From positions 806,001-870,000 of the forward strand of contig NZ_JNLQ01000002.1 of the NCBI RefSeq assembly GCF_000703165.1: DNA of 64,000 nucleotides, given 5' to 3'. The position numbers and the translations under genes were made by a program. Below are positions 1-64,000 of this stretch, in pieces. The stretch's first letter is position 1. Every line of letters starts with the position of its first letter. Under the pieces are notes generated by a model, which saw nothing but the letters and a program-made list of their open reading frames with translations, was not told where the DNA came from and did no database searches. The stretch is from Butyrivibrio sp. AE3004 (GTDB lineage Bacteria > Bacillota > Clostridia > Lachnospirales > Lachnospiraceae).

Positions 1-1628
1 GTACCTTCATATTGTATTCAATTACCCCGGTTATCGCTGTGGTTTTTACGGCAATCATACTTTTTGTATTTACCTGGAGCATCTACATAGGCTCTGCTAA
101 CAGGGGAGATAATCTTAGTATAGGTAATGAGATCAGTGGTATTTTAAATGACTGTTATGCAATGGTTTTTGATTCTGAAAAGGCCATGCTCAAAAACAAA
201 AATAATATAGAGAGCGCAGGTAGCGATCTTTTTAAAGCTCTATACGATTACACTGAAAAGTATGAGGATATAGGAAAACTGATTCTTATCACACCTGACA
301 GAAAGGTCCTCTTTTCCAGCGATGGGGATGTGCCGGAATGTCTCATTGAAGATGAGTATTCAAACTGGGGAGTGTGGAACAGGATAAAAGCAAGTCCTGA
401 AAAAACACTCACCGTTTTATATGATAAAACGTTGTACGTTGTACGAGGAATATACAATAACCAGGGACTGTCCTATGCGATAATATATGAGGTTCCCTCA
501 AGCTCTATTTCAGATATTATCTACAAAAGAAACAGATATTGTACTATAACGGATTCAAACGGATGGGTTTATCTTAATAATACACAGGGGCTTACTGATG
601 AATTCGGACAGATAAACGGGATTTTTGAAGGGAATCTCGGAATTGCCGGGATAGATGGTACAAAGTACATGTGCTATGAAAGCAAACTCCCGGAAGGCCT
701 TATGATTTACACTTTTTCAGATATTACAGGTTATCTTCGGATCATGCTGATAATATCTGCCGTGATAGCTGTCATATTTATGGCAATCATCATTATTGCT
801 TTCAGAAGCACGGCAACAAGCTCTGAAATCTACACACGTGATGTTAAAAAGATTGAGGATGCCTTCGAGGCTGTTTCAAACGGTGATCTTGAGGTGGGGC
901 TTAAAATAGACAGTAGTAAAGAGTTTCAGATTATCGGCAATGATTTTAATAAGATGCTTGACAGTTTAAAAACGCAGATTGACGAAAACCGTGAGCTTGC
1001 GGAAAATGTTGCATTCGCTCAGGTTAAGCGTCTTGAGAGTCAGTTTGATCCGCATTTTCTTTTTAATACACTTGATAATATCAGATTCATGGCGAAAATC
1101 GATGCGGACGCTGCAGATAAAATGATAGTCTCTCTATCCGGGCTTTTGAGATACAGCATAAGAGAAACCAAGGAAGAGGTGACTATCAGAGAGGATCTTG
1201 ATAATCTTCAATACTATCTGAATATTTTGCAGATAAGATTCAACAAGCGTTTTGCTTACGATATAAATGTTCCTGAGGATATCAGGGATTTGCTGATCCC
1301 CAAGCTACTGATCCAGCCTCTTTTGGAAAATGCGGTTAAGTACGGTTTTGGCGAAAAGGAAAAGCTTACAGTAAATATTAACGGATATCAGCATCAGGGA
1401 AAGCTGATATTTATATGTGAGGATGACGGTGTTGGAATCGATGATGAAACGCTGGCAGGTATCAAGCTTAAGCTGATCGATCTTAATACCGAACAACAGC
1501 ATATTGGTATTTATAACATACATAAGAGAATAAAGCTGATGTATAAAGGGGATTACGGTCTTGATATCACAAGTAAGAAAGGCGAAGGAACTACAGTCAG
1601 ACTGGTCCTTCCGATAAGGACCATATAA
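1..1628 (+). CDS. Sensor histidine kinase, YesM/LytS type (5' end outside window)
   Basis: Membrane sensor kinase that should phosphorylate the response regulator encoded 51 bases downstream. The frame is open to the left edge, so the start lies before the window or is the TTG at 12; residues here count from 12. Seen: a first membrane segment near residues 5-27, an extracellular sensor region to about 240, a second membrane segment about 243-266, a HAMP-like linker, then the His_kinase (PF06580) motif FDPHFLFNTL with the phosphoaccepting His near 348, and an ATPase domain with N box LLENAVKYGFG and G box DDGVGID. All catalytic motifs look intact. The ligand is unknown; the neighbouring ABC importer makes a transported solute plausible (inference). 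Confidence 0.9.
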   Translation, partial: TFILYSITPVIAVVFTAIILFVFTWSIYIGSANRGDNLSIGNEISGILNDCYAMVFDSEKAMLKNKNNIESAGSDLFKALYDYTEKYEDIGKLILITPDRKVLFSSDGDVPECLIEDEYSNWGVWNRIKASPEKTLTVLYDKTLYVVRGIYNNQGLSYAIIYEVPSSSISDIIYKRNRYCTITDSNGWVYLNNTQGLTDEFGQINGIFEGNLGIAGIDGTKYMCYESKLPEGLMIYTFSDITGYLRIMLIISAVIAVIFMAIIIIAFRSTATSSEIYTRDVKKIEDAFEAVSNGDLEVGLKIDSSKEFQIIGNDFNKMLDSLKTQIDENRELAENVAFAQVKRLESQFDPHFLFNTLDNIRFMAKIDADAADKMIVSLSGLLRYSIRETKEEVTIREDLDNLQYYLNILQIRFNKRFAYDINVPEDIRDLLIPKLLIQPLLENAVKYGFGEKEKLTVNINGYQHQGKLIFICEDDGVGIDDETLAGIKLKLIDLNTEQQHIGIYNIHKRIKLMYKGDYGLDITSKKGEGTTVRLVLPIRTI

Positions 1629-1679
1629 TACTTCTTTTTATTGTGGAAGACGGCATGAAGTGCCGGATGAGGGGGGACT

Positions 1680-2441
1680 ATGTACAGAGTCTTAATAGCT
1701 GAGGATGAAGACATCATTCGTAAAGGAATTGCATATACGATGGATTGGATTTCCATGGGGTGCACGATCATAGGTGAAGCCGCTAACGGCAAAGAAGGCA
1801 TTGAACAGATAAAAGCGCTTTCACCTGATATTGTTCTGACAGATATCATGATGCCTGTTGTTGATGGTATTGAGATGATAAAAAAAGGTCAGGATATCGC
1901 TGTTTTTAAATCCATTATTATGACAAGCTATGCAGATTTTGAGTATGCAAAACAGGCAATAGAGCTTGGTGTTTCCGCTTATCTGATGAAGCCTGTGGAT
2001 GAAGCTGAACTAAGAAGCAGTGTTGAGAAAATAACCGCAGAAATAGAGAAAGACAGACAGCTTCGCCAACTTACTGAAAAGATGAAAACAGCAGATGACT
2101 TTGATGCCTTATTTATAAAGAGTGATAAGGATAATGATTATGTTCAGCAGATACTTCTCTCAACAAAGGAGCGGTTTGCTGACAAGATCAGTATGGAGAC
2201 CTTTTCGGAGGAATTTGGTGTTTCGGCCAGTTACCTCTCCAGGAAGTTCAAGGAAGCGACCGGGCAGACTTATATAGATTTTTTGAACAGGTATCGTATA
2301 CAGAAGGCTGTAAAACTCCTTGAAACCGGTACCTACAAGATTTACGAGGTTTCAGAGCTCACAGGCTTTAGTGATTACAAGTATTTCAGTACGGTTTTTA
2401 AAAAGTACACTGACAGTTCGCCCTCTGACTTCGTAAATTGA
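1680..2441 (+). CDS. Response regulator, receiver plus AraC-type DNA-binding domain
   Basis: Partner of the upstream histidine kinase. The receiver domain (about 1-120) has the acidic pocket EDED near residue 8-11, the phosphoacceptor Asp55 in VLTDIMMP and the conserved KP near 108. The AraC-type double helix-turn-helix occupies about 155-253 and ends with the typical GFSDYKYFSTVFKKYTDSSPSDF. At 253 residues it is about half the length of most YesN proteins, because the long middle region is missing and the receiver is joined to the HTH by a short charged linker. Start ATG follows GAGGGGGG. Target genes are not shown by sequence; the ABC importer downstream is the obvious candidate (inference). 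Confidence 0.9.
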   Translation: MYRVLIAEDEDIIRKGIAYTMDWISMGCTIIGEAANGKEGIEQIKALSPDIVLTDIMMPVVDGIEMIKKGQDIAVFKSIIMTSYADFEYAKQAIELGVSAYLMKPVDEAELRSSVEKITAEIEKDRQLRQLTEKMKTADDFDALFIKSDKDNDYVQQILLSTKERFADKISMETFSEEFGVSASYLSRKFKEATGQTYIDFLNRYRIQKAVKLLETGTYKIYEVSELTGFSDYKYFSTVFKKYTDSSPSDFVN

Positions 2442-2570
2442 TAGATGGACAGATACTATAGTTTATCAATATTTAAGAATGAGCTTATCGCAATAATGAT
2501 ATAATCACATTATGTAAGCGTGTAATACCCTAAACAGTGCCGGATATGTTTATATAATGGGGGGTTGATT

Positions 2571-3971
2571 ATGGGCGAAAATTCTTTGTTTATGGATAAT
2601 GCATTTCATATATTGAGTATTGTAGTGTTCTGTATTGTTTTATTAACGGTAATCAATATCGTAAAAAACAAGGTTTTGTCCATTAAAATTCTTCATAGAA
2701 AATACATGCTTCAGCTTGCACAGCTCATAATAATCGTACTGTGCATCTTAAGAGTGACCAACATTTTAAATCCTTCACTTAACCTGCGTAGTATACTTCT
2801 TACAGGTTCTGCTGTAATTGTTGCAATTGTCGGCTTTGCGGCACAGACCGCTATTGCTGATGTTATCTGCGGTTTTCTGATAAGTATCCACAAGCCCTTT
2901 GAGATCGGGGACAGAATAATAATAGATGGTCTTGATCCGGGGATAGTTGAGGATATCACACTAAGGCACATTGTTGTTGCAATCTACGACGGTCTTAAGA
3001 TCATTGTTCCAAACAGTCAGCTTAATTCAAAAACAGTTACCAATTTTAGCTATAAAAATAAAGAACGAAACGGAGTCCATCTTCAATATTCAGTCAGCTT
3101 TGATACTGATGTACAAAAGGCAATGGACATAATAAGAGATTGCGTTGCCGAAAGTCCGTATACTCTCGGCGCTCAAAGAAATGGTGTTATGGAAGATTCG
3201 GGTCCCGTATATTTTTTGAAATTTGCTGACAGTGCATTACTTTTGGATACAACTATTTTTGTTCAAAAAGGAACAAGTACCTACGTAGCAACGACCGATG
3301 TAAATATTCGTGTAAATGAAGCGTTTAAGAAAAATGGAATTGAGATTCCATACAATTATCTTAATGTTATCGAGATGGAACAAACTAAGCAGGATGCTCC
3401 CATACAGGAAAAAATCAGAAAAACATTACCGGAGAGAAGACACTATAGAACAAATAACATAAGGTTAACCGGCGATGATGCCGATGTACAAAAAGCTACG
3501 GAACTGTCAGGACATTTTTCGGATAGGCAGAGACTGGTACCCAAAGATGCCAAACTGATAGAGCTTTTGACCGAGGAATCGTTATCACTTTTTAAAACTC
3601 TGGTCGGTGCAGCCAAAGCCAATATGTGGATTGAGGGAAGCGGATACGAATTCAGAATCCATATCAGTCTTAATACCAGGATAGGTACAGATGAATATAA
3701 GCGTCTTCTTGCTGTTTCCAGTACTGGTAGAAATGAAGCCTTTAAGGGAGTGGCGGGACATATCTTTGATGCTATGATGCGCGGCGTTCAGGCGGTTGAC
3801 AGCAGCGACAATAATCAGAAATTTGTCTGGGATATGAATAGCAAGGAGATAACCCAGGATGAGCTCAGCGAGTCAATCCTCGGAGCATTTGCAAGCGGAA
3901 TAAAAATCAGTGTTACGAAGGAAAACGTTGAGTTCATAGTTGAAAAGGCAAGGGAAGATAAAAAATCCTGA
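2571..3971 (+). CDS. MscS-family mechanosensitive channel with long C-terminal extension
   Basis: Small-conductance channel that opens under membrane tension. I chose ATG 2571, six bases after a GGGGGG ribosome binding site, rather than the TTG at 2565. About three membrane segments lie in residues 5-105; the pore-lining helix and its exit are recognisable (GFAAQTAIADVICGF, then KPFEIGDRI), followed by the beta domain (about 120-165) and the alpha/beta domain to about 270. A further ~190 residues (about 275-466) are not part of a normal MscS core; they contain LLTEESLSLFKTLVG and WIEGSGYEFRIHI, which resemble stand-alone ATPase-like regulatory proteins of Lachnospiraceae (weak recollection). 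Function of the extension unknown. Confidence 0.85.
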   Translation: MGENSLFMDNAFHILSIVVFCIVLLTVINIVKNKVLSIKILHRKYMLQLAQLIIIVLCILRVTNILNPSLNLRSILLTGSAVIVAIVGFAAQTAIADVICGFLISIHKPFEIGDRIIIDGLDPGIVEDITLRHIVVAIYDGLKIIVPNSQLNSKTVTNFSYKNKERNGVHLQYSVSFDTDVQKAMDIIRDCVAESPYTLGAQRNGVMEDSGPVYFLKFADSALLLDTTIFVQKGTSTYVATTDVNIRVNEAFKKNGIEIPYNYLNVIEMEQTKQDAPIQEKIRKTLPERRHYRTNNIRLTGDDADVQKATELSGHFSDRQRLVPKDAKLIELLTEESLSLFKTLVGAAKANMWIEGSGYEFRIHISLNTRIGTDEYKRLLAVSSTGRNEAFKGVAGHIFDAMMRGVQAVDSSDNNQKFVWDMNSKEITQDELSESILGAFASGIKISVTKENVEFIVEKAREDKKS

Positions 3972-4078
3972 ACCCTGTTCAGATTTTCGGATAATAAAAC
4001 AGAAAATTGGGTATTAAAAATTTTATGAATTTTTTATTATTTATTTATCTAATGACCGAAACTGAAAGGAGAAGGATT

Positions 4079-5296
4079 ATGAAAAAGAAATTAGCATTGG
4101 TATTGGCGGGAGTTATGACACTTAGCCTCATCGGATGTGGAGGCGGTGCAGGAAATGATGCACCTGCAGCTACGAATGAGACAAGCACGGAAAAGGCAGA
4201 AGAGAAAGCTGCTGAGACAACAGAGGCAGCAGATACAACAGAAACTACAGAAGAAACTGCTTCAGAGGATGCAGCAGCTACAGAAGTCGGAGGAATGGAA
4301 GAACTGATCGAAGCTGCTAAGGCTGACGGCGAACTGGTTGTTTACGGTTCCTGCGAAGAGGAGTATCTGGCAGCAGCATGTGAGCATTTTGAAGAGCTCT
4401 ACGGAATCAAGGTTCAGTATCAGCGCCTTTCAACAGGTGAGGTACAGAGTAAGATCGAAGAAGAGAACGGCAATCCTTCAGGTGATGTATGGTTTGGCGG
4501 CACAACAGATCCTTACAATGTATCAGCAAGTGAGGGTCTTCTTGAAGCATATGAGGCTCAGAATGCAAGCCACCTTATAAGTGACACATATCGTGACAAG
4601 GATGGATACTGGTATGGTATCTACAAGGGAATCCTTGGATTTATGGTTAACAAGGATGAGCTTGAGCGCAAGGGACTTGATGAGCCTGCAGACTGGAAGG
4701 ATCTTCTTGATGAGAAATATAAGGGACTCATCTGGCTTTCAAACTACAACACAGCAGGAACAGCTAAACTTGTTATCAATACAATGATCCAGAAATACGG
4801 ACATGATGAAGGTATTCAGTATCTTGTAGATCTCGATAAGAACATCGAAGTTTATACAAAGTCCGGTTCAGGCCCTTCCAAGAATATTGGAACAGGCGAG
4901 TGTACAATCGGTATCGGTTTCCTTCATGATGGAATTACACAGATTGTTGACAATGGCTATGGCAATATCGGTCTTATCATTCCTTCAACAGGAACTTCCT
5001 TCGAAGTAGGTGCTACAGCAATCTTCAAGGGTTGTGCACATCCCAATGCTGCTAAGCTTTGGATTGAGTATGCTCTTTCACCTGATTGCGTAGAGCTTGC
5101 TGCTCAGAACGGTTCTTATCAGTTCCTGGTAATTGATAATGCTAAGCAGCCTGAAGTAGCAGCTGAGTATGGTCTTGATCCTGAAAATGTTATGGATTAT
5201 GACTTCGAAGACGCTAAACAGAACACCGAGACATATATTGAAGAAGTTATGAATGCACTCGGAAGTGCTGCTGATGATCGTTTCCAGACGGAATAA
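4079..5296 (+). CDS. ABC transporter substrate-binding lipoprotein, AfuA/FbpA-like
   Basis: Extracytoplasmic receptor of the ABC importer encoded by the next two genes. ATG 4079 is chosen over the upstream TTG because it follows GAAAGGAGAAGG and begins a lipoprotein signal peptide with lipobox SLIGC (Cys near 21). Residues about 25-80 are an Ala/Thr/Glu-rich linker; the remainder is a two-lobed binding protein of the iron(III)/2-aminoethylphosphonate/polyamine type (GELVVYGSCEEEY at the start of lobe 1; GDVWFGG; GIYKGILGFMVNK at the hinge). Iron(III) is the commonest substrate in this family, but phosphonate or phosphoglycerate are equally compatible with what I can see. A strong intergenic hairpin follows and could raise its expression over that of the permease. 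Confidence 0.85.
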   Translation: MKKKLALVLAGVMTLSLIGCGGGAGNDAPAATNETSTEKAEEKAAETTEAADTTETTEETASEDAAATEVGGMEELIEAAKADGELVVYGSCEEEYLAAACEHFEELYGIKVQYQRLSTGEVQSKIEEENGNPSGDVWFGGTTDPYNVSASEGLLEAYEAQNASHLISDTYRDKDGYWYGIYKGILGFMVNKDELERKGLDEPADWKDLLDEKYKGLIWLSNYNTAGTAKLVINTMIQKYGHDEGIQYLVDLDKNIEVYTKSGSGPSKNIGTGECTIGIGFLHDGITQIVDNGYGNIGLIIPSTGTSFEVGATAIFKGCAHPNAAKLWIEYALSPDCVELAAQNGSYQFLVIDNAKQPEVAAEYGLDPENVMDYDFEDAKQNTETYIEEVMNALGSAADDRFQTE

Positions 5297-5316
5297 TACT
5301 TAATAGATAAGTTTCC

Positions 5317-5347
5317 TAACGGGCGGGTATGCGACATCCGCCCGTTA
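5317..5347 (+). terminator. Intercistronic hairpin after binding-protein gene
   Basis: Perfect 10-bp inverted repeat (TAACGGGCGG ... CCGCCCGTTA) with an 11-base loop, lying between the binding protein and permease genes. No clean U-run follows (AATTATCG), so it is more likely a partial terminator or mRNA-stabilising hairpin than a full stop. Confidence 0.6.
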
Positions 5348-5392
5348 ATTATCGCAATTTTCACTAAACATAAGTTTGCAGAGGAGGACAAA

Positions 5393-7105
5393 ATGGCTAA
5401 GAGTCAAAGTGCCAGTCTGGATAGAAAAAAACTCATGGCAGACCCGATAATGGTTACTACCATTGTACTGTTGGTTGCTTTTCTTACAATCTTTATTCTT
5501 TACCCGCTTGCAATATTGCTGGTGGACAGTTTCATTTCGGATAACGGATTTACACTGGATATTTTTAAAAGAGTAATGGGGCTTGCCAATTTCAGACGGG
5601 CTATAACAAATACACTTAAGGTAGGATTTCTGGTGGGCATCGCATCAGCTCTCATAGGACTTCTTTTTGCCTATGTTGAAGTTTATGTAAAGCTCAGAAC
5701 AAAATTTATGGGTGGACTTTTCAAGGTGGTTTCAATGCTTCCTGTAGTATCACCGCCCTTTGTTTTATCACTTTCAATGATAATGCTTTTTGGAAAAGCC
5801 GGTATCATTACAAGATTTTTATTAAAAATCTATGACAACAGTGTCTACGGTTTCTGGGGTATAGCAATAGTTCAGACACTTACATTTTTCCCTGTATGTT
5901 ACATGATGCTCAAGGGACTTTTGAAAAATATCGATCCGTCACTTGAAGAAGCGGCGAGAGATATGGGAGCATCAAGATTTAAGGTATTTATGACAGTAAC
6001 GCTGCCGCTCATCCTTCCGGGTCTCGGAAATGCGTTTCTTGTTACCTTCATCGAGTCAATTGCCGATTTCGCAAACCCGATGATCATCGGTGGTTCATAT
6101 GATACACTTGCAACCACTATTTACCTGCAGATTACAGGTGCCTATGACAAAGAGGGTGCAGCCGCAATGGCGGTAGTTCTTCTTGGGATAACACTTCTGA
6201 TGTTTGTTGTTCAGAAATATTATCTGGAGGCAAAGAGTACCGCAACACTTTCAGGAAAAGCTTCAAGAGAACGTATGCTTATCACTGATAAGAGTGTTAC
6301 CGTACCGCTCACTATCCTTTGCTCCGCACTTGCAATTTTCGTAATAATGATGTATATATGCGTACCTTTTGGTGCGATGTTCAAGACCTGGGGATATGAT
6401 TTCCACCTTACCTTTAAATGGTTTGGCCAGGTATTCACAAAATATAAGGGACTTAAGGCCTTTAAGGACAGCTTTATTCTGTCACTTATCTCAGCTCCGA
6501 TAACCGCTCTATTGTCCATGATCATTTCTTATCTCGTGGTAAAGAGAAAGTTTAAGTCAAAAGGCTTCATTGAAGCAGTTTCCATGCTTGCAATGGCGGT
6601 TCCCGGAACAGTACTCGGCATAGGATATATCAGAGGCTTTTCAGGTGGTATTTTCGGAACAGGAATTCTTCAGAGTCTTTATGGAACAGGTGCAATTCTT
6701 GTTATCGTGTTCATAGTACGAAGCCTTCCTACAGGTACACGAAGCGGTATTTCTGCTCTCAGACAGATTGATAAGAGTATTGAAGAATCTGCTTACGATA
6801 TGGGTGCTGACAGCTTTAAAGTATTTATGACAGTAACACTTCCGCTTATCAAGGATAGCTTCCTCAGCGGTTTTGTAACATCCTTTGTACGTAGTATTAC
6901 TGCTATCAGTGCGATCATCCTGTTGGTAACACCTTCTTATCTGCTGATCACGGTTCAGATCAACGAGTTTGCGGAAAAAGGTTCCTACGGAATTGCCTGC
7001 GCCTTTGCGACAATCCTTATCATCATCACATACAGTGCGGTCCTTATTATGAATCTTCTTATGAAATTCTTCGGAACAAGCCGCAAGGTGGATCTGGATG
7101 ATTAA
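5393..7105 (+). CDS. ABC transporter permease, iron(III)-type, two fused permease domains
   Basis: Membrane channel of the importer. 570 residues hold two binding-protein-dependent permease domains in tandem, roughly 60-280 and 345-560, each with about six membrane segments. Both carry the EAA loop that contacts the ATPase: EEAARDMGASRFKVFMTVTLP in the first half (residues about 183-203) and EESAYDMGADSFKVFMTVTLP in the second. The near-identity of these loops supports an internal duplication, the normal FbpB/ThiP architecture. RBS GAGGAGG precedes ATG 5393. It sits between the binding protein and ATPase genes, so it should assemble with both. Confidence 0.92.
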   Translation: MAKSQSASLDRKKLMADPIMVTTIVLLVAFLTIFILYPLAILLVDSFISDNGFTLDIFKRVMGLANFRRAITNTLKVGFLVGIASALIGLLFAYVEVYVKLRTKFMGGLFKVVSMLPVVSPPFVLSLSMIMLFGKAGIITRFLLKIYDNSVYGFWGIAIVQTLTFFPVCYMMLKGLLKNIDPSLEEAARDMGASRFKVFMTVTLPLILPGLGNAFLVTFIESIADFANPMIIGGSYDTLATTIYLQITGAYDKEGAAAMAVVLLGITLLMFVVQKYYLEAKSTATLSGKASRERMLITDKSVTVPLTILCSALAIFVIMMYICVPFGAMFKTWGYDFHLTFKWFGQVFTKYKGLKAFKDSFILSLISAPITALLSMIISYLVVKRKFKSKGFIEAVSMLAMAVPGTVLGIGYIRGFSGGIFGTGILQSLYGTGAILVIVFIVRSLPTGTRSGISALRQIDKSIEESAYDMGADSFKVFMTVTLPLIKDSFLSGFVTSFVRSITAISAIILLVTPSYLLITVQINEFAEKGSYGIACAFATILIIITYSAVLIMNLLMKFFGTSRKVDLDD

Positions 7106-7194
7106 CGAACAATGATAATAAAGCCTTCCCTTAGGGGGAACAACTGACAAACAACAATATTTTAAGCGCATTACATGCGAGATAGGTGGTAATA

Positions 7195-8256
7195 ATGTCA
7201 AAAGAGAAAAAGGGTGTACGCCTTGAACATATATCAAAAATTTATAAAGATCCTAAAACAGGAAAGGATTTTTATGCAGTAAAGGATCAGAATCTTGAGA
7301 TTGAACCCGGCAGCTTTGTAACCCTGCTTGGTCCTTCAGGATGTGGTAAAACAACAACTCTTCGTATGATAGCGGGCTTTGAGTCTCCTGATGAGGGAGA
7401 GATTTACCTTGGCGGTGAGCCTATAAATGCGCTCACACCCAATAAGCGTGATACAGCCATGGTTTTCCAGAGCTATGCACTGCTTCCTCATTACAACATT
7501 TTTGATAACGTTGCTTATGGACTTAAGCTTCGCAAGATGGATGCTGCAACAATAAAGAGAAAGGTTACTGATATTCTTGCACTTGTAGGTCTTGAAGGTA
7601 TGGAAAACCGTATGACAAACCAGCTTTCAGGCGGACAGCAGCAGAGAGTAGCTCTTGCGAGAGCGCTTGTAATTGAGCCGGGTGTACTTCTTTTTGATGA
7701 ACCTCTCTCAAACCTGGATGCAAAGCTTCGTGTTTCCATGCGTACAGAGATCAGAAGAATCCAGCAGGAAGCAGGTATAACAGCTATTTACGTAACTCAT
7801 GACCAGTCAGAGGCAATGGCTATTTCCGATAAGGTCATCATAATGAACAAGGGACTGGTTGAGCAGGTGGCAACACCTCAGGAAGCTTATTACTATCCTA
7901 AGAGCAAATTTGTGGCTGATTTCATAGGTGAGTGTAATTTCCTGAAGGCAAAGGTTACAGCTCAGGATCAGGTGGATGTAAATGGTCACAGCATAAAGTG
8001 TGCAACCGGCAGTCTCTTTGTTGGAGCAGAGTGCAACATGGTTCTTCGTCCTGAGGGTGCAACCCTTTCCGATACAGGTATAGTTAAGGGACTTGTTGAA
8101 TATTCATGTTTCATGGGAGCTTATCAGGATTATCACATTAAGATTGGTGAGAACCTGGTTAAGATTCAGGAATATAATCCGAAAAATAAGAAGATTTACA
8201 AAGTCGGCGATGAGGTTTATCTTAACTTTGAGGATAACACATTGTACGCATTATAA
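7195..8256 (+). CDS. ABC transporter ATP-binding protein, spermidine/iron-type
   Basis: Energises the importer. ATG 7195 (MSKEKKG) follows AGGTGG; the GTG nine bases upstream overlaps that ribosome binding site and is rejected. Seen: Walker A GPSGCGKTT (about 46-54), Q-loop VFQSYALLPH, signature LSGGQQQRVALARAL, Walker B VLLFDEP, and H-loop VTHDQ. The C-terminal ~110 residues form a TOBE-like regulatory domain, as in FbpC/PotA ATPases. All catalytic residues are present. Same direction as the binding protein and permease genes, consistent with one operon from about 4 kb to 8.25 kb and perhaps on into the MgtC gene 38 bases downstream. Confidence 0.93.
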   Translation: MSKEKKGVRLEHISKIYKDPKTGKDFYAVKDQNLEIEPGSFVTLLGPSGCGKTTTLRMIAGFESPDEGEIYLGGEPINALTPNKRDTAMVFQSYALLPHYNIFDNVAYGLKLRKMDAATIKRKVTDILALVGLEGMENRMTNQLSGGQQQRVALARALVIEPGVLLFDEPLSNLDAKLRVSMRTEIRRIQQEAGITAIYVTHDQSEAMAISDKVIIMNKGLVEQVATPQEAYYYPKSKFVADFIGECNFLKAKVTAQDQVDVNGHSIKCATGSLFVGAECNMVLRPEGATLSDTGIVKGLVEYSCFMGAYQDYHIKIGENLVKIQEYNPKNKKIYKVGDEVYLNFEDNTLYAL

Positions 8257-8294
8257 AACGCACTTATCCTAAGCGTTATAAATGGAGATATATA

Positions 8295-8993
8295 ATGGGT
8301 TTTGGCAGTTTTTTGGAATTTTTACAGAGTACAAATGATGTTGCGGTAGCTATAAGGCTTGCTCTTGCTACTTTTTTGGGAAGTCTTGTGGGATGGGAAC
8401 GTCTTGTAAGACACCATAGTGCGGGTATTAAAACCTTTGCGCTTGTAAGTCTCGGGTCTGCCGTTGCAACCGCCCTGAATGTTTATCTTGCTATGATGCC
8501 GGGGCTAAATGCCGACGTCAGCCGTATTCCGGCAGGTGTCGTAAGCGGTATAGGTTTTCTTGGGGCGGGAACAATTCTTGTTACAGGTAAAAAACAGATT
8601 AAAGGTCTGTCAACGGCTGCGTCCCTTTGGGTTACATCCTGTATGGGAATGGCTATTGGCGGAGGATACATTATAGTCGGGATCACATGCTTTATGCTCA
8701 TAGCATTCTCCAATCTGGTTCTTCTTCACGCAAGTAAGAAGGTTGAAGAGCACAGTATGTATATGAGTATATATATTGAGGTCAATAAGAATCATGGTGT
8801 TACAAAGCTCTCCAAACTCCTTTCAGATGAGGGCTTTGTGATCACCAGCCTCTCTAAGAGCAAGGAAAAAACCTTAAGATCCTCCGATACAGGTCTTATT
8901 ATTGATCTCGAACTGGATAAAAGACGTGCCCATGATGAGATTTTGCAGATATTCAACGAGCTTGAATATGTGAATTATGTCGAGGAAATCTGA
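8295..8993 (+). CDS. MgtC/SapB family membrane protein
   Basis: 232 residues: an N-terminal membrane domain with about four segments (residues 15-145) and a soluble C-terminal ACT-like domain (about 150-232). Family signature is clear: LVGWERLVRHHSAGIKTFALV and GVVSGIGFLGAGTIL. Relatives contribute to survival at low Mg2+ and modulate ATP synthase or phosphate uptake in pathogens; in commensal Firmicutes the role is not settled. RBS GGAG lies eight bases before ATG. It may be co-transcribed with the ABC importer, since no terminator is visible in the 38-base gap. Confidence 0.88.
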   Translation: MGFGSFLEFLQSTNDVAVAIRLALATFLGSLVGWERLVRHHSAGIKTFALVSLGSAVATALNVYLAMMPGLNADVSRIPAGVVSGIGFLGAGTILVTGKKQIKGLSTAASLWVTSCMGMAIGGGYIIVGITCFMLIAFSNLVLLHASKKVEEHSMYMSIYIEVNKNHGVTKLSKLLSDEGFVITSLSKSKEKTLRSSDTGLIIDLELDKRRAHDEILQIFNELEYVNYVEEI

Positions 8994-9009
8994 CGGAAAA
9001 AATGTTGGT

Positions 9010-9039
9010 GCATTTTGATTCAGAAAATGCTACTATACT
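9010..9039 (+). promoter_or_regulatory. Inverted repeat and -10 box upstream of MATE gene
   Basis: Perfect inverted repeat GCATTTT-GATTCAG-AAAATGC (9010-9030) immediately before a -10 like TATACT (9034-9039). The position suggests an operator overlapping the promoter of the exporter. No good -35 is visible at 17 bases, which fits an activator- or repressor-controlled promoter. Confidence 0.45.
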
Positions 9040-9045
9040 GTAGCT

Positions 9046-10404
9046 ATGAAAAATAAAAGTATTACAACGGGCTCTATATGGAAGAATATGTTGTCGTTCT
9101 TTTTTGCACTTCTTCTCGGAGCCTTTTTTCAACAATTATATAATACGGTAGATGCCATCATTGTTGGCAGGACTGTCGGAAGTGATGCACTGGGTGCGGT
9201 AGGCGGTTCTGCAGCGATGGTGGTTAATCTGTTTCTTGGGTTTTTCCTTGGACTGTCATCAGGCGCTACTGTTGTGATCTCGCAGTTTTACGGAGCAGAT
9301 AAGAAAACTGAGATAGAAAAAGCGGTCCATACGGCGATAGCACTTTCGATAGCCGGAGGTGCTGCCATCATGGTTATAGGAGTTATGATTGCTCCATGGA
9401 TCATAAGCGTAATGAGCACACCCGCGGAACAGGCAGAAGCAGCGACAATGTATCTGCGTATTTTTTTCCTGGGAATGATACCTAACCTTGTTTACAACAT
9501 GGGAGCCGGGATTCTGAGGGCTGTCGGTGATTCAAGGCGTCCTCTTATTGTTCTTATAATAAGCTGCGTTATAAACATTGTCCTTGATGTCTTATTTGTT
9601 ATTGTCTTTGGACTTGGAAAAATGGGAGATGTCTACGGAGTATCAGGCGTTGCGGTTGCGACCATTTTATGCCAGCTTATAAGCGCAGTGATAGTCATCG
9701 GAATTCTTGCAAAATCAAAGGCAAGCTACAGAGTAAATATCAGGAAAATAAGATTTGATTTTGGCATGCTTTTAAGGATCGTAAAGATAGGAATACCCGC
9801 AGGTTTTCAGACTACCACATATACACTCTCAAATACGCTTATACAGTCATCAATCAACAGTCTTGGTAAGGATGTTGCATCCGCCTGGGCTGCCTACGGA
9901 AAAATAGATGTCCTGTTCTGGATGACAATCGGTGCACTGGGAACAGTAGCAACAACCTTTGCCGGTCAAAATTATGGTGCAGGTAAGTACGACAGAGTAA
10001 GAAACAGCACCAGACAGGCGCTGGCGATAGCTGCCATTATCACTATTCCGATGAGCTTTTTCTTCTGTGCCTATGGAGATACACTTCTGCGAATATTTGT
10101 TACTGATCAGAGCGTTATAGATATAGGAGTGCAGATGATAATTTACCTTTCGCCCTTCTATATTACATATATCTGTGTTGAGATATTTGCGGGTGTTTTG
10201 CGCGGAATGGGAGCGGCTTTCATGCCAATGCTTATTACACTTTGCGGAATATGCGTCCTCAGAGTTGGATGGATCCTGGTGGTTTTCCCGATGAGAAGAA
10301 CCGTTGAGACAATAGAAATGAGTTATCGAATAACCTGGTGTGTTACATCTGCTCTGTTTTTGGGATATTACCTATTCTTTATAAAAAAACACAGGATTAA
10401 ATAA
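9046..10404 (+). CDS. MATE family multidrug/sodium antiporter
   Basis: Twelve-helix exporter of 452 residues that uses a Na+ or H+ gradient to expel cationic compounds. Family features: the N-terminal GSIWKNMLSFFFALLLGAFFQ and FQQLYNTVDAIIVGR, and at the start of the second half GFQTTTYTLSNTLIQ with a later FAGQNYGAGKYDRVR. The start ATG 9046 fits alignment with relatives, yet no Shine-Dalgarno sequence precedes it and a -10 box ends only six bases upstream, so the message may be leaderless. Substrate not deducible. A bidirectional terminator follows. Confidence 0.9.
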   Translation: MKNKSITTGSIWKNMLSFFFALLLGAFFQQLYNTVDAIIVGRTVGSDALGAVGGSAAMVVNLFLGFFLGLSSGATVVISQFYGADKKTEIEKAVHTAIALSIAGGAAIMVIGVMIAPWIISVMSTPAEQAEAATMYLRIFFLGMIPNLVYNMGAGILRAVGDSRRPLIVLIISCVINIVLDVLFVIVFGLGKMGDVYGVSGVAVATILCQLISAVIVIGILAKSKASYRVNIRKIRFDFGMLLRIVKIGIPAGFQTTTYTLSNTLIQSSINSLGKDVASAWAAYGKIDVLFWMTIGALGTVATTFAGQNYGAGKYDRVRNSTRQALAIAAIITIPMSFFFCAYGDTLLRIFVTDQSVIDIGVQMIIYLSPFYITYICVEIFAGVLRGMGAAFMPMLITLCGICVLRVGWILVVFPMRRTVETIEMSYRITWCVTSALFLGYYLFFIKKHRIK

Positions 10405-10426
10405 ATCTGTTAAATGCGGAAAATAT

Positions 10427-10468
10427 AAACGAAGCCCCATATGACCGGTGTCATATGGGGCTTCGTTT
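10427..10468. terminator. Bidirectional rho-independent terminator
   Basis: Perfect 18- to 19-bp stem built from AAACGAAGCCCCATATGAC and its complement around the loop CGGT, with T-rich flanks on both strands. It serves the MATE gene (plus) and the DUF1858 gene (minus), which converge here. Confidence 0.9.
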
Positions 10469-10484
10469 ATTCCGGTTTAATTTG

Positions 10485-10700
10485 TTAAGCGTTGTGCTCA
10501 GCGAGATAATCATTGAGAGCATCGGTAATCTCGTCACCGTCAATGCCGTGAACCGCACATGCCTCTGAAAGAGACTCCATCTGTGAAGCGGGGCAGTGGA
10601 TACAACCCATTCCACACTCCATAAGAAATTGTGCTGCAAGGGGGTGCTTTGTAATGATCTCACCCACAAGCATATCTGAAGTAATCATCTGATCGCTCAT
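10485..10700 (-). CDS. DUF1858 redox-disulfide domain protein
   Basis: 71 residues that make up one DUF1858 domain, the small module often found beside or fused to the hybrid cluster protein. Seen: the N-terminal MITSDMLVGEIITKHP and the cysteine motif CGMGCIHCP at about 29-37, which is the expected redox-active or metal-binding site. Ribosome binding site AGGAGG precedes the start at 10700. Stand-alone copies are common in clostridia; a role in redox or iron-sulfur chemistry is inferred from the family. An overlapping frame at 10451-10669 is a shadow. Confidence 0.85.
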   Translation of the reverse strand: MSDQMITSDMLVGEIITKHPLAAQFLMECGMGCIHCPASQMESLSEACAVHGIDGDEITDALNDYLAEHNA

Positions 10701-10972
10701 AATATCCTCCTAATATAAATACATGTCTATATCTGACTGTAAGTGCCAAAAAGTTATAGCACACATTAAACAACAGTTGCATTGAATTTTAACAAGAATA
10801 AAATCAATTTACAAGTCATTTATTATATTTTGATAAATTTATGCTTTATCAAATTTTTATAGAGGCTTTAGCCTGTCTTAATTGAATACATCTGCGGTTA
10901 TATCCTAAAATTTTAATACAATGCAGTCAGTCTGTGTTTTTATTTTAATGCTTTTAGTTAAGGAGCGAATCT

Positions 10973-12892
10973 ATGAAAAAAATACTGATTGTAGATGATG
11001 AAGAGATAATTTTGCGGCTTACGGAAAATGTTCTGAAGGACAAGTATGAGACCCTTTTGGCATCTTCCGGAGAAGAAGCTATCAGAGTTTTTGATGAGTG
11101 CCTGCCAGATCTTGTGCTGTCTGATCTGCAGATGCCCTCTATGTCGGGATATGATCTCCAGAGCATAGTTCACACAGAAATAGATCCTGCAATTCCCTTT
11201 ATTTTTATGACTGCCGATGAGAGTGATGACAGTGAGAGCATGGGGCTTGAACAGGGAGCGGCTGATTATATCAGAAAGCCTGTAAAAGCGGCTCTTCTTA
11301 TCAAGAGAATAGAACGGGTTTTGGATAATGTTGATGAAAACAGACGCCTTAAGGCAGCAGCACAAATTGATGCCATGACCGGGCTTTTGAACAAGGCAGC
11401 GGCAGAGAGTGTTTTAAACGGGATTTGTCTTAAGAAAAAGGGAACGCTTCTTGCTCTTGATCTGGACAGTTTTAAGCTGGTAAACGATCTGTACGGACAT
11501 GATATGGGCGACAGGATACTTATACGATTTGCTGAGCTTATCAAATCCGTTATAAGGAAAGAGGATATTGCGGGACGTATAGGCGGAGATGAGTTCATTG
11601 TCTTTTGCGAAAATCTGACAAATCAGAGTGTAATAGCCGAAAAGGTAGAATTTCTTAATAACGAAATCAATAAATCTGCAAGTGAGTTTGTCGGGAAAGA
11701 TATCGAAATCCCGCTTGGCTGTTCCGGTGGTGCTGTAGAGGTCCCTGAGAACGGAGAAAGCTATTTAAAGCTTTTTGTTAAGGCGGATTCAGCTCTTTAC
11801 AGGACCAAACAGAACGGTAAGCATGGCTGCTCGTTTTATGAAGAAGAGAGCGAAAAGACCTCTGTGAGCAATGTCAGCAGCTTTGATAATCTGAGGATTA
11901 TTTTTAACGAAAGAAATATGGGCCGCGGTGCCTTGAATGCCGATAATGATTCCTTCAGGACAATTTATCGTTTTCTCAATCGCTTTTTAAGCAACTATCA
12001 GTGGGATATCAGAATGGTAATGTTTACGATAGTCACTGATGATGAGAATATAAATGAAATTACCGACAAATTTATTGAACTTGCATCCACTAAATTACGT
12101 GGAAGTGATGTAATTTTAAAATTCAACAAAAATCAGGTCATCATGCTTTTCATGAAGGTAAATGATGAAAATTATACGATACCGATTCTGCGTGTACTTG
12201 GAGCATGGGATAAGGATGGAATACCCGGAGTGGAAATAACCTATGAGGCTGAGAGTATAGACGGCAGAGATCGGGGCGATGATGTTGATAATGAGATAAC
12301 GGAGCAGGTGAAAAGAGAGGAGGAAAAGCTTCCCAAATGGTTTTTCCACGAACCGCTCATTGATATTCATGAGGGCCTTAAGAACGCTGTTACAGCCGAC
12401 TCCTATCTCTCTTCTGTAGACATTTTCCTGGAATATGTGGAAAACAATATAGAGGAGCTCCAAAAGTATATCGACGAGAATGATATTACGAATTATAAAA
12501 TAAAAGTTCACGGAATAAAAAGTACATCAAGAATTATCGGCGCAATGAGGCTTTCTATGATGGCTGCCTCTTTGGAAAGGGCCGGAGTTGATAATAATTT
12601 CAAGTTTATAAAAAGCCAGCATAAGGCCTTCATAGATGAATACAGGCTTTATGCAAAGGTGCTGACAGAGCATATGTATCCAGGCACAAAAGAGAAGATA
12701 TCAGAGGAAAAGCTGATGGATGCCATGACAGCTTTGAAAGAATTTTCCAGGGCAGAGGATTTTTCACTTGTTGAAATGACTCTGGACTCACTGAAAATGT
12801 ATGAACTTCCGCCTGCAGAAGGAGAAAAGATAGCAGAGCTGAAGCATTGTCTTTTAAATCTTGACTGGGATAGAATACATAAACTTCTATAA
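10973..12892 (+). CDS. Response regulator with GGDEF and Hpt domains
   Basis: 639 residues in three parts. Receiver domain at about 1-120 with DD at 8-9 and phosphoacceptor Asp51 (VLSDLQMP). GGDEF domain at about 128-285 with active-site GGDEF and an intact inhibitory I-site RKED five residues before it, so it should make cyclic di-GMP under product inhibition. After a ~200-residue region without a recognised family, a histidine phosphotransfer domain (about 505-639) carries HGIKSTSRIIGA, with the His in the expected place. Start follows AAGGAG. No partner kinase lies next to it. The combination means phosphorelay input and output may meet in one protein. Confidence 0.88.
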   Translation: MKKILIVDDEEIILRLTENVLKDKYETLLASSGEEAIRVFDECLPDLVLSDLQMPSMSGYDLQSIVHTEIDPAIPFIFMTADESDDSESMGLEQGAADYIRKPVKAALLIKRIERVLDNVDENRRLKAAAQIDAMTGLLNKAAAESVLNGICLKKKGTLLALDLDSFKLVNDLYGHDMGDRILIRFAELIKSVIRKEDIAGRIGGDEFIVFCENLTNQSVIAEKVEFLNNEINKSASEFVGKDIEIPLGCSGGAVEVPENGESYLKLFVKADSALYRTKQNGKHGCSFYEEESEKTSVSNVSSFDNLRIIFNERNMGRGALNADNDSFRTIYRFLNRFLSNYQWDIRMVMFTIVTDDENINEITDKFIELASTKLRGSDVILKFNKNQVIMLFMKVNDENYTIPILRVLGAWDKDGIPGVEITYEAESIDGRDRGDDVDNEITEQVKREEEKLPKWFFHEPLIDIHEGLKNAVTADSYLSSVDIFLEYVENNIEELQKYIDENDITNYKIKVHGIKSTSRIIGAMRLSMMAASLERAGVDNNFKFIKSQHKAFIDEYRLYAKVLTEHMYPGTKEKISEEKLMDAMTALKEFSRAEDFSLVEMTLDSLKMYELPPAEGEKIAELKHCLLNLDWDRIHKLL

Positions 12893-12895
12893 TAA

Positions 12896-12930
12896 AAAAG
12901 AGCTCACGTGGTTTTCTACGTGAGCTTTTC
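12896..12930. terminator. Bidirectional terminator overlapping the 3' end of the GTPase gene
   Basis: Stem AAAAGAGCTCACGT / ACGTGAGCTTTT around an 8-base loop with T-runs on both strands. The stop codon and last codons of the minus-strand GTPase gene lie inside the hairpin, so the convergent genes share it. Confidence 0.85.
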
Positions 12931-15624
12931 TCTGATTTCATCTTCTGTTCTTTTTATTTCGTACCAGAAGTCATTTGCTGACATTCTGATAGCTCCGGCG
13001 CCATAAATGATAACCTGCTCTATGGCATCTGATGTGGCAACGGTTACTCTGTTCTTTTTGCTGTATTTATGGGCAGTGCGCTCGATGTACTGATCAGCGG
13101 TCTCAGCCTCCTTTGTGAATACAACGTCAAGGTTGTGGTATTTAAGTACATGCTCGGTCCCTCCCGGAACACGATAGGCATCAAATACGAGTATGACAAT
13201 CTCTCTTCTGTAGCCCTGGAAATTTGAGAGAATATCCATGAGCTTGTCACGTGCTGATTTCATATCATGCTCAGCAAGTTTTCTGAGCTCTTCATTTGCA
13301 TATATTATGTTATAGCCGTCAACGAGGATGTATGAGTTTTCTGGATTTAAGTCCTTTGGAGCCCGGTATTTCTTTTCGGGGGCTTTATTTGCAGCCCTGC
13401 GCTTTCTTTCTTCATCAGCTTTTGCATCATAACGGGGCTTTACCGGTCCGTAGGTTCTCTCGAAAATGCTATCCAGTTCCTGTATTGTGGCATTGTAAGC
13501 TTTTGTTCTTTCCTCGTAGGTCAGTTCCTGTTCTTTTCTTATTTCGTCGGATTTAAAGCTCTGAAGGGCATCACCGAGTCTTGTCAGATCTGTTTCAGAA
13601 AAGGATGTGTTTTTAGACCCTTCCGGTGACCATCCGGTATCAACATGCATATAATCTCGAACTTCGTTCCATGGAATGACGGTGCCTGCACCATGTGAGC
13701 AAAAAACGCTGCCTGTGGGCTGCTCGATATCACGCTCTGGATCATAGCCCTTTTCCTCAATCACGACTTCAGCATTGTGACAGGGCTCGTATCCTCTAAG
13801 AGAGAGATTAAGGCGTCCTCTTCCATGGGTATACGACAGCAGTTCCTTGGCATAGTCATGCAGCTCACTTGCGGGAACGGAGCCGGTTATAACACTGCTT
13901 CCATCAGACATTAAGTCCGGAGGATTAGTTGTACCGCCCATTTTCTGCATATCACTAAGTGCACGCCCTACAGAATCGGAAGGAAGTTCAATAGTGAAAT
14001 CATATACAGGTTCAAGCAGAATGTTTTCAGCCATCATAAGCCCCTGACGCACTGCACGTATCGTGGCTTCACGAAAATCGCCGCCCTCTGTATGTTTTAA
14101 ATGGGATCGTCCGCCTATCATGGTTATTTTCATATCTGTGATTTCGGAACCTGTGAGAATCCCGCGTATTTTGAATTCCTCAAGATGTGAGAGGATAAGG
14201 TTCTGCCAGTTTACCGCAAGGTCATCCACAGGACAATCCGCATTAAAGGAAAGGCCGCTTCCGGGCTCACCCGGCTGTAGCATGAGATGGACCTCTGCAT
14301 AGTGGCGGAGAGGTTCAAAATGACCTACTCCCTCGACGGGTGCCTTGATGGTTTCTTTATAAACGATACTACCGGGGCCAAAGTCAATGTCCAGACCAAA
14401 ACGTTCTCTGCACTGGTGTTTTAGAATTTCCATCTGGACTTCGCCCATGACCTGGATAGAGAGATCGTTTGTTACTTCATCTTTTTTTACCGAAAGAAGA
14501 GGTTCTTCCTCAGACAATTCAGATAACTGCCTGTAAACCTTGAACGTATCGGCTCCTTCAGGAAGAATGATTCTGGATGAAAGAATAGGCTGTAAGAGTC
14601 CTGCCATTTCACCTTTAAGGCTCCCAAGTCCCTGACCTGCATGGGATGAGTCAAGACCTGTTACGGCAATGATCCTTCCGGCAGGGGCTTCCTGCAGGAG
14701 CTCATATTTTTCTCCCGAATAAACCCGTATCTGGTCAACCTTTTCTAAAGAGCTTTCTTCGGTTTGTGAGGTGCCTTTGCCACCAACGGATTTTTTTGAA
14801 AGTGACAGCACGTCGCGTACATGAAGGGTTCCGCCCATAACCTTAATCCAGGATAATCTTGTTCCACCAGGGTCTCTTGATATCTTGTAAACACGTGCGG
14901 CAAATTCCTCCGGATAGGATGGGGGATATGCGTAGGTGTCTATCAGTGATATAAGCTCGGAAACACCCTCCATTTTTAGTGCGCTTCCAAACAGGCATGG
15001 AAACAACTTCCTCTTTGATATGAGGTTTGTGATATCGCTATCTAAGACCTTGTGTCCTTCCTCCAGATATGCGTTTAAAAGCTCATCATCGCAGACAGCA
15101 AGCTCTTCCTGGAAATCATCATCCTCCGGTGAAAACGCTGAAAAATCCAAGGCATGTTCGGAGAGCCTTTTCCTTATATCGGAAATAACTGCGTCCTTAT
15201 CTGCCTGTGGCTGGTCCATTTTGTTTACAAAAATAAAAACAGGTACCTTGTAATGCTCAAGAAGCTTCCACAGTGTCTGAACCTGGGATGTTACTTTATC
15301 AGCTGCACTGATAATGAGAATAGCGTAGTCAAGAACCTTCATAGTACGCTCGGTTTCAGGTGCGAAATCAGCATGTCCCGGAGTGTCCAGGAGTGTGACA
15401 TGAGTGTTCTCTGAAAAATCAAGCTCTGCCTGCTTTGAAAAAATCGTAATACCGCGGCTTCTCTCAAGTGAGTATGTATCAAAAAAAGTGTCGCCGTGAT
15501 CGACTCTTCCGGACTTTCTGATGGCCCCTGAAAGAAATAAAAGTGCCTCTGACAGAGTGGTCTTTCCTGAGTCAACGTGGGCGTATATTCCTATATTTAA
15601 GTTTTTTACCGTATTTTTATTCAT
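12916..15624 (-). CDS. TetM-like ribosomal GTPase fused to a Rae1/YacP-like NYN nuclease
   Basis: 902 residues. About 1-660 is a translational GTPase of the EF-G/TetM class: G1 AHVDSGKTT (about 15-23), switch II DTPGHADF, G4 NKMD, then EF-G-like domains II to V. Residues about 765-902 are a NYN/PIN-like domain very close to the B. subtilis ribosome-associated endonuclease Rae1 (YacP): VDGYNIIYA, VFDAYRV, FTKEAETADQYIE and VATSDAIEQ, with acidic residues near 769, 815, 844 and 866. True tetracycline-protection proteins (about 640 residues) lack this nuclease. A charged linker (about 665-760) joins the parts. Inference: GTPase-driven delivery of an A-site mRNase. No leader peptide or tet-type attenuator is seen upstream. 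Confidence 0.85.
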   Translation of the reverse strand: MNKNTVKNLNIGIYAHVDSGKTTLSEALLFLSGAIRKSGRVDHGDTFFDTYSLERSRGITIFSKQAELDFSENTHVTLLDTPGHADFAPETERTMKVLDYAILIISAADKVTSQVQTLWKLLEHYKVPVFIFVNKMDQPQADKDAVISDIRKRLSEHALDFSAFSPEDDDFQEELAVCDDELLNAYLEEGHKVLDSDITNLISKRKLFPCLFGSALKMEGVSELISLIDTYAYPPSYPEEFAARVYKISRDPGGTRLSWIKVMGGTLHVRDVLSLSKKSVGGKGTSQTEESSLEKVDQIRVYSGEKYELLQEAPAGRIIAVTGLDSSHAGQGLGSLKGEMAGLLQPILSSRIILPEGADTFKVYRQLSELSEEEPLLSVKKDEVTNDLSIQVMGEVQMEILKHQCRERFGLDIDFGPGSIVYKETIKAPVEGVGHFEPLRHYAEVHLMLQPGEPGSGLSFNADCPVDDLAVNWQNLILSHLEEFKIRGILTGSEITDMKITMIGGRSHLKHTEGGDFREATIRAVRQGLMMAENILLEPVYDFTIELPSDSVGRALSDMQKMGGTTNPPDLMSDGSSVITGSVPASELHDYAKELLSYTHGRGRLNLSLRGYEPCHNAEVVIEEKGYDPERDIEQPTGSVFCSHGAGTVIPWNEVRDYMHVDTGWSPEGSKNTSFSETDLTRLGDALQSFKSDEIRKEQELTYEERTKAYNATIQELDSIFERTYGPVKPRYDAKADEERKRRAANKAPEKKYRAPKDLNPENSYILVDGYNIIYANEELRKLAEHDMKSARDKLMDILSNFQGYRREIVILVFDAYRVPGGTEHVLKYHNLDVVFTKEAETADQYIERTAHKYSKKNRVTVATSDAIEQVIIYGAGAIRMSANDFWYEIKRTEDEIREKLT

Positions 15625-15782
15625 AACATGAATTATCCTGTTCTGTTCTTACCCTTTACGGATTATGTTAATTGCTTCATTTCTGCAAAAGAGCAATCCG
15701 GCAAAGAGCAATACAATTTTATCAAATTGGGGATTAATACAAAAGAAAAAACTAATACAAAAGAAAAATTAGAATATAAACA

Positions 15783-15818
15783 AAAAAGCTGCAGATTTGC
15801 ATCTACAGCTTTTTAATA
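15783..15818 (-). terminator. Terminator of tRNA-Pro gene
   Basis: Read on the minus strand: an 11- to 13-bp stem (AAAAAGCTGTAGAT / ATCTGCAGCTTTTTT, one mismatch) followed by TTTTTTGTTT, directly after the tRNA. Confidence 0.8.
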
Positions 15819-15819
15819 G

Positions 15820-15893
15820 TCGGAGTGGCGGGACTCGAACTCGCGGCCTCTACCTCCCTAAGATAGCGCGCTAACCAACTGCGCTACACCCCG
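15820..15893 (-). tRNA. tRNA-Pro(AGG)
   Basis: 74-nt cloverleaf on the minus strand: acceptor CGGGGTG / CACTCCG with discriminator A, D-arm GCGC...GCGC, anticodon stem CTATC / GGTAG with loop TTAGGGA giving anticodon AGG, and T-loop TTCGAGT (one A-C mismatch in its stem). CCA is not encoded. Reads CCU and, if A34 is deaminated to inosine, CCC and CCA. Confidence 0.92.
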
Positions 15894-16056
15894 GCGACAA
15901 AAGGTATATTATCACGGTTTAAAAATAAAAGCAACAACTTTTTTTATTTTTTTTTTGAATTATAATAAAAATGATGTTTAGAATTATGAGAGCTTGGAAA
16001 AAACGTAGTAATTCTTATCATCGGTAAGGTCAAATGAAATAACGATGGGGGAGTTT

Positions 16057-17355
16057 ATGAAAAAAGTTTTTAGTGGTAGAAATAAAGTGATTGCAGCTGC
16101 GCTAGCGGCTGTTTTATTAATGTCCCCGGCGGAATTTTCGCAGGGGACTTTGACTGTAAGGGCGGATGATAACACACAGGCATCTGTTCAGAATAAGATC
16201 GGAAAACCTTTTATAACGGATATTTCAAACGAATATAAAGGGCTTAAAATCAGCTGGAGAGCGGCAAGTGGTGCTACGGGGTACTATATTTTCAGAAAAC
16301 AGAAAAAGAGCAATCCCTATGAACTGATCGCTACTGTTTCTTCGGATACGCTTTCTTATATTGACGGTGATGCAATGAAGGAAGGCGGTATTTATACATA
16401 TATGATAAAGGGCTTTGACAACGATACGGTATCCGAGGAGTCTGAGTCCAAAACCGCTACAAGATTTCCGATTTCAAAGGTTAAGCTTAAGGTGAAATAT
16501 GCTCAAAGCTCAGCCAGGAAAATGCAGAAAATGATCAATGATTTCAGAACCGGTAAGGATACCTGGCTATGGAATGCAAATAACACACAGAAGGTTTACA
16601 CACAGGGAATCGGCAAACTGGCCTATGATTACAACCTTGAGAAACTTGCCATGATAAGAGCTGCTGAGATAGCGATTAAATTCAATCATGAAAGGCCAAA
16701 TGGAAAGCCATGTTTTAGCGTTCTTTCTGATACGGGCTATAATTTTAAATATGCGGGAGAAAACATTGCCTACGGCTATAAAACTGCTGCCAAAGCTTTT
16801 GATGCTTTTCTTGAGATGAACAATTACTACTCCGGACAGGGACATCGCAGAAATATGTTAAGTACCAATTATAATGTGTGCGCGATAGGACATTGCAAGG
16901 TGAACGGTGTTCATTACTGGGTTCAGCTTTTTGCATTTACCGAAGATGATTCTGATTATACCAAGACAATAAGTACTACGAAAAATGTCACCATGTATGT
17001 ATCTTCCGATGATCTTACCTCATATAAGAAGACATTAAAGGCTCTTGGAGCCAAAGTTGAGGATTATGCGCCATCAAGAGTAACTTGGGGAGAAATTGAG
17101 GCTTCAAAGAAGTTCGCTACTTTAAACTATACAAAATCCGTTGGCGCAACCGGGTATGAGATATATCGTTCTACATCAAAAAAGAACGGTTATAAAAAAA
17201 TCGTCACCGTGACAAACCAGCAAAAGCTTGTATATGTAGATAAAAAGCTTGCGCGTAAGAGGAAATATTATTATTATATTGTTCCATATAGAATGGCGCA
17301 TGATGAAAAGGTTTACGGCAAAAAATCTGAGATCAAAATGATAAAAACGAATTGA
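16057..17355 (+). CDS. Secreted CAP (SCP/PR1) domain protein with flanking Fn3-like repeats
   Basis: About 432 residues. ATG 16057 (MKKVFSG) is preferred to ATG 16045, as GGGGGAG lies just before it and a signal peptide starts at once (hydrophobic core about 10-25). A first fibronectin-like domain (about 45-125) contains WRAASGATGYYIFRK; the central CAP domain (about 145-300) shows the family residues in FNHERPNG, YAGENIAYGY and GHRRNML; a second Fn3-like domain (about 340-430) repeats SVGATGYEIYRST. CAP proteins in clostridia are extracellular and of mostly unknown activity. The downstream serine acetyltransferase gene starts 20 bases later, hinting at co-transcription without an obvious functional tie. 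Confidence 0.85.
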   Translation: MKKVFSGRNKVIAAALAAVLLMSPAEFSQGTLTVRADDNTQASVQNKIGKPFITDISNEYKGLKISWRAASGATGYYIFRKQKKSNPYELIATVSSDTLSYIDGDAMKEGGIYTYMIKGFDNDTVSEESESKTATRFPISKVKLKVKYAQSSARKMQKMINDFRTGKDTWLWNANNTQKVYTQGIGKLAYDYNLEKLAMIRAAEIAIKFNHERPNGKPCFSVLSDTGYNFKYAGENIAYGYKTAAKAFDAFLEMNNYYSGQGHRRNMLSTNYNVCAIGHCKVNGVHYWVQLFAFTEDDSDYTKTISTTKNVTMYVSSDDLTSYKKTLKALGAKVEDYAPSRVTWGEIEASKKFATLNYTKSVGATGYEIYRSTSKKNGYKKIVTVTNQQKLVYVDKKLARKRKYYYYIVPYRMAHDEKVYGKKSEIKMIKTN

Positions 17356-17375
17356 AAAATAGGATGGGAGAGACT

Positions 17376-18302
17376 ATGGATATAGGAGAACGACAGATTC
17401 TTAGAAATGAAATCGAGAGTATCGTTGAGCTGATACTTGATGATTACAACAACGGCAGAGATGTTGATCAGATGGAGATTTTCAATCAGCCCGACAGAGA
17501 TGTGGTTGTTGATATAGTAAAAAAGCTGCTGAGAGTTATTTATCCGGGTTACTTCAGAGATAAAGTTTACAGGAGCTACAATGACTCAAATCGTGTTGCT
17601 GTTGTTATTGAGGACGCTATTTACAATCTGCAAAAGCAGGTAGCGATTGCATTCAGACATGGCCAAGACTATCAGCATGCTACGGATGAGACATTAACCT
17701 GCGGTGCCAGATGTATAACACATGAGTTTTTCAAAAAAATCCCTCATATAAGAGAACTTATAGATACCGATCTTCAGGCTACCTATGACGGGGATCCTGC
17801 TGCTTTCAGTAAAGAAGAAATAATCCTTTCATATCCCGGGCTCCTTGCGACTGCCATTAACAGAATGGCGCATGAACTGTACCTTTTAAAGGTGCCGCTT
17901 ATTCCTCGTATCATGACAGAGTATGCGCATTCCGTTACCGGAATAGATATTCATCCCGGAGCAACAATCGGAAAATACTTTATGATAGACCACGGAACCG
18001 GCATTGTTATTGGTGAGACATCAATCATCGGCGAGCACGTAAAAGTATATCAGGGTGTTACTATCGGTGCTCTTTCAACGAGAGGCGGTCAGGCGCTTAA
18101 GGGTGAAAAGAGACATCCCACTATCGAAGATAATGTAACAATTTATGCGGGAGCATCAATACTTGGTGGCGAGACGGTAATCGGTCATGACTCCGTAGTC
18201 GGATCAAACGCATTTTTAACCTCATCAATTGGTCCCGGAACAAAAGTCAGCATCAAAAACCAGGAATTGCAGTTTAATAACGGCAGTTCCAAGGATTTTT
18301 AA
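17376..18302 (+). CDS. epsC: Serine O-acetyltransferase, EpsC/CysE type
   Basis: Makes O-acetylserine from serine and acetyl-CoA, the first step of cysteine synthesis. ATG 17376 follows GGGAGAG; the TTG at 17352 overlaps the upstream stop and is rejected. About 308 residues: an N-terminal helical domain (1-180) of the long EpsC form, then left-handed beta-helix hexapeptide repeats from IHPGATIGK to about 300, with the catalytic MIDHGTG and IVIGET, and the loop STRGGQALKGEKRHP. No cysteine synthase gene is adjacent. The same class of enzyme occurs across Lachnospiraceae. Confidence 0.9.
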   Translation: MDIGERQILRNEIESIVELILDDYNNGRDVDQMEIFNQPDRDVVVDIVKKLLRVIYPGYFRDKVYRSYNDSNRVAVVIEDAIYNLQKQVAIAFRHGQDYQHATDETLTCGARCITHEFFKKIPHIRELIDTDLQATYDGDPAAFSKEEIILSYPGLLATAINRMAHELYLLKVPLIPRIMTEYAHSVTGIDIHPGATIGKYFMIDHGTGIVIGETSIIGEHVKVYQGVTIGALSTRGGQALKGEKRHPTIEDNVTIYAGASILGGETVIGHDSVVGSNAFLTSSIGPGTKVSIKNQELQFNNGSSKDF

Positions 18303-18401
18303 TAAGATTTATAAAAATGGGCAGCTTTTCCTTGCACCTTGCCGCGAAGTTATCCATTTTGAAATGTTTGTTTTCGTCTACGTTGTGATTTCCATAAATT
18401 C

Positions 18402-18463
18402 AAAAACAGATAAATGCCTCATTTCATGTTATTCAGAGCAATCGGCATTTATCTGTTTTTTTA
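18402..18463 (+). terminator. Rho-independent terminator after epsC
   Basis: Perfect 17-bp stem (18402-18418 with 18444-18460; arms AAAAACAGATAAATGCC and its complement), 25-base loop and a following T-run. Long perfect stem with T-run is convincing even though it starts 100 bases after the stop codon. Confidence 0.8.
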
Positions 18464-18611
18464 TTTTGGAAATCATCGCCTCGTCCGAGAACTGCTCATT
18501 TCAGAACGGATAACTTTGCAGCGTGGCTGTTTATGAAATACGCCAAACACTTTTTATTGATTTAGTCTTAAGAAAATTACATATCTGTCCGAAATAAGAG
18601 GTGTAGGTATA

Positions 18612-18656
18612 AATATGACTTCTTGAACGTAAAGTAAAAGTGTTTCGGGAATCCTG
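18612..18656 (+). repeat. Dispersed imperfect palindromic repeat, copy A
   Basis: About 45 bases beginning AATATGACTTCTTGAACG and ending GGGAATCCTG. Shares most positions with copies at 25396 and 55544. In this copy the right arm has drifted (GTTTCGGGAA instead of GTTCAAGAA). The rest of the 387-base gap 18303-18690 holds only the terminator above and no credible gene. Confidence 0.6.
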
Positions 18657-18690
18657 CTTAAGTATATGCAGATTCGAAAGTGGTGATATT

Positions 18691-20013
18691 ATGATGAGAT
18701 CATTGTGGTCCGGAGTTGCCGGACTTAAGACACATCAGATACAGATGGATGTTATAGGTAATAACGTTGCAAACGTAAATACCACATCTTATAAAGCCCA
18801 GAAGACCACATTCGGTGATCTTCTTTACCAGAATGCAAGAAAAGCTGCAGGACCTACAGCGGTAAGAGGCGGAACAAATGCCAAGCAGATCGGTCTTGGT
18901 GCAAAATATTCAGCCATTATGACAAACATAGAAAAGCAGGGATCCATACAGCAGACAGATAATGTATTTGATCTTAGCATTACCGGAGATTCATTCTTTG
19001 TTATTGAAAATCAAAAGGGAGAGATGACATATTCAAGAGACGGCTCATTTACTGTTGATGCCGAAGGATACCTGGTAACAAGAGCCGACGGTTTCTATGT
19101 AAGAGGCTCACTTCAGGAGGGTGGAGCTGCCGGAGCAACCGGTAGAATAAAGGTTCTTCCTTTGGATGATGAGGGCAATTTGGAAAAAATGGCCGGAGCA
19201 CCTACAACCGACGCAAGAATAACAGGAATCATAAGCAGAACGGATAATCTCCTTTCTTCTGACAGAGGAAGGACAGTAGACCTTGAGTTCTACGGAAATG
19301 ATGGTAAAACATATACTGCACGATTTAAGTTTGACAATGCCGGAGATAATAATGACTCGACTTATAGGGCAACGGTTACCGGAATATATGATGAAAATCA
19401 TCAGCTTATTGAAGGCGGTGTAGCAGAAAATACCACTGTAAATCTTGTTTATGATCCTACAACGGGTGCATTTGTAAGTGCTAATGACAATACCCAGGGA
19501 CAGTTCCAGCTTAATTTCCAGGGAGATGCGGCGGCAGCAGGATCTGTTTCGGTTGATTTTTCCGGAACATTCAACTATGCACCTAAGAACGGAATGTCCG
19601 GATCATCACTTGAAGCTCACAGAGGTGATAAAGATGGTAACGGTGAAGGTTATCCCGAGGGCGACATGAACGGAGTTGCAATAGCAAGAGACGGCACCAT
19701 TACAAGACTGTACAGTAATGGCCAGAACAGATTTGCAGGCAGAATATCAGTTGCTGAATTTGCAAATGTAACAGGGTTGTCAAAAGAGGGAGAAAACCTT
19801 TATAAAGCCACAGGAAACTCAGGACCCGCCAGAATGATGTACGTCGATGATGATGGCGGATATATCAGTTCCGGATCCCTCGAAATGAGTAATGTGGATC
19901 TATCGGCTGAGTTTACGGATATGATTATTACTCAGAGAGGCTTCCAGGCAAACAGCCGTGTTATCACAGTTTCCGATACATTGCTTGATGAACTGAGACA
20001 GTTAAAGAGATAA
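18691..20013 (+). CDS. Flagellar hook protein FlgE-like (hook/basal-body rod family)
   Basis: 440 residues. ATG 18691 (MMRSLWSG) starts the conserved N-terminus; the longer frame adds residues that do not match the family. N-terminal rod motif about 1-40: MRSLWSGVAGLKTHQ, NNVANVNTTSYKAQ. C-terminal flg_bbr_C motif about 395-440: ITQRGFQANSRVITVSDTLLDELRQL. Middle D1-D2 region matches hook proteins (GDSFFVIE; DGTITRLYSNGQ; FAGRISVAEFANVTGL). These are exported axial proteins that polymerise into the hook. No other flagellar gene is adjacent, so this is an isolated locus; it has its own terminator. FlgE or a related FlgF/G paralogue are both possible, length favours FlgE. Confidence 0.85.
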   Translation: MMRSLWSGVAGLKTHQIQMDVIGNNVANVNTTSYKAQKTTFGDLLYQNARKAAGPTAVRGGTNAKQIGLGAKYSAIMTNIEKQGSIQQTDNVFDLSITGDSFFVIENQKGEMTYSRDGSFTVDAEGYLVTRADGFYVRGSLQEGGAAGATGRIKVLPLDDEGNLEKMAGAPTTDARITGIISRTDNLLSSDRGRTVDLEFYGNDGKTYTARFKFDNAGDNNDSTYRATVTGIYDENHQLIEGGVAENTTVNLVYDPTTGAFVSANDNTQGQFQLNFQGDAAAAGSVSVDFSGTFNYAPKNGMSGSSLEAHRGDKDGNGEGYPEGDMNGVAIARDGTITRLYSNGQNRFAGRISVAEFANVTGLSKEGENLYKATGNSGPARMMYVDDDGGYISSGSLEMSNVDLSAEFTDMIITQRGFQANSRVITVSDTLLDELRQLKR

Positions 20014-20031
20014 ATATTTTTACGGCACCAT

Positions 20032-20088
20032 GAAAAACCCATAATGGAGACACTTGGGGGAGAGTCTTCGTTATAGGGTTTTTCTTTA
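20032..20088 (+). terminator. Terminator after hook protein gene
   Basis: Arms GAAAAACCC (20032-20040) and GGGTTTTTC (20076-20084), extended by a bulged ATAA/TTAT, followed by a T-rich tail. Confidence 0.7.
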
Positions 20089-20274
20089 TATAATCTTATG
20101 AAGATATTGCGGGATTTTTCTACAAATTTTAGTTTCTTGATTTATTTTATTATTTATGAGAAAAAAGCGTGTACCTGTTTTGTAAATATTCGTACAAGAA
20201 TTATGTAATAAAATTAGTGCTTTGCACCGAAATATATAGTACAATAATAGTAGGAATAGCAAATTATGCGACAA

Positions 20275-20301
20275 TTAGCACTCAGTACTAGACAGTGCTA
20301 A
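20275..20301 (+). promoter_or_regulatory. CIRCE operator (HrcA site)
   Basis: TTAGCACTC-N9-CAGTGCTAA matches the CIRCE consensus TTAGCACTC-N9-GAGTGCTAA at 17 of 18 arm positions with the exact 9-base spacer. A -10-like TACAAT lies about 40 bases upstream. CIRCE binds the heat-shock repressor HrcA (established); here it precedes the MecA-like gene. The rest of gap 20089-20365 shows nothing else. Confidence 0.88.
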
Positions 20302-20365
20302 CATAATGAGTTATAATCACATAACGTACGAATTCATTTTTTAAACGGAAAGGAGATGAGGCTTT

Positions 20366-21133
20366 ATGGTAATCGTTAAAATGAATAATACGACTGTTGA
20401 ATGCAGTATTGCGGCATCGGAGCTACGTGAAATAGGCCTCACCCCTGAAGCAATCATGAATGGAGAGAAAAGAACTGTTCCGTTTATGGCGCAGCTGAAC
20501 AGGGAAGTTGGCGAGCAGTTGGGGTATGATCCCGAAACAGAAGTACTCATGATGAGTAAGAATATGATGGTTGATGGCAGCGTTCGTATCTTTGCAATTA
20601 AGATGACGAATGAAGATATACAGAAATCAGCAGACAGAATCAGAGGATCAGCTGAGGCGATACTAAGAGAGATGACTCAGGAGAGAGTCGATTCCATTAA
20701 GGCTAAGACAGGTTCCGATAAAGGTCAGGCATTGAATGAGATGATAGGACATGTATCTGAACTTATTGAACAGATATATGACCAGGAAGAAGAACCGGAG
20801 CCGCAGATTGAGGCGATGGCTAAGCCTATTATTAACACCGAAAGATACATGGCAAGGTTTAAGGACCTGAATTCCGCTGCAAGATTTGCCAAGGTTTCAT
20901 ACAGTCTTCCGATCACATCATCAAAACTTTATAAGGAAGACGAAGAATACTATGTGACTCTGGTACTTGAACCTGACGGAGAAAATGCAATTTATGATCT
21001 TCGCAGAAGCGGTCTTGAATATGCTGAGGAACTTATGATGAACTCTGCAGAGCAGACTCATATCGAGGAAACTGCAAAATGTATTATCAAGGAGGATGCA
21101 CTTCTTCACTTGAAGGAAATGCTGGCTAAGTAA
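20366..21133 (+). CDS. MecA-like ClpC adaptor protein
   Basis: 255 residues. ATG 20366 follows AAAGGAGATGAGG. The protein has the MecA plan: an N-terminal domain (about 1-95) with the family-like ending VRIFAIKMTNEDIQ, an acidic middle (about 120-155), and a C-terminal domain (about 165-255) with RFKDLNSAARFAKVS and SSKLYKEDEEYYVTLVL, which resembles the ClpC-binding half of clostridial MecA. Family members hand substrates to the ClpCP protease. The CIRCE operator 65 bases upstream implies heat-shock control. Similarity is judged from pattern rather than alignment, so family assignment is moderate. Confidence 0.65.
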   Translation: MVIVKMNNTTVECSIAASELREIGLTPEAIMNGEKRTVPFMAQLNREVGEQLGYDPETEVLMMSKNMMVDGSVRIFAIKMTNEDIQKSADRIRGSAEAILREMTQERVDSIKAKTGSDKGQALNEMIGHVSELIEQIYDQEEEPEPQIEAMAKPIINTERYMARFKDLNSAARFAKVSYSLPITSSKLYKEDEEYYVTLVLEPDGENAIYDLRRSGLEYAEELMMNSAEQTHIEETAKCIIKEDALLHLKEMLAK

Positions 21134-21135
21134 AC

Positions 21136-21939
21136 ATGAACATTACAGTCTATGATTTTACGGGAATTTATGAGAACGAGAGCTTCGATTTTTATAAAGA
21201 GAGCTCCCGTTCTCTTTTAATTGATAATACAGGCAGCCAATATGTAAGCTTAAAAAGTATATCAGGAACAAATTGTATATGCGACGATTATGCAAGGGAG
21301 GAGATAAAGAAAAAATGCCTTGAAGCATCAGATTCTTTTTCTTTAGTAAGATTTTTTGACAATGGCAATTACCATTATATGTCGAATATCCTGATTGATC
21401 TTATGTGCGAAAATACTCCTGCTGGAGGAAACTTGAAGTTTGACCTGGTGGTATTTGATCATCATACTGATATGAAATGGACATCCTATGGAGAAGTTTT
21501 GTCCTGCGGAAGCTGGATTTTAAATACTTTAAAAGACAAAGATGAGTTATTCAGAGTATTTATTATAGGCGCGGATGAGGATCTTATAAAGGAAACAAAG
21601 AGTGAGTTTCCTGAATATGAAGACAGGGCCTTTTTTATAGATGATGTCTGTGAACTTGAGAAATATGAGATAGGAAAAGTATACATATCCGTTGATAAGG
21701 ACGTTTTGCATTCTGATGAGATAGCAACCAACTGGGATCAGGGTAATATGAGTATAGAAAAGCTTGAAAATAGTCTTAGATATTTGAAGGAAAGATTTGG
21801 AAGTGATATATTGGCAGTAGATGTCTGCGGTGAGTGTCTTCCGGATTCTGCGGAATGCTACAGCGTACGCGGAGTTAAGGCAAGCAATGAAGTTAATCGC
21901 ATGATACTGGATGTTGTTTTCGGTGGGGGTATTGATTGA
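21136..21939 (+). CDS. Arginase/agmatinase-fold (ureohydrolase-like) protein
   Basis: 267 residues, starting two bases after the stop of the MecA-like gene, so translationally coupled. Two metal-binding signatures of the ureohydrolase fold are visible: FDHHTDMKW near 110-118 (family DxHxD) and SVDKDVLHSDEIATNWDQG near 185-203 (family SxDxDxxDP, here lacking the final DP). The substrate is uncertain: guanidino compounds in the classical family, but divergent members in Firmicutes are annotated only as arginase family protein. Being coupled to a heat-shock-type gene is unusual for arginine metabolism. Confidence 0.72.
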   Translation: MNITVYDFTGIYENESFDFYKESSRSLLIDNTGSQYVSLKSISGTNCICDDYAREEIKKKCLEASDSFSLVRFFDNGNYHYMSNILIDLMCENTPAGGNLKFDLVVFDHHTDMKWTSYGEVLSCGSWILNTLKDKDELFRVFIIGADEDLIKETKSEFPEYEDRAFFIDDVCELEKYEIGKVYISVDKDVLHSDEIATNWDQGNMSIEKLENSLRYLKERFGSDILAVDVCGECLPDSAECYSVRGVKASNEVNRMILDVVFGGGID

Positions 21940-22066
21940 GGCGTAAAAATGCGTTTATAGATGAGTCAGGTATCGTCCAATAATGCGAAGCATGATTGGT
22001 TAACGGTATTGGCAACAGACCGGCATGATTCAGATAAAAATTTGCGCATATAGATTAGGAGAGAGT

Positions 22067-22399
22067 ATGGAAAAAAGAATCAGGGACAGAATTAAGAGAA
22101 TTGAGAAACTTGAGCTTGATCTTTTATCGGATGAAATGCTTCTTGCAGAAAAAAAGGAAATCACTGCTCTTATTGAGATGGTGCAGCAGGAACTTTTGAG
22201 GAGAATTATTATCATTTCGGCTTTTATTATCTGTTTTGCTGCTGCAGTTATAGGTTTGCTGTCATATCCATCAGCACCGATGCTGTTTGTGGGACTTGTA
22301 AGTTTCCTTGTTTTGGTTGCTTCGTTAATACAATATGCCCAGAAATACAGAAGTTTTAGTGAATTATTAAAAACAGCGGATATTCTTTATAAAAATTAG
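22067..22399 (+). CDS. Small membrane protein of unknown function
   Basis: About 110 residues. ATG 22067 (MEKRIRD) follows AGGAGAG and is preferred to the in-frame start at 22025. A charged, helical N-terminal half (1-45) precedes two membrane segments (about 47-64 and 70-88) and a short tail. I do not recognise a family. It ends one base before the tRNA promoter. Confidence 0.55.
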   Translation: MEKRIRDRIKRIEKLELDLLSDEMLLAEKKEITALIEMVQQELLRRIIIISAFIICFAAAVIGLLSYPSAPMLFVGLVSFLVLVASLIQYAQKYRSFSELLKTADILYKN

Positions 22400-22428
22400 T
22401 TGACAAAATGATAGTTAGTGGCTACAAT
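22400..22428 (+). promoter_or_regulatory. Promoter of tRNA-Leu pair
   Basis: TTGACA (22400-22405), 17-base spacer, TACAAT (22423-22428); transcription would start about eight bases before the first tRNA. Confidence 0.8.
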
Positions 22429-22442
22429 ATCTATTGTCGCTT

Positions 22443-22526
22443 GCAGGAATGGCGGAATTGGCAGACGCGCACGGTTCAGGTCCGTGTGATAGCAATATCA
22501 TGAGGGTTCAAGTCCCTTTTCCTGCA
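22443..22526 (+). tRNA. tRNA-Leu(CAG)
   Basis: 84-nt class II tRNA: acceptor GCAGGAA / TTCCTGC, anticodon stem CACGG / CCGTG with loop TTCAGGT giving CAG, a variable arm, T-loop TTCAAGT and discriminator A. CCA is not encoded. Confidence 0.95.
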
Positions 22527-22565
22527 TTAGAGTCCAGCTCTAGCAACAAACTTAATATTTTATTT

Positions 22566-22649
22566 GCGGAAGTGTCGGAATTGGCAGACGAGCAAGACTA
22601 AGGATCTTGTGATGGCTACATCGTGAGGGTTCAAGTCCCTTCTTCCGCA
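22566..22649 (+). tRNA. tRNA-Leu(AAG), copy 1
   Basis: 84-nt class II tRNA: acceptor GCGGAAG / CTTCCGC, anticodon stem CAAGA / TCTTG with loop CTAAGGA giving AAG. Differs from copy 2 at 31975 by a compensated pair in the T-stem (GAGGG/CCCTT against GTGGG/CCCAT). No encoded CCA. Confidence 0.95.
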
Positions 22650-22655
22650 CGAATG

Positions 22656-22688
22656 AAAGAGGTATGACAACTGTCATACCTCTTTTTT
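22656..22688 (+). terminator. Terminator of tRNA-Leu operon
   Basis: 13-bp perfect stem (AAAGAGGTATGAC / GTCATACCTCTTT), loop AACT, then T-run. Confidence 0.9.
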
Positions 22689-22692
22689 GTTC

Positions 22693-22805
22693 GTGCCGAG
22701 GAGCCCCTTGAACCCTGGGTTGAAGGCCTCCTCGCAGCATAGCTGCTTCGTCGATTGGTTCGGTGAAAAAAAGCCCTCCGGACTTTTTTCTTAATCTACC
22801 TCACC
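22693..22805 (+). repeat. tRNA-Leu-associated multi-hairpin element, copy 1
   Basis: About 110 bases starting GTGCCGAGGAG. Three hairpins in order: a long stem GAGGAG...CTCCTC (22698-22733) enclosing CCTTGAACC-CTG-GGTTGAAGG, then GCAGC-ATA-GCTGC, then AAAAAAG...CTTTTTT around CCTCCGG with T-runs on both strands. Highly similar in sequence and structure to 32105-32216. Could be a small RNA, a repeated palindromic unit or an extended terminator; no open frame is credible. Confidence 0.7.
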
Positions 22806-22884
22806 CCTTCTTCCGGTACAAGACAGGGAGTATTCACAGGTTTGATAAAAATAACACTTTGTTGTTAATTTGACACTATAATGT

Positions 22885-22910
22885 TAATATTATACTAAAG
22901 GATAATATTA
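22885..22910 (+). promoter_or_regulatory. Inverted repeat over the xre ribosome binding site
   Basis: Perfect 9-bp arms TAATATTAT and ATAATATTA with an 8-base spacer that contains the ribosome binding site AAAGG; the right arm abuts the start codon. TTGACA (22869) and TATACT lie just upstream. A likely autoregulatory operator for the Xre protein (inference). Confidence 0.55.
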
Positions 22911-23365
22911 TGAATGATAAAATAATTGCTTTATTTGAGGAAAAAAAAATTAATAAGAGACAGTTGGCGAAGCTGTCGGGGTTACAATATACGACTGTTA
23001 ATGAGATTTTGAATCGGAAGCAGCAGATTAATTCCTGCTCAGGAAGAACCCTGATGAAGCTTGCAGCATTTTTTGATGTGCATATTGAGGAATTACTCGA
23101 TCCATTTCCAATACTTGAGAATGTTGAGGGAAGATATAATGAAGTGGACTATATCTGGCGGGATGCAGGAGATAATATGGAACTCGTTGTGGAGGTGGAT
23201 GGCGAGACCTATCATCGGGTGATGGAGCGGTCATATATAATTCCGGAGAACTTTAAGTATGCTCCGATTTTTGCAAAAATGGAAATAGACCTATTGCTTG
23301 AAGAACTTGAAATCAGGAAACTTGCAGAGGAATTTAAGAATGGAAAGATATCTTCTGAAACATAA
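22910..23365 (+). CDS. Xre-family helix-turn-helix regulator (antitoxin candidate)
   Basis: 151 residues. An HTH_3 domain occupies about 1-65 (KRQLAKLSGLQYTTVNEILNRK is the recognition region, residues about 17-38). The C-terminal part (about 70-151) is acidic and of no family I can name. It overlaps the HipA-like gene by 26 bases, the usual antitoxin-first arrangement in which the DNA-binding protein neutralises the kinase and represses the pair. Start ATG 22910 follows AAAGGAT. Confidence 0.75.
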   Translation: MNDKIIALFEEKKINKRQLAKLSGLQYTTVNEILNRKQQINSCSGRTLMKLAAFFDVHIEELLDPFPILENVEGRYNEVDYIWRDAGDNMELVVEVDGETYHRVMERSYIIPENFKYAPIFAKMEIDLLLEELEIRKLAEEFKNGKISSET

Positions 23366-24506
23366 AAATGATTTATGTGGAATTATTTCACTTGATAAAG
23401 GGACCGGACAACTTCAGGCGTTTGAGATGATTGATCCTGAAAAAGCACCTTTTTTAGGCAATGCTAATAGTGAGAATATGCGAAAGTGGTGGGCTATTCG
23501 AGCAGTTCCCGGGACACGAAAAACTTTCGAGCAGGTACTAAGGGATAATAACTGCATAAGTGGTGAGGCATATTTAGCCAAAAACTTAGGGTTAAGCCTT
23601 AATGATTCATATTGGATTTGTCCAATAGATGCAAAGCTTGATTATGATGATATAAATTTGTATGAACAAAGGCAATATTATAAGACGAGAATTCCATTTC
23701 ATAGTGCAACGTCGTATGATCCTAATGCCTCATTAAGTGGGCAGATGGAAAAATATTGGGATGTGTCTCAAGATATTCCCATTCTTGTGAAAACGGCGTC
23801 CGCATTTTATGGACAACAGGTTATTAATGAATCCTTTGCATCACTTTTGCACAAGAGGTTGGGTGCGGGGATAGATTATACTGAATATATGACAAGGAAC
23901 AGGTCATCGGATAACAGTTTACAATGCCTGTGCAAGTCATTTACATCAAAGGAAGTAGAATTTGTCTCTGCGTTGGAAATAATTGAATCAGTTAAGGCGA
24001 GGAATGACAGGTCTCTTTATGATACGTTTATTGACATATGTGCGGAAAATGGGATAGACATGGAAAACGCGCAGAAATACATGGACTATCAAACCTTGAC
24101 AGACTTTATAATAAGCAATACTGATGAACATTTACTGAATTTTGGAGTGCTTAGGGATGTGGATAGTATGAGATTTATATCACCTGCCCCGATTTTTGAT
24201 TCAGGAAATAGTATGTTTTACAATTCCGAGAGATTAAAACCTCTTTCCCGAAGGGAAATACTGGAGAGGAAGATTACAGCATTTCATGATTCGGAAGAAA
24301 AAATGATAGCACATATTAAAAATGCAAATGTGGCAGATCTGGCTAAGCTCCCTTCTCCGGACGAGACTAAAGAATTTTATATGAGATACGGGATTCCGGA
24401 GTCTAAAGCAGAGTTCATTTCGGCAAATTATAAGACAAAGATTGAAATGGTAGAGGATATGCAGAAGGGAATGAAAATTTCGCTGTATAAAGAGAAAAAT
24501 AAATAA
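23340..24506 (+). CDS. HipA-like kinase domain protein (toxin candidate)
   Basis: 388 residues from ATG 23340 (MERYLLKH), preceded by AGAGGAA inside the xre gene; the start at 23298 would deepen the overlap and lacks such a site. The C-terminal HipA-type kinase core is visible: catalytic loop ISNTDEHLLNFGVL near 262-275 (family NxDxHxxN) and metal-binding IFDSGNSMF near 290-298 (family xxDxxx). The N-terminal half is divergent and lacks the classic HipA N-domain. HipA kinases phosphorylate tRNA synthetases or translation factors and cause growth arrest; whether this divergent branch does so is unknown. A GCAGC...GCTGC hairpin with T-rich tail follows the stop. Confidence 0.75.
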   Translation: MERYLLKHKNDLCGIISLDKGTGQLQAFEMIDPEKAPFLGNANSENMRKWWAIRAVPGTRKTFEQVLRDNNCISGEAYLAKNLGLSLNDSYWICPIDAKLDYDDINLYEQRQYYKTRIPFHSATSYDPNASLSGQMEKYWDVSQDIPILVKTASAFYGQQVINESFASLLHKRLGAGIDYTEYMTRNRSSDNSLQCLCKSFTSKEVEFVSALEIIESVKARNDRSLYDTFIDICAENGIDMENAQKYMDYQTLTDFIISNTDEHLLNFGVLRDVDSMRFISPAPIFDSGNSMFYNSERLKPLSRREILERKITAFHDSEEKMIAHIKNANVADLAKLPSPDETKEFYMRYGIPESKAEFISANYKTKIEMVEDMQKGMKISLYKEKNK

Positions 24507-24560
24507 TGATATATGCAGCTAAGAGGCTGCGTTGTGTTTTATTTTGTGCTGATAACCCAA

Positions 24561-24578
24561 TTGAACCCTGGGTTGAAG
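24561..24578 (+). repeat. Degenerate third copy of the TTGAACCC...GGTTGAAG repeat
   Basis: An exact 18-base match to 22708-22725 inside the tRNA-associated element, preceded in both places by GTGC at the same 11-base distance and by a T-rich run. The two copies bracket the xre-hipA-like pair. Confidence 0.55.
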
Positions 24579-24693
24579 TTTCATTAAAGAAAAATAGAAT
24601 GTGTTTATTTGCCAAAGAAGAAATATACTTTTGCTTTTTTCATTATTATGATGATAGTGTGACATAAACCCGTTTTCGATGGGAGGGCGTAAG

Positions 24694-25356
24694 ATGAATA
24701 TTTTTGAAATAATCAAAAAAATTATCTATCCTGCAATCATAGCAATATCAGTTATCCTGATGATTATTCTTGTTGTGAGCTATGTCAAAAATCTTCAGAC
24801 AAGTAAGGACGATGCATTGGAAAAAACACCTATTGCAACGTTAAAACCAAAGGAAGACAAGGCGGTAGTTACTGTCAATACAGAGACAATCCGGGAAGGA
24901 CTTGAGGGAATGGGAATACTTATGACCCAGGAATATTATTTTACTCAGGTCGAGAAGTATACAAAGGAAAAGAAGATTTTTGATCTTATACCCTCATCAT
25001 CTGAAATGATGTACAGCTATGACGGTGCGGTAATGGCAGGGATAGATTTTGCGAAGATAACGATCGGTAAAGATGATAATAGAAAGACTCTGAATGTTAA
25101 TCTTCCAAAGTCAGAGATACAGGCGGTCACAATAGACAAAGATACCTTTAAGGTCTTTTCTGAGAAGGATTCCCTATGGAATCCATTGAAGCTTGAGGAC
25201 TATAACATGTCTCTTTCCGAGTTCGAGGATGCTGCCAAACAAAAAGCGCTGGATAGCGGAATACTTGAGAGATCGGATGAGCAGGCAAAAAATCTTGTAT
25301 TGAATTTTATAAAGTCTATTCCTCAGACAAAGGAGTATGAAATCGTGTTTGAGTAA
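24694..25356 (+). CDS. DUF4230 membrane-anchored protein
   Basis: About 220 residues. ATG 24694 (MNIFEIIKK) follows GGGAGGG. One N-terminal membrane segment (about 10-33) with the bulk outside. The DUF4230 pattern is visible: ITVNTE-like opening, LMTQEYYFTQVEKY, then MMYSYDGAVMAGIDFAKI near 108-125. Function of the family is unknown. Two further membrane-protein genes follow in the same direction with gaps of about 110 bases, suggesting a small surface or membrane cluster of unknown role. Confidence 0.75.
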   Translation: MNIFEIIKKIIYPAIIAISVILMIILVVSYVKNLQTSKDDALEKTPIATLKPKEDKAVVTVNTETIREGLEGMGILMTQEYYFTQVEKYTKEKKIFDLIPSSSEMMYSYDGAVMAGIDFAKITIGKDDNRKTLNVNLPKSEIQAVTIDKDTFKVFSEKDSLWNPLKLEDYNMSLSEFEDAAKQKALDSGILERSDEQAKNLVLNFIKSIPQTKEYEIVFE

Positions 25357-25395
25357 ACAAATTTGCCGGTGACTGATCGGCATGATCCGTATTCT

Positions 25396-25442
25396 AATAT
25401 GACCTCTTGAACGCAAAAATGAAGATGTGTTCAAAAATCCTG
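25396..25442 (+). repeat. Dispersed imperfect palindromic repeat, copy B
   Basis: AATATGACCTCTTGAACG ... ATGTGTTCAAAAATCCTG; arms CTTGAAC and GTTCAAA flank an A-rich centre. Located 24 bases before the next start codon, much as copy A precedes the hook gene by 35 bases. Confidence 0.65.
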
Positions 25443-25465
25443 AGTTTAGATGAGTGAGGATTGTT

Positions 25466-26200
25466 ATGGATATTAAGAAAACAACGTTGGTAGTAGTACT
25501 TATGCTTATTGCGGTTATATCCTTTACGAAGGTTGCGCCTTGGGCAGGTAACCCGCAGAACCACACTTATTATGTTGAAAAGACTGATGAAAAGATTGCA
25601 ACGGTAATGACGTTGTCAGGAGGCGCTGCGGCGACTTCAGCAACACTTTCGGTTCTTCCCGGGGATATTTGTACTCCTATTGCGGAGCAGCTGGCAGAGC
25701 TTGCCGGTTACTTCCTTTTGATATTAAGTGCCCTTTATCTTGAAAAATTCATGATAGGAATCACCGGGTATGTGGCATTTTCGTTTTTTATTCCGCTTGC
25801 GTGCCTGATATTTGGCTGTGCGGTCGTATTTGACAAAAAGAATTGGAAAACCGTTGCCTGCAAAATAGCATTTATTGGAATCGTAATATTTACGATAGTG
25901 CCTGCAAGTGTAAAACTGTCCGATATGGTGTACATGACTCAGGCAGAAAGAGTTAATACAACGGTTGAAGAGTACAATGAACTGGACATCGAAAATGAAG
26001 CTGATTCAGGAATACTTGGAGAAATCACTACATTGAAGAATGATACCGTTGAAAAGGTTACTTCATTTTTAAGCGGTCTTTTGGAATCCCTGGCGGTTAT
26101 GATAGTGACTTCGTGTGTGATTCCAATACTTGTTTTTGTATTTCTCATTTTTCTTGTAAAAACTATATTTTCAACAAATGTGATCATACAGCAAAAGTGA
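25466..26200 (+). CDS. Polytopic membrane protein of unknown function
   Basis: About 244 residues; start ATG 25466 (MDIKKTT) after GAGG. A signal-like first segment (about 8-24), an exposed stretch to about 70, then segments near 80-95, 98-122, 128-150 and 210-238, with a soluble loop (about 152-205) rich in Glu and Asp. I do not recognise a family. It lies between DUF4230 and DUF1622 genes, all membrane proteins. Confidence 0.6.
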   Translation: MDIKKTTLVVVLMLIAVISFTKVAPWAGNPQNHTYYVEKTDEKIATVMTLSGGAAATSATLSVLPGDICTPIAEQLAELAGYFLLILSALYLEKFMIGITGYVAFSFFIPLACLIFGCAVVFDKKNWKTVACKIAFIGIVIFTIVPASVKLSDMVYMTQAERVNTTVEEYNELDIENEADSGILGEITTLKNDTVEKVTSFLSGLLESLAVMIVTSCVIPILVFVFLIFLVKTIFSTNVIIQQK

Positions 26201-26316
26201 GTAAAAGAGGTTTACAGCCACCTTCCTTAAAGTTTAGAATAAAGATAGATTCCGGAACGATTTTTATCTTTGAATGCAAGAATTCATAAGGTGCCGTTTT
26301 TGCACAAGGAGGGCCT

Positions 26317-26658
26317 ATGGAGGAACTATATCAAAATGCGGAAAATCTGCTTCGTTATATAGTTGAGTTTTCTACTATACTGCTTGAGTTTTTCGGTATA
26401 GGAATACTTGTGTATACGGCTGTTAAAAGCTTTATATTCTGGATAAGGAAAAAAGATTCGATAAGATTGGAGCTTGCACAGGGAATAGCCCTGGCTTTGG
26501 AATTTAAGCTCGGTGGCGAGGTTTTAAGGACTGTTGTTGTAAGAGAATGGGCTGAACTTGGAATCCTTGGCGCTATTATCGCTCTTCGGGCAGCACTTAC
26601 CTTCCTTATTCATTGGGAAATCAAGAATGAAGAGAAGGCACTTGAACCAAAAAAATAG
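26317..26658 (+). CDS. DUF1622 membrane protein
   Basis: 113 residues with a first membrane segment about 13-42 and further hydrophobic stretches about 55-72 and 82-100. The DUF1622 pattern is clear: FGIGILVYTAVKSF, then RLELAQGIALALEFKLGGEVLRTVV. Function unknown; the family is widespread and often near ion channels. RBS AAGGAGG. Its terminator (26701 onward) is split by an IS3-family insertion. Confidence 0.85.
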   Translation: MEELYQNAENLLRYIVEFSTILLEFFGIGILVYTAVKSFIFWIRKKDSIRLELAQGIALALEFKLGGEVLRTVVVREWAELGILGAIIALRAALTFLIHWEIKNEEKALEPKK

Positions 26659-26700
26659 GTTCAGGTACCGGTTAACATGTGAATATAGATACAAACATGA

Positions 26701-26723
26701 AAAGGAGCTGTGAAGACATCATT
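26701..26723 (+). terminator. Left half of an IS-interrupted bidirectional terminator
   Basis: AAAGGAGCTGTGAA (26701-26714) plus loop GACATCATT. The matching right half, TTCACAGCTCCTTTTTT, lies at 30311-30327 beyond the IS. Joined after removing the IS and one repeat of the loop, they form a strong 14-bp stem that ended both the DUF1622 gene and the convergent symporter gene. Confidence 0.8.
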
Positions 26724-26957
26724 TGATATGCTCCCTTCTAGGTAGACAAGAGAAATAATAAAATCTTGTACTGCTTGGGAGGGAGCATTTTTATGTCCAA
26801 ATATAAGATAGATCCAGATGAAAAATTAATGACAGTAAAGGGGATTCTTGATGGAAAAGAAACACAGTGCCATGCAGCAGCAAGGCTTGGAGTTGCACTC
26901 ACATCCGTACAACTATGGATTGCCATTTACCAAAGCGATGGCACTGAAGCATTTTAT

Positions 26958-28809
26958 GATGTGGGTGTCAAAAGTATAGAAACACCCTAAAAATGCACAT
27001 TGATAACTGAATAAAGCTATGTTTTAGTGCTGATCTGCGGTAAAATATTAGTATCAAATCCAGTATTTAACGAGGTTTCAGCCATGTCATTCATCTTAAA
27101 TGATCATCAGCAAGTGTCTCTTTTTGATTCTCTTACATTTCTCTCAGAAAGAAAACAGAAGATGCTTGAAAGTTCATGGGCTCATCAGTTTTCGCAAGAG
27201 ATCTTTGTAAACATCAATGAGATGCTGTTTGCTCCATTATACAGCAGTAGTACCAACTCAAGACCAAACGCTCCAATAAATGTTATCGTTGGCGCAATGA
27301 TGCTTGCTGAGTTCAATGGCATTTCTGAGGATGAGATGATCGAAACCATGGAGTTTGATTTCCGTTATCAGTATGCTCTTCATACTACCAGCTTTGAGAA
27401 GCAGCCAATCAGTGACAGGACTTTCAGCCGTTTCCGTGAAAGAGTCTCAGCTTATGAACTTGTGACTGGTATCGACCTTGTTCATGAGTGTATGGTTTCG
27501 CTTTCTGATCATATCTGCAAGTTCATGGACTTAAACCCTAACATTAGACGTATGGACAGTATGATGATTGAGTCTAACATCAAGAAGATGGGACGTCTGG
27601 AACTGTTGTATACCTGCTTGTCAAATCTTGTAGCAAGCCTTAAACGAGGCGGTTACAATGACAAGATCAAAGGGTTGGAAGCTTATGCGGATCCTAACAA
27701 CAGGAATCGTGTCGTATATTACGAAAAGGATATCCCTCAGTCAGAACGGATTCAAAAAGTAATCGATGATGCGGTCAAACTTCTTCCAACATGTAAGGAT
27801 ACCCATGGAGAAACCACTGACTATCAACTGCTTGAAAGAGCAATCTCAGAACAGACCAAGGATGATGGCAATGGCCATATCATTCCGAAAGATAAAGGTG
27901 AAATGAATGCCACTATTCTTCAGAATCCAGCTGATCCGGAGGCAACCTTCAGAAGTAAGGCTGGTAAAGAGCACCGCGGATATGTAGCCAATCTCACAGA
28001 AACTGTTGGTGAAAATGGATCCATTATCACAGACTACCAGTATGATGTGAATACCAGAAGTGATGCATCATTCATCAAGGAATACATCGACAACCAGGAA
28101 GAATCTCCTGAAGCTATAGCGCTTATAACCGATGGAGCTTATGACAGCCATGAGATAAAAATGCAGGCTGCTAAAAAAGGCATTGCAGTTTTCTCAACAG
28201 GCCTTATTGGTAAACAACCAAATCCTATACTTGCTGAATTTGAGATCACAACTGAAGGTACGGTATCAAAATGTCCTGCTGGAAATGTTCCAAAGAGCAC
28301 TTCTTACATAAAACAGACAAACAGCGCACGAGTATCTTTCACAAGAGAAACATGTGAAAACTGTCCGCACCGATGTGAATGCAATCCGAAGCTGAAGAAG
28401 CGGACTGCCACAATGGTTATATCCTTAAACTCCAGAAAACGTTTGTTAGGATCTTTGGAGATTCTGGATGATGATACCAGAAATAAAATCGGCAGAATCA
28501 GGAACGGTGTAGAGACTTCACCGTCAATCCTCAGAAATAAATATGGCGTTGATAAAATGCCTGTCCGTGGAAAGCTAAAGACAAAATACCGCTTTGGCTT
28601 TAAAGTTGGTGCCCAAAATTTCGCCAAACTGATGCGGTTTATTAAAGGTAAATCGAAATGCCGGGCATTGGTTATGGAATGACGGTAATAAAGGGGATGA
28701 ATATGCTCCTCAATAAGGAAATCTGTCATCAAACATAGTTTTATTCAGTTATCAATGTTCAAAATACATGTCAAGGTCACGTATAAATGTGACTTTTGGC
28801 ACCTACATC
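26958..28809 (+). mobile_element. IS1182-family element, copy 1
   Basis: 1852 bp. Terminal inverted repeats GATGTGGGTGTCAAAAGT and (inverted right end) GATGTAGGTGCCAAAAGT, two mismatches in 18. A second, subterminal 28-bp inverted repeat (26997-27024 with 28731-28758) has one mismatch. Flanked by ATTTTAT (26951-26957, 28810-28816). Appears identical to copy 2 at 35264. Confidence 0.92.
27084..28682 (+). CDS. IS1182-family transposase, copy 1
   Basis: 532 residues from ATG 27084 (MSFILNDH), preceded by GAGG; the upstream GTG at 27027 is less likely. N-terminal DUF772-type domain (about 50-125; RPNAPINVIVGAMMLAEF), a DDE nuclease core with ALITDGAYDSHEIK near 360, and a C-terminal cysteine cluster CENCPHRCECNP near 435. 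No frameshift or stop, so probably active. The product looks identical to that of copy 2. Confidence 0.92.
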   Translation: MSFILNDHQQVSLFDSLTFLSERKQKMLESSWAHQFSQEIFVNINEMLFAPLYSSSTNSRPNAPINVIVGAMMLAEFNGISEDEMIETMEFDFRYQYALHTTSFEKQPISDRTFSRFRERVSAYELVTGIDLVHECMVSLSDHICKFMDLNPNIRRMDSMMIESNIKKMGRLELLYTCLSNLVASLKRGGYNDKIKGLEAYADPNNRNRVVYYEKDIPQSERIQKVIDDAVKLLPTCKDTHGETTDYQLLERAISEQTKDDGNGHIIPKDKGEMNATILQNPADPEATFRSKAGKEHRGYVANLTETVGENGSIITDYQYDVNTRSDASFIKEYIDNQEESPEAIALITDGAYDSHEIKMQAAKKGIAVFSTGLIGKQPNPILAEFEITTEGTVSKCPAGNVPKSTSYIKQTNSARVSFTRETCENCPHRCECNPKLKKRTATMVISLNSRKRLLGSLEILDDDTRNKIGRIRNGVETSPSILRNKYGVDKMPVRGKLKTKYRFGFKVGAQNFAKLMRFIKGKSKCRALVME

Positions 28810-29319
28810 ATTTTATCAAAGAAAATACAAAAAATATTCCAAGGAACTGAAGGAGAAAGCAGTTCTGGAGTATATAAATGGAGAAGGCTCATTACTATCT
28901 ATATGTCAGAAATATGGCATTAGAGCAAAAAGTAAGTTACAAAACTGGATAAAGAAATATAATGATCATGAGGAACTGAAAGCTTCCGAAACAGGAGGAG
29001 TAACCATCATGACCAAGGGGAGAAAAACAACATTTGATGAGCGTGTAGAAATTGTTCAGTATTGCATTTCTCATGATTGCAATTATGCAGAAACTGCTGA
29101 GAGGTTCAAGGTATCATATCAGCAAGCACGAAACTATACAGTTAAATATAAGGCCGATGGAATTGAGGCTCTTAAAGACAGGCGTGGAAGAACCAAGTCT
29201 AAAGAAGAAATGACAGAATTGGATAGGTTACGCGCTGAAAATAGGATACTTCGTGCAGAAAAGGAACGTGCTGAAATGGAGGCTGCTTTCTTAAAAAAAC
29301 TCGATGCAATAGAGAGGGG

Positions 29320-30228
29320 GTGGGACTGAGCCTTATCCGTCATGAGCAGGTATATCTTGCTATTAAGGCAGAGAATGATGAACATGGCTATCCAATTTCT
29401 GCACTCTGCAAAGTGGGAAATGTTAGCCGAGCCGCATACTATAAATGGTTGCATAGGGGGATTCCAGCCTACGAAACTGAAAACAAACGTATAGCTGATG
29501 AAATAGAAAAAATACACACAGAGAGCCCTGATAAAGGATATCGACGTATTAGAGATGATCTAGAACGGTACCATGATATAAAGGTAAATGATAAACGTGT
29601 CCTTAGGATCTGCCGTAAAAAGGGAATTAAATCCACTATAAAATATGCCAACAATGGATGCACAAGACAGGCGGCTAATCCTCAATTCATTGCCGAGAAC
29701 ATCTTAAATAGAGAATTTTCGGCAGATGCCCCTAACCAAAAGTGGCTGACAGATGTAACGGAATTCAAATATTATGTGGATCAGGAAATTCATAAGATAT
29801 ATTTGAGTGCTATCCTCGATTTATATGATCGAAGAATCGTATCATATGTGATAAGTGATTCGAATAATAACCCATTGGTATTTGATACATTTGATGCTGC
29901 TATAGTTGCAAATCCTGGTGCAACACCATTGTGCCACAGTGATAGAGGATTCCAGTATACAAACAGACTGTTCCACGCGAAGTTAGAGGCTGCTGGAATG
30001 ACTCAGAGCATGTCAAGAGTGGCAAAATGCATCGACAACGGTCCCATGGAAGGCTTTTGGGGAATAATCAAGCGAGAGCGGTATTATGGAAAAAGATTCA
30101 AGGATAAAGCTTCATTGGTTACGATGATTGAGGAATACATTGAATACTATAACAACAGACGTTTACAGAGAAATCTTGGTGTTCTTACGCCTATAGAGAA
30201 ACATAATAATTATTTGCTGGTGGCATAA
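29320..30228 (+). CDS. IS3-family transposase OrfB (DDE integrase)
   Basis: 302 residues from GTG 29320, in the -1 frame relative to OrfA with a 10-base overlap; normally made as an OrfAB fusion by slipping at TTAAAAAAAC. HTH_21 domain about 45-100 (DKGYRRIRDDLERY), then the rve core with DVTEF, LYDRRIVSY, CHSDRGFQY and NGPMEGFWGIIKRE holding the D-D-E residues. Intact, but without its OrfA partner unlikely to be used. Confidence 0.92.
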   Translation: MGLSLIRHEQVYLAIKAENDEHGYPISALCKVGNVSRAAYYKWLHRGIPAYETENKRIADEIEKIHTESPDKGYRRIRDDLERYHDIKVNDKRVLRICRKKGIKSTIKYANNGCTRQAANPQFIAENILNREFSADAPNQKWLTDVTEFKYYVDQEIHKIYLSAILDLYDRRIVSYVISDSNNNPLVFDTFDAAIVANPGATPLCHSDRGFQYTNRLFHAKLEAAGMTQSMSRVAKCIDNGPMEGFWGIIKRERYYGKRFKDKASLVTMIEEYIEYYNNRRLQRNLGVLTPIEKHNNYLLVA

Positions 30229-30302
30229 AAACTGCCATCAGGAGAAAAACTGATGGCAGAAAATTTATTTTTTTGACTGTCTACTTGACGGGGAGCGGTT
30301 CA

Positions 30303-30336
30303 GACATCATTTCACAGCTCCTTTTTTCTTTTGAAA
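30303..30336 (-). terminator. Right half of the IS-interrupted bidirectional terminator
   Basis: Second GACATCATT copy followed by TTCACAGCTCCTTTTTT (30311-30327). Complements 26701-26714; see that entry. It alone cannot fold, so the symporter gene has lost its nearby terminator. Confidence 0.75.
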
Positions 30337-30355
30337 GCTAAATAATATCGTTTTT

Positions 30356-31717
30356 TTATCGGCGGTTCTTTAAATCGCTGATTTGCTGAAGTATATGCTT
30401 CTCGTTGTATCTAAAGAATATTACTGCACCGATAAAACAGGTTATAAAGGCTACAGCTGCAGTTGTACGATAGCTTGAGGCTGTTTGTGAAACGGTTACG
30501 GAAGTGAAGGTAACAAGCGCAATTGCCTGCCCCATTTTAAATGCAAAGGTTCTTGCCGCAAAGAACATACCGCTTCGGTCTTCGCCGGTCTCGAGTCTTG
30601 TAAGTTCTGCAACATCAGCTACACAAGCCTGGGGAAGTATTCCAAGGATTGCCATGGGAACAGCTGCTGAAACTGCTATGATAAAGCCCCAGTGAAGGCC
30701 TTTTCCGCATATGGTTGTAATGCCGAAAACTAGGCAGTATGCGAAAAATCCCACGATAATAAGTGGCTTTTTGCCAATCTTTTTTGCCAGGATATTTACA
30801 AGAGGATATAAAGTTATACTGATTGCTGTCATGGTGGCAGTAAGAACGAAGGTCCAGGTGTCTTCGATTTCCATCAGCTGTGTTTCATAAAAAGCAAGCC
30901 CTGTCTGGAATAAAGTGAGCGCAAAGAAATAAATCACGTCACTGTAGACAAAGCGTCTGAACTGACCGTTGGAAAAAGTAATTGCCAGCGACTTGAAGGG
31001 TCTGGTATTACTTGGCTTTGAATCAATATAGTCGCGTTCATTTATATAGAATGCGGGAATCAGCATTGCCAGGCACGCTATTGCAGACATGATTGCAACC
31101 GAAATACGGATGGAGTTCTTTTGACCAACGGATCCCTGCAGAGCTCCCGCAACATTGGGAAGCAGGAAGGAAATGCTCTGTCCGAGAATAAACGTAAAGG
31201 ATATGAAGGTTGATACATTTATGCGGTGCTGCTGTGTATCACCAAGCTCTGCAATCAGCGCATTATAAGGTGTGCAGAACATGGTCATGAAAAGGTAGAA
31301 GACCATGAGCAATATGAAAAGAACGGTATCGTTAAGACCTGTGCTCGCTGTCTGAGGAAGCGTAAACAGACCGATTGTGCAAAGCGAGAAGGGAATGGCC
31401 ATGGCACGCATGAAGGGGATTCTTCGTCCTCCCTTGTAATTGCTTCTGTCAGACCATCCTGCTATAAGCGGATCTGTTACTGCGTCAAAGATACGACCTG
31501 CTGCAAGAACAAGACCAAAAAGAGTGAGTTTAAATAATATCGGTGACTGAGTAATACCTGATGCAAATACGCCTGTGTTGGGGTTTTGCTCGCTGGGCAT
31601 ACCGGTGTAGTAATAAACCATCCAGTTTGAAACTATTCCCGAAAGTAGGCTCCAGCCAAACTGCCCAAGCGCAAAAATCCATAGAAGTCTGTTTGTTATA
31701 GGTTTTAACTCTTTCAT
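30356..31717 (-). CDS. GPH-family (MFS) sugar:cation symporter
   Basis: 453 residues, about 12 membrane segments. GPH signatures: GRIFDAVTDPLIAGWSDRSN near 75-95 with the conserved RxFDAxTDP, GRRIPFM, and in the second half ACVADVAELTRLETGEDRSGMFFAARTF. These transporters import glycosides, pentosides or hexuronides with Na+ or H+. No glycosidase lies beside it, so the sugar cannot be named. AGGAAG precedes the start at 31717. It converges with the DUF1622 gene and has lost its shared terminator to the IS. Confidence 0.9.
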   Translation of the reverse strand: MKELKPITNRLLWIFALGQFGWSLLSGIVSNWMVYYYTGMPSEQNPNTGVFASGITQSPILFKLTLFGLVLAAGRIFDAVTDPLIAGWSDRSNYKGGRRIPFMRAMAIPFSLCTIGLFTLPQTASTGLNDTVLFILLMVFYLFMTMFCTPYNALIAELGDTQQHRINVSTFISFTFILGQSISFLLPNVAGALQGSVGQKNSIRISVAIMSAIACLAMLIPAFYINERDYIDSKPSNTRPFKSLAITFSNGQFRRFVYSDVIYFFALTLFQTGLAFYETQLMEIEDTWTFVLTATMTAISITLYPLVNILAKKIGKKPLIIVGFFAYCLVFGITTICGKGLHWGFIIAVSAAVPMAILGILPQACVADVAELTRLETGEDRSGMFFAARTFAFKMGQAIALVTFTSVTVSQTASSYRTTAAVAFITCFIGAVIFFRYNEKHILQQISDLKNRR

Positions 31718-31905
31718 TTATGAATACTTCCTTTCGATGTTTATAGAAACTATTATACTACTATTTAGTTTTTTAAATATGCGTAAATGTGCATAAATAT
31801 GGGGATTCAGAAATTGTACAAATTTAAGGAACGATCAGTGTGGGGATTGTTTGCTACTATATAACATCAATAAAAAAACTAATTAACGATTTTTGAAAAA
31901 AGGTG

Positions 31906-31933
31906 TTGACTTATTTTGAAAATTTGTTATTAT
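31906..31933 (+). promoter_or_regulatory. Promoter of tRNA-Leu(AAG) copy 2
   Basis: TTGACT (31906-31911), 16-base spacer, TATTAT (31928-31933), about 42 bases before the tRNA. Confidence 0.65.
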
Positions 31934-31974
31934 ATAGAAGTTGTCGCTGATAAATACAGCGCAGACAACTGAAT

Positions 31975-32058
31975 GCGGAAGTGTCGGAATTGGCAGACGA
32001 GCAAGACTAAGGATCTTGTGATGGCTACATCGTGTGGGTTCAAGTCCCATCTTCCGCA
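31975..32058 (+). tRNA. tRNA-Leu(AAG), copy 2
   Basis: Same as copy 1 at 22566 except for a compensated T-stem change and flanking sequence. Anticodon loop CTAAGGA. Single-gene unit with its own promoter and terminator. Confidence 0.95.
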
Positions 32059-32064
32059 CGAAAT

Positions 32065-32100
32065 AAAAAGGGATTAGCAGGAATGTTAATCCCTTTTTTA
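32065..32100 (+). terminator. Terminator of tRNA-Leu copy 2
   Basis: 12-bp stem AAAAAGGGATTA / TAATCCCTTTTT with 10-base loop and T-run. Its sequence is unrelated to the terminator of copy 1, although the tRNA and the following element are shared. Confidence 0.85.
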
Positions 32101-32104
32101 TTTT

Positions 32105-32216
32105 GTGCCGAGGAGACCTTGAACCCTAGGTTCAAGGTCTTCTCGCAGCATAGCTGCTTTGTCGGTCCGTCCGGTAGGAAAAGGTCCCCCGGACCTTTTT
32201 CTTAGTCCACCTTACT
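32105..32216 (+). repeat. tRNA-Leu-associated multi-hairpin element, copy 2
   Basis: GTGCCGAGGAGACC start; stem GAGGAGACCTTGAACC-CTA-GGTTCAAGGTCTTCTC (32110-32144) pairs fully with one G-T; then GCAGC-ATA-GCTGC; then AAAAGGTCC-CCC-GGACCTTTT. Compared with copy 1, several stem positions differ on both arms, so pairing is kept. Confidence 0.7.
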
Positions 32217-32772
32217 CACAGTGAATTCTTAAAGAAATATGTTGGGATTTTTTGGATGAATGATACAATGAAACAGGATGTTATCTGTGGAAAAAAATAT
32301 TCCGGGATAAAGTACTAAGTCCTCAACTTCAGGGGGCGGGTGAGGCGCCGATGAGGATATTTTAAAAAATCAAAAGAACATACAGCCGGAATCGGTGTTT
32401 TTCTACTACTATCTTGGATGCTACTAATAGTAGCAATACAATTTGTTGTAAATGGGCTAAAAGTAAAATCAAAATTGTCCACTATATAGGTAGTGGTTTA
32501 TAGTTGTTTATGGTCGAAGTTCTGCCTATATCCTGAGAAATGCAGATATAGGCAGTTATAATTTAAGCTGTAATACTGCCTCAATTAAGGAAATTAATCG
32601 CAAAAAGGTCTTATTATCCATAAGTTGTTTGAAAAACTGATTTGGGAGGAGTTAGGATGATGCTGGGGACGGGTATCATGCCGGAAGCTTGTAAAGAACG
32701 GATTTGACATACTTTTGAGAACCTCAATGTGAGTAGGATTTGGTGTGGTTATTATTTGGGAAAGGAGCTGTT
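32217..32772 (+). other. Gene-poor 556-bp stretch before the NUDIX gene
   Basis: No credible gene. It holds an odd-centred palindrome CTACTA-A-TAGTAG (about 32430-32442), a perfect 11-bp hairpin CTGCCTATATC...GATATAGGCAG (32522-32555) followed by T/A-rich sequence, and the ribosome binding site of the next gene. Could contain remnants of mobile DNA; nothing identifiable. Confidence 0.5.
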
Positions 32773-33306
32773 ATGGAGAATGAATTAAGAGATAAAAACG
32801 GTCTTACAGAAGCTGAGTATTTAAAGGACTATGATCCTGACAGATGGAAAAAGCCATCGCTTACGGCAGATATTTGCATAATTGCCAAGGGAGAAGGCGG
32901 TGACAAGGTTCTTCTTATCAGACGAGGCAATCATCCATGTCTTGGTAAGTGGGCACTTCCTGGCGGCTTTTCTCAGGCCGGAGAGAGAATTGAAGAGACT
33001 GCATCAAGAGAGCTTGAAGAAGAGACCGGTATAAAAATGGATGCAAAAAAGCTTACGCTTGTTGGTGTATACAGTAAGCCCGGAAGAGATCCGAGAGACT
33101 GGACCGTATCCTGTGCTTATCTTGCATGTGTGAAGGAAAATGAAATAAAGCCAATTGCCGGCGATGATGCTGCAGATGCAAAATGGTTTTTGGTAGATGA
33201 GGCAGATGGGGATTTTTCATTGAAGAATGGGGAGCTGATGCTTAAACTGTCAGATCTTGCATTCGATCATGAGGATATTTTCAGGGATGCAGTAGATAAA
33301 ATCTGA
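32773..33306 (+). CDS. NUDIX hydrolase
   Basis: About 177 residues from ATG 32773 (MENELRD), which follows AAAGGAG; the upstream GTG is rejected. The NUDIX box is complete: GFSQAGE then RELEEETGI, near residues 65-87, with the metal-binding glutamates in place. The pattern of a preceding [19 protein letters not shown] is typical of the ADP-ribose/NAD-type branch. Substrate not certain. Stands alone. Confidence 0.88.
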
Positions 33307-33450
33307 CTTCTTGAAAGACGGGGGACAAGAGTAAAAAAGGCTGCCATAAGAATGAATAATTTCACATAAAAGAGCAATAAATGAAAGGCTATGTTTTCTT
33401 CTATTATTTATAATGGAAAAAGACATAGTTTTTTTGAAAAGGAGACAGAA

Positions 33451-34191
33451 ATGTACATTACAGACGATGGAATAAAACTAAGCGTAGAGCTTGATATGCC
33501 AAAGGAAAAAACAGAGAAGTGTCCCATTTGTATCATTATCCATGGTTTTACCGGATATAAGGAAGAACGCCATCTATTGGCTGTTTCGGAGGCTATGAAT
33601 GAAATCGGAATGGCTACACTTAGAATTGATATGTATGGTCACGGAAAAAGTGAAGGAGAGTTTAGAGACCACACACTTTACAAGTGGCTTTCAAACGGAA
33701 TGGCAGCAATTGATTATGTCAGAAAGCTGGACTTTGTCACAGACATTTACCTCTGCGGACATTCCCAGGGAGGACTTACCGCAATGCTCCTTTCAGGTAT
33801 GGAGAGAGACAGGGTAAAAGCTCTTATTTCGCTTTCTGCTGCAACAGTCATTCTTGAGGGTGCAAAAAAGGGTAACCTTTTGGGACAGGATTTTGATCCC
33901 GACAATATTCCCGAGGCTCTTATGTCATGGGATGGAAGGGAGCTTGGCGGAAATTATATAAGGGCAGCCCAGACACTTCACCTTGAGGATGCCGGAGCAA
34001 GATTCGATAAGCCTGTTCTTATAGTTCATGGCGATAATGATGAGGCTGTACCTGTTAATTATTCGGTTGAATCAGCGAAGCTGTTTAAGAACTGCAGGCT
34101 TGAGATCATTAAAGGAGATACGCATTGCTATGACAATGACCTTCCGGCTATGATTTCAGTTGTAAAAGACTTCCTTAAAGAACAGTTATAA
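33451..34191 (+). CDS. Alpha/beta hydrolase, feruloyl/cinnamoyl esterase (Est1E-like)
   Basis: 246 residues from ATG 33451 (MYITDDG), after AAAGGAGA. Catalytic triad visible: Ser105 in GHSQGG, Asp197 in GDNDEAVP, His225 in GDTHCYD; oxyanion region IIHGFTGYKEERH. Length, triad spacing and MYIT start match the feruloyl esterase Est1E of Butyrivibrio proteoclasticus as I recall it; such enzymes release hydroxycinnamic acids from plant cell wall arabinoxylan. No signal peptide, so it acts inside the cell on imported oligosaccharide esters (inference). Best single hint to the host genus in this window. Confidence 0.82.
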   Translation: MYITDDGIKLSVELDMPKEKTEKCPICIIIHGFTGYKEERHLLAVSEAMNEIGMATLRIDMYGHGKSEGEFRDHTLYKWLSNGMAAIDYVRKLDFVTDIYLCGHSQGGLTAMLLSGMERDRVKALISLSAATVILEGAKKGNLLGQDFDPDNIPEALMSWDGRELGGNYIRAAQTLHLEDAGARFDKPVLIVHGDNDEAVPVNYSVESAKLFKNCRLEIIKGDTHCYDNDLPAMISVVKDFLKEQL

Positions 34192-34284
34192 TTCGCTTTC
34201 TATGAAGATTTTTGTGCAATAACAGCAGATTCTGCCGGCCGAATTTGTTCATTGGTTCCAAAAAAGCTCGAAACATAGGAAATG

Positions 34285-34313
34285 TTTAGCATTTATTATG
34301 AATGAATGCTAAA
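34285..34313 (+). promoter_or_regulatory. Inverted repeat upstream of disrupted lipoprotein gene
   Basis: Perfect arms TTTAGCATT and AATGCTAAA with an 11-base spacer, 48 bases before the start codon and without a T-run; operator-like. Confidence 0.4.
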
Positions 34314-35263
34314 ATGTTCTGTGTACAGCGGTTTTTTACTTATGAGACTTTTGGAGGTAGTATGAGAAAAGCAGAGACTTTGGCAGTATTAATTTGTACT
34401 GTAGGCACCGCCTCTCTTTCCGGATGCGGAATGGCTTCTTTGAATGATAATGATTCGGAAGTGGTCGTCGATGAAATTGTTGCAAGCAGCGAAGAAAATG
34501 CCGCTGTTTCTGCCGATGTGATTCCGGATGAAGAAACCGCAACAGCCGATACTGTTGTAACAGAAGACAGTCTTGTACATAAGGTCTCTGACAGTGGCGA
34601 GGCAAAATCTGTCTTTTTATCCAAGGTGGCTGAGTCTGCAGGGGTATCTGCCGATAAAATAAAATACTATCTTATTGATGATTTTGACTCTGACGGTTAT
34701 TATGAGGGCTTTGTTCTCGACAATAATGAATTGGACGAAGATACTAATACCTGCCGGGGAAAAATATGGTTTGTAAATGATGAAGGCTGCACAGTACTCC
34801 ACGACGATTGGGAATATGTAGTAAACGAAGATGATACTGTTCTTGGTGAGTGGAAGCTTGATGACAGAAACTTTATATATTTCAATGAGTCATATACCAC
34901 GGCAGCAGTATCTGCTGTGTATTACGTGGAGGATTCGGAGGTATATGAGTCTGATATTTCCAAAAAGGGCTTTGTAACGAGGGTCGGAAAAACCGGTGAC
35001 TTTAATCTGACATTCAGTGCCTATGACTATATGTATACCTATGACATAGGAAAGGAAGACGAAGCCTCAAATATGGGGCACACCTGGAAAATATATTATT
35101 ATTTTTATGATAGCTATGACATGGATTTCAGAGAATACGGTGGAACTGCAATTACAGAAAATGAACTGGAAAAGATATGCGGGTTTGACCTTGCAGGTGA
35201 AATCAGACAATCAGGCTATCAGATAAATGAAATTTTCAGAAGAGGGAACGGTATCATTAATAT

Positions 35264-37115
35264 GATGTGGGTGTCAAAAGTATAGAAACACCCTAAAAAT
35301 GCACATTGATAACTGAATAAAGCTATGTTTTAGTGCTGATCTGCGGTAAAATATTAGTATCAAATCCAGTATTTAACGAGGTTTCAGCCATGTCATTCAT
35401 CTTAAATGATCATCAGCAAGTGTCTCTTTTTGATTCTCTTACATTTCTCTCAGAAAGAAAACAGAAGATGCTTGAAAGTTCATGGGCTCATCAGTTTTCG
35501 CAAGAGATCTTTGTAAACATCAATGAGATGCTGTTTGCTCCATTATACAGCAGTAGTACCAACTCAAGACCAAACGCTCCAATAAATGTTATCGTTGGCG
35601 CAATGATGCTTGCTGAGTTCAATGGCATTTCTGAGGATGAGATGATCGAAACCATGGAGTTTGATTTCCGTTATCAGTATGCTCTTCATACTACCAGCTT
35701 TGAGAAGCAGCCAATCAGTGACAGGACTTTCAGCCGTTTCCGTGAAAGAGTCTCAGCTTATGAACTTGTGACTGGTATCGACCTTGTTCATGAGTGTATG
35801 GTTTCGCTTTCTGATCATATCTGCAAGTTCATGGACTTAAACCCTAACATTAGACGTATGGACAGTATGATGATTGAGTCTAACATCAAGAAGATGGGAC
35901 GTCTGGAACTGTTGTATACCTGCTTGTCAAATCTTGTAGCAAGCCTTAAACGAGGCGGTTACAATGACAAGATCAAAGGGTTGGAAGCTTATGCGGATCC
36001 TAACAACAGGAATCGTGTCGTATATTACGAAAAGGATATCCCTCAGTCAGAACGGATTCAAAAAGTAATCGATGATGCGGTCAAACTTCTTCCAACATGT
36101 AAGGATACCCATGGAGAAACCACTGACTATCAACTGCTTGAAAGAGCAATCTCAGAACAGACCAAGGATGATGGCAATGGCCATATCATTCCGAAAGATA
36201 AAGGTGAAATGAATGCCACTATTCTTCAGAATCCAGCTGATCCGGAGGCAACCTTCAGAAGTAAGGCTGGTAAAGAGCACCGCGGATATGTAGCCAATCT
36301 CACAGAAACTGTTGGTGAAAATGGATCCATTATCACAGACTACCAGTATGATGTGAATACCAGAAGTGATGCATCATTCATCAAGGAATACATCGACAAC
36401 CAGGAAGAATCTCCTGAAGCTATAGCGCTTATAACCGATGGAGCTTATGACAGCCATGAGATAAAAATGCAGGCTGCTAAAAAAGGCATTGCAGTTTTCT
36501 CAACAGGCCTTATTGGTAAACAACCAAATCCTATACTTGCTGAATTTGAGATCACAACTGAAGGTACGGTATCAAAATGTCCTGCTGGAAATGTTCCAAA
36601 GAGCACTTCTTACATAAAACAGACAAACAGCGCACGAGTATCTTTCACAAGAGAAACATGTGAAAACTGTCCGCACCGATGTGAATGCAATCCGAAGCTG
36701 AAGAAGCGGACTGCCACAATGGTTATATCCTTAAACTCCAGAAAACGTTTGTTAGGATCTTTGGAGATTCTGGATGATGATACCAGAAATAAAATCGGCA
36801 GAATCAGGAACGGTGTAGAGACTTCACCGTCAATCCTCAGAAATAAATATGGCGTTGATAAAATGCCTGTCCGTGGAAAGCTAAAGACAAAATACCGCTT
36901 TGGCTTTAAAGTTGGTGCCCAAAATTTCGCCAAACTGATGCGGTTTATTAAAGGTAAATCGAAATGCCGGGCATTGGTTATGGAATGACGGTAATAAAGG
37001 GGATGAATATGCTCCTCAATAAGGAAATCTGTCATCAAACATAGTTTTATTCAGTTATCAATGTTCAAAATACATGTCAAGGTCACGTATAAATGTGACT
37101 TTTGGCACCTACATC
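35264..37115 (+). mobile_element. IS1182-family element, copy 2
   Basis: 1852 bp, same length, ends and transposase as copy 1. Flanked by ATTAATAT (35256-35263, 37116-37123). I found no difference between the two copies by eye, which points to recent transposition. Confidence 0.92.
35390..36988 (+). CDS. IS1182-family transposase, copy 2
   Basis: 532 residues, same protein as at 27084: DUF772-type N-terminus, DDE core with TDGAYDSHE, cysteine cluster CENCPHRCECNP. Intact and probably functional. Start chosen as for copy 1. Confidence 0.92.
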   Translation: MSFILNDHQQVSLFDSLTFLSERKQKMLESSWAHQFSQEIFVNINEMLFAPLYSSSTNSRPNAPINVIVGAMMLAEFNGISEDEMIETMEFDFRYQYALHTTSFEKQPISDRTFSRFRERVSAYELVTGIDLVHECMVSLSDHICKFMDLNPNIRRMDSMMIESNIKKMGRLELLYTCLSNLVASLKRGGYNDKIKGLEAYADPNNRNRVVYYEKDIPQSERIQKVIDDAVKLLPTCKDTHGETTDYQLLERAISEQTKDDGNGHIIPKDKGEMNATILQNPADPEATFRSKAGKEHRGYVANLTETVGENGSIITDYQYDVNTRSDASFIKEYIDNQEESPEAIALITDGAYDSHEIKMQAAKKGIAVFSTGLIGKQPNPILAEFEITTEGTVSKCPAGNVPKSTSYIKQTNSARVSFTRETCENCPHRCECNPKLKKRTATMVISLNSRKRLLGSLEILDDDTRNKIGRIRNGVETSPSILRNKYGVDKMPVRGKLKTKYRFGFKVGAQNFAKLMRFIKGKSKCRALVME

Positions 37116-37400
37116 ATTAATATTAATTATTCCTCTGAAGAAAAGGACGATGTAAGCGTGACCGTCACTTATATGAATGCTACATATGATGAAAAAACAG
37201 GTGAATTTGCAGATGTTTGGAATTCGGGAGAAAAAAACTGGCAGGATTCAGATTATGGCGGAAAATACTTCGATGCGCTCACGCCGGATATAGCTGTTTA
37301 TAAGTGATCAGATTAAAATTATATCTATTGAATAAAAAAATCGAAAAATTGCTTGCAATATTACCATGCATAGTGTATAAAGAGTAAGAAAATTTAACAG

Positions 37401-37480
37401 ACGGGAGCTTGTATTACAGGCTGAGAGGAAGGTATGACCTTCGACCGATAACCTGATTTGGATAATGCCAACGTAGGGAT
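37401..37480 (+). promoter_or_regulatory. TPP (THI-box) riboswitch aptamer
   Basis: Conserved blocks in order: CGGGAGC, GGCTGAGAGG, ACCTGATTTGGATAATGCC, AACGTAGGGA. Binds thiamine pyrophosphate and, with the terminator that follows, should switch off the thi operon when TPP is plentiful. Confidence 0.95.
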
Positions 37481-37508
37481 GACTGATGGGGATATGTTCA
37501 GAATGTCG

Positions 37509-37542
37509 CGGAAGCAACCAAATGGGTGCTTCCGTTTTTTTT
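37509..37542 (+). terminator. Riboswitch expression-platform terminator
   Basis: Stem CGGAAGCAACC / GGGTGCTTCCG (one mismatch), loop AAAT, then eight T. Lies 160 bases before thiW, as expected for transcriptional attenuation. Confidence 0.88.
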
Positions 37543-37700
37543 CTTACATGAATTACCCCGGTATTTCCGGTAAGATGAAAAACGCTTTGCTATGGATGTG
37601 CATCGGCGCAGGAGGAATATATTCCTTTTGCATAAGTAGTAGTTCTTACCGTCTGGATGGTTTTGAAAATTTTTGAGAAACTTGGGAAAAGGAGAACGGT

Positions 37701-38255
37701 ATGAAAAAAAGTAACTACTTACTCAGATTGGTGATGCTTGCTATGTTTGTTGCGCTTGGTGTTGTAATATCACCAATTCTGAGGGTTGAGGGAATGTGCC
37801 CGATGGCGCATCTTATCAACATCACATGCGCAGTGTTCATGGGACCTGCTTATGCACTTTTATGTGCTGTACTGATCGGTATTATCAGAATGCTGATCAT
37901 GGGGATACCCCCGCTTGCCCTTACGGGAGCGGTTTTCGGGGCAACTCTTTCAGGTATTTTCTACAAATTATCCAAAGGAAAAATAATTGCCGCAGTGCTT
38001 GGAGAAATCATAGGCACAGGTGTCATCGGTGCAATAGTATCATATCCGGTGATGACATATTTGTGGGGCAAAGAAGGACTTACATGGTTTTTCTATGTAC
38101 CATCTTTTATCTGCGGAACTCTTATAGGGGGAAGCATTGCTTTCCTTCTTCTGAAAAGACTTGAGGCAGCAGGAATACTTTCAAAGATTCAGAACAGTTT
38201 AAGGGATACTGAAACAGAAAAACATGAAAAAAATAATAAAGGTGCGGTGGCGTAA
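37701..38255 (+). CDS. thiW: ThiW, thiazole-precursor ECF transporter S component
   Basis: 184 residues with about five membrane segments. Typical ThiW start LRLVMLAMFVALGVVISPIL, then EGMCPMAHLINI and GPAYALLCAVLIGIIR, which bind substrate in this family. Works with a shared ECF energy module (not in this window) to import hydroxyethylthiazole or a precursor. First gene of the riboswitch-controlled operon; its stop TAA is followed at once by the thiM start. RBS AAAGGAGA. Confidence 0.92.
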   Translation: MKKSNYLLRLVMLAMFVALGVVISPILRVEGMCPMAHLINITCAVFMGPAYALLCAVLIGIIRMLIMGIPPLALTGAVFGATLSGIFYKLSKGKIIAAVLGEIIGTGVIGAIVSYPVMTYLWGKEGLTWFFYVPSFICGTLIGGSIAFLLLKRLEAAGILSKIQNSLRDTETEKHEKNNKGAVA

Positions 38256-39086
38256 ATGGCAGCTTTAATTCATTGTATTACGAATCCGATTTCAATGATG
38301 CAGTGCGCAAATGCCATTCTCTCTTTGGGTGCAAAGCCAATCATGGCAGAACATCCGGCTGAAGTAAACGAGATTACAAAAACAGCATCAGCCCTTTTGA
38401 TAAACACAGGAAATATAAGTGATTCCAGAATGGAGGCAATGAGAGTTTCCTTAGAGACAGCGCTTGAAAAGAAAATTCCGGTAGTTATAGATGCTGTCGG
38501 GGCTGCCTGTTCCAGACTAAGGCGGGATTTTATTCTGGAGCTTCTTGGGATATACAAACATAATCCGGGCAGCCTTTTACTTGTTAAGGGAAATTACTCG
38601 GAAATAAAGGCTCTCCTGGATGAGACCTACAGATGGAAAGGCGTTGATGCAGCTGATGATCTTTACATAGATGAGATAGCTTATCTGGCCGGAAAGCTTT
38701 CTATAGAGCTCGGGGCTTTAGTACTGGCATCCGGGGAAAAGGACATTGTTACTGACGGGGATAAAACTTTTTTTATAAGTAACGGAAATAAGCAGATGGG
38801 ACAGATAACCGGGACAGGCTGTATGCTTGGCGCAATATGTGCCACATTTCTCGGAAAAGAAGAAAAAGAAAAGCTTACTGAAAAAGCCACAGGTATTGTT
38901 GCAGATGCCTGCAGCTTTTTTGGAATAGCGGGTGAGATTGCCGAGAGATCACTTGGCGGGAACGGACAAAAAACAGGCTGCGGAAGCTTTTTAATAAGTC
39001 TTCTTGATGCGCTCTCGGTTGTTGATGACAAAATGCAGGAAAAAATGAAAATGGTTGATGTGTCAAAAACATGTGTTTATAGGTGA
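38256..39086 (+). CDS. thiM: Hydroxyethylthiazole kinase
   Basis: 276 residues. Phosphorylates salvaged 4-methyl-5-hydroxyethylthiazole, the substrate imported by ThiW. Seen: HCITNPISMMQCANAILSLGA with the substrate Met/Cys residues near the N-terminus, NTGNISDSRMEAM, VVIDAVGAACS, and the ATP/catalytic ITGTGCMLGA near 188-197. Starts directly after thiW with no gap, so translation is coupled. Confidence 0.95.
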   Translation: MAALIHCITNPISMMQCANAILSLGAKPIMAEHPAEVNEITKTASALLINTGNISDSRMEAMRVSLETALEKKIPVVIDAVGAACSRLRRDFILELLGIYKHNPGSLLLVKGNYSEIKALLDETYRWKGVDAADDLYIDEIAYLAGKLSIELGALVLASGEKDIVTDGDKTFFISNGNKQMGQITGTGCMLGAICATFLGKEEKEKLTEKATGIVADACSFFGIAGEIAERSLGGNGQKTGCGSFLISLLDALSVVDDKMQEKMKMVDVSKTCVYR

Positions 39087-39128
39087 GCCGGATAAAAGGT
39101 TGTGTATAGAGATGAGAGGAGCAGTTAA

Positions 39129-39773
39129 GTGGGGAATTTGGAGCGTGAAAAATTAAAACTTTATCTTGTTACAGACAGCACAGGGCTATCTGAGGAAGAT
39201 TTTTTGAAAAAAATAGAAGAAGCCATACTTGGCGGGGTATCCATAGTTCAGATAAGAGAAAAAGATAAGTCTACAAGAGAGTACATTGAACTTGCGGCAA
39301 AGGTTCACGAAATAACAAAAAAATACAAAGTTCCTCTCATTGTAGATGACAGAATTGATGTTGCTATGGCGATAGAGGCAGAGGGGGTGCACCTTGGACA
39401 GAGCGACATGCAGATTGATACCGCAAGAAAAATCGTAGGCAAAAATATGATAATCGGGGCCACGACAAAAACAGTCTCTCAGGCACTTCTGGCATATGAG
39501 AAAGGAGCTGATTATCTTGGAGTCGGTGCGATTTATCCCACAACAACAAAGGTAAAGACTGTGCTCACATCAGTAGATACCTTGAAGGATATATGTAAGG
39601 CAGTCCCTATTCCGGTAAATGCCATAGGAGGACTAAACAGAGATAATTTGCAGATCTTAAAAGGAGCACCCATAGCAGGCATTTGCGTTGTATCGGCGAT
39701 CATGAAAGCAGCTTCTCCTAAAGAAACAGCAAGGAAGCTTCTCTTTGTTTTTGAGGAACTGGAGGAGTCATGA
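39129..39773 (+). CDS. thiE: Thiamine phosphate synthase
   Basis: 214 residues, a TIM barrel that joins HMP-PP and thiazole phosphate. Start is GTG 39129, eight bases after GAGAGGAG. Motifs: LYLVTD, VSIVQIREKDKS, VPLIVDDRIDVA, GVHLGQSDM, and IPVNAIGGLNRDN for phosphate binding. Overlaps thiD by four bases (ATGA). Confidence 0.95.
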   Translation: MGNLEREKLKLYLVTDSTGLSEEDFLKKIEEAILGGVSIVQIREKDKSTREYIELAAKVHEITKKYKVPLIVDDRIDVAMAIEAEGVHLGQSDMQIDTARKIVGKNMIIGATTKTVSQALLAYEKGADYLGVGAIYPTTTKVKTVLTSVDTLKDICKAVPIPVNAIGGLNRDNLQILKGAPIAGICVVSAIMKAASPKETARKLLFVFEELEES

Positions 39774-40618
39774 AACAAAAGACAGTTCTTACTATTGCAG
39801 GAAGTGATCCTTCAGGAGGCGCAGGGATACAGGCAGATCTTAAGACCATGGAAGCCCATGATGTGTTCGGGATGAGTGTTATTACAGCTCTTACTGCACA
39901 AAATACCATGGGAGTAAGCGGAATTATGCAGGTTCCAAAGGAGTTTATTATAAAGCAGACGGATGCAGTCTGCTCTGATATTTTGCCTGATGCGGTAAAA
40001 ATCGGAATGCTTCCCGATGTTTCGGCGATGGAAGCTGTAAACGAGATGATTGATAAATATGAGCTTAAAAATGTGGTTCTTGATCCGGTTTTAAGCTCAA
40101 CTTCCGGAACGGAGTTTTCGAGAAAAGAAGCACTTGATTATTTAAAGAACAGGCTGTTTTGCAAATGCATGCTTATAACTCCCAATATTCCTGAGGCTGA
40201 GATCTTGTCGCAGATGAAAATATCGTCTAAAGAGGATATGGAAAATGCGGCAAAGAAACTATCTTCGGAGTTTTTATGCAGCGTGCTTATAAAGGGAGGA
40301 CACAGCTGCTTTGACGAAGCGGGAAAAGCTACGGATTTACTGTGCCTGATCCGGGGTGGTGAAGTGCCGGAATACATTTGGATGAGCGGTAACAGGTTAA
40401 ATAACCCCAACACGCATGGGACCGGCTGCACACTTTCAAGTGCCATAGCAAGTAATCTGGCAAAAGGAAAAAAACTCGAAACATCTGTCAGAAAAGCCAA
40501 AGAATATATAGAAAGATGTATAGGCATGGAACTTGATCTGGGAAAAGGAAGAGGCCCTCTTTTCCATAACGTGCAGATGCACATATCAGTTAACTTTAGT
40601 GATGGGGATTTGGCTTAA
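39770..40618 (+). CDS. thiD: HMP/HMP-P kinase
   Basis: 282 residues, ribokinase fold. Converts hydroxymethylpyrimidine to its diphosphate. Motifs: TIAGSDPSGGAGIQADLKT at the N-terminus, AHDVFGMSVITALTAQNT, and the anion-hole GTGCTLSSAIAS near 222-233. Four-base overlap with thiE. Conserved catalytic Cys/Asp region intact. Confidence 0.95.
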   Translation: MKQKTVLTIAGSDPSGGAGIQADLKTMEAHDVFGMSVITALTAQNTMGVSGIMQVPKEFIIKQTDAVCSDILPDAVKIGMLPDVSAMEAVNEMIDKYELKNVVLDPVLSSTSGTEFSRKEALDYLKNRLFCKCMLITPNIPEAEILSQMKISSKEDMENAAKKLSSEFLCSVLIKGGHSCFDEAGKATDLLCLIRGGEVPEYIWMSGNRLNNPNTHGTGCTLSSAIASNLAKGKKLETSVRKAKEYIERCIGMELDLGKGRGPLFHNVQMHISVNFSDGDLA

Positions 40619-40659
40619 ACATGATATTTAGAAAAAACAATTAAAGGAGATATGTATAA

Positions 40660-41964
40660 ATGAGAAACTACGCAACACAGATGGAAGCTGCCAGAAAAGG
40701 AATAATAACTCCCGAAATGGAGAAGGTTGCAAGGGAAGAATACAGAACGGCTGAGGAAATAAGAGACCTTGTAGCAAAAGGACAGGTGGCAATCTGTGCC
40801 AACAAAAATCACAAGTGTCTTCAGGCAAAGGGTGTAGGCTCAATGCTTAAGACAAAGATAAATGTAAATCTTGGAGTTTCAAGAGACTGCAAGGACTACA
40901 ATATAGAAATGGAAAAAGTGATGGCAGCTGTAAATATGGGCGCTGATGCGATCATGGATTTATCTTCCCACGGAAATACTCAGCCTTTTAGACAAAAACT
41001 GGTAAATGAATGTCCGGTAATGCTCGGAACAGTTCCTGTATATGATAGTGTTATTCATTATCAAAGAGACCTGTCAGAGCTTACGGCAAAGGATTTTATA
41101 GATGTTGTAAGACTTCATGCAAAGGACGGAGTTGACTTTGTGACTCTTCACTGTGGAATTACCAGAAAAACCATAGATCAGATAAAGAAACACAAGAGAA
41201 AAATGAATATCGTTTCAAGAGGCGGTTCACTTGTGTTTGCATGGATGAGCATGACAGGTGAAGAGAATCCTTTTTACGAATATTATGACGAAATTCTTGA
41301 TATCTGCAGAGAATATGATGTTACGGTTTCGCTTGGTGATGCATGCAGACCCGGATGCCTTGCGGATGCCAGTGATGTATGTCAGATAGAAGAGCTTGTA
41401 AGGCTGGGTGAACTCACAAAAAGAGCCTGGGAGAAGGATGTTCAGGTAATGGTTGAAGGTCCCGGACACATGCCTATGGATCAGATTGAGGCAAATATGA
41501 AGATGCAGCAGACTATATGCATGGGCGCACCTTTTTATGTACTTGGCCCTCTTGTTACGGATATTGCACCGGGATACGATCACATCACATCTGCAATAGG
41601 TGGTGCAATTGCAGGAGCTGCGGGTGCAGCTTTCCTTTGTTATGTTACACCTGCAGAGCATCTTGCTCTTCCAAATGTCAGTGACGTTAAGCAGGGAATA
41701 ATTGCCTCAAGAATTGCGGCTCACGCAGCTGATATTGCAAAGAAAATTCCTCATGCGATGGATATCGATAATCAGATGGCGGATGCAAGAAAAGAATTTG
41801 ATTGGGAGAAGCAGTGGGAATGCGCTATTGACCCGGAAACAGCAAAATCAATCCGGGATGACAGATCACCCGAATTTGATGATACCTGCTCAATGTGCGG
41901 TAAATTCTGTGCTGTTCGCAGTATGAATAAAGCCCTTGCGGGAGAGCATATAGATATTTTATAA
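40660..41964 (+). CDS. thiC: Phosphomethylpyrimidine synthase
   Basis: 434 residues, radical-SAM enzyme that turns aminoimidazole ribotide into HMP phosphate. It is the short form without the long N-terminal domain of enterobacterial ThiC. Conserved: [30 protein letters not shown]-type [25 protein letters not shown], and the C-terminal cluster motif CSMCGKFC (C-x2-C-x3-C). Last gene of the thi operon, RBS AAAGGAG. With ThiD it supplies the pyrimidine half; de novo thiazole genes (thiS, F, G, H) are absent here. Confidence 0.95.
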
Positions 41965-42029
41965 ATACTGTTCTCCTTGATGGACATTTGTTGGACAGAA
42001 CTGTTTAAGATATTGGCTGTAAGATGATT

Positions 42030-42043
42030 CTGTCTATAGACAG
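42030..42043 (+). promoter_or_regulatory. Perfect 14-bp palindrome CTGTC-TATA-GACAG
   Basis: Located 23 bases before the next start codon, just upstream of its ribosome binding site. Operator-like; no regulator can be named. Confidence 0.35.
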
Positions 42044-42065
42044 GTCGAAGTTGGAGGGGAAATTT

Positions 42066-42542
42066 ATGAAAACAAATTCTTTGGAGAAAGCAATGATTAT
42101 TGCTGCTATTACAGCAATGGCAGCAACTATTTTTGCAGGCTGCGGCAACAAAGAAAGAACAAACAGTGTGGCAGACGGTGTTTCTAATATGCAGGAGGCT
42201 GTACAGGCAACAATAGAAGAAGGTAATGTGGCAAAAACAGATGTTCCCGATGTCGAAAATGATGATAAGACATATTTCTATATTTTTTATGATGTAGATT
42301 ACGGTCATACGGAGGACGGGGTAGTCGGTGCAGGAGCTCCCTTTGACTGCGAACAGACTAATGATAAAGTAACCTTCTGGTTTGGCGGATCCGAAGAGGA
42401 TGAAGATGAACTGACAATTACAGAGGTTAAAGACGGTGTGATAACAGGGCATTATGATGATGGGCTTGAGCTTGTTTTTGAACCTCTTACGGATGTCGAT
42501 CCTGTTACCTTCAATGCAGAGAAATATGTAAAAGGTTATTAA
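42066..42542 (+). CDS. Small lipoprotein of unknown function
   Basis: 158 residues. ATG 42066 (MKTNSLEK) follows GGAGGGGA. Signal peptide with lipobox IFAGC (Cys near 25). The mature part is acidic with a compact beta-rich domain (about 68-158: YFYIFYDVDYGHTED, TFWFGGSEEDEDELTI, ITGHYDDGLELVFEPL). No family recognised. Followed by a terminator, so a single-gene unit unrelated to thiamine. Confidence 0.7.
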   Translation: MKTNSLEKAMIIAAITAMAATIFAGCGNKERTNSVADGVSNMQEAVQATIEEGNVAKTDVPDVENDDKTYFYIFYDVDYGHTEDGVVGAGAPFDCEQTNDKVTFWFGGSEEDEDELTITEVKDGVITGHYDDGLELVFEPLTDVDPVTFNAEKYVKGY

Positions 42543-42549
42543 GATTAAA

Positions 42550-42618
42550 AAATTAAAGCAGCAAGTACCGATTATTCGAGTGGATTCGAAATGAGGTACC
42601 TGCTGCTTTTTTAATTTA
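42550..42618. terminator. Bidirectional terminator
   Basis: Long stem AAATTAAAGCAGCA-A-GTACC with GGTACC-TGCTGCTTTTTTAATTT, loop about 27 bases. Serves the lipoprotein gene and the convergent secreted protein gene. Confidence 0.85.
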
Positions 42619-42660
42619 TGAAAATTCTTTTGTATTACTCATTGTTGTTTTAGCAATAGC

Positions 42661-43320
42661 TTACCATCTGTAAGCAGTGTAGTAGGTCTCATAGCGTGAA
42701 GCTGCTTCGGGAACATCCACAGACTGTGTAACGGTCTCTCCCGCAAGTACATTATAGCTTTGGTTTACAAGGAAGGAATCTTCAAAGCCAACGATTTCAT
42801 TTTTTTCATTAAAGAAAAGCGTTACTGCCTGTATGGTGCTAAGATCCTCTGTTCCATTGTTTGTTCCGGTAATAACAAGCTGACCGTCATCAGATTCCTC
42901 GCAGGATAAATCCACATCTCTGCATGCAGGAAGGATATAATCGGCTTCTTCCCAATGGATCGTGTAGTCATAATCTGCCGCTTCTTTTGAAGCTAAAAAC
43001 AGTGCATATAATGCGAATTCCTGATGGCTCGATACATAAGCAGTATATGAAGAACCGGTTTCGAGAATGCTGCCGTTTTTATCATAGCTTGCTGTATCCC
43101 AGGAAACATCGAGATCGTAATCTGATGTATTTTCACATACGGCAATAAAATATTTGTAACCGTATTCTGAAACATATTCATAGGTTTTCGTGACCTTTAT
43201 TTCAACATCTGTTGCTTTTCCACCGGCTTTTTCAACACTCTCGGTGGATGCAGCAAGAGCTGTGCTGCTAAAAAGCATTATGATTAAAATTGATGCTGCC
43301 AGTGATCTTAACATTTTCAT
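42661..43320 (-). CDS. Secreted protein with two FxLYD-like domains
   Basis: About 219 residues. Start 43320 (MKMLRSL) lies eight bases after GGAGG on the minus strand. Signal peptide to about residue 23 (cleavage after ALAAS likely). Two beta-sandwich repeats: about 30-115 (KYFIAVCENTSDYDLDVSWDTASYDKNG) and 130-219 (LVITGTNNGTEDLSTIQAVTLFFNEKNEIVG), of the FxLYD/DUF type common in Firmicutes cell-surface proteins. Function unknown. Confidence 0.72.
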   Translation of the reverse strand: MKMLRSLAASILIIMLFSSTALAASTESVEKAGGKATDVEIKVTKTYEYVSEYGYKYFIAVCENTSDYDLDVSWDTASYDKNGSILETGSSYTAYVSSHQEFALYALFLASKEAADYDYTIHWEEADYILPACRDVDLSCEESDDGQLVITGTNNGTEDLSTIQAVTLFFNEKNEIVGFEDSFLVNQSYNVLAGETVTQSVDVPEAASRYETYYTAYRW

Positions 43321-43481
43321 AAGCAAATCCTCCATAAACTTAAAAAACTATTACGATTATTATCAGCCTTGCATATGACACAGGCATGTACAGTGTCTTT
43401 ATTTTTTCTAAAAAAAAGATGAAAAATGTGCTAAGATTAAGCAGTTGGTTTATAGCAAAAATTATGTAGAGGAGATTAGTT

Positions 43482-44054
43482 ATGGCACAACTGTATTTTA
43501 GATATGGTGCAATGGGATCGTCAAAGACAGCTAATGCTTTGATGGTTAATTATAATTATCATGAGAGAGGCAAAAATTCCATTATCCTAAAGCCGAAGCT
43601 TGAGAATAGGGACGGGGCTACAATAATAAGATCGAGAATCGGACTACAGGCTGAATGTATGCTGGTAGAGGATTTTTTTGAGGAGTACAGAAGAAAGCAT
43701 AAAATGATTGAACAATATGATGCGATCATTGTAGATGAAGCACAGTTTTTGACAGCTGAACAGGTTGATATGCTGTCCGATATTGTGGACTTTGATAAGG
43801 TTCCCGTAATTTGTTACGGATTAAGAACCGACTTTCAGGAAAAGTTTTTCCCCGGATCTGCAAGACTTATGGAAATTGCGGATAAGATAGAAGAGGTCAA
43901 GACAGTATGCTGGTGCGGAAGAAAAGCGACCTGCAATGCCAGAATATGTGACGGAAGAATTGTCCGTGACGGTGAGCAGGTTTTCATGGGAGGAAATGAG
44001 AGCTATATTGCCCTTTGCAGGAAACATTTTAAGAAGGGAAAATTAACTGTATAA
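43482..44054 (+). CDS. tdk: Thymidine kinase
   Basis: 190 residues. Phosphorylates thymidine in nucleotide salvage. Walker A GAMGSSKTANAL near 10-21, Walker B IIVDEAQFL near 84-92, lasso and zinc region with cysteines CWCGRKATCNAR and LCRKHF. Length and order match type II thymidine kinases. RBS GAGGAG. Ends at a strong terminator. Confidence 0.95.
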   Translation: MAQLYFRYGAMGSSKTANALMVNYNYHERGKNSIILKPKLENRDGATIIRSRIGLQAECMLVEDFFEEYRRKHKMIEQYDAIIVDEAQFLTAEQVDMLSDIVDFDKVPVICYGLRTDFQEKFFPGSARLMEIADKIEEVKTVCWCGRKATCNARICDGRIVRDGEQVFMGGNESYIALCRKHFKKGKLTV

Positions 44055-44082
44055 CGGGTTATAATAATTTTTCAAAAAATAT

Positions 44083-44112
44083 CAGGGGCTGCGAAAGCAG
44101 CCCCTGTTGTTA
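44083..44112. terminator. Bidirectional terminator between tdk and binding-protein gene
   Basis: Perfect CAGGGGCTGC-GAAA-GCAGCCCCTG hairpin (44083-44106) with T-rich tails on both sides. Confidence 0.85.
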
Positions 44113-45108
44113 TTACTGATATTTACTTACATTGGATTTATCTACCGGCTCAAAATCAACCCAGATATATTTATGATCCTTGGTTGTTCCTTCGACATCC
44201 TTTAATGTTCCGCCGCTTCCGAGGATCTTGGCTGCTTCGACAGCCTTTGCTGCCTGGCCTTCAGCACTCTGAAGTACCGTAAATGCCATTTCACCTGCTG
44301 CGATTGATGCACAGCCGTCAGCAGTAGCATCCACGCCGCAAACCGGAATGTTGGAATAATCAAGACCAAATTCCTTAAGCGCTTCAACGGCTCCGAGAGC
44401 CATTGTGTCGTTATTGCAGAAGATTGCATCCACAGTCTGTCCCGTTTTCATGAAAACCGAAAATCTTTCGGCAGCTTCCTGGTCTGACCAGTTTGCATAG
44501 TCAACGAAAACATAATTGGCATTTACACCGTTTTCCTTCAGTGTCTTTTTTACACCTGCAGTTCTGTTTATTGTTGCGGAATGACCTTTCTCACCTTCAA
44601 AGATGATAACATTCATTGCACCTTTTCCGAGTTTTTTGATGACATATTCTGCCTGATACTGACCTGCCTGGCGCTCATAGGAACCTACGTAAATGTACTT
44701 GTCTGCTGTAAGATGCTCGTCAGCCGGCTGGTTGTTAACATAAATGATAGGAATATCATTGGATGCCACATTCAGCTGTAGTGCTGTCGAATTATCGGAG
44801 GGACGGCAGATTATCGCACTGTAGCCCTTTGACTTTGCACTTGTGATAAGGTCAACCTCAGTTTCGAGGTCGCCACCTGTTTCCACCATATCGAGCGATA
44901 CACCCTGGGCGCTTGCCTGGGATACGATGTTATCAGAAAGATTTTTTCTGAAGGTATCATCGACATCCGTAATAATCCAGAGGATTTTTCCACCGCTTCC
45001 TCCGGAAGACGAAGAGGAGGCTCCCTTACCACATCCTGAAAGAGTACCTATGGTCAGCATGCACACCGCAGCAATGCTTATGATTTTTGAAAAGATATTT
45101 TTCTTCAC
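44113..45108 (-). CDS. Sugar-type substrate-binding lipoprotein (Peripla_BP_4)
   Basis: 331 residues. Lipoprotein signal with lipobox TLSGC (Cys near 26) and a Ser/Gly linker. The mature protein is a type I periplasmic-binding fold like RbsB/MglB: ILWIITDVDDTFRKNLSDNI, GYSAIICRPSDNS, IPIIYVNN, FEGEKGHSATINRTAG, AIFCNNDTMALGAVEAL, PVCGVDAT. It starts 15 bases after the chemoreceptor gene and no permease or ATPase gene is near, so its role is probably sensing rather than transport. Sugar not determined. Confidence 0.88.
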   Translation of the reverse strand: MKKNIFSKIISIAAVCMLTIGTLSGCGKGASSSSSGGSGGKILWIITDVDDTFRKNLSDNIVSQASAQGVSLDMVETGGDLETEVDLITSAKSKGYSAIICRPSDNSTALQLNVASNDIPIIYVNNQPADEHLTADKYIYVGSYERQAGQYQAEYVIKKLGKGAMNVIIFEGEKGHSATINRTAGVKKTLKENGVNANYVFVDYANWSDQEAAERFSVFMKTGQTVDAIFCNNDTMALGAVEALKEFGLDYSNIPVCGVDATADGCASIAAGEMAFTVLQSAEGQAAKAVEAAKILGSGGTLKDVEGTTKDHKYIWVDFEPVDKSNVSKYQ

Positions 45109-45123
45109 GATAAGACCTCCCTC

Positions 45124-47121
45124 TTAAATCTTAAACTGTTGAACATGAGAAGAAAGCGTGTCGGATGTGCTTGCAAGTTCGTGAGAATTGTTTGCCACAT
45201 CTTCACTGTGTCTGGAAATGTTCTTCGCCTGTTCAACCATATTTTGTGAGGTTGCCAGTATCTCATCAGCGCTGGCTGCCTGTTCTTCGGAGATAGCAGC
45301 GACATTGGTTGCTACATCATCAACTTTCTGAACATCTCGTATCATTTCTTTAATGCAATCATTGGATGCCTGAATATTATTAAATATTTGATCAAAAGTA
45401 TCAACTGCTACACGGATAAGTTCACTGTTTCTTTCTATACTTTCGGCACTTGCGTTTGCCTGTCCGACAGCTTCATCGATAAGTCTGTGAACATCAGATA
45501 TAAGATTTGAAATGTTGGTTGCACTTTCCGAACTGGTCTGTGCAAGCTTTCCAATCTGTGTAGCGACTACAGCAAAGCCTTTACCGGCTTCGCCTGCACG
45601 GGCTGCCTCGATGGAAGCGTTAAGGGACAGGAGATTGGTTTCTTCCGCAATCTCTGCGATCATGCTTACAATATTTGTGATTTCTTCAGAAGCAGTTCCG
45701 ACTTCGTTGATGGAATCAACAAGCTTGCTGTTTGCAGCCTGTATGCCTTCCATTGCATGTGACAGTTTTTCCATATCTTCGCGGCCCTTTTGGGAAATCT
45801 TAACGGTTTCCTTCATGGACTCATCAGCTCTTTCGGAGTTTTCTCTGGTGTCTGCTACTACTGTGGCAAGTGTGGTTGCGTTTTCTGCTATATCGCCTAC
45901 GGCTACAGCCAGCTGGTCAACAGTATCATTTAACTGCTGCATGGCTTCAGCCTGAGACTGGGAAGCATCATACATATTCTTTGATACGGTATCACTGGTC
46001 TCGGATTCCTGTTTGAGCTTTTCGGATTCTTCGCTGATACTTGAAAGCATATGACGCATGCTTTCAACAAATTCGGCTATCTTTCCGCTCATTACTCCGA
46101 TTTCGTCGTTGCTTTCGGATTCAACGTTAATAGTAAAGTCACCTTCACTCATGGAATGGATGCTCTTTGTGATTCCTGCTAGAGGTGCGATTACTCTGCT
46201 TACTACATAGAGTATAAGGAGAATGATAATTATAACCGCAATAACACCTGTGATAAGGAGATAGTTGGCAAGCTCCTGAACGCTGGAAAGGATAATGTCC
46301 TGTGCTATGTAGGAAACCAGTATCCAGTCAGTTCCTTCTATTTGCTTAAAAGCTACTACGTAAGTACCGATTTCCTTTGTGTCATAATCTTCGTTTGCTA
46401 TGGACTCGGCAACACCGCTAAGAAGCTTACTACTGTTGTCTGCAGAAAGCGTGGTTGATACAAGAGATTTGTCTCTGTGTGCAAGTATTGTATTATCGTT
46501 AGTGTCAACAAGGAAGGAACTTGCCTTATCCATTTTTACACCGGAGTTAACGATGATACTGATTTTATCAAGTGTAACATCTGCCGAAAGAACCTTTATG
46601 GTATCATCGCCATAGTTAACAATTCCGGAAGCGCTTATAACGTTTTCGCCTTCGGCATTTTTATAAGCAGTACCATACTGCATGTTTACTCTTGTAATAC
46701 CCTGTTTATACCACTCTGAGGAAGTGGGATCAGCCTCTTCAAGAATGGAATTTGTGGACTTTATGAACTCACCTGAAGCGGTTCCGATATAGAGTCCTTC
46801 CGGTGAATTCTTATTAAATCCATAGTAAGAGTCAAGAATAGTTTGAAGGTCGGAATCATTTGGATTTAGACCTTCTATGGTCTGTTTTGCGGTTGTGAAA
46901 AATTGCAGATTTTCATCCAGCCAGGATACGATATTATCCGCCTGATTGGAAATGGATGAGTTCAGATTGGCTGTTGCCAGTTCACTCATACGCTTTTTTG
47001 ACAGCGTGGATGCGATAAAGACAAGAACCACAATAGTAATGACCACAATGGGCACAATGAAGATAAGAAGTCTGTTCCTTATCTTCCCGGTTCTTTTGAT
47101 CTTTACGGGTGCTTCACTCAT
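45124..47121 (-). CDS. Methyl-accepting chemotaxis protein with dCache sensor
   Basis: 665 residues. Membrane segments about 17-40 and 285-310 bracket an extracellular double-Cache domain (about 42-280, with YGTAYKNAEGENVISASG). HAMP about 310-365, then the long coiled-coil signalling domain with hairpin EETNLLSLNASIEAARAGEAGKG-like core near 545-560. RBS AAGGAGG on the minus strand. First gene of a two-gene unit with the binding lipoprotein, which may present ligand to the Cache domain. Confidence 0.93.
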   Translation of the reverse strand: MSEAPVKIKRTGKIRNRLLIFIVPIVVITIVVLVFIASTLSKKRMSELATANLNSSISNQADNIVSWLDENLQFFTTAKQTIEGLNPNDSDLQTILDSYYGFNKNSPEGLYIGTASGEFIKSTNSILEEADPTSSEWYKQGITRVNMQYGTAYKNAEGENVISASGIVNYGDDTIKVLSADVTLDKISIIVNSGVKMDKASSFLVDTNDNTILAHRDKSLVSTTLSADNSSKLLSGVAESIANEDYDTKEIGTYVVAFKQIEGTDWILVSYIAQDIILSSVQELANYLLITGVIAVIIIILLILYVVSRVIAPLAGITKSIHSMSEGDFTINVESESNDEIGVMSGKIAEFVESMRHMLSSISEESEKLKQESETSDTVSKNMYDASQSQAEAMQQLNDTVDQLAVAVGDIAENATTLATVVADTRENSERADESMKETVKISQKGREDMEKLSHAMEGIQAANSKLVDSINEVGTASEEITNIVSMIAEIAEETNLLSLNASIEAARAGEAGKGFAVVATQIGKLAQTSSESATNISNLISDVHRLIDEAVGQANASAESIERNSELIRVAVDTFDQIFNNIQASNDCIKEMIRDVQKVDDVATNVAAISEEQAASADEILATSQNMVEQAKNISRHSEDVANNSHELASTSDTLSSHVQQFKI

Positions 47122-47269
47122 AAGTAGCCTCCTTATTGCAAAGGAAAAAGAAATTGTTGATATGATATCATATTAAACGTAGCACAGTTACTCATAAAAA
47201 TCTGTATTCATATCCTTAAATTTGCATAAATAATTACGAAAAAAAGCACAAACTACAAGCGATTTCAAA

Positions 47270-47298
47270 TTGCATGTTTGGCGGTGTGACAGTATACT
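47270..47298 (+). promoter_or_regulatory. Promoter of three-gene unit
   Basis: TTGCAT, 17-base spacer, TATACT; 57 bases before the start codon at 47356. Confidence 0.65.
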
Positions 47299-47355
47299 TG
47301 TAATAGTAGGTAATTATCGGTGTTGTATGAACTGATCTAAGGAGGATTCTTTCAG

Positions 47356-47769
47356 ATGGAAAACGAAGAGCTTCTAAAAAAAATAGCTGAAAATTCAGAG
47401 AAAAGCCTTAAGTTTCACAGAATAAGTGCGCTTTGTCTGATCGGAATATTTTGTGTTGTACTGATAAGTGCGATAAATATTGTTCCAAAAGCACAGACTA
47501 CAATCAATGAGATATATCTTGCTGCTCAAAGCAGCCGTGAAATGGTGTCTGATGCTCAGAAGACTATGGAAAAGGTAAATGAGATGACAGCATCGCTTAC
47601 AGATACAAGCGATAAGATGAATGAACTTCTTGTTGAGAATTCAGGCACGATTACCGAATCTCTCGATAAGATGTCTAAAGTAGATTTTGACGGTTTGAAT
47701 GCGGCAATTCAGGATCTGCAGGATGCTGTCGGACCGTTTGCAAAGTTCATGAAATCATTCGGAAGATAA
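47356..47769 (+). CDS. Membrane-anchored coiled-coil protein of unknown function
   Basis: 137 residues. A charged N-terminus, one membrane segment (about 25-44) and a coiled coil (about 50-110) with heptad-like hydrophobics (TMEKVNEMTASLTDTSDKMNE). The C-terminal DLQDAVGPFAKFMKSFGR resembles the tail of DUF948-like proteins. RBS AAGGAGG. First of three small genes that are probably co-transcribed. Confidence 0.65.
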   Translation: MENEELLKKIAENSEKSLKFHRISALCLIGIFCVVLISAINIVPKAQTTINEIYLAAQSSREMVSDAQKTMEKVNEMTASLTDTSDKMNELLVENSGTITESLDKMSKVDFDGLNAAIQDLQDAVGPFAKFMKSFGR

Positions 47770-47833
47770 TATAGCTTATTGATGATTGTGGACCGGGTAA
47801 GATAAAAATTTCGTATATAGGAGGATGGGAAAA

Positions 47834-48346
47834 ATGGCAGGAAAAAAGACAACAGACAAGATAATCGATATCGCTAAGAATGTAAGTGAGGCTGCAAAGC
47901 CCTATGTTGAGAAGGCAGAGCCTTACTTTGAAATGGCTAAAGAGAAGGCAGAGCCTGTTATCGATGAGGTGATGGAAAAGAGCGGCCCTGTTATAAAGGA
48001 TGTTATGGAAAAAGCAGAGCCTGTTATAAAGGAAGTTAAAAAGAGAACAGAGCCCGCAACCAAGGTCATAAAGGAACAGGGCGAGAAGGCAGCGGATGCT
48101 GTTAAACAGGCTACCAAAGATATCACAGAGACAAACGCAAGAAAAAATACAAAGACAGAATTTTTCATTCAGTACAAGGACTATGAGGTTCGTACTACTG
48201 ATATTGCAGAGACTATCCGTGAAAAATATGTGGCTGAGGGCCATAAGGTTTCAGATATAAAGGAACTTCAGATTTACTTAAAGCCCGAAGAGAATACAGC
48301 ATATTATGTTGTTAACCACACGGACACAGGAAAATTTACTTATTAA
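47834..48346 (+). CDS. DUF6465 protein with 11-residue amphipathic repeats
   Basis: 170 residues from ATG 47834 (MAGKKTT); the ATG at 47825 overlaps the AGGAGG site. Residues about 25-105 are seven tandem undecapeptides of the type EKAEPVIDEVM, EKSGPVIKDVM, EKAEPVIKEVK, expected to form a long amphipathic helix. The C-terminal ~60 residues (FFIQYKDYEVRTTDIAETI...LQIYLKPEENTAYYVVN) match DUF6465, a domain seen in Lachnospiraceae. Cytoplasmic; function unknown. Confidence 0.78.
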   Translation: MAGKKTTDKIIDIAKNVSEAAKPYVEKAEPYFEMAKEKAEPVIDEVMEKSGPVIKDVMEKAEPVIKEVKKRTEPATKVIKEQGEKAADAVKQATKDITETNARKNTKTEFFIQYKDYEVRTTDIAETIREKYVAEGHKVSDIKELQIYLKPEENTAYYVVNHTDTGKFTY

Positions 48347-48364
48347 ACCGGAGACCTGCATTAG

Positions 48365-48667
48365 ATGGCAATTGAGAAAAATGTATTTTTTAACCTGAGA
48401 CATTATGAATACGGAGAGGCTTTTTTCGGGAGCTATAAAGGAATGCGCTACAGGCTTGCGAGAGAACCTCTTGAGAATGTATTTTTTACACCTGTGGATC
48501 AAAGAGATCCCGATGCCAGACTTATGGCAACTGTATGGCCTGAGCCTTACAGCTATTTTGACACTGAGGACGAAAAGAAAATATCAGAAAAATTTGAGAT
48601 TACAGAAGAGGGCTTCGAGCAGGCTGTCGCTTGGATTAATGCGCAGTACGAGTCCGGAAACTGGTAA
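48365..48667 (+). CDS. Conserved hypothetical protein, about 100 residues
   Basis: Begins 18 bases after the DUF6465 gene. Soluble, mixed alpha/beta; notable motifs FFGSYKGMRYRLARE near 20-34 and TVWPEPYSYFDT near 55-66, ending in a helix (EEGFEQAVAWINAQYESGNW). I recall similar small proteins across Lachnospiraceae but no function. RBS GGAG. Confidence 0.65.
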   Translation: MAIEKNVFFNLRHYEYGEAFFGSYKGMRYRLAREPLENVFFTPVDQRDPDARLMATVWPEPYSYFDTEDEKKISEKFEITEEGFEQAVAWINAQYESGNW

Positions 48668-48780
48668 CTATACGGCTGTTGCGTCATGCGACAGCTGTTT
48701 TTCGTATTATAAAAAAATATAGGAATAAAAAAAGGAAATCGGGAGAGACCGCAGAATATAAATAGAGTGAGGAGTTTTCT

Positions 48781-49785
48781 ATGAAAATACGGGAGAGCCT
48801 TGAAAACAGAGAGAGACTTAACTACAGTCCATACGCAACGCTTAGTATGAACTCCAGAGGAAGAGAAAAAGAGGAGGAACCCTGCGACATCAGACCCTGC
48901 TTTCAGCGGGATAGGGACAGGATTCTGTATTCGAAGTCTTTTAGAAGACTGAAGGATAAAACTCAGGTTTTTCTTACTCCGGACGGTGATCATTACAGAA
49001 CGAGAATGACGCATACTCTTGAGGTTGCCCAGAATGCGAGGACCATTGCCAGGGCGCTTAAGCTTAACGAAGATCTGGCGGAAGCAATAGCCTTTGGTCA
49101 CGATCTTGGGCATACACCCTTTGGACATGCGGGAGAGCGTGCGCTTAACGCTATTTGCCCTTATGGTTTTAGGCATAACGAGCAGAGCCTTAGAACTGTA
49201 GAGTTTCTTGAGAAGGATGGAAGAGGACTCAATCTTACATTTGAAGTAAGAGACGGTATCCTTAATCATGAAATAGAGCTTACCCCTATGACCCTTGAGG
49301 GGAAAGTAGTAAGACTTTCCGATAAAATCGCCTACATTCATCATGATATGGATGATGCTATCAGAGGCGGAATTCTCAAAGAATCCGATGTTCCAGGCAG
49401 CATTACGAAAGTGATCGGACATACTAACGGTGAGTGGCTTGACACCTTTATTCACGACATAGTCGAGACCAGCAGCGGACATAATGACATAATAATGTCA
49501 GAGGAGGTCAACGATGCGCTTTTTGCCCTTAGGAAATTCATGTTTGAGAATGTCTACACCAATCCGGTAGCCAAGAGTCAGGAGGGAAAAGCAGAGAATC
49601 TTGTCCAGATACTTTATCAGTACTATATGGATCATGAGAACCTTTTACCCGAGTATTTGAAAAGGCTAATGGATTCACAGCCCAAGGAGAGGCTGGTGTG
49701 CGATTTTATCAGTTCCATGACAGACAGATTTGCCATCGCAAGATTTCATGAATATTTCGTGCCGAAGAGCTGGGATGTTCTGTAA
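48781..49785 (+). CDS. dgt: Deoxyguanosinetriphosphate triphosphohydrolase-like protein
   Basis: 334 residues, HD-domain dNTPase that removes triphosphate from dGTP or other dNTPs. Seen: YSKSFRRLKDKTQVF near 43-57, RTRMTHTLEV with the HD metal ligand His, AFGHDLGHTPFGHAGE near 104-119 and KIAYIHHDMDDAI. It heads the dgt-dnaG-rpoD block conserved in many Clostridia. RBS GTGAGGAG before ATG 48781. Confidence 0.93.
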   Translation: MKIRESLENRERLNYSPYATLSMNSRGREKEEEPCDIRPCFQRDRDRILYSKSFRRLKDKTQVFLTPDGDHYRTRMTHTLEVAQNARTIARALKLNEDLAEAIAFGHDLGHTPFGHAGERALNAICPYGFRHNEQSLRTVEFLEKDGRGLNLTFEVRDGILNHEIELTPMTLEGKVVRLSDKIAYIHHDMDDAIRGGILKESDVPGSITKVIGHTNGEWLDTFIHDIVETSSGHNDIIMSEEVNDALFALRKFMFENVYTNPVAKSQEGKAENLVQILYQYYMDHENLLPEYLKRLMDSQPKERLVCDFISSMTDRFAIARFHEYFVPKSWDVL

Positions 49786-49825
49786 AAAAGATGGCTGTAA
49801 GATAGCGACAATACGGGAATGAGAA

Positions 49826-51604
49826 ATGAGATATTCGGATGAACTGATCGAAGAGGTCAGATCCCGCAATGACATCGTAGACGTGATAGGACAGTATGTG
49901 AGCCTTAAGCGTACCGGTGCAAACTATGTGGGACTTTGCCCTTTTCATAATGAAAAGTCGCCCTCATTTAGTGTATCGCCGTCGAAGCAGATGTTTTACT
50001 GCTTTGGCTGCAGAGTGGGGGGCAACGTCTTTTCCTTTTTAATGAAATATGACAATTTAACATTCGGTGAGGCTATGAAAACCCTGGCTGACAGGGCGGG
50101 AGTCAAGCTTCCGGAGGAGGATGAATCTCCTCAGGCAAAAATGATGCGGGATAAGCGGCAGACCATGCTTGAGATAAATAAGGAAGCCGCAAAATATTAT
50201 GTATATCAGCTTAAAACTCCGGCAGGAGCAAAGGGACTTCAATACTTTAAGGACAGAGCACTGTCGGATGAGACAATAAGAAAATTCGGACTGGGGTATT
50301 CTAATGTTACAAGTGATGATCTTGTTAAGTATTTAAGGAGCAAGGGATACAGCGATGCCATGATCATTGAGGCAGGTCTTGCATCCTTTGATGAAAAATA
50401 CGGTACGCATGATAAGTTCTGGAACAGAGTAATGTTTCCGATACTTGATGCGAACTCCAAGGTCATAGGCTTTGGCGGCAGAGTCATGGGGGATGGAAAA
50501 CCCAAGTATCTTAATTCTCCGGAGACAATGGTTTTTGATAAGAGCAGGAACCTGTTTGGTTTAAACTATGCCAAGAATGCCAGAGCAGGTTACATCATAA
50601 TCTGTGAGGGCTACATGGATGTAATAGCGATGCATCAGGCAGGCTTCGGAATGGCTGTAGCGTCACTGGGAACAGCTTTTACTTCTCAGCAGGCGAACCT
50701 TTTAAAGAGATACACAGATCTTGTTATTTTGTCCTATGACAGTGACGGAGCCGGAACAAGCGCCGCACTAAGAGGCATTGAGATACTTAAAGAGGCAGGA
50801 CTTAAAGGGAAAGTACTAAACCTAAAGCCCTATAAAGACCCCGACGAGTTTATTAAAAACGAGGGAAGGGAAGCCTTTGAGGACAGGATAAAGAAAGCTG
50901 AGAATCCCTTTTTCTTTGAGATAGCAGTAAAAGAAAAAGAATATGATATGAGCGATCCAGCCGAAAAAACCGAGTTTCACAGGTTTATAGGTAATAAGCT
51001 TTGTGAATTTACCGAGGCGGTTGAGCGTGAAAACTATCTTGAAGCAGTTGCACAGAGATACATGATAAGCGCGGATGATCTGCATAAGCTTGTTGCAAAT
51101 ATCGCAGCAGGCGGAGGTATTGTAAAAAAACAGGTAAGACCAAAATCGGGAAAGCCTGTAGAAAAAATCAAGGAGAGTCCTCAAAGAAAACCGCAGAGAC
51201 TACTTATAACCTGGCTTGCTGATGAACCCGGAGTTTTCTCCTCGGTAAAGAAGTGGGTGGGACCCGATGATTTTACGGATGACATGTACCGCGGTATAGC
51301 GAGTGAAATGTGGAATGGACTTTCCGATGGCAGTTTTGATCCTGCCAAAGTGATGAATCATTTTACTGATGAAGAGGAACAAAGAGAAGTAGCAGAGCTT
51401 TTCAACACTAACCTTGTTAAGGTGGAGACAAAAGATGAACGTGAAAAGGCTATGCATGACATTCTCTATGACATAAAAAAAGCAGGATATGAGAAGAAGC
51501 TTTCGGAAATGCCTCAGGATGCACCTGAGAGGTGGAATTTCACCTTAGAGGGAAAGCGTACACTTGAGGAACTGTCGAGAGCGAAAATTATTTTGGATGC
51601 ATGA
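49826..51604 (+). CDS. dnaG: DNA primase
   Basis: 592 residues. Makes RNA primers for replication. N-terminal zinc ribbon CPFHNEKSPSF...CFGC (about 38-62); primase core about 125-245; TOPRIM domain with ICEGYMDVIAM near 255 and YDSDGAG near 304; C-terminal DnaB-binding helicase-interaction domain from about 445. Start ATG 49826 has a weak upstream GGGAATGAG. Lies 40 bases after dgt and 28 before rpoD, the classical macromolecular synthesis order. Confidence 0.95.
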   Translation: MRYSDELIEEVRSRNDIVDVIGQYVSLKRTGANYVGLCPFHNEKSPSFSVSPSKQMFYCFGCRVGGNVFSFLMKYDNLTFGEAMKTLADRAGVKLPEEDESPQAKMMRDKRQTMLEINKEAAKYYVYQLKTPAGAKGLQYFKDRALSDETIRKFGLGYSNVTSDDLVKYLRSKGYSDAMIIEAGLASFDEKYGTHDKFWNRVMFPILDANSKVIGFGGRVMGDGKPKYLNSPETMVFDKSRNLFGLNYAKNARAGYIIICEGYMDVIAMHQAGFGMAVASLGTAFTSQQANLLKRYTDLVILSYDSDGAGTSAALRGIEILKEAGLKGKVLNLKPYKDPDEFIKNEGREAFEDRIKKAENPFFFEIAVKEKEYDMSDPAEKTEFHRFIGNKLCEFTEAVERENYLEAVAQRYMISADDLHKLVANIAAGGGIVKKQVRPKSGKPVEKIKESPQRKPQRLLITWLADEPGVFSSVKKWVGPDDFTDDMYRGIASEMWNGLSDGSFDPAKVMNHFTDEEEQREVAELFNTNLVKVETKDEREKAMHDILYDIKKAGYEKKLSEMPQDAPERWNFTLEGKRTLEELSRAKIILDA

Positions 51605-51632
51605 GATATATTGAAAGGAAGGAAGAAATAAA

Positions 51633-53105
51633 GTGGCAGAGAAAAAGACAACAGGCAAGGCACTGGACAAAGATGCAGTAAAGAAGCCCGCAGCTAAGAA
51701 GGAAGAAAAAAAGACAACGGCAAAGACTGCAAAGAAAGAGGGGGAAGCTGCAAAGAAGACTATCATAAAGACAGTTGAAAAGAAATCCTCCGCAAAGAAG
51801 GAAGAAAAGGCAAAGAAGGCTGATACTGCAGCTAAGACACCTACTTCTTCATCAGATCTTGATGAGGAGACAAGAGAGAAGTTCCTTCAGAAGATAAGAG
51901 AACTCCTCGCTCTTGGCAAAAAGAAGCAGAATACTCTTGATTACAATGAGATCAGTGATTTCTTAAGAGACCTCAATCTTGATGAGGATAATCTTGATAA
52001 GGTTCTTGAACAGCTTGAGGCAGCAGGTATCGATATCATCAGAATGGAAGAGGATGTTGATGTTGATATTCCCGATGATGACGGTGTTGTTCTGGGTGAC
52101 GAGGATGAGGTTGATATGGAAAATATCGACCTGTCTGTTCCGGATGGAATAAGCATTGAGGATCCTGTCCGTATGTACCTTAAGGAAATCGGTAAGGTTC
52201 CGCTTCTTACAGCTGACCAGGAGATAAACCTTGCTCAGCAGATGGAAGACGGAATGATGGCTGAAAGAATCATGGAAGCCGGTGGAGCCGATAAGGTTGA
52301 TGTTAAGGAAGAGGAGCAGGATGCTTACGAGAGAGTTAAGGATCTCGATGAGAAGGAACTGAAGAACGTTTCCTTCATGGGTAATGAAGCTAAAAAGCGT
52401 CTGGCAGAAGCTAACCTTCGTCTTGTTGTAAGTATTGCTAAGAGATATGTGGGAAGAGGTATGCTTTTCCTTGACCTTATTCAGGAAGGTAACCTGGGTC
52501 TTATCAAGGCTGTTGAGAAATTTGATTTCCGTAAGGGCTTCAAGTTTTCAACCTATGCTACATGGTGGATCCGTCAGGCTATTACACGTGCGATTGCAGA
52601 CCAGGCAAGAACAATTCGTATTCCTGTTCATATGGTTGAGACAATCAACAAGCTCATCCGTATCAGCAGACAGTTGCTTCAGGAGCTTGGTCGTGAACCC
52701 ACTCCCGAAGAAATTGCAAAGGAGATGGGCATTCCTGTAGAGAGAGTAAGAGAAATCCTGAAGATTTCTCAGGAGCCTGTATCACTTGAGACACCTATAG
52801 GTGAAGAGGAAGATTCACATCTTGGTGATTTCATTCAGGATGATAACGTACCTGTACCTGCAGATGCTGCAGCATTCACATTATTAAAAGAACAGCTGGT
52901 TGAGGTTCTCGGAACTCTTACAGAGCGTGAACAGAAGGTTCTTCGCCTCCGTTTTGGTCTTGATGACGGAAGAGCCAGAACACTTGAAGAGGTTGGTAAG
53001 GAATTTAACGTAACACGTGAGCGTATAAGACAGATTGAGGCAAAAGCGCTTCGTAAGCTTCGCCATCCCAGCCGTAGCAGAAAACTTAAGGATTATCTGG
53101 ATTAA
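51633..53105 (+). CDS. rpoD: Primary sigma factor RpoD/SigA
   Basis: 490 residues from GTG 51633 after AAAGGAAGG. Lys/Ala-rich N-terminus (1-70), region 1.1 (about 80-155), [11 protein letters not shown] (region 1.2), region 2 with [18 protein letters not shown] and [13 protein letters not shown], region 3 and region 4 with the -35 recognition helix [20 protein letters not shown] at the C-terminus. The long basic tail before region 1.1 is typical of Lachnospiraceae. Followed at five bases by trmK. Confidence 0.97.
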
Positions 53106-53109
53106 AACT

Positions 53110-53862
53110 ATGAAGAATGTAATTTTATCAGATAGATTAAACGCAGTAGCAGGGCTCGTAAAGAGCTCTGACTGTGTATGTGATATCGGGACGGATCATG
53201 GATTCGTTCCGATTTATCTTATTAATTCAGGGGTATGTCATCATGCCCTTGCAATGGATATTAATGAAGGACCACTTGAGAGAGCAAGAGAACACATAAG
53301 GGAAAACGGGCTTGAGGATGTTATAGAAACAAGACTTTCGAACGGAATGGAGGAACTTCATCCCGGGGATGCTGATGCAGTAATATGCGCAGGTATGGGG
53401 GGACTCCTTATGAAAAGAATTCTTGAGGACGGAAATCCAAGAGAAAAAGGTATAAGGCAGATGGTACTACAGCCTCAGTCAGACCTTCGGCTTTTCCGAG
53501 AATTTTTGAGACGGGAAAAATATTATATTCTCGATGAAGCGGAAATATTTGAAGAGGGTAAGTATTATGTGGCTATTTTAGTTTCTCTGGACGAAAAGGA
53601 AGAAAATACTGCCTACAATAAAGTGGCAGCTGAACTAAAAAATAACTGTGATGAGGAAACAGCCATAAGGATCTGTGACAGATTTGGTCCTTGCCTTATA
53701 ATCAAAAGAGACGATACGCTTAAGAGATATCTTGAGCGTGAAAAGAGCATATGCGAGGGTATTTTATTAAAATTATCTGAAGATGAGCATGCCCAAAGAA
53801 GACATGATATTATAAGTAAAATGAACGATATTTCAACAGTTTTAGACCTCTATAATTTTTAG
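53110..53862 (+). CDS. trmK: tRNA (adenine-22-N1)-methyltransferase
   Basis: 250 residues from ATG 53110 (MKNVILSDRL). Methylates A22 of tRNA. SAM-binding motif CDIGTDHGFVPIYL near 25-38 and the TrmK signature CAGMGGLLMKRIL near 98-110, then LQPQSDLRLFREFL. Tight packing behind rpoD is common in Firmicutes. The longer frame starting at 53035 lies inside rpoD and is rejected. Confidence 0.92.
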   Translation: MKNVILSDRLNAVAGLVKSSDCVCDIGTDHGFVPIYLINSGVCHHALAMDINEGPLERAREHIRENGLEDVIETRLSNGMEELHPGDADAVICAGMGGLLMKRILEDGNPREKGIRQMVLQPQSDLRLFREFLRREKYYILDEAEIFEEGKYYVAILVSLDEKEENTAYNKVAAELKNNCDEETAIRICDRFGPCLIIKRDDTLKRYLEREKSICEGILLKLSEDEHAQRRHDIISKMNDISTVLDLYNF

Positions 53863-53876
53863 TAGGAGGATAAGAT

Positions 53877-55529
53877 ATGAATAAGCTGATGATAGAAGGA
53901 AAAGAGAGAGAATACGAAAAGGGTACAACCTTTGAAGAGATTGCCGGGGATTATCAGGACAAATACGATAATCAGATAGTTGCTGTAATGTATGGCAGTA
54001 GAATTCGTGAACTCATGAAAAAGGTAGACCGTGATGAAACGCTCTCTTTTATCACAACCGCTGATGAGATTGGCAATAACACATATACACGTACTGCACT
54101 GATGATGCTTATTAAAGCAGTTCGTGACGTATCTGGAAAACACCATGCCCTTACCAAAGTGGAATATAAAATCGGTAATGCATTTTACTGCAACATAAGA
54201 GGTGATTTTAAGGTTACGGAGACCTTTGCAGGCGAAGTGCAGAAAAGGATGCAGGATATGGTGGATGATGCCCTGCCTATTACAAAGAAAGGTTTTCCTC
54301 TTGGTGATGCTATAGAAATTTTCAGGAAAGAGGGAATGGATGATAAGGTCAGGCTTTTCAGATACAGAAGAAGTTCTGAAGTAAATGTTTATAAGCTTGA
54401 TGGTTTTCAAGATTATTTTTACGGTTATATGCTCCCGAATACTTCTTATGTGAAGTGGTTTAAGGTTGAGAAATATCATGATGGGCTGTTATTGCATCTG
54501 CCCTCAAGAAGGCATCCAGATCAGATTACGGAAAGTGAACCCAGAGAGAAGCTGTTTAATGAAATGGTGCGCTCCACGCAATGGGGGCAGATGATGGGAA
54601 TTGATACGGTGGGAGATTTGAATGATGCGATCTGCCGCGGTGATTTTAATGACCTTATGCTCGTTCAGGAGGCTCTCCAGGAGAGACGCATAGGTGAAAT
54701 TGCACAGAAAATTTTTGAGCGAAAGGACGTAAGATTTGTAATGATCGCAGGCCCAAGCTCTTCCGGAAAGACATCCTTTGCAAACAGACTTTCCATTCAG
54801 ATGAGGACTTACGGATTAAAACCTCATCCCATAAGTTTGGACAATTATTTTGTGGAGAGGGAAAAAACGCCTCTTAACGAAGACGGCAGCTATAATTTTG
54901 AATGCCTCGAAGCACTTGACGTTGAACGCTTCAACAAGGACATGGTTGAGCTTCTTGAGGGTAAGAGAATTGAAATGCCGACCTTTAACTTTGTTACCGG
55001 AAAACGTGAGATGAACGGTGATTATCTTCAGCTAAAAGAAGGTGATGTTCTTGTGATCGAGGGAATACACGGACTTAATGAGAAGATGAGCTATGCCCTT
55101 CCGGCAGAATCTAAATTCAAGATTTACATTAGTGCACTTACAACCTTAAGTGTAGATGCACATAACAGAATTCCTACAACGGATGGAAGACTTATTCGCA
55201 GAATAGTAAGAGATGCCAGAACAAGAGGAGCATCCGCAAAACATACGATAGCCATGTGGGATTCAGTAAGAAGAGGAGAACATCTGAATATTTTCCCTTA
55301 TCAGGAGAGCGCTGATGAGATGTTCAACTCTGCGCAGATTTATGAACTTGCTGTTTTGAAACAATATGCAGAACCGCTTCTTTTTGCGATAACAAAGGAT
55401 GAACCGGAATATTTGGAGGCTAAACGACTGTTAAAATTCCTGGAGTATTTTGTGGCTGTAGATTCACAGGCTCTTCCCAAAAATTCGCTGACCCGTGAAT
55501 TTGTAGGAGGAAGTTGTTTTAAAGTCTGA
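53877..55529 (+). CDS. TGS domain plus uridine kinase-like P-loop kinase
   Basis: 550 residues. N-terminal TGS-like domain (about 1-60), a region like the second additional domain of threonyl-tRNA synthetase (about 65-190, NTYTRTALMMLIKAV), then a uridine kinase domain (about 285-500) with Walker A AGPSSSGKTSFANRL and ISLDNYFVER and VIEGIHGLN. This fusion is a known clostridial nucleoside kinase type; phosphorylates uridine/cytidine by homology. RBS AGGAGG. Ends before repeat copy C. Confidence 0.88.
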   Translation: MNKLMIEGKEREYEKGTTFEEIAGDYQDKYDNQIVAVMYGSRIRELMKKVDRDETLSFITTADEIGNNTYTRTALMMLIKAVRDVSGKHHALTKVEYKIGNAFYCNIRGDFKVTETFAGEVQKRMQDMVDDALPITKKGFPLGDAIEIFRKEGMDDKVRLFRYRRSSEVNVYKLDGFQDYFYGYMLPNTSYVKWFKVEKYHDGLLLHLPSRRHPDQITESEPREKLFNEMVRSTQWGQMMGIDTVGDLNDAICRGDFNDLMLVQEALQERRIGEIAQKIFERKDVRFVMIAGPSSSGKTSFANRLSIQMRTYGLKPHPISLDNYFVEREKTPLNEDGSYNFECLEALDVERFNKDMVELLEGKRIEMPTFNFVTGKREMNGDYLQLKEGDVLVIEGIHGLNEKMSYALPAESKFKIYISALTTLSVDAHNRIPTTDGRLIRRIVRDARTRGASAKHTIAMWDSVRRGEHLNIFPYQESADEMFNSAQIYELAVLKQYAEPLLFAITKDEPEYLEAKRLLKFLEYFVAVDSQALPKNSLTREFVGGSCFKV

Positions 55530-55543
55530 TTTTCAAAACTATA

Positions 55544-55588
55544 GATTCTTGAACACATTTTCATTTTTTGCGTTCAGGAAGTCATATA
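55544..55588 (-). repeat. Dispersed imperfect palindromic repeat, copy C
   Basis: Minus-strand reading TATATGACTTCCTGAACG ... GTGTTCAAGAATC matches copies A and B. Arms TTCCTGAAC / GTTCAAGAA with an A-rich loop. Lies between two convergent genes, where its hairpin might act as a weak terminator. Confidence 0.65.
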
Positions 55589-55627
55589 CAGTTCAAATAT
55601 TTTAACTATAGGCAATGCTTAAGGATG

Positions 55628-56488
55628 TCAATCAAGATAATCCTTAAGCATTGTTGCTATATCGGATACCCGTACTGCCACCATTTCACCCTTATCGGTG
55701 CCACCAACAAGTATTCCCATATAATTCCCATAGATATCATAAACGCCTCCGCCGGACATACCGCCGTGGGCGTCACATTTTACATACATCATTTTATAGC
55801 CGTATTCAGCGACCATAATATTGGGATTGATTACAGATCCGTAAACATATTTGCAACCAATTCCGGTGTCATCTCCGAAATAGCTGTAGTTTTGAATTTC
55901 TTTGGCATTGATGCGGTGATTGGAGTCGAGAGCAATAACTATCTGATTTTTTTCTTTATCAAAAGTCGAGGTGGCGCTCAGATTAATAGCAACCGATCTG
56001 AGATTCATGATATCGAAATCATTGAGAAGGGCAGTGCTGACCGAAACAATCGCAGCATCAAAATCATCATTCATCGTAACAAGCTCCGCATCGGCAACCC
56101 TTCCGTTAAAAAATATAACATAGTGATTATCAGATTCGGACCAGTTTTTTACTACGTGTCTGGCAGTAAGAATATATATTTTGTCATTGGTTATCTGGAT
56201 TATGTTACCGCTTCCGTATTCTTTTCCGACCTGAAGCTGTATAGCGGATGGACGCATATTAAGCGCTGTCCTGACCACGCCGGTGTCGGTAGCTATATCG
56301 GATTTATTAAGTGGGGCGGTGAAAGCATTTGTGGAGATCATGTCCTTTGCAATTTCGGAGGGCATGGGTCCCTGAGCATGAACCATTGATGAAGATAGTA
56401 TAAGGCCTGATAAAAATATCAGCGATGCTGCCAATAGATTTATTATGCAATTTGTTTTTGCTTTTCCAAATGAATTATTCGTAATCAT
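55628..56488 (-). CDS. Exported trypsin-like serine protease
   Basis: 286 residues. Signal or anchor segment about 15-38 (ends MVHAQG). Chymotrypsin-fold protease with the catalytic triad in order: His in YILTARHVV near 108, Asp in DDFDAAIVSV near 143, Ser in HGGMSGGGVYD near 243. No PDZ domain, unlike HtrA. Located at the surface. Start ATG 56488 has no clear ribosome binding site, so expression may be low or the start uncertain. Confidence 0.82.
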   Translation of the reverse strand: MITNNSFGKAKTNCIINLLAASLIFLSGLILSSSMVHAQGPMPSEIAKDMISTNAFTAPLNKSDIATDTGVVRTALNMRPSAIQLQVGKEYGSGNIIQITNDKIYILTARHVVKNWSESDNHYVIFFNGRVADAELVTMNDDFDAAIVSVSTALLNDFDIMNLRSVAINLSATSTFDKEKNQIVIALDSNHRINAKEIQNYSYFGDDTGIGCKYVYGSVINPNIMVAEYGYKMMYVKCDAHGGMSGGGVYDIYGNYMGILVGGTDKGEMVAVRVSDIATMLKDYLD

Positions 56489-56556
56489 CACAAAATTATT
56501 TAATCTAAAATAAAAAAGACGCTTTGCGAATATGTCGAAAGCGAAATCCTTTTTTA

Positions 56557-56902
56557 TATGAGCAGGCCTGTAAGCCGGGTTATGTCGAGAATGATCATCT
56601 ATCTAGGACTGCCGTTACCGACAGACTCAAGCGACCCACCTGAAAACGGACCGGGCCGGCCCATAGTTTTCTTTTTGGTCTTGCTTCGGATAGGGTTTAC
56701 ATGGCTACAGATGTTACCATCTGCACGGTGGTCTCTTACACCGCCTTTTCACCCTTACTCATAAAGAGCGGTTGTTTTCTGTTGCACTTTCCCGGGAGTC
56801 ACCTCCGCCGGACGTTATCCGGTATCCTGCCCTACGAAGCCCGGACTTTCCTCACCCGCGCCCTTTCGGGACCAGCGGCCGCGATCATTTGTCCTGCTCA
56901 TA
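56557..56902 (-). ncRNA. rnpB: RNase P RNA
   Basis: About 346 nt on the minus strand. P1 helix TATGAGCAGG / CCTGCTCATA joins the two ends; the universally conserved GAGGAAAGTCCGGGC near the 5' end, the CGGGAAAGTGCAACAGAAA region, and 3' ATAACCCGGCTTACAGGCC are all present. A short T-run follows. Confidence 0.96.
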
Positions 56903-56909
56903 CATATGA

Positions 56910-56937
56910 ATTTTAACAATGAAATAAATATTGTCAA
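56910..56937 (-). promoter_or_regulatory. rnpB promoter
   Basis: On the minus strand TTGACA (56937-56932), 16-base spacer, TAAAAT (56915-56910), placing the start of transcription at the P1 helix. Confidence 0.75.
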
Positions 56938-56960
56938 GTCTATCTTTATATTTCAAATTA

Positions 56961-56989
56961 TTGTTTTAGGTAACCTTTTCCTGTAAAAT
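56961..56989 (+). promoter_or_regulatory. Promoter of diguanylate cyclase gene
   Basis: TTGTTT, 17-base spacer, TAAAAT (56984-56989). Transcription would begin about at the start codon (56996), so a leaderless message is possible. Confidence 0.5.
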
Positions 56990-56995
56990 TGAAAT

Positions 56996-58075
56996 ATGCT
57001 TGAAAAAACAATTCCTAAAGAAGAACTGAATAGCTATTATCAGTCTAAGTTTGAATATTACAGAAAACTCAGCGCTCTTGCTGCCATAGCGACAGGAATT
57101 CTGGAAATCTGTTATTTTGTTACCGATTGCCAGATATTCGGAAGATTTGCAAACGAGACGTTAATACCGAGAATTTCTGTGATGATACCGCTTATTCTGT
57201 TTGTGATATTAAATCCTATGGTAAAGACTTATAGGCGGGGATGTCTTTTATACTATTTTATCCCTCATTCGGCCATGTGGGCTACGATTTGGGCTATATG
57301 GTATCTGCCTGACAGAGACTTTGCGAGAGAAGGATTTATCATCATGCATTTCGCTTTTTTGTGCATTGGTCTTGCCATGCCGCTAAAGCAGCACATAGTC
57401 ATGCATGGACTTATTTTTGCAAATATTATAATCTCAAATCTGTTTATTCATTATCAACATTTCGATATGATGATCACACTTGCATTACCGGTATATGCGG
57501 GTGTCATTTTCATTTTGCTGATTTTGGAAAAATCCTATGCGGACCATTATCTTATAAGAAAACAGATAGAAAAGAATTCTGTTACAGATCAGCTGACGAC
57601 TGTATTTAACCGTAATAAGCTGGAAGAAATTGTATCTTCAGAGGATGAAAGATTTGATATTGAGCAGTACAGAGATGTCGTTGTTTTAATGATCGACATA
57701 GATAAATTCAAAAGAGTAAATGATACCTATGGTCATGATGCAGGAGACAGGACGCTTGTATTTATTTCAGAGCAGATAAAATCATGCATAAGATCGACTG
57801 ACATCATAATCCGATGGGGAGGAGAGGAATTTGTAGTTCTTCTTGTAGGAGCAGCCATGGAGGTTGGACTTAATATAGCAGAGCACATCAGGAGCTCGGT
57901 TGAGGCCGCTGACAACGGAATCTGCCCAATTACAATTTCCGTTGGTGTAAGTAAATATGATGGCGGCAACTACCGCGAAGCTGTTAACAAGGCAGATCAG
58001 GCATTGTATTATGCCAAAAATCATGGAAGAAATCTGGTTGTATCGTATGAGGATATAGAAGACCGGTCAACTTAA
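56996..58075 (+). CDS. Membrane diguanylate cyclase
   Basis: 359 residues. About six membrane segments (residues 25-185) form an N-terminal sensor region, followed by a GGDEF domain (about 200-355). Active site reads GGEEF (functional variant) with an I-site RSTD five residues before it; substrate-binding VMIDIDKFKRVNDTYGHDAGD is complete. Makes cyclic di-GMP at the membrane. No ribosome binding site is seen before ATG 56996. The signal sensed is unknown. Confidence 0.9.
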   Translation: MLEKTIPKEELNSYYQSKFEYYRKLSALAAIATGILEICYFVTDCQIFGRFANETLIPRISVMIPLILFVILNPMVKTYRRGCLLYYFIPHSAMWATIWAIWYLPDRDFAREGFIIMHFAFLCIGLAMPLKQHIVMHGLIFANIIISNLFIHYQHFDMMITLALPVYAGVIFILLILEKSYADHYLIRKQIEKNSVTDQLTTVFNRNKLEEIVSSEDERFDIEQYRDVVVLMIDIDKFKRVNDTYGHDAGDRTLVFISEQIKSCIRSTDIIIRWGGEEFVVLLVGAAMEVGLNIAEHIRSSVEAADNGICPITISVGVSKYDGGNYREAVNKADQALYYAKNHGRNLVVSYEDIEDRST

Positions 58076-58088
58076 TTTATTAAATTCA

Positions 58089-58142
58089 AAAAACGCAGCA
58101 CCTGGTTACCACAAGAGGTATCCATTAGTGCTGCGTTTTTTA
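58089..58142. terminator. Bidirectional terminator
   Basis: AAAACGCAGCAC / GTGCTGCGTTTT perfect 12-bp stem with T-runs on both strands, shared by the cyclase and the convergent rsgI. Confidence 0.88.
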
Positions 58143-58172
58143 TCTTATTAGGAAAGTATTTCTAAATTCTTT

Positions 58173-59909
58173 TTATTCATTTATATCTGTAAAAGGATCA
58201 ACCGGAGGCGCCATATCAATCACAACAGGTTCCTCAAAACTCGGTGCCGGAGTATTTACAGTTTCCGGAGATGGAGTAGGTTCCGGCGTAGGTGCGGGCT
58301 CCGGTGCGGGAGCAGGTTCCGGCGCAGGTGTGGGAGCAGGTTCCGGCGTGGGTGTGGGCTCCGGAGTGGGAGCAGGTTCCGGCGCGGGTGCGGGCTCAGG
58401 TGTCGGTTCAGGTTCCGGCGCGGGTGCGGGCTCAGGTGTCGGTTCAGGTTCCGGCGTGGGTATAGGTTCCGGTGCGGGTGGAACAATTGACTCGCCGTTT
58501 GCATCCGTAGTTTGTGCTTCACCGGTACCGCTTTCCGGATCAACGGTAGCTACTTCTCCTGTTCCTTCGTTAGGTTCCGGAGTGGGAGCAGGTTCCGGCG
58601 CAGGCTCTGGTTCCGGTTCGGGAGTAGGTTCAGGCTCCGGAGTGGGAGCGGGTTCCGGCTCAGGCTCCGGTGTAGGAGCAACTTCGTTCTGGTCTTCCGA
58701 TTGACCTGGTTGAAGCTCATGATCTTTTACCTGATCTTCAGAGGTCTTTTCTTTTTTACTATCCTTTTTGTCATCCTTCTTTTCTTCCTGTTTTGAAGTG
58801 GAAGAGGAAGTACTGGTTGTGGTATCTTCCGCAGCAGGCTCAACCTGACTGGGAGTTTCATTAGCAGGTGCTTCCGCAGATGGTGCGACAGTTGCAGGAG
58901 TTTGCTCCGGCTCTGCTACAACTACAGGAGCGGGCGTTACTACGCTACCGGAAGCAGTGTTGGTTTCAGACTTTTTGTTCTGTTTCTTTTTCTGATCTGC
59001 TTTTTCCTTTGATGGCTCAATAGTGTAATGCTTTTCACTGTCTGTTGATTCCGCTACTTTCTGGTCTTTTGTATCATAAGGAGCAGGTGATATTTCGGAA
59101 GCAGTCTTTTGAGTTTCTAAAGCAGGTGCAACCGTAACCATTGGTTGCTCGGGTTTTGACTCCTGTTCTGTAATGGTCTTAACAATTGTCCCTACAGAAA
59201 GAGAAGCATATTCAGTTATATCATCATCATTCTCGGAACTCTTGTTGTTATCTTTTACCAGTGCTGCGTATCTTCCTGTACTAAGTCCTTTGTCGGAAGC
59301 AGTGGTTCTTTCGTTTATGCTGGATTCAAGCACACAAAGATCTATAAGTTCGTCTTCTTTTTCAATAGCTGCAGTGACGGTATCCTTGATAACCGCACTG
59401 GATTCTTCCTTGTCACTTACTACGTCTACAAGTACTGATCTTTCATCGCCATTAAGGTAATCATTATCCTTAAGTACGGAAATGGTTATACTTATGGCAT
59501 CGCTTATTTTTGTTTTTTTTTCAACCTTCTGCTTTTTGAGCTCATCAACAATTGGCTGAGCATCTTCGTTTAACGCACTTACCGAAATTACTTTTTCATT
59601 GCGGTTAAGTGCATACTCAATTGAAGGGTTAACATCCATTGTGACATATGATACGTCTCTTGCATCCTTTACAGCTTCCATGCCAACAACAGAGCAGAAG
59701 AGTACACTGGCAGCTGCTGCTATAGGAGCAATGTAACGCATAATGCGTACACCCTTGTAGTTCTTGTGTTCTACACACACATTTCCGGGGCCTACATCCA
59801 CCTGCACATCAGAGCCGATTTCATAGACTCCCTTTAGTTGTCTGAAGATTCCGTCTTCACATAAGACTGCGCTCATGTGACCTCTGGAATCCAGTACCGT
59901 CGCTTTCAT
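58173..59909 (-). CDS. rsgI: RsgI-like anti-sigma factor with Pro/Glu-rich extracellular stalk
   Basis: 578 residues. Cytosolic RsgI_N domain about 1-55 (KATVLDSRGHMSAVLCEDG...), which binds SigI; one membrane segment about 58-78; the conserved extracellular VTMDVNPSIEYALNRNEKV near 90-108. Residues about 210-395 are low-complexity, and about 405-560 are runs of PEP, PTPEP and PAPEP with no recognisable sugar-binding module. In Clostridium thermocellum, RsgI proteins sense polysaccharides through C-terminal binding modules; here the stalk ends in a short acidic tail. Encoded 19 bases after sigI. Confidence 0.85.
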   Translation of the reverse strand: MKATVLDSRGHMSAVLCEDGIFRQLKGVYEIGSDVQVDVGPGNVCVEHKNYKGVRIMRYIAPIAAAASVLFCSVVGMEAVKDARDVSYVTMDVNPSIEYALNRNEKVISVSALNEDAQPIVDELKKQKVEKKTKISDAISITISVLKDNDYLNGDERSVLVDVVSDKEESSAVIKDTVTAAIEKEDELIDLCVLESSINERTTASDKGLSTGRYAALVKDNNKSSENDDDITEYASLSVGTIVKTITEQESKPEQPMVTVAPALETQKTASEISPAPYDTKDQKVAESTDSEKHYTIEPSKEKADQKKKQNKKSETNTASGSVVTPAPVVVAEPEQTPATVAPSAEAPANETPSQVEPAAEDTTTSTSSSTSKQEEKKDDKKDSKKEKTSEDQVKDHELQPGQSEDQNEVAPTPEPEPEPAPTPEPEPTPEPEPEPAPEPAPTPEPNEGTGEVATVDPESGTGEAQTTDANGESIVPPAPEPIPTPEPEPTPEPAPAPEPEPTPEPAPAPEPAPTPEPTPTPEPAPTPAPEPAPAPEPAPTPEPTPSPETVNTPAPSFEEPVVIDMAPPVDPFTDINE

Positions 59910-59928
59910 TCGTTTCTTACCTTTCTGC

Positions 59929-60657
59929 TCATTTTTTTAGATATTCAGATAAAAGAGGATAATCCCCGGTAAGTATTTCAATCGATGCAATGAGGTATCT
60001 TCTGTATTTATCTATGATTTTTTTGCTGATTCCCGACGCACTTGCAAGATCCATGACCGGCAGGGTATGGTTCTTTTTATATCTGTTTAAAAGATCGTCA
60101 TCCCTTAGAATCGTATCAAGCAGTGTCCTGCATGCTTCCTTGGTCTTTCTTGAAGTAGGGGAGTTCTTGGCAAGTGTGAAGAAATCTATGCCATATTTTG
60201 ACAGTTCAACACTAAGTGCATCGATTTCATCCCTTACGGTTATTCTGCTGCTGGTCTTTGTATCCTCTGCGCTGAGAGTGGTAGCGTTTTTCGCTCTGAC
60301 CTCAGTAGCGATATCGGACAGCTCTTCCTCAATGTAGTCGCCGCCCATAACGGAAGGATCAACAACAACCTCGGGCTGCCTCCTGTACTCGCTGCGTAAA
60401 AAATCAGTGAGCCTTCTGCCTATTACTACCTGCGCAAAGGATGAGAAGGATCCGCTATCAGGGTCGTAACTCATCACGGCCTCAAGGAAAGCAGACAATG
60501 CTACAGAATATTCATCATCATGCTCGGTGATGAATCTGTGTACTGTATAATATGCACATTTACGTATGAACTTATCATTGCCCTGTACCAGCTTGCTAAG
60601 AGCCTTGTTATCGGTTCTAGCGGCAAGTACCTGGGAGCTAAGCGCATCAGATGCCAT
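59929..60657 (-). CDS. sigI: RNA polymerase sigma factor SigI
   Basis: 242 residues, the usual SigI length. Region 2-like N-terminus (NDKFIRKCAYYTVHRFITEHDDEYSVALSAFLEAV around 28-62, GSFSSFAQVVIGRRL) and the SigI-specific C-terminal helical region (SRKTKEACRTLLDTIL; MDLASASGISKKIIDKYRRYLIASIEILTGDYP). Sequestered by RsgI encoded next. GAGGTGA precedes the start. Probably autoregulated from the promoter at 60681-60717. Confidence 0.9.
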   Translation of the reverse strand: MASDALSSQVLAARTDNKALSKLVQGNDKFIRKCAYYTVHRFITEHDDEYSVALSAFLEAVMSYDPDSGSFSSFAQVVIGRRLTDFLRSEYRRQPEVVVDPSVMGGDYIEEELSDIATEVRAKNATTLSAEDTKTSSRITVRDEIDALSVELSKYGIDFFTLAKNSPTSRKTKEACRTLLDTILRDDDLLNRYKKNHTLPVMDLASASGISKKIIDKYRRYLIASIEILTGDYPLLSEYLKK

Positions 60658-60680
60658 CCGGTCACCTCATACCTAATAGT

Positions 60681-60717
60681 TTATTCGACAAATTGTTACA
60701 TAATATTGGGGTTTTTA
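60681..60717 (-). promoter_or_regulatory. Candidate SigI-type promoter of sigI
   Basis: Minus strand: AAAAACCCCA followed by TCGAATAA. SigI promoters of Bacillus and Clostridium have a CCCC-containing -35 and a CGAA/CGTA -10 (established). Spacing from ACCCCA to CGAA is 19 bases, at the long end. Confidence 0.5.
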
Positions 60718-60799
60718 GTGAAATAAAAACCTTTTGTTGCATAGCCATTAATAATATCGGCAGTTTTTTGCATTCTATTAATTTACTTAAATGTAAAAT

Positions 60800-62503
60800 T
60801 TATTTGATTCTGATTTTTATCGTTTTTGACCATGAAGAACAGATAATATTATTTGCTGATTTCTTGAAGCTTCTCATTCTTACATAGTATGTTTTGTTGC
60901 TTTTTAGCTTCTTTATTACAGCCTTGCTTTTTGACTTCTTATACTTTTTTGAAACTGTTTTGGAAGGCTCGAATTTTTTGCTTGTAGAATACTGAATTTC
61001 ATACCCGTCAATTTTTGAGGTTTTCTTCCATCGTACTGAAATCTTATTTTTAGAGGCGGTAGCGGAAACGATTTTTGTCTTTTTAATTGAAGTGGATATT
61101 ATTTCATTTGTTTTAGTTTTATTGTCTTCCTCTGTAGTAGCAGGGTCTGTGGAAGGTACTTGTTCAGAAGCAGAAGAGGGGGTGTCGGAGCTTGGAGTAT
61201 CGGAAGGTTTCTGCTCAGTATAAATGGTAAATGTACCGGTTATTTTACCCTTATAATTGCCAATACCATAAACGGTGAGATTTGCCGTTCCAACATTTGT
61301 GTTGTCGGATAGTTTGCAGACATAATCAGAGTCCTCTTTAAGAGTTTCCTTGTTAAAAGTGACTATATACTCAGGAATGATGGGTTTTCCGGTATATAGT
61401 AGTTTTTCATTTTTTAAGGTCAGAGTACCTAAGCTGATGTCTGCAGCTTCAATCATGAAATATTTGGTTGCGGTACCGTCATAATTGTCGAGTCCTGTGA
61501 CTGTTACATAGCCTCCTTTTGAGGATACATTTATGTTATTCTTGAAGACCATGACAAAATCTACGCCTTCGGTCAGCTTTTTTTCACCAACGGTTACGGT
61601 AACGGTTGGGGTGATCTCTTTGCCGGTGAAGGTGTAGTTTTGCGAATCCAGGTTAATTTCGTTTGATGTAATTTCTTTTTTGGTAACGGTTACAGGTAAA
61701 ACGCATTTTTCACCGGTGGTTTTACGTTCAACGGCTATGCTTGTGTATCCGGTTTTTATGCCTGTAATGACTTTGTCAGTAATGGATATAATGTTGTCAT
61801 CGCCAATGCTTATGGATCCGCTGATGGAATAGGACCATTTTTTATTGCATGAATAGGCACCCGCATATGAGCACTGTTCTCTTAAATATGACAGATCATA
61901 AGTATCCCCGTAGCCAATGGTGAAGGAAGATGCAGGAATAATTTCGCTCATAACTTTATTTTTTGTCATATTGAGCCTGGGACTTTTTATGCCGTTAACT
62001 GCCGGTTTTTCATCGGCTGTCCCGGCATCTTTTCTTAAAATGATGACCCAAAAAGTAGTGCCTTCTCTTGTTACATGAGAAGCACCAAGGTATTGATAAT
62101 TACTGCCAAGCAGAGCAGCTTTGTTCGTAGCTCCGTTCATCCAGGCGTTAAGAACTGCTTCGGGAGTGGATTGCCCATAAGCAGTAAGCTGACTGGCATG
62201 TGAAGTATTTGTAAGGACAGTCTGCCATTTGGTTCCGTCAAGTCGTGTAGAACCATTAAAACACACAGAGAGCTCCATAGCCCTTGTCATTGCCGCATTT
62301 TCAAGCTCCTGATCATAGGACAGAGCAGAGAGACCCTCAATTTTTGCACGTTCATTATTAACAAGCTCTAATAGGGATCTTGCACCGCTTTGATCGTACG
62401 TTCCGGAAACAGGTAATGACAAAGTATCTTCTGCATGAACGGTAGATGCACTTACTAATATGAAAAGAATTGACAAGAGAACAGTTCTTAAGAATTTCGC
62501 CAT
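60800..62503 (-). CDS. Secreted CAP-domain protein with Ig-like and Fn3-like repeats
   Basis: 567 residues. Signal peptide about 1-24 (VHAED). CAP domain about 38-162 with LLELVNNERAKIEGL, AAMTRAMELS and a GASHVTREGTTFWVIIL ending; some CAP histidines appear changed, so activity is unclear. Then Ig-like/MBG-type beta domains about 210-440 (YTFTGKEITPTVTVTVG; LLYTGKPIIPEYIVTF), a Ser/Thr/Pro linker about 440-475, and a final Fn3-like domain (KISVRWKKTSKIDGYEIQYSTSKKF). Probably cell-wall associated. Upstream of sigI in the same direction. Confidence 0.83.
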   Translation of the reverse strand: MAKFLRTVLLSILFILVSASTVHAEDTLSLPVSGTYDQSGARSLLELVNNERAKIEGLSALSYDQELENAAMTRAMELSVCFNGSTRLDGTKWQTVLTNTSHASQLTAYGQSTPEAVLNAWMNGATNKAALLGSNYQYLGASHVTREGTTFWVIILRKDAGTADEKPAVNGIKSPRLNMTKNKVMSEIIPASSFTIGYGDTYDLSYLREQCSYAGAYSCNKKWSYSISGSISIGDDNIISITDKVITGIKTGYTSIAVERKTTGEKCVLPVTVTKKEITSNEINLDSQNYTFTGKEITPTVTVTVGEKKLTEGVDFVMVFKNNINVSSKGGYVTVTGLDNYDGTATKYFMIEAADISLGTLTLKNEKLLYTGKPIIPEYIVTFNKETLKEDSDYVCKLSDNTNVGTANLTVYGIGNYKGKITGTFTIYTEQKPSDTPSSDTPSSASEQVPSTDPATTEEDNKTKTNEIISTSIKKTKIVSATASKNKISVRWKKTSKIDGYEIQYSTSKKFEPSKTVSKKYKKSKSKAVIKKLKSNKTYYVRMRSFKKSANNIICSSWSKTIKIRIK

Positions 62504-62904
62504 AATCTCCCCTTATCTAAAAAACACTACGCAAGGATGCTAGCGGTGCGTAAATGTCGCTCTAAGTCAAATTAAGCTTATATTTTAGATTCACTCTTTA
62601 TCACGTCTCCGTAATAATTATAACGATTTATAATTTAGAATTGCCTTTTTACAGAGAAATTTAAGGAAAGTTAGAAATTATTTATAGATTCCTTTTTTAT
62701 TTATTAATTTGAACTTAGTCTTTGCTTAGTGTGCGGTGTTCAAGTTCTTAAGAAATAATTAATTTGGGCAAACAGGGTTGCTGTAAAAATTAAGGTATGA
62801 TATAGTCTTTTCCTGTCGGCGTTCTGCTGACATAGTTTCGGAGTTTCTCCGTGACGATTCCCATTTTTTTACCTGATAAACTTTAAGAAAGGCGGTTTTG
62901 ATTA
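62504..62904. other. Divergent 401-bp control region
   Basis: Between the minus-strand CAP gene and the last gene. AT-rich, no open frame of note. Holds two small hairpins, GTCGGC-GTTCT-GCTGAC (62815-62831) and CGGAG-TTT-CTCCG (62839-62851), in the leader of the plus-strand gene. They do not fit a riboswitch class I can name. Confidence 0.5.
62778..62806 (+). promoter_or_regulatory. Promoter of last gene
   Basis: TTGCTG, 17-base spacer, TATAGT; gives a leader of about 90 nt with two hairpins. Confidence 0.6.
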
Positions 62905-64000
62905 ATGAGACCAATTAAACAGAATAACTCGATGAAAGAGCTGCTAAAAAAGCTCAGACGTCACGATACGCTGCTTGTTACAGCAGCAGTTGTTGTAGCA
63001 ACAGTTTTATGCGGAGCTTTCGTCTATGTGACAACTCCGACGATAAGTGCAGATGCTGCCAAAGAGGAAAATAAAAAAGATTCTCTTGGCGTTCAGATAA
63101 AGGCAGGAACACAGCTTAAGGAAATTGAAAATTATCTTGAAAAACTGGATAAGGTAGTCACTGAAAGCAATAATCTTGTAAACGAAATCAGAACAGTACA
63201 AACCAAGCAAAGAGAACTGGTTGAAAAGAGTATCGAAACAGACAAAAATATCACTACGGAAACAGAAAAAACTACAGAGACGGAAAACGAAAGCAACAGT
63301 AATTCAACAAAGGTCGTTGAAAAAATAAATGGCCTTGATAAAGAACTTCAGTCAATCCATTCGGAAATATCTTCCACAAACGAATTTGTAAAAAAATTAA
63401 AGGACAGTATTGATAAAGGCGGAGCCGGTAATGCTGAAAAAGATAAGGAACAATTTACTCAGATTACAAATGCACTTTATGAGATTCAGAGGAGCTGCGA
63501 TAAATCCGGTTCGGATGTATCGGGCATTATAGATGAACTGAGAAATGCAAATGATAAAAGTAATGAATCAGACAAAGACATAATAAAATCGCTTGAAAAT
63601 ATCATGAAATCCTTTGAAAAGATAGATACAAAGGATACTCTGACAAAGATGGAATCCGAGCTTAGGGATACACAGAGTACCTATATCACTTTGCTTGGAG
63701 ACCTGGAAAAGAATATAAATAGAACCTCAGAAAATGTGAAAAAAGTAAAGGAATCCGTAAGCAAGGTCGGAGAAAATGTCGGAAACGTGGAGAGTGGTGT
63801 AAAGGATGTTTATGCAGCTCAAAATGGGATAAGCAGTAAGATTGATGATGTTAGAAATGGTCAAAACGGCACTGACAGAATGATTGAAGGTGTCAGGAAT
63901 TCGCAGGAAGGTACTAACAGTAAGATAGATGCTGTCAGATCTGCTCAGAATGATACTGACAGTAAAGTTGATGAATTGCGAAGCACTCAGGACCAGGTTA
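62905..64000 (+). CDS. Membrane-anchored coiled-coil protein with 14-residue repeats (3' end outside window)
   Basis: Open frame from ATG 62905 to the right edge (at least 365 residues). AAAGGCGG lies upstream. Basic N-terminus, one membrane segment about 27-47, then a long Glu/Lys/Ser-rich coiled coil outside the membrane. From residue 306 (63820) there are four tandem 14-residue units, QNGISSKIDDVRNG, QNGTDRMIEGVRNS, QEGTNSKIDAVRSA and QNDTDSKVDELRST, and the start of a fifth. Fourteen is two heptads, so each unit is two turns of coiled coil. No family recognised; a structural or surface role is inferred. Confidence 0.82.
   Translation, partial: MRPIKQNNSMKELLKKLRRHDTLLVTAAVVVATVLCGAFVYVTTPTISADAAKEENKKDSLGVQIKAGTQLKEIENYLEKLDKVVTESNNLVNEIRTVQTKQRELVEKSIETDKNITTETEKTTETENESNSNSTKVVEKINGLDKELQSIHSEISSTNEFVKKLKDSIDKGGAGNAEKDKEQFTQITNALYEIQRSCDKSGSDVSGIIDELRNANDKSNESDKDIIKSLENIMKSFEKIDTKDTLTKMESELRDTQSTYITLLGDLEKNINRTSENVKKVKESVSKVGENVGNVESGVKDVYAAQNGISSKIDDVRNGQNGTDRMIEGVRNSQEGTNSKIDAVRSAQNDTDSKVDELRSTQDQV

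Follow-up and report, generated by a model that had tools for sequence, protein, structure and literature searches.

The 64,000-nucleotide stretch of DNA from Butyrivibrio sp. AE3004 analyzed here (the window) encodes on its reverse strand a 902-aa protein in which an EF-G/Tet-like GTPase is joined to a C-terminal nuclease domain of the Rae1/YacP type. We consider it probable that this is a housekeeping A-site nuclease of the Rae1 type built into a GTPase whose function is other than resistance, and that it acts by docking on the ribosome and then cleaving the message. The fusion is real and reflects neither chance nor a frameshift. The gene (positions 12916..15624, - strand, stop codon included) is a single uninterrupted frame, and the same fusion was read in 73 of 76 named loci, which together rule out a frameshift or two adjacent genes; the three nonfused loci are two cut by contig ends and one 600-aa frame (L177), and 4 of the 80 named loci did not parse. 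The architecture itself has been known since 2015: in the accessible text of that report (PMC4342817, Atkinson 2015), the Tet proteins of ten clostridiales species are described as having gained an NYN RNase domain like that of YacP, and a new type of resistance mechanism is suggested. A literature search over titles and abstract openings, with subscription papers mostly outside its range, returned no further report of the fusion. Added here are the missing stand-alone yacP, the single clade of the fused GTPases, their unfused sister group, and the failure of the GTPase half in tests for Tet proteins.

Pfam searches recovered EF-G-type domains G and II to V plus NYN_YacP, in agreement with the original prediction of a TetM/EF-G-like GTPase running into a Rae1/YacP domain. 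All features lie on the - strand. The G domain (GTP_EFTU; residues 8-232, positions 14929..15603; E = 1.4e-49) has an intact P-loop (AHVDSGKTT) and intact DTPGH and NKMD motifs, and it is followed by domain II (EF-G_D2; residues 241-331, 14632..14904), domain III (EFG_III; residues 345-416, 14377..14592), domain IV (EFG_IV; residues 419-532, 14029..14370), and domain V (EFG_C; residues 536-617, 13774..14019), the last of which ends at a conserved CHN motif. Alignment and the predicted structure then delineate a C-terminal extension (residues 618-662, 13639..13773) with C642, H644, and W652, over which the model superposes on the C-terminal part of TetM and at the end of which the unfused relatives terminate. 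The NYN_YacP/Rae1 domain occupies residues 766-901 (12922..13329; Pfam and alignment). The fusion stands as originally proposed but with corrected boundaries, in that the nuclease begins near residues 764-766, behind a variable linker roughly 100 residues long (residues 663-763, 13336..13638; alignment and model, with low model confidence). The span from W652 to D769 ranges from 76 to 160 residues, with a median of 102, among the 95 fusions of alignment A2, which is made up of the window protein, 25 homologues drawn from the 119 others listed, and 69 of the 73 fused named loci. Within the otherwise variable linker, alignment A2 also reveals a conserved short motif, ELDSIFERTYGPVKPR (residues 716-731, 13432..13479), in which E716 is found in 90/95 and I720 in 92/95 fusions. 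K21 of the P-loop, H84 of DTPGH, and D137 of NKMD are invariant in all 95, as are C642 and H644. A general metal site formed by C615, H616, C642, and H644 was considered and rejected, since in another branch several relatives carry Y or F in place of C642 and lack H644.

The nuclease half is assigned by profile: NYN_YacP (PF05991) matches residues 766-901 with an E value of 2.5e-46 and 158.1 bits against a cutoff of 24.6. The C-terminal part also aligns with B. subtilis YacP (PDB 5mq8/5mq9; E = 1.3e-23) over 135 residues of the NYN domain, these two solved chains being the PDB sequence matches of this part, and the motifs on which the original prediction was based (VDGYN, VFDA, ETADQYIE, and ATSD) all fall within the aligned region. 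As that prediction implied, the four acidic residues of Rae1 are aligned and kept, with D769, D815, D844, and D866 corresponding to Rae1 D7, D53, D81, and D104. All four are aspartate in 95/95 fusions of A2, whose named loci were chosen by a pattern that accepts D or N at residue 769. A second set of 39 fused rows, for the most part independent of the first, has aspartate at these positions in 39, 39, 39, and 38 rows, the lone exception being a gap in a row cut by a contig end. We take these residues to be the counterparts of the catalytic residues of the NYN/PIN active site. Because they and the GTPase motifs are invariant, both the GTPase and the nuclease halves look active. The whole-model fold comparison covers residues 3-638, and hence the identity of the NYN domain rests on sequence; the linker is long and of low confidence, so the predicted structure leaves the nuclease unplaced.

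The original prediction further described the GTPase half as a ribosomal-protection factor, a description that does not hold in the tetracycline sense. On the NCBIfam tet_protect equivalog model, the protein scores 411.9 bits against a cutoff of 775, and two fused relatives score 421 and 448 bits; the unfused relatives that were scanned (L071, L076, and L089) score 402-457 bits. Two TetM-type controls (L083 and L084) reach 819 and 876 bits, and TetM-like rows of other kinds score 453-702 bits, likewise below the cutoff. The domain IV tip (residues 504-518, 14071..14115) reads GGRSHLKHTEGGDFR, versus YGLYYSPVSTPADFR in TetM. By alignment, K510 lies at the position of TetM Pro509 and H508 at that of EF-G H573; among the A2 fusions, the former position is Lys in 94/95 and the latter His in 92/95, and SPV is present in 0/95. 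According to the accessible text of PMC8161019, the drug site is where TetM Pro509 lies. That of PMC4750697 states that TetM can remain active when its loop III tip carries a triple mutation, so the sequence of the tip does not settle the matter by itself. A grouping with TetM was looked for in the GTPase tree and was not recovered, a 52-row group of the fused proteins and their unfused sister (support 95) excluding the two TetM rows. Taken together, these tests, all made at the level of sequence, indicate that the fusion is probably not a tetracycline ribosomal-protection protein.

Neither does the GTPase half qualify as a conventional EF-G. It scores 270.2 bits on the EF-G equivalog TIGR00484 (cutoff, 659.4), its alignment with EF-G breaks at EF-G residues 162-217, where the fusion has 14 residues, and the host genome also encodes two EF-G-sized proteins (frames of 709 and 702 aa). 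PDB sequence matches of the fusion are led by TetM/TetO; the fold ranking of the model places EF-G above TetM, which is row 38 of 50, and the model aligns with TetM up to the TetM C terminus. The expectation that standard annotation would label such proteins as tetracycline resistance is borne out for 7 of the 25 named relatives (those among the 120 matches listed), which carry TetM, TetW, TetO, or TetS names, but the other 18 are named otherwise, 8 as "translation factor GTPase family protein" and 10 as NYN-domain, PIN-domain, or GTP-binding proteins. Some of these Tet names may mark translation factors and not resistance genes. At least 10 of the 123 fused genomes of the host's family (at least G401, G423, G434, G450, G455, G470, G504, G514, G539, and G546) have, alongside the fusion, a 643-644-aa match to the GTPase profile at 361-382 bits, as do G065 and G131 of a phylum sample. 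The TetM-type controls L083 and L084 score 361 and 378 bits on this profile, and from this match in size and score, such genomes appear to have acquired tet(M)-type genes in addition to the fusion.

The fusion is common in the host's family. A search with residues 620-902 retrieved at least 7988 proteins at E values up to 1e-3 among 7989 scored, and 120/120 matches listed combine PF05991 with EF-G domains; Butyrivibrio is the source of the nearest named relatives among the matches listed. In a family sample of 150 genera (one genome per genus), NYN_YacP was found in 137 and was absent from 13, and the frequency survey envisaged in the original prediction gave a frame of at least 848 aa, corresponding to the fusion, in 123/150 genera. 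The remaining NYN_YacP genomes comprise 10 with only frames of <300 aa, 3 with intermediate frames, and 1 in which the gene is split over contigs; among the 10, G475 and G430 have broken or contig-cut fusions, leaving 8 stand-alones. Seventeen matches in the family YacP scan contain stop codons: 14 have a single one, as does the match of the window's own gene, which overruns the gene's end, and those of G420, G468, and G474 have more than one. The GTPase profile, for which the best 8 candidates per genome were scored in the family and the best 3 in the phylum sample, matches a frame of at least 848 aa in 122 family genomes; the missing one, G546, was read directly and has a fusion with a divergent GTPase. 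Across the phylum sample of 398 genomes, YacP is present in 219 and the fusion in 28 (the window's included). G361 was classed as fused from the length of its frame and from having one YacP match. Hosts of the 80 named loci include Butyrivibrio, Herbinix, Robinsoniella, Intestinimonas, Anaerovorax, Fusibacter, and Ruminococcus flavefaciens.

The sole YacP match in the window's genome is the fusion, so that the host has no separate yacP, a point that the original prediction had raised. Likewise, each of the 28 fused genomes in the phylum sample has one YacP match and no more, and the second matches seen in fused family genomes are contig-end fragments (G427 and G458) or pieces of one gene (G507). 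According to the accessible text of PMC6613710, the B. subtilis YacP gene is in an operon with yacO/rlmB, and in 10 of the 12 genes that we inspected, stand-alone yacP directly follows rlmB, with a sigma-factor-like gene (by motif) next after yacP in 6 of those 10. The order in the host is YgbB (ispF), a Ribonuclease_3-domain gene (mrnC-like), rlmB, a gap of 36 nt, and a Sigma70_r2 gene, and the NYN motif was not found in any frame of this 9.5-kb rlmB stretch. The rlmB locus was found in 19 of 20 other fused genomes searched, with the NYN motif in 0/19 in any frame and a Sigma70_r2 gene directly after rlmB in 16/19 (L213, L214, and L221 differ). Given the rlmB site devoid of yacP and the single YacP match, yacP is gone from the place that it holds in relatives and survives only as the fused domain.

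Phylogenetic analysis of the GTPases (62 rows; a quick method with no bootstrap) unites 39/39 fused rows in one clade (SH-aLRT 99) whose sister is a group of 12 unfused GTPases (94), with the unfused row L077 just outside and the TetM-type and TetM-like rows separate. This tree omits L098 (divergent), L106 (no domains IV-V), and the contig-cut L052, L062, and L065, and its fused label includes L085 (G430), whose NYN domain lies in a second overlapping frame. Full-length unfused proteins end at the conserved extension (e.g., VPWDEAEKYMH), at the point where the fusions begin their linker. The unfused GTPases L071-L076 and L087-L092 are about 650 aa long where whole (L092 is a shorter frame), and most share the CHN tail and the domain IV tip with the fusions. 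In the nuclease tree (71 rows, omitting L085, L098, L100, and two duplicate stand-alones), the fused domains join stand-alone YacPs of the same family (98/99), with other stand-alones outside; a single fused clade is neither supported nor rejected by this tree (p-AU 0.44). Most likely, yacP was joined once to the C terminus of a nonresistance EF-G/Tet-like GTPase in an ancestor of these Clostridia.

When all candidates were scored, the unfused sister GTPase was present in 6/8 family genomes with stand-alone yacP versus 0/13 without YacP (P = 0.0005, a value that ignores relatedness, with one genome per genus); G402 and G451 are the two with stand-alone yacP and no sister GTPase, and in G479 the sister-gene frame is short, covering profile positions 3-510. 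The phylum sample shows no such association (4/6 versus 187/364; P = 0.69), and 2 of its 6 genomes with the unfused sister GTPase have no YacP. Hence, the notion that the GTPase and YacP always occur together, which the family sample bears out and the phylum sample does not, is weakened, and the link between the two remains suggestive. The sister GTPase is a candidate partner of stand-alone Rae1. In many phylum-sample genomes a stand-alone yacP occurs and the GTPase is missing, so Rae1 can dispense with it.

On the basis of these observations, we propose that the GTP-bound factor would dock on the factor site of ribosomes with an empty or blocked A site, whereupon the C-terminal extension and the flexible linker would carry the NYN domain to the decoding center, where it would cut the A-site mRNA. 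GTP hydrolysis would then free the factor, and the cut message could be left for tmRNA rescue and decay; a tmRNA was found in the window's genome. As both domain IV and the NYN domain would want the decoding site, they would probably act in turn. Ribosome binding, the order of events, and the coupling of GTP hydrolysis to cleavage are inferred here. A more elaborate version, which we regard as possible but hold only tentatively, is a GTP-powered, self-delivering A-site mRNA nuclease that senses the stalled ribosome in the manner of translational GTPases, brings its Rae1 domain into the decoding center in place of domain IV, cuts, and leaves, serving as a housekeeping no-go-decay/rescue machine that replaces free Rae1 in most of the family, with separate GTPase and Rae1 pairs in sister lineages. 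Two variants are relevant to it. In G512 (L106), the G domain and NYN are kept with no Pfam match for domains IV-V, the 690-aa frame (contig G512:C43, 361-2430, -) matching the GTPase profile at positions 3-396 only. In G546 (L098; G546:C1, 865-3657, +), there is no Pfam match for domains II-V, the domain IV tip is degenerate, and NYN is kept. Both variants fit such an exchange and equally fit loose tethering.

Loose tethering is close to one rival reading, a two-in-one protein in which an EF-G-like accessory GTPase and an ordinary Rae1 were joined for coexpression and shared ribosome targeting, with no GTP gating of cleavage. The long and variable linker, the many genomes with stand-alone yacP and no GTPase, and the relative that keeps NYN without domains IV-V all speak for it; however, the fused GTPases fall into a single clade, 123/150 sampled genera retain the fusion, and the linker itself contains a conserved motif, and we accordingly judge it unlikely. 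Another rival is a maturation factor whose GTPase docks on ribosomes or their subunits while the NYN domain trims rRNA or tRNA. Stand-alone yacP usually has as neighbors a gene for an rRNA methylase and one with a Ribonuclease_3 domain, both with roles in rRNA processing. Such a role was the one first proposed for YacP-like NYN domains, as quoted in the accessible text of PMC4342817. Against it, the later literature on Rae1, in papers citing the B. subtilis work and as far as their accessible text goes, describes ribosome-dependent cleavage of mRNA in the A site, and this makes a maturation factor quite improbable.

The suggestion of PMC4342817, as worded in its accessible text, is that of a tetracycline resistance protein with an RNase, in which the GTPase would clear the drug in the manner of TetM and the nuclease would be an accessory that treats messages on drug-stalled ribosomes. 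TetM/TetO as the top PDB sequence matches, the alignment of the model with TetM to its C terminus, and the activity that the loop III triple mutant can retain (PMC4750697, accessible text) would all accommodate it. What tells against it are the tet_protect scores of 412-448 bits where TetM-type controls clear 775, the Lys at the Pro509 position in 94/95 fusions, and the placement outside the TetM clade; moreover, the gene occurs as a single copy in most of the genera sampled, which is not the pattern of an acquired gene, and at least 10/123 fused family genomes plus G065 and G131 have an extra match that is, by size and score, like the TetM controls. We therefore give resistance little credence and retain the housekeeping A-site nuclease as the preferred reading.

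The protein compares with known systems as follows. With B. subtilis Rae1/YacP it shares the NYN domain and its four acidic residues, but the solved B. subtilis chain has 181 residues, whereas here the domain is the C-terminal part of a 902-aa GTPase encoded elsewhere in the chromosome. The paper on Rae1 is reportedly from 2017, later than the 2015 report of the fusion. TetM and TetO (PDB 3j9y and 4v6v) have in common with the fusion the domain order, the G-domain motifs, and an extension after domain V; the fusion differs from them in a tip without YYSPV, a score under the family cutoff, a separate clade, and the added NYN domain. EF-G likewise shares the domain order, with H508 at the place of EF-G H573, but the fusion falls under the equivalog cutoff, breaks at EF-G 162-217, and has the extra C-terminal extension and nuclease. 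The Tet-NYN proteins of Atkinson 2015 share the Tet-type GTPase and YacP-like NYN architecture and the clostridial host group. In the accessible text of that report, they are treated as Tet proteins of ten species, whereas the GTPase half examined here does not pass the Tet tests, most genera sampled from the family have the fusion, and it is the only YacP of the host. These findings are relevant to the route by which nucleases of the Rae1 type gain access to the ribosomal A site: here such a nuclease is tied to a ribosome-type GTPase, no free copy is left, and most sampled genera of a large family retain the fusion.

No conserved gene neighborhood was found among 76 loci, the commonest cluster being CheY-like regulators (12/76), and no pathway is therefore indicated by context. 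In the window, a gene for a protein with response regulator, GGDEF, and Hpt domains (10973-12892, +) is convergent with the fusion gene, with 23 bases between their ends. Farther along the window lie two identical transposase genes (27027-28682 and 35333-36988, +; 1656/1656 bases), which code for DDE_Tnp_1_6 and DUF772 domains, point the same way, and are separated by about 6.6 kb.
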